Below are positions 1 through 64,000 of a DNA stretch of 64,000 nt, one piece after another. The notes beneath the pieces were generated by a model. The model made no database searches, was not told the DNA's origin, and saw only the letters and a list, made by a program, of their open reading frames with translations. Position numbers and translations under genes: made by a program. Origin of the DNA: Branchiostoma floridae (Eukaryota > Chordata > Leptocardii > Amphioxiformes > Branchiostomatidae); the NCBI RefSeq assembly GCF_000003815.2, contig NC_049981.1, positions 11,696,964-11,760,963 on the forward strand, read 5' to 3'. The number at the start of each line of letters is the position of its first letter. The first letter of the stretch is position 1.

Positions 1-274
1 TACACTTTGACATTGGAAATCTAATAGCTAAATACTGTATCTATCTAAATTAAAACCGAACTTTGTATTTTTAGAAACAGGTTAAATAACACTATAGAAA
101 TAGATGACACATGAACAATCAATGCTTTTAAAAGACAACAATCTTTTGTAACGTCATGAACACAAATCGAAATTGTTTTTTATGTATCATCATGTATTAT
201 ATTCCCTGTATAATGTTATGTCAATGTTAAAGAAGGCTGAAACAAAAAAATGATATCCCTGTTTCCTGACACAG

Positions 275-3200
275 TTCCTCCCTCTTCTCTGGACCTGGGA
301 TCGGGCGCGAGACCCAAGCAGAGAAAACGTGTGCCGCTGTCCCCCAACCTCAATGTTAACCTGGACAGCACCATGACCACGCAGGACAGCGTGGACGAGA
401 CTCCAGATGACCTGGATGATGACGACCTTGACAACCTTCCCGATGACATTGATACTCCAGATGACATTGACGACTTTGATTCGTCAGGACATGGAAATGA
501 CCTTGAATGGGAAGGTAAATAAATTCAAAATCTTGAATTCTGTGTGATGTTGACAACAGTTACATGAGTCAAGTTCACATAGATGAGCCAGGAAGAATCT
601 TTTCTGCAGAACTAGGAGACCTAGGATAAATACTGATACTCAAGAAAGTTGACAGAAAAACAAGAAGGAATAAAAATACTTTTTTAGATATTTAGCACAA
701 AATGTTGAATGCTATGATAAATTTTGACTGGACCGCTACTGTTACATCCTTTAAAATGCATGTTAGCAAGCTTAAATCTTGACTTTTACCTGCGTTGCAT
801 GTTTTTGTTGATTTTCATTTTACTTTTCACCTGCTGGTTTGGCTTGGAAACCCTGGGCTTTCAAAGGGACAGTCTCAAATGTTCAATGACATTCTCCTTC
901 ATCATCAAAAGCAGTTGGAGTTGACTTTTATAAAATAATGCACATAGTCTGTTGTTACATGGAAATCAGTGCAGTATCAAAGAATATGGTCGGCAATTAA
1001 CTTGAGTGTGAAATTTCTTGAAAGCAGAACTTTTGAGATTGCCCCAGCTTTAAACTGCAGCTTTTGAGCTTGAGTGGCATTTATAGTTGAAATCTCTTGT
1101 TTTGACTCTGATTTGCTCATCGAACCCCAGACGACATCTGTGCCCTATCTGATGAGCTGGAGTGGGACGGTGAGGCGGATGTTGCTTTGGTGACAACTTT
1201 GTAGTCAGCCCTGTAGATTACTGGTTACATCAATCTAATCAGTTGTTTTGATTGCCTTTCTTGATGCTAAACATTGTTTTATTGAAATAAAGAGAAGGTC
1301 TTTTTTGTACATTCCTTTCATCACTACGAACTTAAGTAATAAATCAAAAATACAGTTCAGTTTAGTTTTGTTGTAGACTGAAAAATCTGTAAAATCCAAA
1401 GCCCGTTTTTTTACTATTTGCTTGTTTCTTCTGTAACTGTGGAAAAAAGACTATATTTTGTGAAAGCTTCTTTGTTGAGCCAAATTGTGATACAAAGCAG
1501 TGTTTTGATTGGATTTTAAAGATGTTTAAATCTCACTTAACTAAAAGGAAGGAAGCGAAATAGCTGAGACACAACTTATTAGATTGATGTTACTTAGATT
1601 GTGACATGTTCTAACTACCTTTCTAACTCACAGCTTGCTGCTTGACTTGTTGCAGAAGCAAAACCTTCATGTGCAGTGTTAAGGACTGGTTTCAGTGTAT
1701 TTTTATGCATGACTTGTGTGTTATTCTGTATTTAACTTCGCATTCCGTAACATGGGTCACACTTTTCTATCTATATACTGTCTGCTAGCATTTTGTCTAA
1801 CTTTAATGAAATTTGTCCAAAGATAAAATCTAGAATCAAGGCTTGGCCATAAATGTCTGCAAACAAAACTCTCACTAAAAGTAAATATTTACAAGTCAAC
1901 AGATACTTTAGAACAAAGGAATTTCCATGCAACATTATTAACACAGCATGCTCAACTATCAACTTTAACTTGTATATATTATAAGTATTAATTAAGAGTC
2001 TAAAACAAATCACACAGCCTTAATTTATATTATAATAACTCTAATTGCACCATTTACCTGAAAGAAATTTGGAAATTGTCAAAGTTCTAATGTACACATC
2101 TGTCTTGCATGGCACCACCACATTTAATATTTCCAAACAATTTTTCTTTCAAAGTAACATATTACAGACTGAAATGTGCTTTATACAAGTTGAATGTTAT
2201 GTACTATTGTTTTCAAAGTCTTATTGTGAGAAAAAAACTCTATCAAAGTACCATAAATTGTTTCATTGTTTTCTAGAAATGGAACCTATCCATCCTATTA
2301 TTCAGTCTCCAGATTGCTCCTTAGATTGCTTTCCTTACTGAATAGATTTAAAAAAAGAAAGTTAAACTTTGCTTCGTAGGAAGCAATGATTATCTAAGGA
2401 GTGATCTAGAGCTAGCATTGGATGGATTTCAGGCTAGAAGGTGAAAGGAAGAAATTAATTTCTGTTACAAATATTGTTCGCTGTGTATGGTTTGTTGCAT
2501 GGAGGTTCCTTGTTTCAGAGTTGCTATTGGTGTACGTGCCCTGGAAAACTCAACCAGACCTCAGTAAGACAGGCAAGGACAAGTCAACATTTTCTGCCAT
2601 TCACTAACAACTTTTCATCAAAACAAATTAGTATTCTAGCTTGTTTTTGAAGAAATGTTACTATTTCTATCACATGAAACAGATATAATATTTTTACCAT
2701 GAAAATAATCTGTAATAGAGAGGGTGGTGGTATGGTCTAAGTTTAGCTTGCCATTAAGTATTGCTAGTGAAGACTTTTTTTATCATTATGTATCCCATGT
2801 TAAGATAATCATAATCCAACTTAGGTCCCTATAAAGAAGACACGAATGCACAGCATGTTTCACAAAAGATTTATTTTCAGGTAATCAAAAAGCAACAAAC
2901 AAGATCTAGGCTAATGTCTTGATACTGTCAGTTTGTTTTGAGTTTCTTAATTCTTAAATGATATAAAATAAACCCAGCTAAGCAATCTATATTGCACCTG
3001 AATACCTTCTGCTGTGTAAACCTGCATGTTCACTCTGGTAAAACCGGCTAGAACATAAAGGTTGTTGCCCATAAGTTACCCTCAATGATTTTACATCGCA
3101 ATTCTTACTTCATTTGAAGTAATGAATCGAGAAGGAATGTAGTGGATTGTGCTTAATGATATATGAAAGTAGGGGAAATATGAGGTTAAATATCATTTAG

Positions 3201-6200
3201 CAAGAGAAGAAAGAAAACAGAGACTGAAATAGGGACATATTTTTGTTCTAAAATGCCTTCAGTTTTTTCCTTTGAAATTGAATTGATGCCCGGAGATTTT
3301 CATCCATATATTCAATTAATGTGGCGTTATCAGTTACTGCAACTGCACAGTACCATAGGTACATGTAATTACATGTATGCACAAAACTGTGTGTTTTGCC
3401 AGTTTGACATTCAAAAGTCTTCATTCCTGTATGTGTCCCCCAGACGACACGCCCATCGGGAGCAGTCGCACCACCCCCCAGGGCGAGAGCGTGCCTCAGT
3501 TTGCCGCGGATGAGGAGGCGCGGATGTGGAGAACTGTGGTGATTGGTGAGCAGGAGCACCGCATCGACATGAAGGTCATTGATCCGTACAAGAAGGTCAT
3601 CTCGCACGGTGGTGAGTGGATCTCTCTAATTTTAGCCTCTCGATGAGTTCTTGTCATGAATTTTTCATGGGTGTTACATAAAGCTGTTGATAAGCTGTCG
3701 AGTAGCTGGATGTGAACTTTCAAGATGTTGCCTGTTATTGTTAATGATGCCCTTCTTACTGTGTTACCACTGTGAAGGAGGGCAATGATTTCCAATGGGG
3801 GTATTGTTTTTTGTCGGTGTTTGTGCGTATGAACCAGTTATATAACTCAAAATCTAGTTATTGAGGTGCCCATGATGCATAGTGATTTTGGATTTTGGAT
3901 GGTCAATTGGACCCTAGCAGTATTTTTTGAATTTCTTGTTATCCTTTCAGTTGTGATTTAATCCTGAAGTACATGTAATTGTTTGAATACTCTTACTTAT
4001 GTCTGTAAATTTGTTACTAGTACTTGATTTATGATTTTTTTCTATGTTTGTCTTATTTCCTGTCTTTATTAATTTCATATCATTTTACCTTACATTTATG
4101 GAATTTTAGCATCAGGTCAGACATTTCATTCAACTTGTCATGTGATTCAGGAATGGCCTTTGGACTTAGTCTAGCTATTCTACTGCAGCTGATATCCTAC
4201 TGTAATATCTAGAATTTTTATCTATTCTAAGAGAACGATGAAAATGATAAGGGATAGACATTTTTTTGCTTTTCATTCGAAAAGTTATTGTTAGCTCTCT
4301 TTCTCTTCAGCATTATAACTTTAATGTGAATTTGATAGAACCAACCAGCCCATGACTTGATGAGTATATGCTACAAATGTACTCCTTTGAAATTTCCTTT
4401 GATGTACTCATGAGAGATGTTACCAAAATATAAATGTAATACAGATAGACTGTAGAAACAGACCAGGACAATAACATGGTAGACCTGGTTTTGAAAGGGA
4501 ACGCGAAATTTGAACTGCACATTTATGAAACAGCAGTTGCACTATGAATTCAAAGGTGACAGTAACGAACATTAGTACACAAGATAAGCACAAGCTGTGT
4601 AGTCCAAAAAAAACATCAAACCCCTGGACTATCTCTGTAATAATCTCTACAATAATTTGTATACATGTATATTATCTTTCCAGGTCTACTGATGATGTAA
4701 CATGTTGTCCTAAATTAGTAGATACTAACTCTTTCTATCCTTAGTTTTTAAATATACATTCTGCAGTAGTTTTACATCCTGATTATGTCCTTTTGGTTTT
4801 TAATATTCTCCTTTTCTCCTTCCTTCAACTGACTTCTACAACACGAAAGGGAACACCAGTAAGCCTCACCTCCTTCCCTCCGCTCTCTAGATAACTCTAA
4901 CAGTTGCACCAGTTCATCCAAGTAAATGGCTGGAAAGCTTCAAAATGTACCTCACTAAGCTGCTGAATTTGAAATGTGCAAGGGTTTGGAATGTTACAGT
5001 GCAGTCACATTTGTGGCAGGTCATCGATTGGTTTAGAGCAAACTATGACAGTCTAAATTCAACCAGCCACCAAAAAGGCTTCACATTTGCATAATACAAC
5101 TTTTTCTGTAACAAGACTTTTTACGAATTCTGCAGGACACACCTACTTATGCAGAGAATGCCCTCAAAATCTGATTGTACGACATATCGGTGACTGCGCC
5201 CTACAATTAAAAAAATATGCTAACAAAGAATCCTGAAAAAAAGATCCTTCATAAGAAAATTCACAGGAAAAAGCAAAACAAAATGAAAAAAAATCCATTA
5301 ACAGTCTGTAACTGTGCATGAATGTGAAATGGATGGAGCTACAAGTTGCTGCCAAGTTACTGCCAATTTGCCGAACAAATCCTTCTGGTTGAACAAAAAA
5401 TTTAAGAGCTTTGGATCTACTGGTGGTGACAACTGTGCTGTTTTCCCTGCTCTGAGTTTCTTTCCTTTTGTCTTTCCCAATCTTCTGTAACAGCTAGGAA
5501 TAATGTTGAATGTCTAAGAAGCATGATTTTCAGTATTGCTTCTCTGTTTGTTAGTTTGTTTTGTACTTACTAACCATGTCTTCCTTTGTTGTTGCAGGTT
5601 ACTATGGAGAAGGACTGAACGCCATCATCGTGTTTGCAGCATGTTATATGCCCGACAGCAGCAGGCCTGACTATAAATATGTCATGGACAACCTCTTCCT
5701 GTAAGTAACATTAACTCTAGGAGCTAGCACAGTATCATAGCGGGGTAGAGTGGTACACTTTTGCATACAGGGGGTCCCGGGTTCAAATCCCAACTGGCCA
5801 TACATATAAAACTCAAATAATGGTAGCCATCTCTGATACTAGTTGACTAGATTGAGCTTGACTTTTATTTTAACTCCATCAATGGAGTTTATGTTTTTTG
5901 GTATGTGAGGTTGTTTGGGACAGTATGTTTAGTTACTTGAGTGACAGCTAGTGAGGGAAAAAGAACTTCAAATGTCTGACTTGTGGTAGTGGTATCGAGT
6001 ACAGAAAGTGCAGGTCAGAGTTGGTAGAATTGGAAGCTGTTAATTAGACATTAAAGTGACCAATGGGATATGTAATGTTAATCAAAACATTACTAGCATT
6101 AAATGAACTACACTTAAACAAAACATATAAGTGACTCTGTATTTTCTATCTTGGCATGAGATCTTCAAACTCTTGTTTATGAAGGTAATAGAAGACAAAA

Positions 6201-9200
6201 TGTTGCATTTTTTTAAGATGGGAGGTTACATATTAACAACTTTTTCATACAATCCTCCACTGCAGGTATATAATCAGCACCTTGGAGTTACTGGTGGCTG
6301 AAGACTACATGATCGTGTACCTCCATGGAGGCACACCCAGACAGAACGTCCCTTCTATTGGTTGGCTCAAGAAGTGTTACCAGATGATTGACAGGAGGTA
6401 AGGACAGTGTTCTGATTCAAGTCTGACTATGGGTCATACCAACTTCAGGGAGGGGAACTTGTTTCTGATAAACACCATCCGCACACATGTAAACATACCT
6501 GTCATTGGTTCTGAACACCATCCACACACATGTTAACATGCCTGTCCTTGGTGCTGAACACCATTCACACACATGTAAACATGTCTGTCCTTGGTGCTGA
6601 ACATTATCCGCACACAGATGAACATGTCTGTCCTTGGTGCTGAACACTACACAGATGAACATGTCTGTCCTTGGTGCTGAACACTACACAGATGAACATG
6701 CCTGTCCTCGGTGCTTAACACTACACAGATGAACATGCCTGTCCTCGGTGCTGAACACTACACAGATGAACATGCCTGTCCTCGGTGCTGAACACTACAC
6801 AGATGAACATGCCTGTCCTCGGTGCTGAACACTACACAGATGAACATGCCTGTCCTCGGTGCTGAACACTACACAGATGAACATGCCTGTCCTCGGTGCT
6901 GAACACTACACAGATGAACATGCCTGTCCTCGGTGCTGAACACTACACAGATGAACATGCCTGTCCTCGGTGCTGAACACTACACAGATGAACATGCCTG
7001 TCCTCGGTGCTGAACACTACACAGATGAACATGCCTGTCCTCGGTGCTGAACACTACACAGATGAACATGCCTGTCCTTGGTGCTGAACACTACACAGAT
7101 GAACATGCCTGTCCTCGGTGCTGAACACTACACAGATGAACATGCCTGTCCTCGGTGCTGAACACTACACAGATGAACATGCCTGTCCTCGGTGCTGAAC
7201 ACTACACAGATGAACATGCCTGTCCTCGGTGCTGAACACTACACAGATGAACATGCCTGTCCTCGGTGCTGAACACTACACAGATGAACATGCCTGTCCT
7301 CGGTGCTGAACACTACACAGATGAACATGCCTGTCCTCGGTGCTGAACACTACACAGATGAACATGCCTGTCCTCGGTGCTGAACACTACACAGATGAAC
7401 ATGCCTGTCCTCGGTGCTGAACACTACACAGATGAACATGCCTGTCCTCGGTGCTGAACACTACCCACAGGAACATGACTTTTTCTGGGGCTGAACACTG
7501 CCTACACTGTCAGGATTATGCCTGATCTTGGTGCTGAACAGGACTTCTGGACATTGTTGTAAGAACTTTTATCCATGATTATGTTTGTTTGTTTGTTTCC
7601 AGGTTACGTAAGAACTTGAAACAGTTGCTGATCGTGCACCCGTCCTTCTGGCTGAAGACCATCATCCGTTTCACGAGACCCTTCATCAGGTCAGCCACTT
7701 GTTCTTTATTCTACCACTCTTCTTGTTCCTTTCAGTGAATGTACTGTAATGTAGGGTCTCTGATGTTTATATGTACATTCTTCTAAAAGGGTACTGCTAG
7801 ACTGAAACATGGAAAGAAGAATTTGTACTTGCACCATAATTGCTAATTGAGATGTCAGATGCAATTTTAACATTATTATGATAATTTTCAAAAGTCAGTG
7901 TGCTCAGAAATACTGTTGATTCATTAGTTGCCAATCTATATAGAGTATGTGTTTTTTCATACATTTCATGATTTTGTAACCTGAACTTGTGTGTGCTTTT
8001 GCTGCAGTTCCAAGTTCTACAGGAAGGTGGTGTTTGTGTACAGCCTGAGTGACCTGGCCTCCAAAATTCCCATGGAGTACATCTACATACCAGAGCATAT
8101 AAGGGAGTAAGTCTGAACGCTGCTGCAACCTGTGTCCTTGGGCTCACTTTAGGAAGGTCACACTGACTGTTATGGTTTAAAAGTGAAAGTAAAAGTGATT
8201 TGTACCCAGTTAAGTGTAAAACAGCTCAATAAACAAAAGAAACGATTATCCCCTGTTTGTGACAGAGAAGACAGACACAATCGTACAGTCATTGTACCTG
8301 ATATTTTCCTGTAGATCATTTCTACAAGTACTGACCTTTGGTCTGCAACCCTTTCCAGTAGCATGCATATGGACTTGGCGAAACATCCAGGATTCAAACT
8401 TGAGTTCTGAGTCCAGGCACAGTGTTGCCAATCACTGGACTTTGCATGTGACTTTTCATGTCTGCATGTACTTCTGAACTTATGTTGTGACCTTGCTGGA
8501 GAATGGCATTGTGGCATCTATTCAATTTCAAAGTGTCATTGAAAACTAGAAATATAAACTTTGAAAATAGCGACAGAAGTTACAGTACATCTCTGGTCAG
8601 CCCAAGACACATGTTGAGTATATGGCCGTACAATGTGTTAGCCATGCAGGGATCAAACTTACCCATTCTATAGCAACCAGTTATTATAGCATGACATCTA
8701 ATTTTTATAAAATTGGCCAATCAAAAGCATTTGGCAAAGATAGCATTGATGGAAACAGCCAGATTTGAGCATTTATTGGGTTGTTGTTGATGAAATGGGT
8801 ACGTTTGAGGTCATGGCTAACCGTCCGTGGCCTTGTATGATGTGGTATATAGAGGCACATGTGGGGACGGCATACTTCACCCCACACTGACTCACAGGAC
8901 AACAACAGACGACTCTCCTCTTTCAACCACTGTTTTCACTCCTACCTACTGTAAGGTTTTCCATGTATTATAGTTACTCTAGTAGACATATTTCCTATAG
9001 TACTGTATCATCTCTTTCTAAGGACCCTAACTTTCCTACCATTGCTCAAAGTTGCACAACGTGTTTCAAACTGACTGACAAACATGTACAGTACAAGACT
9101 TTACCACTTTCCCATCTTTTGCATTCTAAATCATAAGTATATAATGTACCATTTAAAATGTGCTTAATATTCATCCATCAAAAGTGATATTATTGCTTTA

Positions 9201-10421
9201 CGTTAAAAATGTAACTCTGATTTGTTTTGATCTGTTTATCAGTAATTATAACATTTATGTCATAAGATTATTTGAATGGTTTTGATTTTGCTTACGTAAA
9301 CTAATTTTTTTTTTCTTATGTTGTTTCCTTTTCAAGTTTTGATAGAAGAGTCACCAAGAAAAGATAGAAGTGTCAGGTTTGATCATAATCCATTGATTCT
9401 GTTTGCATGCTGTTTTCTCTGCATGTTTCTGAGTTGTTGGAGTGTTCTTTACTTAAGATTCACTTCAGTCTGTTACTCTTATATACACACACTCAGTTGT
9501 TTCCTTCTGTCATACATGTAGAATAGTGTAATGCATGAAATCATTTATGTATGGTGTAGTTTAGTATTGCTTCAGTGTTTATAAGATAGTGTCATGGGAT
9601 TTCAGAGCGCAGTAGTTCCAGGAAAAACAGTTTGACAAAGTCCTATTTGTAGGTGCAAGATTGCTGACAAACTTACAAGTACATATGCAAGTTATATTGT
9701 ATTGCTTTTCAATGTTTCATCAAACATATAGAAAACTGTTACAGTAGCCTAAATTTCAAAAGAACGTACACCAACTGTTACAGCCTACTACATCACTTTG
9801 GAAAGGTGAATCCACAGGGCTTAGCATTTATTTTGGGAATAGTTGCACTAGGCTTAAAAGTTTATATGTGCACAGAAAAGTTTTGGGTGCACAACATGAA
9901 ATGAAGTAGAATTTCAGAAAGAACAAATAATGATACAAACCTTGCTGCTTTTATTCAGAGCTTGGATCTTAAATTTTACCTAATTTTAACATTCTAAACA
10001 AGTAATACAACAAAGTTTTAAACATTTTTCTGACACTAAAATGTCAAGAATATGCTGTATACTAAGTGTACCTTTAGATACCCAACCCTAAACAAATATG
10101 TAGGATAACCAAAATTAGGTGAACAGGCAGCTCTATTTTTTGGTGTCAGCCAGTATTTTTTGATGTCTATTTTCCAGTAGTATGTTCACGTTGTTCCTAA
10201 CTGTTTTCCCCAGATACGATAAGGACTTCCAGATGAAACGTTCCATGAGTTTCATCGCGGGCCCGACCACCTCCCCGCTGGGCTCCCCGACCACGCAGAT
10301 GCAGCTGAACAGACCCGGCGCACAGCGACAGGACAGCAGCACGTCAAAGGAGTCACGGACCTCCTCCACACTCAGCCCCAAGTCTGAGTCACCACCAGAG
10401 AAGACTGGGAAAGTGGTGTGA
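275..10421 (+). CDS. ATCAY-like: Caytaxin/BNIP2-family protein (BCH/CRAL-TRIO domain), 3' eight exons
   Basis: Coding exons: 275-514, 1131-1169, 3444-3611, 5598-5700, 6266-6397, 7603-7689, 8008-8106 and 10214-10421 (TGA at 10419). All junctions are GT/AG and keep frame. The first exon begins at a CAG acceptor in mid-codon, so the start codon lies left of the window; the in-frame ATG at 250 would be intronic. The N-terminal part has the RKR motif and acidic DTPDD stretches typical of caytaxin and BNIP2, followed by DLEWEDD, the tryptophan-acidic motif that binds kinesin light chain in caytaxin. The BCH domain follows, starting [14 protein letters not shown] and [18 protein letters not shown], then [38 protein letters not shown] and IPMEYIYIP. 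By memory of the family it is nearer caytaxin/PRUNE2 than BNIP2. Vertebrate members are cytosolic scaffolds linking cargo or enzymes to kinesin-1 and Rho regulators. The tail is Ser/Pro-rich and has no close family match. Confidence 0.93.
1131..1169 (+). other. 39-base symmetric exon encoding a second W-acidic motif
   Basis: It is flanked by a CAG acceptor and a GTGAGG donor. Length is divisible by three and both flanking introns are phase 1, so it can be included or skipped without changing frame. Skipping gives DLEWEDDTPIG, which matches vertebrate caytaxin. Inclusion gives [17 protein letters not shown] followed by DDDTPIG, duplicating the Trp-acidic core. That the exon is alternatively spliced is inferred from its symmetry. 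Confidence 0.75.
5726..5800 (+). repeat. tRNA-derived SINE head in an intron
   Basis: An A-box-like TAGCGGGGTAGAGTGG is followed about 35 bases later by a B-box-like GGTTCAAATCC at 5780-5790. There is no clean cloverleaf or CCA-adjacent stem, so it reads as a SINE remnant and not a tRNA gene. Confidence 0.5.
6471..7466. repeat. Minisatellite: 43-bp units passing into about 22 units of 37 bp
   Basis: It lies in the intron between exons 6266-6397 and 7603-7689. The first units begin at 6471, 6514, 6557 and 6600 (43-bp spacing, diverged). From 6643 the spacing drops to 37 bp (6643, 6680, 6717 and onward) by loss of six bases in a CA-rich stretch, and the copies become nearly identical to about 7463. 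The core of each unit is TGTCCTYGGTGCTGAACAC. One unit near 7077 keeps the ancestral T of CCTTGG, showing imperfect homogenisation. Confidence 0.97.
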
Positions 10422-13400
10422 GTGAGCACTGCTCAGAGTAGACCCAAGTCCCCAGTGTAAATATATAATTTGGAACTCATGCTTTTTATGTTTACCGCCA
10501 GGAAGGGAAACATACTGTTTTTGCTCTGTTTCTTCTTCCTATCAAAACAAATAAGGTCAATGACCTAGACCAGACAGCTGTCACCATGGTTACTGGTTAA
10601 GTAGTAGACACCCTGTGGTGTTTAATTACATTATGTAGCAAGTGGCAGGACAGCTGAAGGTGCTGGTCTTGAGTAAGAATAAACAGAGAAGTCATTTGTT
10701 AGGCTAGACCATGTAAACATAAATGTATTTGGTTGTAAATGCTTCTCTCTATTGTTTAGTCTTGCTGCTTTATCTTTTGTAAGAATAGATTGATAGGGTT
10801 CATATTTTAAGAGATTGATTTTGCAGTGTTACAAACCAAAATGTACTGAATGATATTACAGACAAAATGTGAAGTGCAAAATGAAATATCAGCAAACCAT
10901 TATACAATACTATTGCTTGCATGCTTGGCTTAAGTTCGTTCAAGCAAAGAATTTAGCAATTTGTCGTAATGAATTTGGTCCTGTGTAGCAATATTACCAT
11001 ATTGAAGAATGAACAGATTTTGAGCAACTACAGTTGAATGACGGGAAGTTAAGCCAAAGGTCCCAGAATGGTCCTAGAATAGCTTATCCCATTTCCTGTC
11101 TTAAGTTTCCTGCTTAAGTTTATTAAAAGTTTCTGGTTATTCTGTGCAATGAGTTACTGTAAATAAGTTTGCTGCTTTAAATGCAAAAAAGTCAATCAAT
11201 CACGTAAATATTGATGATAGAATCATGATTGTGCTGTTGAGCAGTGTATAGTAATCTTAAATTTTGTGTTGCAATTCTAAAACCAATTTAGCTCATAGAA
11301 TTTCTTGTCTTTGTACTCCCTTTTCCTTGAGACCATATTGGTCATAGATTTGTATTTACTGTTACGGTATCAGACTTTGCCAAAAAAATTGTTTGTTTTT
11401 TGTACATACACAACACTGTAGTCTGAATGGGGACTTGGTAATTAGAACACCTACTGATTTGCCATTGATGAAAACTCTTGGAAAGTTAATTGTTGGAAGT
11501 TCTATTCTAAAGAAAACTATCACAAGGAAATGTAGTTTGTAAATGTCTGTGAATAGAGTAAAAAACGTGTTGTCATTTCTGTAGTAAATAATAAAAAAAA
11601 GGGCCTAGCTACATGTTACTAGCTGCTACATTGTATGAACCAAGATGTCTTGTTGGAAAGAAAATGTTATAAAAGTCTGTTAATAGATGCGTTATAGTTT
11701 GGTGAGTCTATGTGAGCTAAAGTCTGCACAAAGTAACAGAGCTCTAGTCCAGATATAGATGATTGTATAGTTTTTGCGCTATGAAAAATGTTGTGGAAAA
11801 ATATCACATTTAAATCTAGAGTCATTTTGTTGGATGCTAAATGTGAAGCAGGGTTTGCAAGATGATGGTCAGGTTTTTGGCGACGCCTCCGGGGTTTAGC
11901 CTGTAGTTTATACATTATAGAGAGTTTGCTGTACAAACAACTAATTAGAGTGTTATGTGAAGGATTGACAGGTCCTGCTTATGTGTACATTATCAGATTG
12001 AAAGTAACATGTTTTTGAGTTCTTGCACAAGTCTGTTGTAGCTTTGGGAAATTATTGGCTGGAATGGATTTTTGTCAAATCAGATAGGGTAAAGAAGGTA
12101 CTTTTGCCTTTTACTTGTATTCCCTCAATAGGTTCTTGCTTGGTAATTCAGTAGTCTCCAAGCAGAGGTTAGGCACAGCTTGTTTGTTCTGTAGGTCTTG
12201 CTTATTATATATTGCCTAGCTTTTTCTGGCATTCAACAAGGATGGCAGAGCTTCTCCCTGGGAATTATCAAATTATCACCAGGTGTAATCATTTTACAGC
12301 ATGGAATTATCACACATCTGGCCAGTGCAATTAGCGCTCAGCTGTGCTGTGCTCACAAATCCCCGTAAGACTTTTACAGTTACCGTACTTAATGTTGAGA
12401 TGACCAACTGGAGGATAGAGCATACTTAATGTCCTGTTAAACAAAATGGTTGCCCTCCCAAAACACACCCTGGCAACTGTAACAAGGCTTGATCCATATA
12501 TTCTACTCAATTAGTTTTTGTCAGCATTGATATCATACTTAAGATATTACAGAGCTGATACTAAAGAAAATGCTACATCTAAGTAGTGATGTATTGGTAA
12601 TTAAAAGTAAAGAATCGCCTCATGTAGTTTTGTCACTTTGTTGATTCAGAACTGTATTTGAGATCATGTCATTTTAGTTTCTTGCAGTACTTGCACAAAA
12701 CACAACAATAAGTACAAAGAGTAGCATATGACTGAAGCGTACATGTACATCTTGTTCTAGGTGTACTTAGACGTTATTCTTTGTTCTGAACAAAGATGAA
12801 ATACAATATTACACAGATGTGTGTTTGTAATGACAAGCTTTGCTTTCTGTAGATCAGAGAGCCTGATTATAAAACATACCTTCTTTTCTTCACAATCATT
12901 TCTATGTGTGAGTTGCACAAAATAAAGTATGCTAGGAAAATAAGTGCATGATTACATTGTTGCAATGATACTACATTTTGTCAAGTTGTAACGGACCAGG
13001 AACAATTTTAGTGGCTAAGAAGCTACAAAAATTCCAAACAGCACTGTGATGAAAAAAAATGATTTTCACAAAAATGTGTGAGGAATGCAGACAGCAAAAA
13101 GATCAAAATTTTGGCACCAACAGAAAACTACACCAATAGCTGCCATTTTGATTTTTCCTGGTCCCTTGTTTTGGGAATGACTTTGCATAGATACATGTTT
13201 GCGTGCATTGTAGAGCATTTTGCAGCAAATATGTTTTTATTATACAAACTCCCAAACATTCAAAAGCTGCAAACCTATAGTAAGTATACATACAGGTAAA
13301 TCAATTCATTCTAGTTTGTGACACAGATTTCTTTTTATATTGATATCAAACACAGTCTTGCTTTTTCAAAATGCAGGTAAATAAAATTGGTGATGTCATG

Positions 13401-13700
13401 CCATAGTATCAGTGTATTGCATACTGTGTGCTGTTTCCTCTTTGTGGAAAGTTACATTTGTAACATGTGACTAGTATATGCTGTGCAATCTGTGCAAAGA
13501 AGACTTGTGCTGAATTTTGTTAGTTCATCAAGCTGCAATGAGAGGCAGATCTATTTGACTAGATTTGCAGACAGCATTACCACAGATGGAAAAAATAATA
13601 AACACACAACTTTCAGTATAACCACTTGTGTATGACTCTGTTGACTGTCATTTTTAGATGGGCACTCTTTGTTTCATGTAAAGACTTAATAGGAAATCTT
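10422..13700 (+). other. 3' UTR and downstream flank of the caytaxin-like gene
   Basis: AT-rich and non-coding, with no conserved reading frame. The first AATAAA after the stop is at 10678-10683, about 260 bases downstream; further AATAAA hexamers occur near 12920 and 13594, so a long alternative 3' UTR is possible. A lone MITE-like end (CTCCAAGCAGAGGTTAGG) lies at about 12157. Confidence 0.5.
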
Positions 13701-14144
13701 AAAAGCCCAGAAAGCTGGTCAAGTATGAAACACTGAAATCACACACTATGTACTTACGAAGGTATAAGAAACCATTAATCAAATAGGCAATTTGAGTTCA
13801 TAGTTGAAGAAAATAGTCAACTACAAGTGATGCAGTCATTCAGTTTTCAGAACAGTCTATTTGCGACATCTATCGGAACAAATATGCATGGGAAGATATC
13901 TAACGTTATAGCTGCCAATACGACGTTGCTACGAGTTATAATAATGCAGATATTGACAATAAGATGATCGTATGTCGGCAACCAAAGGCTCAGGTAACAA
14001 TATAATAATACAGGTGTTTTACTTTTCATTAGCTTCTGGACTTTTTCGATTAAATGCTATGGTATTATTTTTCATCGTTGGGAGTTTCGTGGTCGTGTGC
14101 CGCCGACCAACAAGTGGGCGTCAATGCTGAATTGCCACCTTTGA

Positions 14145-14159
14145 ACACTAGGGGGCGCT
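14145..14159 (+). promoter_or_regulatory. CTCF-like motif between convergent genes
   Basis: ACACTAGGGGGCGCT matches the CTCF core consensus (CCASYAGRKGGCRS) at all but the first position. It sits between the 3' ends of the caytaxin-like gene and the kinase gene. Binding is not shown by sequence alone. Confidence 0.4.
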
Positions 14160-14524
14160 TCAGAACCGTGACCATCATACGCCTGTATCATTCACTCCTA
14201 ACCCGGCAATTAGTGGCGATTGCAGAGCCAAAGTAAGAGTAAGATTACCACATTTACAAATACCACAGTTAAATGCAGAATATATGTTATTATAAAGATA
14301 ACATCGCAAAATGCTGCAGTTTCCGTATATCATATTATCAACATAAGAACATTAGACCGTACGCGTGTTGAATAATTCATCAACGCAAAAGAACCAGCAT
14401 CTGTGAAAGCAACACATATGATGAACAGTGTGTGGGTAGGGCGAATCGTCAGAGAAGACCTAGAAATGTCTCTGGAAAAGATAACTAGTGTTGTGTAAAG
14501 ATTAAAACCAAGCCAGATCCTTAC

Positions 14525-15420
14525 ATCTGCTTAGAAACTACGAATAATGTCTTCGAGCAGATGTTAGGGTTAGAGGTTGCACTGTTTTGTGAGTAACGAT
14601 TGGGCCTTTCTAACATTTCAATACCCCATTTCAGTTGAGTAAAAGTGCAAAGCTATTGATGGACAATGGATGATGTCCGCAGATATCCTTTACCTGCTCA
14701 TTACGTACAAAAAATGATGTCTCCGTGAATGTAGGACTCCGGGCGCTTCGACGGTCAGGCAAGCTGCCACATGGGCTCATCGTTCGAGGCCTACGAATCG
14801 ATCCTTTTCATGTCAGTGTTTTAAAGATACATACTAGACGTATGTAAAATGCTTTGACCTATTTGGGAAAGTTTTCACTGCCTTTACGCCCGATTCCTAG
14901 ACTGCAAACCATGTCATAGCCAAAGCTATCCCGGCCGCCTACTGAAAAGTGGCAAAGGAACCGTCAAATTGCCAAATTTTCGTCTTTTCGGGAATGGGGA
15001 AATAGCAAAAGGCTCACAAAGCGTTTTGCATTTTTATGGTTTACTTGACTGTTTTCGAAAATGTGACTATTTGGGATTAAGAATGGCAATATTCCAAACA
15101 TTTTAGAAACAAAACCATTGGATATCAGATCGCAAACGGCATGTTTCCTTCGTGATTTACATAAAGCATAAATGGTGTCTCTGTGTTTATCAAATGCTCC
15201 GACCTTTCTTTCAAAATGCTGAATCTATCTGAGACTGAAACAGTCTAGAAAGTCTTAGTGTAGGAGTCAGTTTGTTACACTGTCTTCTGAAGGAAAGCAG
15301 ATCTTACCCCCTGATTCAGAAACGATGATAACGGATAGTGTTTGTTGTACCCATTCTGTGTATCATGCATTTTCGCCCGATAATGTGCGCGTTCACATCA
15401 TGTCCCGTTTTGGTGGTGTT
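14525..15420. repeat. Left arm of a large diverged inverted repeat (unclassified mobile element)
   Basis: This segment matches the reverse complement of about 16050-16845 over hundreds of bases with many substitutions and small indels. Shared blocks include ACATCTG...AGCAGATGT (14526-14567), GTGAGTAACGATTGGGC, GATCCTTTTCAT, CCTATTTKGGAAAGTTT and ACCGTCAAATTGCCAAA. There is no long reading frame. Homology to 55770-56800 runs on to about 15610. Confidence 0.8.
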
Positions 15421-15638
15421 CAGAGGATGTTATCCATTAAAGCATGTCAAAGTGACCTTCCATGTAACTGAATTCTCAATAACGAAGATACAGTAAAATG
15501 ATTTGAAAGTACGTCAACCAAAAAATTCTTTCTTTTTCACGAGAGGACGGTAATGTAAAAGGTTGGCATGAGAGGAGAGAATATATAGTCTTCACATTTC
15601 AAACAAATATGTTCTTGTAACTAAATACTGCAATAGAC

Positions 15639-15816
15639 TAGCCAGGGTACCATCCGGATAGTAGTTCGCTCCTATGTTCGTCAACGATCCCAGACGGAAC
15701 AGCAAAGAAGCCATATAACGTTATATAGTGTATAATAAATGTCAGAGCTAGAAGCGGCTGTATATAGTATATAGTGAACGCCGGAGTGAACTACTTTCCG
15801 GATGGTACCCAGGCTA
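15639..15816. mobile_element. Short TIR element (MITE) with TA ends
   Basis: Inverted ends: TAGCCAGGGTACCATCCGGA at the left and the near-perfect reverse complement of TAGCCTGGGTACCATCCGGA at the right, flanked or bounded by TA. About 178 bp and non-coding. It lies in the spacer between the arms of the large inverted repeat. The ends resemble those of the element at 36427-36544, which points to one family with TA target sites (Tc1/mariner type by inference). Confidence 0.8.
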
Positions 15817-16049
15817 GCCATCGACTGGTTTTTAAAAAAGTAAAGAAAACGATTTGATGAAATCTCGACAAAAATGCATGTCAAAATGACTGATACAAAC
15901 GCGCGCCTAAAAAGATCACGAATTCAAAGATTATGAAAGTACATTTTATTTCTGCACCAAAGTCTTGTTCTTTCATCCCAAACCCTCCCCCAGCGATTGT
16001 ACCCACATACCTTCCAGTATTTTAAAAGAAAATTTTGATTTATCGATGA

Positions 16050-16845
16050 TTAAACGGGCGGAAACACCATTGCATTCGTTGTACGTCTTCTTGTTTCACA
16101 AATAAAAATGGGTGGCATATGGTTAAGCCTCTCAGAACGTGATAATTCATAGGACGTGATCACTGCTATTGGTGCACAGTGAAGGAATCGCATATTTTGT
16201 GACTTCATATCCCAGAGTTTTATTTTGATATTTAGATAGTTAAATATTGTAATCTAAACGGTGGCATTTTGGAAAGCCAAGTCAACAATGCCTCAAATTT
16301 TGAAACCCCTTTGCGAGCCTTTCACCATTTCTCAATTCCCGATAAGACAGGAATTTGGCAATTTGACGGTCTGCTTTGCCGCTTTTCATGAGGCGGCTTA
16401 GAGCGGTACTGCAGATTAGGCTATGATAGGGTTTACAGTCCCGACTTGTAAATTGTAAAAAATATACAAAAAATTAGGCTTATGGCCAGTGGAAACTTTC
16501 CAAAATAGGTAAAGACATTCTTGCATACATTTTGAACGACCTTTAAGACACTAGTTGATATGAAAAGGATAGATTTGATGTCGCCGCACGAGGAGCTTAT
16601 GTTACACAATGTCCGCCCGTCGAAGCGCCACCAACATTCATGTACACATCATGTCTTGAACTTAATGAGTATTTTAATGGTATATGTGGACACCATCCGG
16701 TTTTTAACAACTTTGTCGTTTTACTCAACTGTTCATTTACTTGTATGGAGTGAGTGCCAGAGTAGCCCAGCCGTCACTCAGAAAACATCACGATCTTTCA
16801 CACGAACATCTGCTTGGAGAATTTATCCGTAATCTTTAAACAGAT
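16050..16845. repeat. Right arm of the large inverted repeat
   Basis: Reverse-complement partner of 14525-15420. Landmarks on this strand include TTTGGCAATTTGACGGTC, GGAAACTTTCCAAAATAGGT, ATGAAAAGGATAGATTTGAT and the paired CATCTGCTTGGAG/AACAGATGTG near 16805-16848. The arms are far enough diverged that the event is old. No open reading frame of transposase size is present. Confidence 0.8.
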
Positions 16846-16869
16846 GTGAGGAAACGGCGAGGAACGGCG

Positions 16870-18099
16870 AATCGTTAAAATTAACATACAAAAAATAGAA
16901 AAGTGTAGCAATGTAGCAGAGACAGGCGTAAAGCGCTGGAAATGAGCAAAAATCGATCTTTAAGGACCTTGAAGATTGTCTGCTCTACCATCACAACTTT
17001 ATTTGACTTCATGGTCTTTTTACCTTCGCCAAAAAATATTTATGGTGCCTTTTTGTGTGAGTTTGTTATCGGCACAACTCCATGTGGATAGATCCCATGA
17101 TATTTGGTAGGTGTATAGGGGTTGATAAAATAAGGGTCATCTTCGATAATGAGTCTTCTAGAGAGTATCTGATGATAGAAAGTGTGACTTGTCCTGTTCT
17201 AAACGTAAGATTACTTTTTTTTAAACTTCTATAATTATATTTAGATAATGATACAATCAAGACAACAAGCTTTTCTTATATAAAATTGCATTTATCAATA
17301 CTTACAGAGATTGACACAACTGATAAACGGTTTTATCAGTTATACTTAAAAAATATATGTATATACAAAATATACAACATTTATAAGTATTGGTAATATA
17401 TTTAAAAGTATACAATATTTCAATATGTATTACAACTATGTTATCCCTGCTATTTCCCATTATTGTATTTACAAAATGAATAAGCTTAAAGTATATATAA
17501 ATTTTATTACATGTATCATATATATGTACACAATATCACAGATATCAAATAAAAGTACATTGAAAAATTCTTAAAACGTCATTTTCACATGTAGAAATAT
17601 ACATTAAAATCTGGGACCAAAATCTGTCACTATGACATATTTCATTAGCATGATAATATCTGCATAAACTATATGGCACCAACTACTTTCTGTAGTAATA
17701 TACAAACTTCATAACATGAAGCACATTGTGATGGTGCATCCATTCATATAATTCAAGATACTTTATCTATATGTTAAATTGTAAATTGCCATTCAGTGAT
17801 CATCCATGTGTTGTATTTTGTCCCTACAACAATTTCAAAAGTCATTGTGAAAGGTTTGTACAGTAAACTTATATCAAACATTTCAATTTTCTGTGGTACA
17901 CATTTCACTGTTGTTTGGATAGATTTCTTTAGCTAAAATTTGGACCTTTAGGGAAAAATGCAATTCAAAAGATAATTTAACAAGGCACTGATACACACAA
18001 TGTCAGAAATAGATCTATACGCTGTACACAAATCAGCTACATTGTGTATGGGTTTACTCCATTACTACATTGTACTTTTGACAGTATTTTTTACCTGAA
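16870..18099 (-). other. 3' UTR and downstream flank of the kinase gene
   Basis: Very AT-rich and without a coding frame. Read on the minus strand, an AATAAA lies at 17518-17513, about 590 bases after the stop codon, and is a reasonable poly(A) signal. Nothing else is recognised. Confidence 0.45.
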
Positions 18100-21000
18100 T
18101 CACTGTTTTGGTACATTCAGATTTGTGAATGTACAGGCTAAACGACTGATTCCTCGAGATGCACTTCTTGGCCTAGTGTCTTGAAGTTCCTGTCTGTCTG
18201 AAGCTGTTGCATCTGTGTTGTCCTTCACAAAGCTAGACTGTACAGTATTGCTGGCACCTGTGTCTAACATCTGTGTTACTGCAGTTGGTGCAGATTTTGT
18301 AGGGGTGGAATGTACAATATCACTAGGATCTGCGTCTGACATCTGTAGCATTGCAGTTGATGCAGATTTTGCAGGTGTAGATTGTAAACTATTGCTAGCA
18401 CATGTGTCTAATATTTGTGTCATTGCAGTTGGCCTATGTTTTGCAGGGGTGGAATGTACAATATCACTAGGATCTGTGTCTAACACCTGTGTCATTTCAG
18501 GTGACGTAGGCTTTGCAGGTGTAGATTGCACACTACCACTAGGATCTGTGTTTAACATTTGTGTCATTGCAGTTGAAATAGGTTTTGCAGTGGTAGATTG
18601 TACCCTATCACGAGCACTTGTATCTAACATCTGTGGCATTGCAGTTGAAGTAGATTTTGCAGGTGTAGATTGTTCACTGTCACCAGTATCTAACACCTGA
18701 GACATTGCAGCTGATGCAGGTTTTGCAGACTGTGCACTAACCATGTCTAACCTGAGAGTCTTTGGAACTGATTTACATGGATGTTTGGTAGGAGTTTCCT
18801 GGCTTTCAGTTTTAATAAGGTGAGTAAGTCTTTCAACCTCATCAGGAGGATCTGTTGTCACCCTGTCTGATGGCATTGGATCAGTGTCCTGAGCAGCCAG
18901 TAGGGGATTGGCATTGGCTGGAAGATCTGTGAAGATTCAAAATTCATCAATTGGATTTGATATAAAACTTACTAAGATTGCAGTTTATACTATATAACAG
19001 TGTCAGATGAATTGGAACCTGAACTAAAGTAAAAACTATAAAAGTCATTTAGAATAGAAAAAAATAAAAGGCATTACATGACATTTCCCTTGTTAGAGTA
19101 ACATGATGATTATATTTCAACCAAACAACAGGTAAAGGTTGAAATATCTTGCTTTTCCTGATGTTTCCTGCTCTGTCAAAGCTCCAATTTGACTCATCAC
19201 TCATTGACTCAAAGATATGAATAACTGTAACACAACTGTCAGTAAGGAATCAGTGTTGTACAACACTATTTCAGTACTGTATGTTTGCTCAGAGTACTTA
19301 CCCCAGTTTGCCATGGGCATATCCGGCCCCAGCCCCAGACTGTCTGTCCCCACCTCCCCCTGCCCCCAGGTCCCGTACATGTCCACACTCTGGGACAGCT
19401 CGTTGGTGGGGACAAAACTGGGCATCTTCACCAGCGGTCGGGCCTGGTCCGTACCACTCTGGGAGGACATCACCACATCCTCTTCAACCTGGCAGGACCC
19501 AACAGGGGTGGTGGGAGCAACTGCTGGGGAACAGAGGTTTCATTTATCATCAGAAAACATGATCAAAAAAGAATCAAGTCATGTTTCTTATACCAGCTTA
19601 CTGTACATGAGATATTTGAACAACCAGGTACATGCAGTGTGACATTGGAACAAAAAATCGTATGCCAGACAAAAATATTTGGATGTTGACATTTTGAATT
19701 GTAGCGTCAAATGGCTATGTGTTCATGCTTTATCTTCCAGTCAAATAACAAAGTACAGTTTCACAACCCACTGACCCCACTGCCTCAGGAAGACAATGGG
19801 ACTACCTTAAAAGTTTACCTTTTCTTTTTACATTGTCTTGTCATTGTGTTTATGCTTTGCAGTTTGCATCAATAACAGGTAAAATGTAAAGATCCTGATA
19901 AACCACCAGAAATGATAAATTTGACTAAGTCACCTGTTTCATCTTCCATCTCCAGTTCCTGTAAAAGTCTCCTCATCTTGTCCAAGTCCCTGGGATCGGA
20001 CACTTCTGTACTGGCTTTGGTGGACTGTGCACTGTCTGGCGGGAGGGCTGGGGTAAGGGCACGAGCAGGGGGAGGGGGGACACCAGGTGGGGGTAGGGGT
20101 ACACTTGAAGAAGAAGGGGGGGCACCAAGACATGAAGCTACAGAAGCCTTAAGACTGCTGGGCTGTAGACTACTGAAGGGGACATTGTCTTGGGCAGGTT
20201 GATCAGAGACTGTAAAAAAATTAATTTCAAGCAGATTGTCAGGTATTACTAGTAGCTTGCTTAACAATTCATATTAGTTAAGCTTTCACAGTAATCAAAA
20301 GGTGATGAAATGTGAAACACATGCTACATGGCTGCAAAATATAATACAGAATACAAGATGACAAAAACAACTCATTTGAACATAAAATCAGCACCAAGGA
20401 CAGACCAAACAAGGTACAGGGAAAAAGTTTTTAATCTTCTCAGGCCACTTGTAACGGAGAGGATGAAGGGGTAATGAACAGTATGAATGCATTTCTCATC
20501 CACGTATGTTCTTTAGATGAATATGTTAAAAATTCATAATTCAAAACTTGACCACTCTCTGGCAACACGCGAAGGACCACCATGAGTTGGAGCACGTGAA
20601 AAAAGTGCCATGGTAGGGTGCCCCCTATTTACATAATCCATCGACCAAACCTCTAGAATACATTGTCTTAGGCATCCCTACCTAGCTTGTGAGCATCCCA
20701 TGCCAGGTCCAGTATATCCTGAGCCTGTGGACGTTCTTTCCGACACTGTGTGAAACACTGGTGCAGGAGATCTCTGAGTGACCCGTGGGTGGTGTGGGGG
20801 ATGTCATCCAGGATTCTCTCAGGGTACGCTCCAATCTGAGACAATGGGAAGATAGAGTTAAGCCATATAAGAAATAAAAGCAAAATCCTCACCCCCAAAA
20901 GACAAGGAAGATAACCTAGAAGCAACTGTAACATTTACAGCATGCTATACATTTGCAAAATTACATACATGTGTGTGATACTATGTAAAGGGCTCGCTGC

Positions 21001-24000
21001 ATTGTGGAAAAGTATTAGCCTCCACCAGTCCTTCCTACAGGGGAGCGGGGATCATAAAATTTGGCAAAAAAAATCAGAAAATTGGTCAGGGGAATCAGTT
21101 TACGCTAAGATTCATGTTTCCCTTCTGGCGGAGCCAACCAACTCCTCTGTTAGCAAAACTCCCCTGGCAAATTATTCTCCAGATAATGGCCAGCATAGTT
21201 AGCCATCAAGAGACTAACAAAGTATAGGGAAAGCTAAAGTACTTGAGTAAGACTATAGCATCCAGTGATTTGACTGTGACGAGACGGTTCTAGAAGAGTT
21301 TGATTACAGCCACAATATGTCAATAAAACTGATACCAAAGAAATTGCATTTGTGTGGTCTGGAGTTAAATCTAAAATTAAAAGCACTAGTGGGAAATGTT
21401 TGCACTTATCCGGCTCTTTTCTGCATACCTGGTAGATAAGTTGAAAGCTGCGGACTGCATACTTCTGCCAGGGGTGCCTCCCCGTCAGCATGTGCAGAGT
21501 GGTACAGCCCAGGCTCCAGATGTCGGTGGTACAGTTGTGTTCATCGGCACGTGCCATCTCAGGGCTCATGTGAGTGGGGGTTCCCTACAATACAGTACAT
21601 GTCAATCAACAAGTCCATAGGATACAAACCTCCATGAAGTACTTATAGGCTCGTTCTCATTTAAATGTCGAAATGCTGTCGCCTGACTTTGTGGCTTGAT
21701 ATGGAGAAAATTATAGACAACATCACTGGTTCCTTCATTTTTCCACAACCCCTGTAATGTTTTACAAAAGATGCACAACAACATTCGTATTGGTTGATGG
21801 CTTAGACGGTTATTATAGCCACGGATCGGATTTCACACCCTAAAAATGGCTGTCGCCTGAGAAGAAACGAGGAATTCAAATAGTAGCCCAAAATGTAACA
21901 ATTCAGTTCCCAGAATAATTGCTCGGGAGGTGAAACCAGCTACCAAGGCCCTCTGCCCGATCACGTCAGATCGCTCCTGTCACTGATCTTGGAGGCTGTG
22001 TGAGGTGGTTTATGCCTGTCGCCAGATTCTGTAACAAACGTTACCACCACGAGTACGATGGTTGCCACGGTTTTATTATCCACGTATAAGACTAGAAATG
22101 ACCACTTTTGTGACGCTGCACAGTTTTTCTGGCTTCCTAAAGAAACAAGAAAGGGGTGTTGACTGTTATTTGTATCCCACCTTGCTTAACAATATGTTGT
22201 ACAGAAATGACTGTAACAAACGTTACCATTGTTCGATGCTATCTAAGCTTTCTATTTGACTTGGTGTAAAAAAACTACCCACTTTTCAAATGTCCCTTGG
22301 GACATCCACGTATACCTAAATGATGTAGTCAATAAGGTAAGTCCTTTCGAAGAAAACAGGGTAAAGTCTACTGTTGTAACAAACGTTACCGGTAACGTTT
22401 GTTACCTGCCCTGTAATGTAACGGCACTGAACTTTAATCCAACACATTCCAACAAATTCTAAACTGAACCATGAATAAACAAGCGGGCTTTAGCGCATTC
22501 TGGAAACTGTTTAGTGCATTGTTTACTATGTTTCCCCGGCCATTGCTACACACGCATTGGTCTGCCACTTTCTGTTGTGTCGCGAGAAAATAACATTTCA
22601 AAGACAGTGTAACTGATAGCAAGTCCTTTGGGATTCTATTCCCAGTGGAACTTTAATCCAACACAATAATATGACAAGGCTGTTTATCTATGGATTTCAT
22701 ATTTACAACGACAAATTAGTATCAATCGGCAGGCACTTACTCAAGGTTAAATTGGCAAATCGGCATGTCAGTAAACTGCTGATAGCAGCGATCAAAACAC
22801 GGCCCGAAAATACATCGACCAGCGGCAAATCCGTTCTGCTGTTCCACTACACAGTTATGACGTTCTATGAAACTTTTCATCCGTTGTTTGGTCAGCAAAT
22901 GGTGGCAAAATACGTTGTTTGTGAATGGTTCCCCAAAAATATCCCCGCAAAACACAGTACAAACTCCCTACAGCACGTCCCCCATGTGGGGCTGTAATAG
23001 TATCGCCAGTGAGATCCGTCCTACTGGCCTTTGGATGTGATCACTTTCAAAAATAGGGGTGAAGGGGCGTGCTGAAATATGATTCAAAATGGCGCGTGTT
23101 CGGATTTCCACTGAATTTGCGTAACAAAGCCTGGCCCTGTACTTTAAAGAGGGATACTTCAAGGCATGTTGGTTGTGTTGGATGGACAGTTTATTGATAT
23201 TTCACTATATTTACTGTCATGATGATTGTGTAATGTGAGGACGAAGAGTAGGGTTGCTTGAAATTACAATCGCTGCCCTCTTCCCACGGCTTGATTAACA
23301 GCATGAAAACATACCAGAAGATTGATTAACTTGTCACTGCAACATGCGATCTTTGTGAGCTCAAACTTACAAGGTTTTAAGTCGTATACCTTACTGGTCT
23401 TGTAAAGCACTCAAAAGAATTTGCAAACCGGAGCTAGTTTTTGACTGACAGATGAGTTCTGAAAAGTGTTGGATTAAAGTTGCGTTGGATTAAAGTTCAG
23501 TGCCGTTATTACCAATGGGACCGAAAATAATAAGTTGCCATTTTTTGGCTATGCCATGGTTAAAAGAGGAATTTTCCTAAGCAACCAGGTAGTTTTCACT
23601 GAAAATAAAGCCGATTTATTTTTCGACCAAAAAAATGCCATTTTCGACATTTCAATGAGAACGAGTGTATAATGTTTGTTGCAAGGGCTAAGGTGTTTTG
23701 TACCCTCTTTACCAGAAATAAAAATTTCTTTAAAACTTTCCATTACAAGATAGAGCCTAACCTCTGATTGGAGAGTAGCTTATTAGTCCCTGCCAGTGAG
23801 AGCTTGACGTGTGTACAACACAAGGCAAGCAACAGCTGATATTATGAGCTGTGTCACACTACGTTCAAGATAGGGGTGTATAGTATATTGTATGTATAGA
23901 TTTTTAAGTAGGCATTAACATAAAGCTGTCACATCACGTATAAAATTACCTTAGGTTTCACATGTATAAAAGAAGGCCTTAGCACAAAAATACAGAGACT

Positions 24001-26804
24001 GTACCTTAGGTTCCCTCTCCTCATCTTGGACCCACTTGTGGCCTCTAGGAATCCTCTTGGCCGACCCAAAGTCGATCAGTTTCACCTGCACCCTGTCTGG
24101 AACAGTCTCACTGACTCTGCACAACATGGCATTGGCAGCTAGGGGACAAAAAAACAGAACACTGAACATTTGGACACATATTCAGCACCAAGGACAGACC
24201 ATACATGACAGTGTAACATATGGTGTTTGAAGTAGCTTGTGTTACACAATTCCTTGCAGTTAAGGGCTTATTGGGCCTCCTTTTACACCAGCAGACCATC
24301 CCTTAGTTCATTAGTGGACTGTCCCCTGACAATAAGATTGCCTACCCTTGACATCTCGGTGAACGATCCCCAGGTTGTGCAGATACACCAGCCCTTCTAA
24401 CAGCTGTATGGTGATGAACAGTGCTGTAGGCTCTGCTAATCCATTATTGTCGTTTATCACCCTCTCTACTACTTCATCTGTGGAATAAATCACAGAGAAA
24501 TGGTTAACTTTGAGGTAAACCAATCAAACACTATGATCTACATAAAGACAACTAAAATAAACTCTGACGAAATATAAAAATAATTAAAGCTCACTGAATA
24601 TTTTGCCACCACTACTGCTATATTCAGGAAAACTGAATTGCAACTTTGAAGATATTGCATTGGCCAAAAGTCTTTAACAAATCAAGGTGCTGTGTACGCA
24701 TTTATCCAAATAATTTTTTTGCCAATATAAACTGAAGAAGAACAAGAAATAGTCATGCCTTCAAGTACCAGAGTTTTTAAAAAAAGGATTGATGTGTTAA
24801 AAAATTCAATTTTTTCCAGAACTATCATAATGATAATCATAAATTCAAAGCTGGTGTGTTACACTGAAGCGAGGGAGGTACACCAGCTATACAAATACAG
24901 AAACAGACAGTGGTACAGAGGAGTACATGTCAGTGAAAGCAGACCTGAAGAATATTTCATCTCTGAAATTTGAAGACTTACCCCCCAGATACTCTGTGCA
25001 GATGTGCATGGTGTTGCTGTCCCTGACCACAGCCAGGAGTTTCACTACAGCAGAGTGGTCCAGCTGGGCCAGAATCTCCACCTCATCTGCCTCAAACTTA
25101 CTCAGGTCCACCTAACAACAACATACAGAATGTTCCACATCAATTCAGTGAAAACTATATTTTTGCCGGAAAAGAATATAAAATTATTGAGCAAGGTTAC
25201 AAGCAAATAGAAAGAAATGTAGGTTTTAAGAGACTCTGACTGTTTTAGATTTAATAGGCAATATAAAATAAAAACTGCAAATTGCATTATAGGTACATAT
25301 TATACAACAGTACTAGTAATGGAAACACAGGTGGTTTTGTGTCACTGTGAACAGCAAAAATTTTTAAAAACGATATGGGTGAGGCCTGACATTATTGTTA
25401 CAAACACAACAACTGCCTGTTAAGTACTGCTGACTCCAAAGTTATACAGTGTCCATAAACATGTTCTCTCACCTTCTTCACTGCAAAGTAGGGCTGAGGC
25501 TGTCCTAGATGTACTGTTCCAAACGTGCCCTGTCCAACGCGCCCTATGTCATCCCAGGTCCACGCAATGTTGTCCAGATAGAACCCGTCCCTTCCCTCCG
25601 GCACCCTGCCATCTTCTCTCAACTGTTCCCACATCTTACAGTAGTGTCTCACCTGGGATGGGCTGACAGTATGGATCTGTCTGTTTGGAGTCCTCTCTGA
25701 TGATAAACTATCATCATGTACATCTCTCACATTGCTAACATGCAGGGATGTCGGTCGTTCAATGCCACTTGCTTCTTCCTCTCTGTCCTCCACATATACT
25801 ACAGACCTGTCATCCAGTTCTCCTTCTGCATGCTCTGACAGCTGTGTGGCATTTTCCTTTGCCCTACGGAGACGGTCCATGTAAAGTCTTATCACTTCAC
25901 TGTATTGGCTGCAAGATTGTGCAGCGTTCTTGTGGGCCCTGTCCATTAGCTGCATGACCAGGTTTTCAGGGTCCAAGCCGGAGTGGTGTTCCCCTCTCAT
26001 TTGGCGCGCTGCGATCCTCTGTAGGGTTGTGGACACGTCCTGAAGGTTGCTGACCACAAGGGCGTGGTTTCTGTGATGTTGCTGTAACTCCCTCACTTTA
26101 TCTTCTGCTTCCTTTAGCAACATAAGGTCATCGTCCTCCTGGTCAACGACCTCTTCATCTTCTGCGTAGTCTTTTCCCAGCTTCCCTGATGGGCCCTCTG
26201 CTCCAAAAACTGCAGTGTCATCATCAACGTCTTTTACTTTCTGCAACCCTTTTTCATCGTCTTGGTCAGCTTCAACCTCAGTGGAGTCTAAGTCAGCAAC
26301 TTCTTGCTCCTCATAACTTTCACTTTGCTCAGATACATCCAAGTCGTCATCTAGGTTTGCAATGGCATTCAAGGATTCAGACATGTGGTCCTCTTCTCCT
26401 TCTACAGGTTCAGTGTCTTCTCCCTCCTCCATCTGTGGTCCATACATGGCTAAGTCATCCTTAACAAAGTCTTTGGCTGTTGCTAAGGCTGCACTGTTTT
26501 CTGTAGTGTCCAGCACAAGTACTGGGTACTTGACTATATCTCTACTTCCTTCCTTGGTCTCAGTGTTTTGCAGAGTCCTGGTATCCTTAGCTGTAGCTAA
26601 AGTCATTGTCTTGTCACTTTGGTCCATAGCTGAGACTGGGTATTCCTCTACACTGCAAATTTGTCCTGTTGTGTCCTTTTGTAGAGATGTACATGAAGTT
26701 GTGGCTATGTCTCCAGACATTTCTTTATTTTTGTCCATGTTTGTAGGCTGCAGTAGGCTGTCCCCGGCCCCGTCAGGAGGCTCTCTCTCCATCTCTGAGT
26801 CCAT
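18100..26804 (-). CDS. MAP3K8/MAP3K14-like serine/threonine kinase with C-terminal 24-residue repeats
   Basis: Nine coding exons on the minus strand: 26804-25473, 25111-24982, 24477-24346, 24138-24005, 21584-21429, 20835-20682, 20209-19934, 19523-19302 and 18926-18100. They give 1120 residues in one frame. The ATG at 26804 (MDSEMERE) is the first in the exon, whose acceptor lies at 26829-26828. Residues 1-415 are acidic with a probable coiled coil. The kinase domain follows: P-loop GQGTFG (424-429), Lys443 in FAVKK, an alpha-C Glu near 456, HRDVKAAN (527-534), DFG (554-556), and GTPTHMSPEM in place of APE. THMSPE and LHMLTGRHPW resemble NIK (MAP3K14), and FEADEVEI resembles TPL2 (MAP3K8). All catalytic residues are present, so an active kinase is likely. 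A Pro/Ser-rich linker and the repeats follow. Those two vertebrate relatives act in NF-kB and ERK signalling; the role here is inferred, and another STE-group MAP3K is the alternative. Confidence 0.88.
18238..18669 (-). repeat. Six in-frame 72-bp (24-residue) coding repeats
   Basis: Residues 932-1075 of the kinase consist of exactly six 24-residue units with consensus STPAKxxxTAMTQMLDT followed by a variable seven-residue end. A degenerate unit precedes them. Later units alternate between endings of DPSDIVH type and ASNxxQ type, suggesting growth by a 48-residue dimer. The repeats are Ser/Thr-rich, with a Thr-Pro in most units that could be phosphorylated. No known domain is recognised. Confidence 0.92.
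19520..19526 (-). other. Tandem NAGNAG splice acceptor
   Basis: On the minus strand the exon is preceded by CCCCAGCAG, so the acceptor may be used at either AG. The choice adds or drops one codon (exon start 19523 or 19520), and both keep frame. Such sites are often used alternatively. Confidence 0.55.
21010..21200. repeat. Dispersed repeat, copy 1 of 3
   Basis: Related to 33866-34250 and 49313-49515. Shared blocks include CTACAGGGG, TTTGGCAAAAAA, CAACTCCTCTG and CAAAACTCCCCTGGCAAATT. Non-coding; it lies in a kinase intron. Confidence 0.8.
22376..22405. repeat. Perfect 30-bp palindrome
   Basis: GTAACAAACGTTACC is followed directly by its exact reverse complement. The same 15-base half-site also occurs singly at 22031-22045 and 22213-22227. 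The palindrome lies just outside the inner inverted-repeat element. Confidence 0.95.
22419..23508. mobile_element. 1090-bp inverted-repeat element with subterminal repeats
   Basis: The left end TAACGGCACTGAACTTTAAT is the exact inverted partner of the right end (ATTAAAGTTCAGTGCCGTTA, ending at 23508). The shorter motif ACTTTAATCCAACA recurs internally near 22651 and, inverted, near 23466, as subterminal transposase-binding repeats often do. No clear target-site duplication is visible, and no transposase is recognised. Confidence 0.75.
23751..23776 (-). repeat. Solo end of the 29915-30126 MITE family
   Basis: The reverse complement reads TACTCTCCAATCAGAGGTTA, closely matching the ends of the element at 29915-30126. 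No partner end is seen nearby. Confidence 0.6.
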
Positions 26805-27219
26805 ACAGAATTTTAGCAAATGGAAATCTGTGGCAACAAGACATAGAAAGGTGAGATGGTTAGCTGTGAACCATTCCAACAGCTAAACTGTACAGTTGAT
26901 ATTTCATGTGCTATGGGGTTCCTTCTTTCATGTTCTAAAATGGAGTGTTACTAGTAATAATCTGAAATCTGAATGTAAATAGCAAATTAGTAGCCAGAAC
27001 TTCAATGCAGGTAACATGAGACATGCTAGTTATATAGGTACATGTACTTTTAAAAAAAGATAATATATATTATAATAGAACTGCCTGCATGGAACCAATT
27101 GGTTTAAACAACCAGAGGACAATTACACCTATTCTGTTTAGAAACAAGTGGTCCATACTTTTCTGTGTTCAAGATGTTATCAAGATGTATTGCTATCCTA
27201 TAAAGACCCCTTACAAAAT

Positions 27220-27400
27220 AACAGACAAGTGGTTAAAGCAGACACAGGCTTGAGAAGTCACAGGTTCAATTCCTGACAATCCTAGCAAGACAAGTACATC
27301 CTTAAGAAATGCACTTAAGACTTTTCTCACTCCATTCATGTGTAAAAATGGAAAAGATTATAATTAGGACAGATCCTTTGTTGAGTTAGCCACTAAGATT
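27220..27400 (+). repeat. tRNA-derived SINE
   Basis: An A-box-like AGTGGTTAAAGCAG and a B-box GGTTCAATTCC are followed by a tail (GCACTTAAGACTTTTCTCAC) that is shared, with changes, by the inverted copies near 34400-34590 and 60440-60565. Confidence 0.65.
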
Positions 27401-27744
27401 ACTAACTCAGTAACTGCAAAACCACTTGAACAGACATAAAAAGTGGACACACGAATAACATGTAGTAATTGACAAACCTCCCTAGATGTTTGAACTGCCA
27501 CAGAGTCATAACAAGTACACAAGCAGCGCCTATTTTGGTAAGTACGTGTCCTTCTACTAGGTAAACAAATTACTTCCTCATATGAATTCTACCAAGTTTC
27601 ACTTTCTACTTCAAAGCTTTCTACTCAGACAAACTTAGTCTGGATTATTCACCTGTAACATACCTGTACAACGCCTGGGGCAATCCTTTCACTTTCTATA
27701 ATCTATCTTTCCCTTCAGAAAAATGTTTTTTTTCTTCATAAAAC

Positions 27745-27850
27745 TAACGTTTCTGTCCTTCCTTGGTAAACTTGACGAGGAACAAGATGGCGGTGTGAAA
27801 TCCCCTAGAAAACACGTCAGTCACATGACCATGACGTTTGCACAATGTTT
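27745..27850 (-). promoter_or_regulatory. Probable promoter and non-coding first exon of the kinase gene
   Basis: A YY1-type AAGATGGCGG (27784-27793, written on plus), two CRE-like TGACG half-sites and GTCACATGAC are packed into about 60 bases. On the minus strand a plausible donor (GAAAC/GTTAGT) follows at 27749/27748. It would splice to the acceptor at 26829-26828 ahead of the start codon. This first exon is inferred, not proven. Confidence 0.4.
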
Positions 27851-28251
27851 GGTACACCTTCTGTTGTCACCTGAGAGGTCAAAGGGCAACTAATAGGATT
27901 GGAGATCTTTCAAATTGGGTCACCTGTTGTTTACACCAGTCACACGATGCGCTGAGCTCACTCCAATCACTCAAAGGAAAGATAATGGCAGATAATGGCA
28001 CTTTGGCAAATTTCTACTGGAGGATGATTTAGTTACATTGTCAAATCATATGGTTATGACGACACTGGTCAGCTCTAAACTATGTACATTGAAACTGCAA
28101 GCATTAGATGTGACAAGTCTATTCAACAAAAAAGCAGCAGCATCTGCTGCAGTATGTCAAACAATTATTAAGGATTAACGCTAAGTTAGAATTTGGAAAA
28201 TCTCCTTAAATTTAAGGCTAAAATCACACCTCTTTGAGGGTTGGGGTTTTG

Positions 28252-28310
28252 TGCGCGTTAAAATTTGCGCGTTAAAACTTGCGCGTTAAAAACCTGCGCG
28301 TTAAAATATG
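28252..28310. repeat. Short tandem repeat of GCGCGTTAAAA
   Basis: Four copies of TGCGCGTTAAAA with 3-4 base spacers. It is immediately followed by ATATGCAAATTAGC, a block that recurs at about 28648 together with TATTCCCT, so the array belongs to a slightly longer duplicated segment. Confidence 0.8.
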
Positions 28311-28329
28311 CAAATTAGCTGATTCCCTG

Positions 28330-29900
28330 GGGATTTGAAAACTTTTTTGCAGTTTTAAACTTAAAAGCTTGAAGAAGATAACACAAAATGAAATTAAGTA
28401 TCATATTGTTGCATTCTAGAGTACAAATATCCCTTTCCAGGACTTTTAAAGTGATTTTTAAACATTCAATTTCAACGCGCAACAAGGGTTGATATTTGCA
28501 TGTGAAACAATCGGCTTGAGAAAAGATGAAATGAACCTTGTAGAATGGAAAAAGCCTCAAGCAGTTATATCTTATGATATAAAGCCTCATACTAGTAATT
28601 TTTCCATGTATTTGTGTCTAATTCAAGTGATTTTGAAATCTTCTGGATATGCAAATTAGCCTATTCCCTAGGGACCTAAAAATTAGGGGCTTTTCAAACC
28701 AAAAATTCAGGTAACAGAATCTGATGTAAAATCATATAATGGGGTTAACATTAAAATGTTAAATGTTAACATTACAATTCACGTTCAAAACTTCAAAATT
28801 ATTTTCTGAATTCTCATTCATTCTCTTTACAGTTTCATTATGCCCTTGTATGAACTCAGAGTTATCACAGACGTCAAACCTTTAGAATTTAACCTTTTTT
28901 AAAAATCATTTGTTGCACGTAAAAGAATCCAACACAACTAACGAGGAGACAAATGATGACTTTAATTTAAAATCCGCGACTAAAAGTTACTACAACTTCA
29001 AGCCGTATTGCACTAACAGCTATCGAAATTTATTATAGGCAACATTGGCAAACGCTTTGGTTTCGATGGAAGAGCGAGAATCAAAGAAATATTCGAGAAA
29101 CAAAGAAAGCGAAAAACAAAGAAAGGCAAATAAAAGAAATAAATATCATAGAATAAATCCAATGCTCGTTTTGTGTTCTTAAGCTATTGGTGGAATCGTC
29201 AAAACAGACATGAAAGATACAGAAAGTCCACGACTACGAGCAAAGGAAGTCTTAGTGCTCACCTCAGTCTTGAGGCCGGGTACGTGTGTGATCAAAATCA
29301 GACCTTTCCTTCCTGTTTCGAAGGGTTAGGGGGTAAAGGTCACTATCTAAGGGGTCATTGTCTATCCACTTTGTAATACTGTGCATGAAATATAACTTTT
29401 TACTGGGGGAAAACGTTCATACGTGTAACGTTACCGTTACATGCAAACAATGATGCAAACTAAGACAATTGCAGTCGTGTTCATTTTATGCTGAAATTTG
29501 CGCTTTCCTGGAAGCACTTTAGGCGCGTACCATACATTTTTATTTTAAAGATTGCAATTGAATCTTGATTTGCAAACTCATAGCATAATTGCAATAATCA
29601 CGGAACAATGAGTCCAATCTATATAGATTCAATTCACGTTTCCATACACACGTTTCTGAGGAGTTTGCATTGACGAAACGGCCAGGCTAGTAATAAAATA
29701 GTCCCAAGTTTTTAATGATGAGCGTCTACATAATGATGATCTGAGCGACACAAAATCGAACAGAAAGCTCAGTAAATCTGTTTGAGCATTTAGTTATCCA
29801 TTCGCCCTTCTCTTGATGTCTAAAAATTAAACATTAAGATTCGACCTTTTGACATACTCGTAAAGCATTACATTTTGTCGTTTTCTGAGAGTTGCAACAA
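28330..29900. other. Non-coding spacer between the kinase and HDDC3 genes
   Basis: AT-rich, with no conserved reading frame. Apart from the second ATATGCAAATTAGC block near 28648, nothing is recognised. Confidence 0.4.
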
Positions 29901-29914
29901 CGGTGGATGTCAAT

Positions 29915-30126
29915 TACTCTCCAAGTAGAGGTTAGGCTCCGGCTGTTTTTTTAACGTTTTTTTGGTCGTCTTTATCGGGCTTTCTATTTTGTCATTTTTC
30001 TTGAAGTATGCCAGCCAAAAATAGGTTTTGACACAGCAAGATATAAAAGAAAAATAGAAAGCCCGATAAAAACGACTAAAAAAACGTTAAAAAAACAGCC
30101 AGAGCCTAACCTCTGCTTGGAGAGTA
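29915..30126. mobile_element. Palindromic MITE with perfect 9-bp target duplication
   Basis: 212 bp whose two halves are near-perfect reverse complements. The ends are TACTCTCCAAGYAGAGGTTA. The 9-bp GATGTCAAT is duplicated on both sides (29906-29914 and 30127-30135). A 9-bp duplication suggests Mutator-like transposition. Non-coding. Confidence 0.95.
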
Positions 30127-30984
30127 GATGTCAATATAACCGCATCCTTCTAATAGTAAAATCAAGGAAGCTCCATGAACCTGACTTCTAGAGCTATAAG
30201 CAATATTTTTTAGAAAGATTTTCTTGCAATGAAGCTGATATAACGTTAGAGTGTTTTTGCTCACATGTAATATGTGATTTGTTTTGTACCTCTTATCAAA
30301 TGAAATACCTCTTCATCTTTTTAAACAATCAACAAATGTAAATTTTTCTCAATGTGAACTGTGGTTCGTCGTAGTCTCATCTGTAATATCTCTATGTACA
30401 GCTTTGTACCAGCGAGCGCACCTGCAAGACTTTTTCCGTGATTACCGGCCGCTGAAAAGCCGGCCCTCTCGAATTCAACGTTAGGCATCGTCCGGGCAAA
30501 TCACCTTTCGTGAATGGAAAATAAAAGGCATGGTCCCTAATACGAATTTCAAAAGCTTTTCTATGGAATCACTACCTCACAAACAAAAGAAAAAGAAGAA
30601 AAAAGTGCCACTCCAACTATCCAAATGGTGGATATATATACTGGTTCTCAAAATTCAAAAAAGTTGAATAAAAGTAATAACGCTAACGCTAACGTTGATT
30701 AACTTAACGTTACACATCATAAAATAAATCCAGGACGCATTTTCTGTTCTTCAAACGGAACACTACTGGTACTAGAGAGTGCCATTGTTACCTAAATTCT
30801 TTTGCATTTCTTGATCAATCTGAAAAGAATTTTTCTTTTCCGCTTCAACTTTGTAAAGGAGGAGACGCTCCAATATCAAGCCCTCCCATCTTTCTATTGA
30901 CAGTTGCCTTGTAACTTGCATGGCAGAAACTTGATTGAAAACGGTTTAAAACAAAGGAATGATATAGTTTGGTGTAACGAAGAC

Positions 30985-31132
30985 TACATATCATTCAACT
31001 TTTGATTAGCATTGGATGGATCATACTTCTGATGTTACTGATACATTCGCTAGATGTCGCTTATGGACGATCGTTTTGCTTTCACAACAATTTTACGACA
31101 GCCGTAAACTAGTACGATCAGCGATCGAGAAA
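30985..31132 (+). promoter_or_regulatory. Probable promoter/5' UTR of HDDC3
   Basis: The start codon itself lies in AAAATGGCGGC (31131-31140 region), a YY1-type element that in animal promoters often marks the transcription start and start codon together. CGATCG and TACGATCAGCGATCG lie just upstream. No TATA box is evident. Confidence 0.45.
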
Positions 31133-33448
31133 ATGGCGGCTGACGCGGGAAACTTGGTGACGGAACAGCTGATTGAATGCATGAACTTCGCTGCTGTTAA
31201 ACACAGAAATCAGCGTAGAAAGGATCCTGACAAGACTCCGTACATCAACCATCCTCTAGGTAACGTCTAACTGCAGCAGAGAACCATTTGTGATGAGACG
31301 TTCCGGAGTTTTGTTCCGACTAAACTTTCAGTTTCACTCGTTTGTAACTTGACGTTATGGTTCTTTACTATGATGTGTTTTTGTATATCTGCAGGTGTTG
31401 CCTACATTCTTATGAAGGAAGGAGGAATTACAGATGTCCAGGTGCTACAGGTGAGTCTAGTCCAGCAGGTGCAGAAAATGTTAACAGGTGTCAAATTCTA
31501 TAATTCACAAAGCCAAGTATCAATCGGATGCATATGTCCATTCCCTACTACAGAATAAAAAGGCAGCATATTTCTACATTTCATATTTCAAACAATACAA
31601 TAATTGTAGCAATAGATAAATACTTTTGCAAATTTAACGTTAACGTTATATTATAAGGTCTATCACTAATCTCATCACATGTCAATGGTGAAGGCCCCTG
31701 ACTTGTAAACAGTTCAGTTTGTTTGTCTCATTGACCTTTAACTTTGACCTACTCATGTGCTGTTTGAACTGGTAAAGGGGATTTTTTTAACACCCACCTT
31801 CTTTTTTTAACTCTCTCTTAGGCCATGTTGATTTGATTATATGGATGACATCCTCCGGGAACTCCAAAACTGATGCAAGCGAGCGAATAAAAAAAAAGTT
31901 TGGCCAAAAAAAAAAGTTGCCTTCAGTATGAAATGAAAGTGGCCAGGAAGGTTGAACATTAGCCGCAGAGACGACTNNNNNNNNNNNNNNNNNNNNNNNN
32001 NNNNNNNNNNNNNNNNNNNNNNNNNNNNNNNNNNNNNNNNNNNNNNNNNNNNNNNNNNNNNNNNNNNNNNNNNNNNACCAGACGACTGTTGGTCTATTAT
32101 CGCTTATACTGTTGGCCGGGAGCGTTAGTAGTATAAGCGATAATAGGGCAACAGTCAGTCTCTGCGGCTAGTTGAACATAGGACTAAACACACATACATG
32201 TAGTATGGTATACCAACAGTTAGGTGTAGGGACCAGTACATAATACGGGTGCAAAACATTTTTTTCTTCTTGAACCAAACCGAAAAAAATAGACCTGAAA
32301 AAAACAACATAGGAACAGGTTTAGCCAATTACAAAATGGACACACTATGTCGGCAGCCATTTGGGGTCTAACCGGGGGGCCAAGAAGACAACAAGAGCGT
32401 CAAGTAGAGTTTATAGTCAATTGCACCAAGTTTCTACAGTCAAAGGTACAGAGACAGTTAGCCTTTATTACATGGAGATGGGATTTTAAAATGCAGTGGG
32501 AGTCCAATAATCCACCAAACAGATTCCTTTGTAGCAAAATTGACCAATTTATTTTACCATTGTTTTGAGTATTGCCAGTTCTCAAGTTTCCACAGACAAT
32601 CAGGTCCAGGTTCATGTCCGGACCTGGAAATGATCCTCTGAACCTGAATTTTCTGTACTGGTACCTCCCCCAACCAACAATAGATTTTGTTCTTTCTGTC
32701 CTTTCACATCTTATTCTTTGACTTTAGATTCATTTTGGCATTCTATGGCATTAGTTATCTGTTTTCTGATACTTTTTTTCAATCTACGGAATGTCTGTGC
32801 TCATTTTACAGCTGCTTTGCACAATTTATTGTGGTCGAAAACTTTTTTTTTTGGAAATGGCCGAAAATTGGTGCGAGCGCGGATGTCATCCATATAATCA
32901 AGTCAACGTGGCCTTAGGTTATATAGACCTCCTTGTCCTGTCCATCTAAATTCTAAGGTATCAGAGGTACAATACTGTGTAAAATCTTGATGTGGACAGC
33001 TTTCAGTTTCATGATGTACATTCATGGTTCCATAGATAAGATGACTGAACTTGATGTGTCGCCCCTCTAGGGTGCCTTGTTACACGACACAGTGGAAGAC
33101 ACGGAGACCACCTTCGAGGAGATCGAGGAACTCTTCGGCTCGGAGGTTCGCGGCATCGTTGCCGAAGTCACGGACGACAAGACGCTCCCCAAGATGGAGC
33201 GCAAACGTCTCCAGGTCGTCAACGCCCCCAAGAAGAGCCACAAGGCCAAGTTGGTCAAGCTGGCGGACAAGCTGTACAACCTCCGGGATCTGGAGCGAGC
33301 CACTCCGGAGGGCTGGACCACGGAGCGCGTGATGGAGTATTTCCGCTGGGCAGCACAGGTCGTGGAGGGGTTGAGGGGAACCAATCAGATGCTAGAAAAC
33401 AAGCTGGATGAACTGTTTAAGGCCAGAGGAATCTTGCCTGAAACATGA
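31133..33448 (+). CDS. HDDC3: HDDC3/MESH1 guanosine-3',5'-bis(diphosphate) 3'-pyrophosphohydrolase
   Basis: Three exons: 31133-31259, 31395-31450 and 33071-33448. They give 186 residues (human 179), complete. The ATG at 31133 is chosen because [13 protein letters not shown] aligns with the start of the human enzyme; the frame is open further upstream, but that stretch has no family match. MESH1 metal and catalytic residues are all present: His40, His66-Asp67 (LLHDTVED), Glu70, Asp71, Asp127 and Asn131 (ADKLYNL). The family is the animal counterpart of SpoT; it hydrolyses ppGpp in vitro and NADPH in animal cells. It is a soluble Mn-dependent enzyme. Intron 2 (1.6 kb) carries nested transposons and a gap, but both splice sites are intact. 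An AATAAA at 33779-33784 lies 330 bases after the stop. Confidence 0.97.
31960..32170. mobile_element. Nested palindromic MITE with 9-bp target duplication, interrupted by a gap
   Basis: Ends TAGCCGCAGAG...CTCTGCGGCTA, flanked by GTTGAACAT on both sides (31951-31959 and 32171-32179). The right half is itself a hairpin around AGTATAAGCGATAATA. The 100-base N run (31977-32076) falls inside it. Confidence 0.9.
31977..32076. other. Assembly gap (100 N)
   Basis: Exactly 100 N, a placeholder of unknown true length, inside the nested palindromic MITE. Confidence 0.99.
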
Positions 33449-33865
33449 TAATTATGATGTTTACATTCCAATTATGAAAGAATGTTTTTGTCATGGTCTC
33501 AGAGTGCTATGAATATACATTTGTATATTTTATACCTAGACTTGTCCGATGAGGAAACTTTTTTTTTACTCTCAGCAGTCTGTTAGTGACAGTGTTCTAT
33601 ATTAACAACTTTGGAAATGATGTAAATTTAGGTGACTACCTGTGATTTTGTAGGGTAGATAGCAGGTTCTTGTGATAAACTCTCTGGTGATTCAAATAGA
33701 AATTTAATGCAGATGAATATTGAAAAAAGCTGATGTCTGAAAACCAAAGTCAAACTTTTCTTGTGTATTTAGTACAGGAATAAAAAAATGATCAATTGTC
33801 ATACCATGGTCTGTATGTTTGTTACCCAGTAAACCATGTCATTATCAGGTGTAACACACTGACCT

Positions 33866-34250
33866 CCTACAGGGGTACAGGGATCTAGAATTTGGCAAAA
33901 AATCAGGAAATTGGCCCAGGGAGTCAGTCTATGTTAAGGTTAATTTTCCCCCTCCGACTGCACGGCCAATCAGCTCCTCTGGTAGCAAAACTCCCCTGGC
34001 AAATTACTGTAAATGCAGAAATGTTCACGGTGGTTTCATGTTCACAGTTTTCGCGGTGACCACAACACCGTGAACTTAAAACAACCACGAACATTTTTCT
34101 ATTATAGTATGACACTGCAGTCTATGGCGCTACCGCGAAATTAAAACCACCACGAAAACTCCATTTTCCGCTACCGTGAAATTAAATCCCTGCAAACTTT
34201 ACAGTATTCTCCCTATAACACCCAGTGTAGTCAGTCTGGTAGAGACTAGT
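33866..34250. repeat. Dispersed repeat, copy 2 of 3, split by a MITE
   Basis: Matches the copies at 21010-21200 and 49313-49515. It is interrupted at 34005-34206 by a TA-flanked element; removing the insert and one TA restores CAAATTATTCTCC as in copy 1. Confidence 0.85.
34007..34204. mobile_element. TA-flanked MITE (CTGTAAATGC ends)
   Basis: 198 bp with ends CTGTAAATGC and its partner CTTTACAG, TA on both sides (34005-34006 and 34205-34206), rich in inverted GTTCACGGTG/CACCGTGAAC motifs. The empty site is visible in the two uninterrupted repeat copies. Likely relatives lie at 50891-51017 and from 59790. Confidence 0.88.
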
Positions 34251-34359
34251 AACACAATTGTAGGTATGTACTGAAGACTACAAGCTGTATGCATATCTGG
34301 ACAGATTTAATTGATCTGCTCACACTGGGATGAACCCCTACTTTTTCGATAATTTGGTG

Positions 34360-34590
34360 GGATCTTCTATATGCTCAAGGTGTGACTCTCCTTTATAATG
34401 GGACCTCCATATAATGTCCTATCCAAGGGATGCCCTTTAACCAGAACTAGATAATCACTGTCACACGAGTGAAGTGAGGAAATTCCTGTAACGTGCCCTT
34501 TCCAGACGAGATAACTTCAGAGCATTTCTGGGGACTCGAACTCAGGACCTCTGGGATTTGAGCCAAACACCCTAATGTTAGACTACATGC
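34360..34590 (-). repeat. tRNA-derived SINE, inverted
   Basis: Read on the minus strand it has the B-box GAGTTCGAGTCCCC, then GGAAAGGGCACG and TTTCCTCACTTCACTCGTGT, the same tail as the SINE at 60440-60565. Confidence 0.7.
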
Positions 34591-34924
34591 CACCAAATAT
34601 GTTCAGTTTTATATTATAACATTTGCAACAAGATTTGAGCATATTCTGCTATTAAGCCTGTCACCCATTTACACACTACTTGAGCAGATTGCAGTTTCAC
34701 AATCATAATGTCCTCTTGAATTAATATGTCCTCATTTTGTGTTTGCAGAAAATTTCTGTAGCAAGTTAAAGATCCCATCACAGTTATCGATAAGAGTAGG
34801 GGTGTTTGCTTATTACAGACACAAACCAATCTATTTCATTCAGTCATCTCAGAATGGGAGATAAAATTGATGTCATCCAGAATACAAAACTTCATTGAAC
34901 CCTGACCCAAATTGTGGTAAACCT

Positions 34925-35041
34925 TCAAGCAGATGTATGGAGGGAAAGTTGTACTGTTAAATGACTGCCCCATTTGCTGATATTCAGCTATCCCAGCTGG
35001 AAAATATTATGATTGTACCATTCCAACATCTGCTTGAATAG
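34925..35041. mobile_element. Short fold-back element with CAAGCAGATGT ends
   Basis: CTTCAAGCAGATGTATGG at the left pairs with CCAACATCTGCTTGAA at the right. About 117 bp, non-coding. The end motif also appears in the large inverted repeat and near 51764. Confidence 0.6.
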
Positions 35042-35676
35042 TAGGGTGTGATTCATATGTAAGGTCAACAATACTCTTGGGACTTGGTTGTGGAGACAAT
35101 AAAAGACTGTTCGTAAATTAATTATGATGGAACTAAGCAGGCCAGGGCCAGGTACATGAATGGAATATATGCACAAGGTCACATTAATTAAGTAAATTTT
35201 ATGGATGGCATCCTCTTCACAATTTGAACCCACTTGTGGCAAGAGTGCAAGAAAAATAAGATGGGTACAAAAAAGTAGGGTGCCTTGTAAAAATTGAGAC
35301 CACTTAACATAATACAAATTGAAGCCAGTTTTTAGTCTTGTTTTAAAAAGTACACAGTGACACTGCTGTGATGTGGGCAAGTATTGCTTATGAAGTTGGG
35401 AACTTTATGTACAATGAAGGCTACCACATTACTTTTTTTTTTCCATGTCAACCTTTTTTTTTAAGCAGACAAAAGTCAATGCAATGTTGATGCCATTAAA
35501 GAAATGTACATTTGTCCAAAGTGTGAGCAATAGGCCACAAGTTATGGTTCTCCATGTGACCAGCCTCTGGGCTCTTCTTCATGCTGGTTGTTAACTATGT
35601 TGCATCTGGTCTTGTCACATGGAAGAAAAACTTTCCAGCAGGCTTAACTGTCCCAAGATGAATTACTACTGTATTA

Positions 35677-35990
35677 GACTGCACTGACTTAATTTTCTGG
35701 ATGACATCCTCTGGAGACACCAAAACCAATGCATGAGGGGAAAGAAGAAAAATCCAGCAAAAAAAAAAAAATGCTGTCAAACCACAGGACTAAAATCGTC
35801 TTTTCCCAGGCTTGCTTTCTTATTGACTTATGTTCACCTCCAGTAAGACAATCACTGCCATTTCAATGTTTTTACCATTTTTGTTTTAAGAGGGATGCTA
35901 TTGGGTGACATGTGGCCCCTTTTTTTAGAACATGAGCATTGATGCACATGCAGACATCATCCATAGAATTAAGTCAGTGAGAGTGGCCCT
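35677..35990. mobile_element. Second copy of the HDDC3-intron TIR element
   Basis: Left CACTGACTTAATTTTCTGGA and right (reverse complement of CACTGACTTAATTCTATGGA) resemble the ends of 31821-32913, continuing through GATGACATCC. Shorter and internally deleted. Confidence 0.7.
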
Positions 35991-36426
35991 ATCAATGTGT
36001 GATGACACCTGGTCAGTATTGCTTCACCTGTTGACAACTTCCATTGGTGCTAACTGGGTCAGCTGTGTTCAGGTATTTTGCACTGATTGGACTGGACAGG
36101 AAAGTAAATATACACTTCTTCAAAGTCAATATTCTTAAGCCTTGAGTGTCACTATGGTGTGGTCATGTCAGGTAAATTAGCATAGGTATTGGAAGGGTCC
36201 ACTTACACTGCTCTGGCGTCAAACACTTGGTCTCAGGGCAGGGACTTACAAGGGTTGCACATAGGGCAGTATCTAACCCTAACAGACTTGTAGGTAGCCA
36301 ACTTTGCAGACTCCTTGGAGCACCTATCTAATCCTGGGGGAGTGCTGATTCACAATTTCAACATGGGCTAAGATTCTCTAATGCCAGTGGAAATTTGTAT
36401 ATATTCTTTTTACTGCTTTATTTGAT

Positions 36427-36544
36427 TAGCATGAGCACCATCCTCTGTAGTGACCTCTGGCTCAATACTTCTGCTTGCTAACCACACAATAGCAAGCAAA
36501 AGTATTGCGCCAGCAGTCACTATGAAAGATTGGTACCCAGGCTA
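36427..36544. mobile_element. Fold-back MITE, TA-bounded, related to 15639-15816
   Basis: The two halves pair around TAGCAAGCARAAGTATTG and GTCACTA; the right end GGTACCCAGGCTA matches the 15639-15816 ends. Confidence 0.75.
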
Positions 36545-36559
36545 ATATTTGGTGACGCT

Positions 36560-37880
36560 AGGCTGTTATTTAACATGATACCGTTGTGAATATTGGTGTA
36601 GGGACTGGGCTAATGAAATAAATACGTCTACCGAGTGAATGCATTTCTTTGAAAGGTACTTTTGTAACACACTGTATTAGTGAATCATTGTGCGTGTGTG
36701 TGTGGGGGGGGGAGGTGAGTGTTAAGAGTATCAATGCATCGATATCAAGACTGACAAGAGGCAGTGTAGGAGTGATGTAGGAATGGTCTAATTTTGAGAT
36801 AACTGGGGTGTTATCATATAGGACGGCATGTTATCTAACATGCGCATTCAAATACATGTACAAAGAATAATAAATGAAGCATACAAGTACGAAGAACAGT
36901 TGACTTGGCATTTTTAATTTTATTCATGTCTGCCTGTGTCAATCATCACGGAGACTACATATGCTCCAAATCAATGAACATAGGACTCGTATTCCTGTCT
37001 ACAAAATCTATGCCAAGCTTAGTAAGTCTAATCAAAAGCTACAACAGGAGGGAGAAAAGCACAACTATTTGGTACGAATGTATATCTGGGCATCTCCTCT
37101 CTATTTTACAACTTTGTAAGGAGACAGTCCACGCAGACTGTTCCTTAATTGCCCAGCACTAATTCTTTCCTTCAAGCTTTGGTAGTGAGCTAGCAGTTGT
37201 CCTATCACTAGATGGAATGGGGTGCAAAGCCTTTACAAATTGAAGTAGAAAAACTGCAAACGCATACACAAATCTGCTAGGAGATACCGACATGGGGAGG
37301 GGGGCAAGAAATGCCGGGGCCGTTCCTTCTTTACACTGACTAGGCAGGTTACGTTGTTGTCACCCTCAAACTGTAAGAGCAAGTTTTAGCGATGCGGTCA
37401 CCCTCTTCTCTTACCACATCTCTGCCTTTAAATTTTTTTTACCCCCAGAAGTCTACGCTACGTCTACAGACAATAAAAATATACATTTTTTTCTGCACCT
37501 TAAAATCACCAATTGGCTTTCATTGGATCCTCAACATTTTGTACAGAACTTTATACACCCGTCTGGAACCCGCAAGCATCTTTGAGCGGCAGGGATGCGG
37601 GGGGAGAAGTGGGGTGATCGCACCATGGTCGTCTTCATTTTCTGAAGATCGCATGCACAGCAGAAGGAATGGAACAAATACCTCAGCGGCAAATTGAACA
37701 AGCGGACTCTTTTGCTAACTGCAAACTCACATTTATCAAACCAGTGAAATGACCAACATTAATAGTAAGCTATTCAAGATATGTATGTACATACAAAACT
37801 GGAGAAATGGGACCTAGCGGTATCCTATAGCTGACGTCAATTGAGGCCTCAGCTAACCAACAAATCAATTTCTCCCCCAA
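36560..37880. other. Intergenic DNA between HDDC3 and ANP32
   Basis: No gene recognised. It contains a GTGTGTGTGTGTG/poly-G stretch near 36694-36711. Confidence 0.4.
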
Positions 37881-37894
37881 CCCCTTGAACCAAG

Positions 37895-37900
37895 TTTATT
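37895..37900 (-). terminator. Candidate poly(A) signal of ANP32
   Basis: AATAAA on the minus strand, 222 bases after the ANP32 stop codon. It is the first such hexamer downstream. Confidence 0.5.
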
Positions 37901-38121
37901 GATGGCAACCAACAACTCATCTTGAGCTTGATCTCTGAAGCCGGTTGTTTTGAACAGGTAGTAACAGTTACTTACACTGTATCTATGGTCCCTTCCAAAC
38001 ATTGTAGATAAGAGCCAAGAGGAGTTATCGACCGACCACAATCAACTCATACCTTGTCTCTAGAAGTATCTACCCCCCGCTATCTCGTCTATACAGTATA
38101 AAACTAAGTCTCTGTGTAGCA

Positions 38122-47423
<9,302 letters not shown>

Positions 47424-47649
47424 CTTCTCTGTGAACGTGGATCTCGGCAGGGAAATGAAAGAAAAAACACAGCTCTGCTTGTCTCTCTCCTCTCGGCCGG
47501 CCCAAAATAAAGCACAAAGTTGGCAGCAACGCGCCAAGCCAAAACGAGCTAGGGGGCCTCAACCAATCCTCCAATCCAAGCAGGCCCTCTACGAAGTAAT
47601 GCGCACGTGGTAGGGACCAGTCTACACCTCAAAGGGTCTCCCTCCGAAT

Positions 47650-49310
47650 CAAAATACCGATAAATTATTACATTTTCTTTAAAATATCAGCACGAAGTCC
47701 TTAAGATTACCATGATTGCTTTTTTATTCAACCAATCATATCAAATCAAATCTTGAGCGTGTCACAGACGTCCCAGTACCCTCCCCGCTTTTATAAAATG
47801 GTTTATCCCTATAAGTGAGCTTGTGTACTACCAATGGGCCAATAGTGGGGCGGACGCGCTTTTGAAAATAGGTCAGGAAGGCGGGAAACAAGTTAGCTTC
47901 TCACCTGCCCAGGTGTCTCTTTGGCATTGGCAGCGGGAAGAGCAACGTTTTATACATAGACAGTGTCCTTGATCACTATTAAACCTTGCTACGTTTTGCA
48001 CAGGGAATAATCAACTGGTTTTCCCAAAATGGAAAACAACAAATTGCTGATGGTCTTTGAGGAGCGAAATGGAAGAAGATACTATACAAACAACAAACAA
48101 TAAAGCAACAAATCTTTTGAATGCTGAGAAACAAAACACTGCGTTGCTCCATACTCATAACCTAAATGCTTCTTTTGCAACAAAGCCACAACTAATATTG
48201 AACAGGGTGCTCTTGCAATGCAATCTGAATCAAAAAGTGTCATTTGCATATTCATCTCCATTCATTTTTACAGGTATATTTGCTCCATTTCAAATCTACT
48301 GACTATGTGGCAAACATAACGAAGAAGAAGATACAGGAAAAATAAACATACATGTACTTCACGAACATTGGAAGAAAACAAGAATATTCATCCACAATAA
48401 GTTGAATAATAGTCAAATCTGAAGAACTTTGCAGTACTTTAGAATTTGAATCAATGACAGAATACCAAAGTCTCTATAAAATCAATATACATGTACTATT
48501 TAGAGAGAGATGGGTTGCTAGCTACTTGGAAAGCACTGATGCACAATGTAGAAAAGTGCAAGGCATCCTACTGTACGGTACCATGTATCAATATGGTGAC
48601 ACTTCCAGGTGTTATGACTCAAAATTCTTACTTTGAAATGCTTGTAACTGAGAATGACAGGAAATGACCACCAGACTTTCAAACTCAGGCCAGGCTTTCT
48701 AAGTTCTAACTGTACATATGTACATTTTGTGCAGTAAATGACCTATAGATAAAAATCAAGGAGAGGGATGCTACTAAGGTGGATTGGTAATCTCCCAGAC
48801 ACCTAAATGCCACCATCCAACAGAAAAAGCATTATTCCTCAGCTCATTCGAGGACAGGTCCGACAAGTGTTCACCGTTGCCTATGAATAACCAAGATGTC
48901 AAAGTCATGGTTATAACAAGTCTTAAATATTGCAGTATTTTCCTATCAGGTGAGGTAAGCATTTTCAATGATTTTGTTTTTTTAACTAAACATTTGTAGA
49001 TAATCCTAACATCAAATAAAAGAATATGAGGCCTTCAGGAGGCAGGGCTCAGAGCCATTGTAAAATCTTTTTTTTTTTTTAATAAAAAATATTGGCTCAT
49101 TTCTTCCTACTTTTACAGATAGACTTGCTAGTTCTACAGAAAAATTGAGTATTGTCCATTGTACTCATGGTGTACTGAAATTTGTGCAATCATATCTGTG
49201 CAATCATATCTGATAAGCTGTTGGGTCCCACTTGGAGACTGTTGCAGACACAACTATCTAGGGTGGTCCTGGAAATTGAGGCCTTGGCACCCAGTGCAGC
49301 TATTAAGTGT
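47650..49310. other. Upstream flank of ANP32, nothing recognised
   Basis: AT-rich, no conserved reading frame, no clear repeats. Confidence 0.4.
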
Positions 49311-49312
49311 TA

Positions 49313-49515
49313 GTCTCCATCAGGCCTTCCTACGGAGGTGCGGGGATTGTAGAACTCGGCAAAAAAGCGGGAAATCGGCCATGGGAGTCATCCACGCTTA
49401 GATTCATGTTTCCACTGCACAGCCAACCAACTCCTCTGGTATCAAAACTCCCCTGGCAAATTGTTCTCTCTATAATAGCCATTGTAGTCAGTCTGGTAGA
49501 GACTACTAAAGTGTA
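49313..49515. repeat. Dispersed repeat, copy 3 of 3
   Basis: Matches 21010-21200 and 33866-34250, uninterrupted, ending GTAGTCAGTCTGGTAGAGAC. Confidence 0.85.
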
Positions 49516-50890
49516 TGTTCTGATAGAAAAACATTTTGAGGCTGTATCCATTATTCAGCAAGACAAAATGGGCATACAAATAATGACGGACATGCAAAGA
49601 TCTTGCCAACTCAGAGCATTCCTCCATTTACATTGAATTGTGTGCTATCAGAAAGGCTAAGAACAGGGATGTACTTAGTATGGAGGAGACTTGTGCTAGA
49701 GGCAACCATGGTCCCCGACCCTCCTGATGAGGATGGGACTAGGTGAGGTGAGGTGTGTGTGCTATCGTTATTAAGAAGAAAGTTCTATGATAGATCTATA
49801 TACTATCTTTTAAGGCTTTTAAGTCATTTAAATTGTTTGTAAGGAATGATGATCAAGTTGAAATTCCTAGCACCCGCCAAATGTAGTACTGGTATTTGGT
49901 GTCGATGATATTTTCAGCACACCACAAGCAACATATCACCAAGCCCCCTGGCTTTTCATGGCCTTCAAACTAAGCCCAGAACATTCTGTCCTCCTGATCA
50001 CTTGATCCCTGTTTTACACAACCTTTTGTATAATTTGGATTTAGATAATCTTAGAACTACACAATTATTAGCGTGTGCTACCACTTAAAACCAAAACTTG
50101 TCAGAGTCATAAATCACAAAACATTGGCATCTACTAGTATCACTAATTGTCTTCAAAACCTTTCCATCTCTGTCAAATAAGTAAAATTTACTAAAAACAG
50201 TCTGAAGAGACAAATATCTAGTGCTGGTGAAAGTCTGATATTTCAGTCCATGCATGTAGTCTGTAGATCTTTTTCTTCTGTCATCTTTTATTTCTCTCAA
50301 CTTTATTCCATCATCATCACAGGTGGGTTGCCTGGACCAAGTCTCCTCTTCCAGACATTATTTATTCCCAATGATTAATATCATTGTGCAATTTGTTCTT
50401 TCACATTCTCCCTTCCCAGTCTGTTTTGCAAAAGGTAACACATAAGGCAAAATGCACATATTTTTGTCTACATTCTTAATATACAAGTCAATAGCTGATT
50501 TCATGTCACGACTGTAATAACAACCCCAACAAGTTACAAATTTCAAGGCCATCTACCTTATATATAGTAAGTTATACCCTAGACAATGACTTATCGTTTT
50601 GTTTGATAAAAGAATACCTACAATGGAGGTCCTATTCCTGTTCAACCAAATAGATACATGCACAAGATTATGAATGAGTGACAGACTGTCATGGTTTTTA
50701 ACAGTCTATTTCTAAAATGTATCTACTTTCATGATGGTTTTAACTGGTGGCAGGAGGGGGAAAGGTAATCTCGGAGTCCAGGCAGATCTTGCTGAGGAGT
50801 TTCATCAAACAATGCCTGGAGATTTAATTAGGGAAAGGAGGCTTTCAAAGTGTGTAAAAAGCCACTGCAAACAATTCAAGGTGTAGACTA

Positions 50891-51017
50891 CTGTACTTCC
50901 TGAAATTTATTATCACAGTAGTTTTAATTATGTTCCAGGTTTTCGCGTCAACTACTTAACCACAAAACCACTGCAGACACTCCATCTCCTCCTTACCTCG
51001 CCATAAGGCATTTACAG
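50891..51017. mobile_element. TA-flanked MITE related to 34007-34204
   Basis: Starts CTGTACTTCC, ends GGCATTTACAG, TA on both sides. It abuts the next element directly. Confidence 0.5.
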
Positions 51018-51019
51018 TA

Positions 51020-51580
51020 CAGTCAAACTTGTCTATAGCGACCATTCAATGGACTAGAGAAACGTGGCCACAGGCACTATAGACAGGTGGCCACTATATT
51101 AGACTGTAGAGAAAATGTTGATCAATTGACCACGAGCAATACATTTTCCGTACCCACTTATCTTTCTCACCAAGTAACATTGTCTGGATCGTCTGAGAAT
51201 TCAACTTACCCTGCAAAAGTCAAATCTATTAAAAATACTTGATATTGCCATGCGGAAATGTTGGTAAATTCGCCGAAAAAAGACTTGCACTCTAACGTTC
51301 GAGGCACCTTCCACTAACGCAAAAATGACCCTGTCGGGAACTCAAAATCTTTTTTGAAAACTGTGACTTTAAACTCAGCGCCGGGTGACATAAGGGCCCT
51401 GTATGGTTGCAATAAGCAGTGTTTTCATATCTACGGGATCGGAAGTCATGTGGCCATGGCCGCGTTGGACAGGCGGTCGCTATAGACTATTTCTTATAAT
51501 GCTTAGGTCAATGGGAAAAATCTGAGGGACTGACAAAAGGTGACCGCAATGGCCAGGTGGTAATACAGGTTTGACTGTCT
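51020..51580. mobile_element. TIR element with CAGTCAAAC ends
   Basis: The left end CAGTCAAACTTGTCTATAGC pairs with the right end (reverse complement of CAGTCAAACCTGTATTACCA). CTATAGAC/GTCTATAG, GTGGCCA and GGACAGGCGGTCGC subterminal repeats occur. No coding frame. A solo end of the same type is at 63552-63580. Confidence 0.8.
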
Positions 51581-51599
51581 GCCACTGTAATTATGCACA

Positions 51600-54300
51600 T
51601 GTCCTACAATCACGGTCCTTTATCCTTTGGAGAGATCATCTCAAACATCTGTGGGAGTGTCCCTGTTATCATGACAATAGCACAATCTCAAAAATGGTAA
51701 CCAACAACCACTGCCAAGTCTGCATTACAACTTCAAGAAACATCTATGCCTGGATTTTAAGCTCCAAGCAGATGTTGCAGCCTAGATGGTTTCTTCTCTC
51801 TGATGGTTTGCTTACTAGTAGTTAGGGACCTGGACGAGAAGTCATTCAGACGGACTATCAGAAGATCAATGAGTACACACTGTTACATTTTGTTATACAT
51901 GTATGTATTTTTGTAATACAATATGTGTAAGGATCCTGCTATCATGTTTACAGCTTTATATGCAATCTGATGATGATGCAATCTGCATCTTTGTTATATT
52001 TTGTATGCCCTTCATCTCCACCTTCATAACATAAGAAGCAGCCTGCAGGCCCCTTCTCTTGAATAGATTAATAAGGTTCAAACTAACGTGACATCACAAT
52101 CGCCAAGGGGTAATTTCTACCGGTTCTAACTGAAATACATAAGATTACTCAGACACAACAAGTTCGTGGAGACATCAGGCTATAGTATATACCTCCTTGA
52201 GGTATAGCAGCACCCAGAGGGAATCATTATCACAGAAAATCTTATTCTTGTAAAGTTGTAATGACTGGATACACTCTTCTCAATAAACCAGCCTCACAGG
52301 GAAAGGCATCAAGCATCAAGCCAAAGGCTTCACCATTAAGCTCTTTCCCAGGATATAGAGGCTTTTTTGTCATTTAGCCACATGCATTTCTTCTGGTCTT
52401 TATATATGGTTAATTAAACTAAAGGGAACTAGGACCTTTGAACAGTAGCAATCTTTATCTTTTGGTACTTGGCGTATTGCAGAATAGTGTGTGTTTGTTA
52501 AACTTAGAGATTAATCCTAATAGCTGATTCAAGTCTATAAATTACAATTCTCTGAATGCATATAACATCTAAGAAAATACAAACTTGCATCTCTAACTGA
52601 GATGTGTTGAGCAATTGCAGAAAATGTAACTCTACTCTGGTTTCTCAGTTAATATCAAACTTTCAATTTATTTTATTTCAATCTTTGACTTTGAGTAATA
52701 ATGTAATCAAGGGACAGAGAATATTTGCTATAGCCTGACCGGAGTTTGAAAAGAAATTGCACTGTCAATAGCGATGTAAATGGATTGAATTACAGTTACT
52801 GTAACATTATTCTGTTTTGCAGTCCAGTCATAATGAACACAATATTTGTCAACATGTACAAACCTTTAACAATTCAATAATTTAAGGTATTCATTAGTAA
52901 CCACACTTCAATAGTTTGCAGATATGTTTTTAAAAGCATGTTTAGAATTTGTAAATGTGTGATGACAGAATAGTGTAAAATGTACATGAATGTTGCTGTC
53001 AGAAGGATACATCAGTGTTAGGGTACAGAATGGGCTAGACAGGTCCTCAGCCTAGCTTGTCCATGGTTACTAGGATATTGCTATGGCAACCATATGTCAC
53101 TGTACAGTATACCCTGACCTTCTAGAGGCCAAGATCAGTAGTAACAATTATGTAGTGACAATCATCAACAATGGGGGAAAAGACCTCCAAGTAAGGCATG
53201 CATTTATTTACCACCTGTATAGTAGTAGTACCCATTATTTGATTATACTGATGGGGTCATTGACACAGGTAGTCAGCAGTCACTAGTCTTCACTCAGTTC
53301 AGTCAATGATATAAAGACAACTTTTCTTTCCACATACTAGTATTGAATTGGAGTTATATATAAATCTGTAGAACACATGCAAAGATTAAGAATGGCAACA
53401 AGTGTAATTCAACATTATATTGTTTCTTCCATCTATCCACGCAGATAGACCATAAAACTTAAAAGAAAGTCTATTAGAAGTTATTAGCATATATCTAGGT
53501 CACTGTAATCATCTCTGTATGGCACAAATGGATTCATCAACTTGATAAAGTTGGAAAACACTAGCTATTTTTAACATTATCGTTACATGTATATCATATA
53601 CATAGTGATCATGCCAGCCTTAAGTTGTAATAATTACTTTCTGTGACATATATCACACTTGTTAGGAAAGTAATACAGGCAACATCAAACAACATTCTGT
53701 GCTTAGCATAATCTGTATATTTCCAATCTATCTGTACAATATGCAATACCAAAGTCTTGTGCTTTGTAAACCCTTTCTATGTGCCTAATGTAACTCAAAG
53801 TACTTATTGTTCAGTCACCTGGTGAGGGCTAGCTCTTTGTTGTAATAATAGTTATTGGCTAGTTGGATTCTCTCAAGCTGGATATTTTTACACAGTCACT
53901 AATAAATCCTAATATCATAAATGTAATAAACATGTAGCATATGATCAGAAAATAAGCAGTTTTCTTCATAAGTTCATAACTGTACCTTTTAATAATAAAA
54001 TGAAATTCAAATAAAAATAACATCCCTCAACATTATCCATTCAATGCATTGTTGTTTTTCATGAGTAAACTGAAACATTACTAAAGGGTGCATGGTAACA
54101 ATTGCATGCATCCATCTCTGTGGATGCTGCGCTTTGATGAAATAGCTGATGAATAAAATTACTTACTTAAGTTACTACCTGGAGCCTTTTTGAAAAAGGC
54201 AATATTCAATGAATAAAGCAAAAACATCTGCACATATTTCAATCTGATTGTCTGTATATGTCATCTTCTTTATATGATAACATATATTGGACGTCTATTT
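51600..54300. other. Non-coding AT-rich stretch
   Basis: No exon-like frame with flanking splice sites was recognised. A CTCCAAGCAGATGTT block at about 51764 matches an arm of the large inverted repeat. Confidence 0.4.
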
Positions 54301-54379
54301 CTGGATGAAGTGGTCCAACATCCGGGTCCTTTGGAGGGTGTTTACCCACCTCATTATTTACATAACTGAAAAAGGCTGG

Positions 54380-54820
54380 TCACGTGATATCCGCCATCTT
54401 ACCCGCTCGGAAAAAAACTACCCGACCGGCCAAATGTGTATTTTCCCCCGCAATCCAATGAAGAACTAGTAACAGAAAGCGAATAAAGTTACCTTGGCGC
54501 GCGTCAGCACGGGTATTTTCAGCTCCGCGGTGTCGGTCTGACCCGATCCGTCATTTTGGGCGTCTTTTCGCCAGCTCTGTCACCCCGGCGGACTTTCCGG
54601 CGGCAAAAATTTTCCCGCTCCACCATCGCTGCCAAACTTCTCCATTTTGACGACGACGAAAGGCTGCATCGAACTAGTGGAGTGAATTGAGGCTGCGATA
54701 CGTAAAAAGGCGGATCTGAATGGGTGTGTCCCAGTGCCTTTGCACGGTCACCCCGCCGCCATTTGCACAAAATACAATCGCAGTCCGACTTGCCCTCATA
54801 CAAGTAGAGTGTTTAGATAG
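54380..54820 (-). promoter_or_regulatory. Second GC-rich promoter-like patch with candidate non-coding exon
   Basis: TCACGTGA, AAGATGGCGG (minus, 54400-54391) and a CpG-rich block are followed on the minus strand by a good donor, GCCAAG/GTAACT, at 54493/54492. Only short open frames precede it (ATG at 54645 closes after 21 codons, ATG at 54626 after 35). It could be an upstream first exon of ANP32, or of an RNA or gene not otherwise seen. Confidence 0.4.
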
Positions 54821-55769
54821 CAATGCCGCCAACCCCCCTCTAAGGACTATTGATGCCATTCACTAACCAACTGATTTGAATAAAGCGTGGCAGAAGGCGG
54901 AAGTTGGACTCGATCTGCCACAAATGTATTCATATGACATACAAATAGGTGCTGAAGAGTAAGCCAAAAAGTTCGGCCTTATCTTTTTCTATCCGATAAT
55001 CGTATAATTAGCAATTAGTTAGCTAACAAACATAAAGGGCTAGTTAATTGGTCTATCGATTATCTAGATAGTTAACTTATTAACTGCGTTATCAACTTAT
55101 TGGATTTACAATAAAAACATTATCACGGTGAAAGCATCATTGGCGCATACGGTTTGATGACTTTTCCTGGCCATACTTAGCGATTGGAAAACTCTTTTTT
55201 TTTTCCAAACTCAACAAATAGAAACTTCCTTCACGTGTCTTACTTGTGCGATAATCTCCAACTTTACAATGTAATGTACCGATTTCCGAGCTTTTTCGAC
55301 GTCGTAAAGGAAAGTATCAGAATGAGCGGTTTTCAGTAAATTATCTGCGCGCACCGTCTCGGTCAAGACGCGCTTAAAATACAGCAAAAAGAGCGAAAGT
55401 CACAAGGGGAAGGTTGGCTTAGGTCTATCTTACATAAGCGTGATTACTATTGGTTTCAAGGAGCACCTTGGTTGTATTGATTAATTTTGTTCGCAGACCA
55501 TTCGTTGTTGCCCTTTGTGCGCTGTAACACCGTCCGATGAACTTCAATTTTGTTTCAAGGACACTCCGCTAACGGTTTGCCTGTCACGGAGATTGAGTTC
55601 TCCGCTGCCTTGCTACTACAACTTGAATTGGTGATGTATTAGCTTCGGCTGTCGACATTGCTATGGAAAATAATATATACATATGCGACAAAAGATTCAC
55701 AAGCAATGTTTGACTCGCTCAGTGTTTTAAGAAGTTCCCAAAGTTCCCAAATCTGTGTACTAGTCAGTG

Positions 55770-56800
55770 CAAGGTGCTTAAGCGGCAAACATCGATCTCT
55801 ACGTCACCCAATATCACAAGGGTCATTCTAGATGTATGTAAAACATCTGGACCTATTTGGAAAGTTTTCACTGGCTATATTCATTTTGTAGATTTTCACA
55901 TTTTACTATTTGGCCGGACTGCATACACATACTGTACCCTATGCATGGCATGATCCGCATCATTGCTACCGGTCGCGCCCATGAAAAAGTGGATACAGCG
56001 ACTGTCAAATTACCAAAATTCTGTCTTTTCGTGAATAATAATGAGGAAATCGCGCGAAAGCCTCGCAGTGCGGTTTGAATACTTTTTAGGCTTCTTTGAC
56101 TTGGTTTCAAAAATGCAACCATTCCAAATCGGGGATGACAATATCTAAGATATTTCTCACCCAAAAGCACGTAAAAGTATGACGTAAATCTTATCAAATG
56201 TTTCGTTTACAATTTATTGATACATTAACGCATGCAATATCCTTGAAGTAATCGTGTGTACATGTATGTCATGTGGGTTGTTACGTTTTGAAGGGCTATC
56301 ACATCCACATTTTATAATTGTGAAACAAGAAAATGTTAAACGAATACAACGATGTTTTTACATGAACAGATCCATTTTTTCCTTTCAAAATGTTGTGAAA
56401 GGTGTACATTTGTGGATGCAATATATCATTGATCGCCAGGGGAGGCGTTTGATTGCAGAAAAAGTGTCACAAGTTACTAGTAGATTTTTTTTGCCGTTTT
56501 CTGAAACAATGACGAATTTAAAGACGATTATGCCATATTCTGTATATCACGTAGTTTCATAACCTTCGTAATCTTTATTTACGCGCAACCACACCAGTTT
56601 GGGGGCGTTCCGAGGATGAGTCACAGAGAGTGGACTTCTGTTCTACTGTGAAAAGGCGGAATACGTAAAAATACGGTGATTAGAAAATACCCCCAGAACG
56701 TTCGCAACCTAACAGGTGTATAAAATGACAGTAACACAAAAAGTTGACATGATGGGAGAGCAATTATAGTCTTTCTATATTTCAAAGAAGCACTGACTAC
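55770..56800. repeat. Third copy of the large repeat
   Basis: Same orientation as 14525-15610. Shared blocks: AGATGTATGTAAAACATCTG versus AGACGTATGTAAAATGCTTT, GGACCTATTTGGAAAGTTTT, ACTGTCAAATTACCAAAATT, GTATATCACG, GTTYRGAGGATG and ATATAGTCTT. Non-coding. The block TGTGAAACAAGAA at about 56320 matches the right arm, not the left. Confidence 0.75.
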
Positions 56801-58116
56801 AATCTGACATGGTACTGTAAAGCCAAAGAACAGCGCGTAGCGGCTGCGGGTCTTTCCTGGGCCCCTTAAGGCTACCAACGTCACATTTCCAAACCGGGGC
56901 CCGGCCGGGCTGTTTCAACTTTGTGGAGACGAAAAATATAAATGTATACGTAAAAATATACACAAATAATGCCCACGACTATTCTCTTCCGTCTTGTGTA
57001 GTTCGGTGTATTTTAATTTATGTCATACTTTTCGTTCCCGAAAGCTGCCCAACTGCGCCCCGGTTTGAAAATGTGACTTAATTACCGGTACTAGTTACTA
57101 GTACGATGCGCGCTTTTCTCTAGAATTAATTGATGGCAGCCATTTAACCGGACATATGACGAATTCAATGATGCAATATTAATTACTCTGAACCCTAAAA
57201 CGATTTGTCCTGACTTTGAGATGTTTCATTGCACATATGGTGATAACCATAACCATTAACAAATGCACTTGTAATCTGATAGACACAGAATGTAAACAAT
57301 GATAGTCGGCAGAGGCTTTAATGCAGTGTTTACTACATTTTGTATTCAGCACATTGTCTCTCGTTTCTATAGAAATGAACGTGCAATCTGACCTTTGATA
57401 GCTACTTCTTACGTCCATAATGACACGATGTACAATACAAATAAAAAACATGAAAATAAGACCATATATTAACAATCACAATCCATGTACAAAATAACGT
57501 TGAAGGCACAATAACAGATCATATTTCACAATGTGAAAAAATCGAATATAGTAGAGAAAATCTAATGGTACAGATAAAAACAGTAAAAAACAGATATTAA
57601 GTAAAAAAAGACACAGTGATATATGAAGGTGTTTACTTGAGCTAAATTTCTCCACTCTATTACTTTTGATTGTCACAACTCGATTAACATTTTCCAACAT
57701 CTACACATACATCTGTATCACACTATTGTTGAGCACATTTGTCATGGCAAAGCTCACATACCCAGACACTACATGTTTGCACTGTGAGACCTGTGTATAG
57801 CAGAGCACCATTGGGATTCATTACACTTAGTACATCAGAGAAGCCCCTTCTTAATTCAATATAAGAACAGTCACCCAGAAACTGGGACAGACATTGCAAC
57901 GTATTTTTTTACATCCTTTCATTCTGTTAAGCGTAACAGCAATATTTTCCTGAACACATGCTTTACAATTTGCACCTTGAAAAAGTATAAGAGTGGTATT
58001 ATTTGATGTGGTATTCTATGAACAAAACCAAGTGTTGATCATCTAACTGGCCTTTTAGTAACAGTCTGACTTTCTTCATGGCAATAATGCATGACTTGTA
58101 CGACGTTAGACTGCAG

Positions 58117-58131
58117 CTAGGTGGCGCTGCT
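58117..58131 (+). promoter_or_regulatory. CTCF-like motif
   Basis: CTAGGTGGCGCTGCTGCAG contains AGGTGGCGC, a good match to the CTCF core; it lies in the coronin 3' flank. Confidence 0.35.
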
Positions 58132-58929
58132 GCAGTGTAAAGGATGTGGTTCAAGCACGACAGAGTTTCTATCCCCCCTCACCAGTGACAGATAGCTGCT
58201 GTGTGCAGTAGAACCATGCAGTATTGCCCTGAGGACAGTCACTGAAGCTTTGACTAGGGAAATAACACTGTTTGTGTACACAGTAATTTGTTATACAGCA
58301 AATTACCACCTGATGAAACTATTGACAACAAGCCACACAAGTTGTGTCAACTGAGTTGCTGTGATAGAATGATGGCAAGACGTTTAACAAGCACATTGAC
58401 ATGTGTTTGTGGTTTAAATAAAGTCAAGGTCAAAGCATAGGATATTGCTGCTTAAGGAATATCTTGAAGATCCAAAAAAAAAATAACTGGATACACAGGA
58501 ACCATACAATAATAATGTTACAGTACTTGTCTACTAACACTATCTATCAATTAAGATGAATCTAACAAATTGGGAATTCGCGAAGAACAATAATTTTCAT
58601 TACAATACTGAAACAATCATAACAAGTGACCTCCATTTCTAATCTATCACATACTTTTACAATGCTACAGTCATTGGCTAACAGATAATAACTAAATATG
58701 GTAATCTAATAGATGCTGTAGATCATCTGTACATGGACGACTTCAATATTTTTGACCAAAGTGACCTCTGTAACAAATGCTAATGATAGCTGCTTTTCTG
58801 ATCAATGTACAAACAATTCAATAAGCTGCCTGAGCATATATGCTATCTAAACTTCAGGTGGATCATGAGGGGGGTCTAAACGATTGAAACCCACAGACCC
58901 CCATCAGGCATAAAGAAGTATATTGCTGG

Positions 58930-59029
58930 NNNNNNNNNNNNNNNNNNNNNNNNNNNNNNNNNNNNNNNNNNNNNNNNNNNNNNNNNNNNNNNNNNNNNNN
59001 NNNNNNNNNNNNNNNNNNNNNNNNNNNNN
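58930..59029. other. Assembly gap (100 N)
   Basis: Exactly 100 N, a placeholder of unknown length in the coronin 3' region. Confidence 0.99.
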
Positions 59030-59050
59030 ACTGTAGCATCCCACTAGATC

Positions 59051-59310
59051 TATCATGTGTAGACTGCATGACTGTCATGTGTGAGTCACATGTTAATCAC
59101 ATGTAAATCACATGGTTATCGTGTGTGTCACATGCTCAACATGCCAGGTTTTTGCATAGAACAGGTGTCTATACTTGAGGTAACGATGACCAGCCTCCCA
59201 TACATAGAGGAAACTTTGGTGTAGGTTCATCTATCATGAGAATTGACCACATCTTTATAATGTGTTGATCACATGTCCGCCATGTGATGATCACATGTTC
59301 TTTGACTCTG
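59051..59310. repeat. Cluster of TCACATG/CATGTG motifs
   Basis: About nine CACATG or CATGTG hexamers in 260 bases, several inside a degenerate repeat ATCACATGTAA. They lie next to the assembly gap and in the predicted coronin 3' UTR. Confidence 0.65.
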
Positions 59311-59437
59311 CCTAATGCTGTGCTGTTTCAGCAAATTATGTACTATTCTGCTGCTGGCATATTAATTACAATTAGGTGTTTGCACATTTGTGATATGATC
59401 ATTCATTAAAAATCTGCAATTAATTCTGATTTAACAG

Positions 59438-62400
59438 TCAAATCTCCATGCTTTCTTCTCTGTCACGATTGTCTGGAGATTCTCTTTTTTTGTAGTTTTG
59501 TAGTTCTAGTTCAAGCTGACGTATTCGGACGTCACGTGACTTCAGCTCCTCTCGAAGGTTGCGAATTTCCCCTTCCTGTCGAAATACCATGCTGCGCAGC
59601 TGGAGGAAAAATAGACAAGTTTGGTTAGTCTATGGTGCTCGAATTTACCATTTTATAACTCACACTTACTATCGTTTGTTGGTTGTGACCAAGAATGACA
59701 GTGCGATCCAAAGTATTGGTTACTGGTACTAACTGAAATAAAGTACAAGGCCTTGCTATTGTTATCAAGGCTGTTCAATGTAAGAAGTACTGTAAATGCC
59801 TTTAAGTTTGCGGTGATTTATTTTTGCAGTGGTTTCAAGTTTGTGATCGCACTATAGTCACATACTGTACAGTTTACAATTTAACAATTTTTAAAGACTG
59901 GTTTTAAGTTCTCAGTGTGGTAGTCACCACTGCAAAATTTGAAGGACCTGATGCACTGTGACATTACTTTCATTTACCTCATTTTCTGTTTTTGGACTTC
60001 TTAGGTTATCTGCAGGGTCCATCCCGTCATGGCCGTTGGTGATGGTAGGTTTCGTGGTAGGCACGTTCAGGTGAAGTTTGGGAGTGTAGCTGGGGCTGTA
60101 GTGTCCCCGTAATGACATCAGGACCGGTGGTCTGTTGTACCCACTCAGCCACTCCTCCGCCGACAGGGAGGGCCGACACCCGGGCGTGTCCGGGTAGATG
60201 TCCTCCTGGAACTGCTCAGACTGTGGGAGGGAAAGGTAAGAAAAGAGATATACCACATATCACATGACATTTTTTTCAAGATGTCAATCCAATACTTACT
60301 ATAATTTTGGTCCATTCACATTCAGATGGACAGGTAATGTTGATAGGATCTTAACCATGTTTGAGGTGTGGCTCTCCAAAAACCTGGGACTTCTGACATA
60401 ACGTTCCCTCCAAGAAGATGTCCTGACCAAAGCTAGTTGCTCATTTTCACCTAAGTTGAGTGAGGAAAAAGGTGTTTCATGCCTTTCCCAAGGGCACAAC
60501 ACTGAGACTTGCCAGGGGTTGAACCCAGAACCGTATTAAGAGATTCTAATTCAACCGCCCTAAACACAAGGTCATGTTGTCATCTCACAAAGGGTCACAA
60601 GGAAGATACCATTATAGATTTTTTGAGGCCATAGGGACAGGGGGCTGTTATCCTGTGTCTTGCAGACAATATGGGAATGCATAGCCTCCCCATCCCATAT
60701 ATATTCACCTTTTTTGCCTACCCTGGATTAAAGCCAGATAACCATTTACACTTTGAAGGAGTAAGAATAATCATCATCAAGCTAGGAAAGGAACTTGTAA
60801 TCTCTTGATTCAGTGTGCACTAGACTGACTACTCTTTAATTGTGCATAGCTCAAACAACCTATATAAATTAGGTTGTTGCCTTTCAAAACTTGTACTCAC
60901 CAGATCTAAGAGGAGAAATGGAATGCATTTGTCAACAGATTAAAAGATGCAAGTACTCACCCTTCTTGGGACTATCATACTGACAGGTTCACACAGGCCT
61001 CTCGCTGAGTGGAGTTTGTAGAATCTGAAGATCTCGCAGCGTTTGGTGTTGAGCCCCCGTTTTGGCATGAACCCCAAACCACGCTGGGGGAAGGAGGACT
61101 TGTACTCTGCTAGGTCGTAGAAGTATGGCTTCTCTGTCACTATCTCGTAATATCTGATGTTACCATCGCCCTGGAAGGAGATTGTGTAAAAATGTTGCAA
61201 CGGGTCAAAATAAAAACAGAGGGATGGGAGAAAACTTCAGTCTGGCTATACTCATCCTAAAACTGTTCGAACAAAGGTGCAACTTATCTTCACCTTTTGT
61301 TCACATTCTAGTTTAGCTGAATTTTTTCATATCTTAGAACCAACAAATCAAACTGGTCTTGAACAAGGGAATATATTCTTCCTTTAATTTCACCAGAGGC
61401 TATGAACTCATAAACACTGGACACTACGAATTAGGAATTGAAAAATCTGATTGCTCTAAGACCTCGCTAAATATAAGCCTGACAAAAAAATTATCAAAAA
61501 AAAATCTTCCCTGGAAAGATAAAGACAAGAATACATTTAAAGCGTCATACTTTTCTTTCTCAATTTCACAGTTTCACAGCCGCCGGTGAAACTCCAAAAC
61601 CATAACACTGTCAACTGATGGCATTTCAGCACCAAGGACAAGGAGAGTTTGTAAATGATAAAAACATTTCTTTACGGTTAGCAACAAGCTGGCATACAGG
61701 AATGAAGTGAAATTACAAATTCCTAATATGATAGATGTATTTCCAATTTCAAAGTGACTGATTTTAACCAAAAAAAATTCACCGTGACCAGGACAAAACA
61801 ATTTGATTCACAACAATCTTCACGTAAAGATAGAGGAGAAAAGTATATATGCTGTAAAAGTTTTGTCATATTTCACAGCTGCATTAGCACAGAATCTCAT
61901 ACCTTTCCAGCGATAAACAGCATGTGTGTGTCACTGTCGTAGAAAGGGAACATTGTTCCAGAGGCGGTGTCTAGATCCGCATGGGCTAGGGGTCGCGAAA
62001 GGTCATCCTGTAAGAAACATTATGACAGAAGGTCACAACAGTGCTAATACATTTGATGAAAATTCTTGTGAAAAGGACAATAAATAAGAAAAATAAACAA
62101 AGACAATAAATATGGGGTAACAAATCAAAGAGGACACAAGGGCATTTTAGAAGTAACCCCATTTATATGATACCAAGAACATAAATACGATTTTCAACAT
62201 TTAATCTTTTTCTTGTTTCTTGCCTCCTAGATTTCATTTGCATTTTCCTTGATCAGCCATGAAATAGGCATCGCAAAAATATCACCTGGGTAGATTTTAG
62301 TTTACAGACTACATCTTACTGACTACAAGATCCAAATAAAGAGATATACATATAACGTTAGTACACATGTAGTAGAAGTGTTATAAAGAAGTTCTGCCAT

Positions 62401-63338
62401 ACAAAATTTAGATTTCAAAAAGATGCAACACAACCTTCAAGGATATTTCTTGTTTTCCTCAACGAGTTTGAAAGAAATGATAGTAACATGAAGAGGCATG
62501 GTTTGACAGCTGCATACCATTTCCCATATGCGGAACTCCCTCTTGCTCAGCTTGTTGAACCCTGTAGTCAGGAGTCTCTTGGATGTTCCCAGGAACAGAA
62601 CCTTGGAGGCCTTCAGCCCCGTGTGACACTGACCTTCCTAAGTGCAAATATACAGGCAGAACAAATATTAGCTACAGTTTATAATGTGATAATAGTACTA
62701 TGTAGAAGTAGAAACTCTTCTAATACCCAAGGCATGATCTTGTCTAATCATCTATAGAATTCCATTAATTGGTGACTGAGCTAGCATGTACAGCAGGGTT
62801 GTATCCATTACCCTTCCTTCCGTCCTTTGACGGAATTTGCAGCTGGGGAAGGAAGAAAAATGTTCCCATTCCATCCTCTGTGACGGACAAAAATTGATAT
62901 GAAAGATGTAAAACATACTGTCTCCCTTGTGTAATTTTTCACCAAAACAGATGTCGTTGAACAGCTTAGTCTACCAGCAACATTTACACCTCAAAATGTA
63001 GGAAATAGCATTTTAGATGGTCTAGATTTCAAAATTTTCCATGGGAGCATGCCTTAGGATTGTCGCGCCCTGGGCGCTGGATAGAATTCAAAATAAAGGG
63101 GTCTGAAAATGATTTCAGACTGGCTACAACCCTGATTTACAGTATCATCTTTTCCATGTGGACTATAACTGACCCTTGTGACGCTGCCTGTTCTGGGGTC
63201 GATGACCCTTAACCTCCTGTCCTTACAGGTGGTGGCCAGCAGGCTGCCGTCCGTGTTGAACGCCATGGAGTAGATGGTGTCTGTGTGGCACGTGATGATC
63301 GTCACCGCCTGCCCCGTGTTCACGTTCCACACAAGGAT
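59438..63338 (-). CDS. CORO2-like: Coronin-2 family actin-binding WD40 protein, last six exons (5' end outside)
   Basis: Exons on minus: 63338-63174, 62637-62518, 62007-61903, 61170-60961, 60220-59978 and 59599-59438 (TGA 59440-59438). They give 334 residues. Every exon is a multiple of three and every intron is phase 0. The start and about the first 190 residues lie to the right of the window. Seen here: WD40 blades (ILVWNVNTGQAV, FNTDGSLLATTCKDRRLRVI, KVLFLGTSKRLLTTGFNK, TMFPFYDSDTHMLFIAGKGD, GNIRYYEI), the coronin signature region (RGLGFMPKRGLNTKRCEIFR, EPVSMIVPRR, EDIYPDTPG), a linker, and a C-terminal coiled coil (RQEGEIRNLREELKSRDVRI). The IRYYEI, MIVPRR and IRQLELEL stretches fit CORO2A/2B better than CORO1. 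Coronins bind F-actin and Arp2/3; the coiled coil mediates oligomerisation. Confidence 0.95.
59790..59935. repeat. Partial MITE of the CTGTAAATGC family
   Basis: Begins TACTGTAAATGCCTTTAAGT with internal AGTTTGCGGTGATTT and an inverted CACCACTGCAAAATTT; it lies in a coronin intron and resembles 34007-34204 but lacks a clear right end. Confidence 0.45.
60440..60565 (-). repeat. tRNA-derived SINE, inverted
   Basis: On the minus strand: B-box GGGTTCAACCCC, then GTGCCCTTGGGAAAGGCAT and TTTCCTCACTCAACTTAGGT. The tail is shared with SINEs at 27220 and 34360. Confidence 0.7.
61616..61640. repeat. Dispersed short repeat with the minisatellite core
   Basis: TGATGGCATTTCAGCACCAA followed by GGACA. 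Further copies lie at 63615-63636 and 63953-63973 (coronin introns), with the core alone at 20388-20402 and 24181-24196 (kinase introns). Its reverse complement contains the minisatellite core TGTCCTTGGTGCTGAA. Confidence 0.8.
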
Positions 63339-64000
63339 CTGGCCAGTAAAACAAAGTTACTACATGTTTTTATCAATCATTAAAACCCGTTAACATAGTA
63401 CAGATACACCTATCAGTAGTGACCCAAACACACAAACATTGCTGAGGCACATCTTGAAAATAGATCAGAATTGGTGTTTCTTTGAAGGGAAAATTATTGT
63501 TTTTCCAACGTTTTCACATGAAAATGGGTACTGGAAAAATGATCCATTATAGAGGTGGTTACTAGTACAGGTTTAACTGTAGTTCTTGACTACAAAAATA
63601 AATATTGGTTATCTGATGGCATTTCAGCACCAAGGAAATAGTAAGGTTTCAAATGGGAGAAATTTTCCTGTTTCCAACTGTAAGCAAAGGACTACTATGT
63701 CATAATAATGATCATATTTTTTTGAATTTGGCAAAATAAGAATGACTTTCTAATGAATAATTGTCAAATATCACTACAAAAAACAGGTTATGGCTCAAAG
63801 ATAAAATGTACAACAAGTATGTAGAGGAAAGCACACTCTTTTTGTGCATTTAAAACTTTCTTGTACATTCAGCAACATGTAACACAAACAAGACCTAACT
63901 TCAGCAGATTTGCCGAATTCTAAAGGTCTAGAGTTCAGTAAGCTTTGATTTAATGGCATTTCAGCACCAAGGAAAGTAAATTCAGCATGAAAGCTGTCAA

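Follow-up and report, generated by a model that had tools for sequence, protein, structure and literature searches.

Kinesin light chain (KLC) binds W-acidic (WD) motifs, for which the consensus L-E/D-W (or another aromatic)-D/E-D/E-S/N has been described (PMC2829069). Caytaxin (ATCAY/BNIP-H), a member of the same family as the lancelet gene analysed here, binds KLC through such a W-acidic motif, ELEWED (PMC2829069, PMC5450233, PMC3511541). According to work cited in PMC5450233, WD motifs bring cargo into axons better when several follow one another than when they stand alone, and in calsyntenin mutation of one of the two motifs leaves 30% of the KLC1 binding and mutation of both leaves 3% (PMC2829069). 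Calsyntenin-1 resembles the predicted lancelet protein in having paired W-acidic motifs in one cargo protein, although it is a membrane protein and its pair is not described in that source as splice-regulated (PMC2829069).

Splicing controls the number or the presence of such sites in two other proteins. SKIP (PLEKHM2) has an optional exon 7 for residues 219-238, which contain the second of its two WD motifs. Birds, fish and frogs share this alternative splicing, and overexpression of the short form makes lysosomes cluster near the nucleus and not at the periphery (PMC3240744). The lancelet exon, as read from the DNA alone, would be of the same kind, an optional short exon holding a second W-acidic KLC-binding motif, whereas SKIP is a RUN-domain lysosome adaptor, with a 20-residue exon that has ESTs and PCR behind it and a motif spacing of 29 residues (W207 and W236), compared with 13 in the lancelet (PMC3240744). 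In SorCS2, KLC1 is bound only by those variants to which alternative splicing has added an acidic insert of 14 residues (PMC10463258), so that splicing decides the binding; however, this insert comes from an alternative 5' splice site and not from a cassette, creates a site rather than doubling one, and lies in a receptor tail (PMC10463258). The SKIP precedent makes a switch between one and two kinesin contacts plausible in the lancelet and also less novel, and together with SorCS2 it means that the proposed mechanism is already known in kind.

Within the BNIP2/caytaxin family, the three isoforms of caytaxin described in mammals and in a bird have been reported to derive from one transcript, two of them from alternative start codons and the third from an unknown source, and in vitro translation speaks against splicing (PMC3511541). 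The sequence-only reading on which this work is based knew of no comparable exon in vertebrate caytaxin, in agreement with these one-transcript isoforms as that source reports them; caytaxin has a single motif, in contrast to the extra exon of the lancelet gene (PMC3511541). A small optional exon exists within the family in PRUNE2, a 9-nt microexon whose primers place it one junction further downstream (VIEPYR / YGDGLNA) and which adds no W-acidic motif (PMC8641155). No report of an exon like 1131-1169 in BNIP2, PRUNE2, ATCAY/caytaxin or amphioxus was found among the matches listed in the open-licence literature, and because this search covered listings of open-licence papers it is weak evidence of absence for a prior report. 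We rate the lancelet exon as an additional case, in a family without such an exon among the matches listed.

The lancelet gene and its 39-nt cassette

The window (the whole stretch of Branchiostoma floridae DNA that was analysed, 64 kb, G000:C3:11696964-11760963) belongs to a 513,431,437-base genome with 431 contigs, and contains within its first 10.4 kb most of one gene, with the following features in window coordinates (a slash marks an exon junction).

275..514, + strand: upstream coding exon, ending GNDLEWE/G, with the first W-acidic motif, LEWED
515..1130, + strand: upstream part of the intron, with acceptor ...CATCGAACCCCAG and a TGC at -17
1131..1169, + strand: putative 39-nt symmetric exon, encoding 13 residues plus a D over the junction, with the second W-acidic motif, LEWDD
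1170..3443, + strand: downstream part of the intron, with donor GTGAGG at 1170
3444..3611, + strand: next coding exon, starting ACGAC, which restores DD after either motif
5598-5700, 6266-6397, 7603-7689, 8008-8106 and 10214-10422, + strand: remaining coding exons, with the CRAL_TRIO_2 (BCH) domain and the C-terminus

When the exons are joined, translation runs free of stops from 275 to a stop codon at 10422, and the same stop codon is reached in an open frame with or without the 39-nt exon. The protein was proposed to be caytaxin-like, and this is borne out by matches to Pfam BNIP2 (PF12496) and CRAL_TRIO_2 (PF13716), both above the cut-off for the inclusion and the skipping proteins alike (CRAL_TRIO is matched more weakly). 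The relatives of known structure found by sequence are Rho GTPase-activating proteins that contain BCH domains (3 chains); one more structure match, with an E value of 0.63, is unrelated. In the skipping form the LEWE-D-D motif precedes the BCH domain (GNDLEWEDDTP), and it presumably has a vertebrate counterpart at this position in the BNIP2/caytaxin family; we take the caytaxin motif to be identical and to stand at the same place before DDTP. A whole-genome profile search with PF12496 matched two places, both of them exons of this gene at the window start, so the BNIP2/caytaxin gene appears to be single-copy, which fits the origin of the four vertebrate groups of the family that has been ascribed to two genome-wide duplications (PMC3313917). 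A PRUNE-type DHHA2 domain had no match in the genome, in a search that was positive in 5/14 controls and that an intron-split domain could escape.

Other elements of the locus lie outside the region of the cassette. At G000:C3:11688890, which lies some 8.07 kb before the start of the window, MEGVAVQEEWQDDELPG probably serves as the first coding exon for the short form, and we assume that it resembles the N-terminus of vertebrate BNIP2. The N-terminal QEEWQDDELP was considered as a further W-acidic motif and rejected, since the missing L/M at -2 and the Q after W place it outside the KLC consensus. About 9.3-13.7 kb upstream of the window, on the same strand, there is a stop-free frame of about 1460 codons (L004:5785-9498 into L003:2-670), acidic and with many NPF/DPF, which we presume to be reminiscent of the giant exon of PRUNE2; if it were spliced to the gene, one locus would give both a long form like PRUNE2 and a short form like caytaxin. 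The intron between 6266-6397 and 7603-7689 contains a 37-bp minisatellite (25.8 copies, 96% matches, window 6535-7499).

The cassette, inside intron 515-3443, is flanked by CATCGAACCCCAG (with a CCCCAG border) just before it and GTGAGG just after it. It begins with AC (ACGAC) and finishes with G, and thus fits both the end of exon 275-514, whose final G is the first base of a codon, and the start of exon 3444-3611, which opens with ACGAC; the acidic residues after each W are encoded across the junction as G/ACGAC. Because it starts like one neighbouring exon and ends like the other, either splice choice rebuilds an intact W-acidic motif. Skipping gives the peptide GNDLEWEDDTPIG, with one LEWED, and inclusion a 26-residue peptide with LEWED and LEWDD, 13 residues apart from W to W, so that coordinates, frame, peptide and the doubling of the motif had all been correctly read. 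Only 13 residues separate the two forms, and 11/26 residues of this segment are acidic in the inclusion form vs 5/13 in the skipping form. The score of the Pfam BNIP2 profile falls with the exon (102.7 bits for the inclusion protein vs 117.2 bits for the skipping protein), indicating that, compared with the family, these 13 residues are an insertion. The stretch has the properties of an alternative cassette (length divisible by 3, matching phases, AG/GT borders), and the predicted skippability of 1131-1169 is drawn solely from its phase symmetry.

Splice sites and predicted inclusion of the cassette

Splice sites were scored with a vertebrate frequency table. By this table, the donor GTGAGG at 1170 has the top score of the 171 GTs in 515-3443 plus edges, including the constitutive donor at 514, and is third among the 7 donors of the gene, whereas the acceptor of the 39-nt exon is the lowest of the 8 scored in the gene and 15th of 174 AGs in the intron. 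A weak acceptor together with a strong donor is common among optional short exons of mammals. Exons of flies that depend on the eMIC have weak 3' sites and UGC motifs (PMC8797185), and a neural (eMIC/Srrm-type) microexon would be short and included in neural tissue. The lancelet stretch has 39 nt, the weakest acceptor and a TGC at -17 from it, but this TGC is not distinctive, because a TGC within 60 nt is also found at 4/7 other acceptors. The eMIC regulator PF15230 had no match in the genome, as in the control genomes, which were likewise without a match. TGCATG (RBFOX-type), one of 6 motifs tried in the intron, occurs there six times against a mean of 1.27 in 300 shuffles (1/300 reaches 6), at window positions 757, 796, 1706, 2106, 2496 and 3023, the nearest being more than 300 nt from the exon.

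A strong donor is also what a constitutive exon would have, and phase symmetry alone does not prove skipping, so the segment could be a lineage-specific 13-residue insertion that gives the protein two motifs at all times and no switch. We consider this unlikely, given that the acceptor is the weakest of the 8, that 39 nt is short and that the skipping form fits the family profile better; 1131-1169 is probably an optional exon.

Chance, uniqueness and origin

The expectation by chance was estimated with 2000 dinucleotide-preserving shuffles of intron 515-3443, counting every in-phase AG..GT cassette of 9-120 nt that encodes [DE][LIVMF][DE]W[DE][DE]. The real intron contains exactly one, 1131-1169, and such a cassette appeared in 0/2000 shuffled introns, which argues that it is not due to chance. 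The motif-plus-donor pattern GANYTNGANTGGGANGGTRAG has one match in the 513,431,437-base genome, the 1131-1169 site itself, while its backward control has none, and the intron-less motif pattern GANYTNGANTGGGANGACGA has 0 matches. A 301-base stretch around the exon has a single match in the genome, so the region is single-copy and this match revealed no second allele; viral contigs scanned for stray animal DNA yielded no relative. The stretch is, in our judgement, very probably a real exon.

Its origin was explored by aligning the exon and its flanks with exon 275-514, exon 3444-3611 and the intron. The exon end with its donor matches the end of exon 275-514 at 16/20 bases (14/500 shuffles reach the score), and CCCCAGACGACA is common to the 39-nt exon site and the acceptor of 3444 (12/12 bases; 2/500 shuffles), a match made less telling by its AG and GAC, which are partly imposed by the splice site and by the DD that has to be encoded. 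The sequence-only reading had proposed that the exon arose by duplication of the motif. This claim is not established. For the whole site, the similarity to the tail of exon 275-514, the motif itself included, scores 30.5 and is reached by 2/2000 shuffles, although at least 15 unrelated segments outscore it among the 6362 scanned across these 64 kb. Upstream of the motif, the similarity is reached by 314/3000 shuffles and 17/340 other intron stretches without gaps, and by 352/3000 and 13/340 with gaps. At the protein level, a collinear TPDDI..LEWDG match scores 43, second in the window to an unrelated acidic stretch at 45. Overall, the comparison is suggestive of an exon that may have arisen by duplication of the motif, an event that would be old.

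The same 16/20 bases across the donor and the collinear protein match would fit a cryptic or decayed 1131-1169 that is spliced seldom or not at all and keeps its open frame by accident, whether it is an ancient copy of the exon 275-514 end or a product of chance. This is quite unlikely, since a decayed copy need not retain the frame, the phase, a well-placed AG and the best donor of the intron, and chance alone does not produce such a cassette in the shuffles.

A possible second contact with kinesin light chain

LEWED and LEWDD both fit the core L-E/D-W-D/E-D/E of the published consensus, as expected from the earlier proposal that the motif is of the W-acidic kinesin-binding type; the last consensus position, S/N, is absent, being D in both motifs. 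On the side of the receptor, the best match of the genome to mammalian KLC2 has TPR exons identical at 53/53 and 35/35 residues, and its other TPR exons are 57 to 90% identical in the pieces seen. Mutation of N287 or R312 disrupts W-acidic binding by KLC (PMC5450233, PMC6224480), and the 35-residue exon, whose sole N/R pair 25 residues apart has the spacing of N287 and R312, was for this reason assigned these two published residues. A receptor for W-acidic motifs very likely exists in the genome, as judged from this conservation.

The KLC gene (G000:C1) also contains tandem 90-nt exons, 74 nt apart (L014:6629-6718 and 6793-6882), each with AG/GT borders, which are identical at 71/90 bases and 27/30 residues. 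They are candidate mutually exclusive exons for the same part of the TPR domain. That splicing sets both sides of the kinesin-1/cargo contact, with one or two motifs in the adaptor, one of two TPR exons in KLC and a cell-type-specific pairing of them, is a very doubtful extension of these observations.

An acidic segment used for something besides KLC, such as spacing or the binding of a different partner to the acidic linker, would suit a protein rich in acidic stretches to which the insert adds more, and BCH proteins have several partners (PMC3327665), but it is improbable because the insert restores the exact L-E-W-acidic-acidic core, and not mere charge, and the KLC groove exon is conserved. 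The 39-nt exon would likely act as a second KLC contact.

The best explanation, which we hold at somewhat better than even, is that the single BNIP2/caytaxin-type gene has a real short exon, probably included alternatively, which would encode a second KLC contact. Counted in its favour were the frame, the empty shuffles, the first rank of the donor among the 171 GTs, the unique genome match and the insertion relative to the family, as well as the identical KLC TPR exons, the two-motif binding of calsyntenin and the splicing of SKIP. Counted against it were the weakest acceptor (8th of 8, 15th of 174), the missing S/N in both motifs, the TGC that is not distinctive and the eMIC domain without a match (its controls also without one). 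Under this explanation, skipping would leave one W-acidic motif and inclusion would give two, 13 residues apart from W to W, each able to bind the groove of the KLC TPR domain. Two motifs should raise avidity, or engage both light chains of one motor, and the doubled motif would strengthen kinesin-1 transport of the cargo of the protein. We infer in this way the transcription, regulated skipping, KLC binding and transport effect of the exon.

If the exon is used, it would be a further SKIP-like case, in a different adaptor family, in which splicing sets the number of kinesin-1 contacts, and this would suggest motif number as a recurrent dial on transport.
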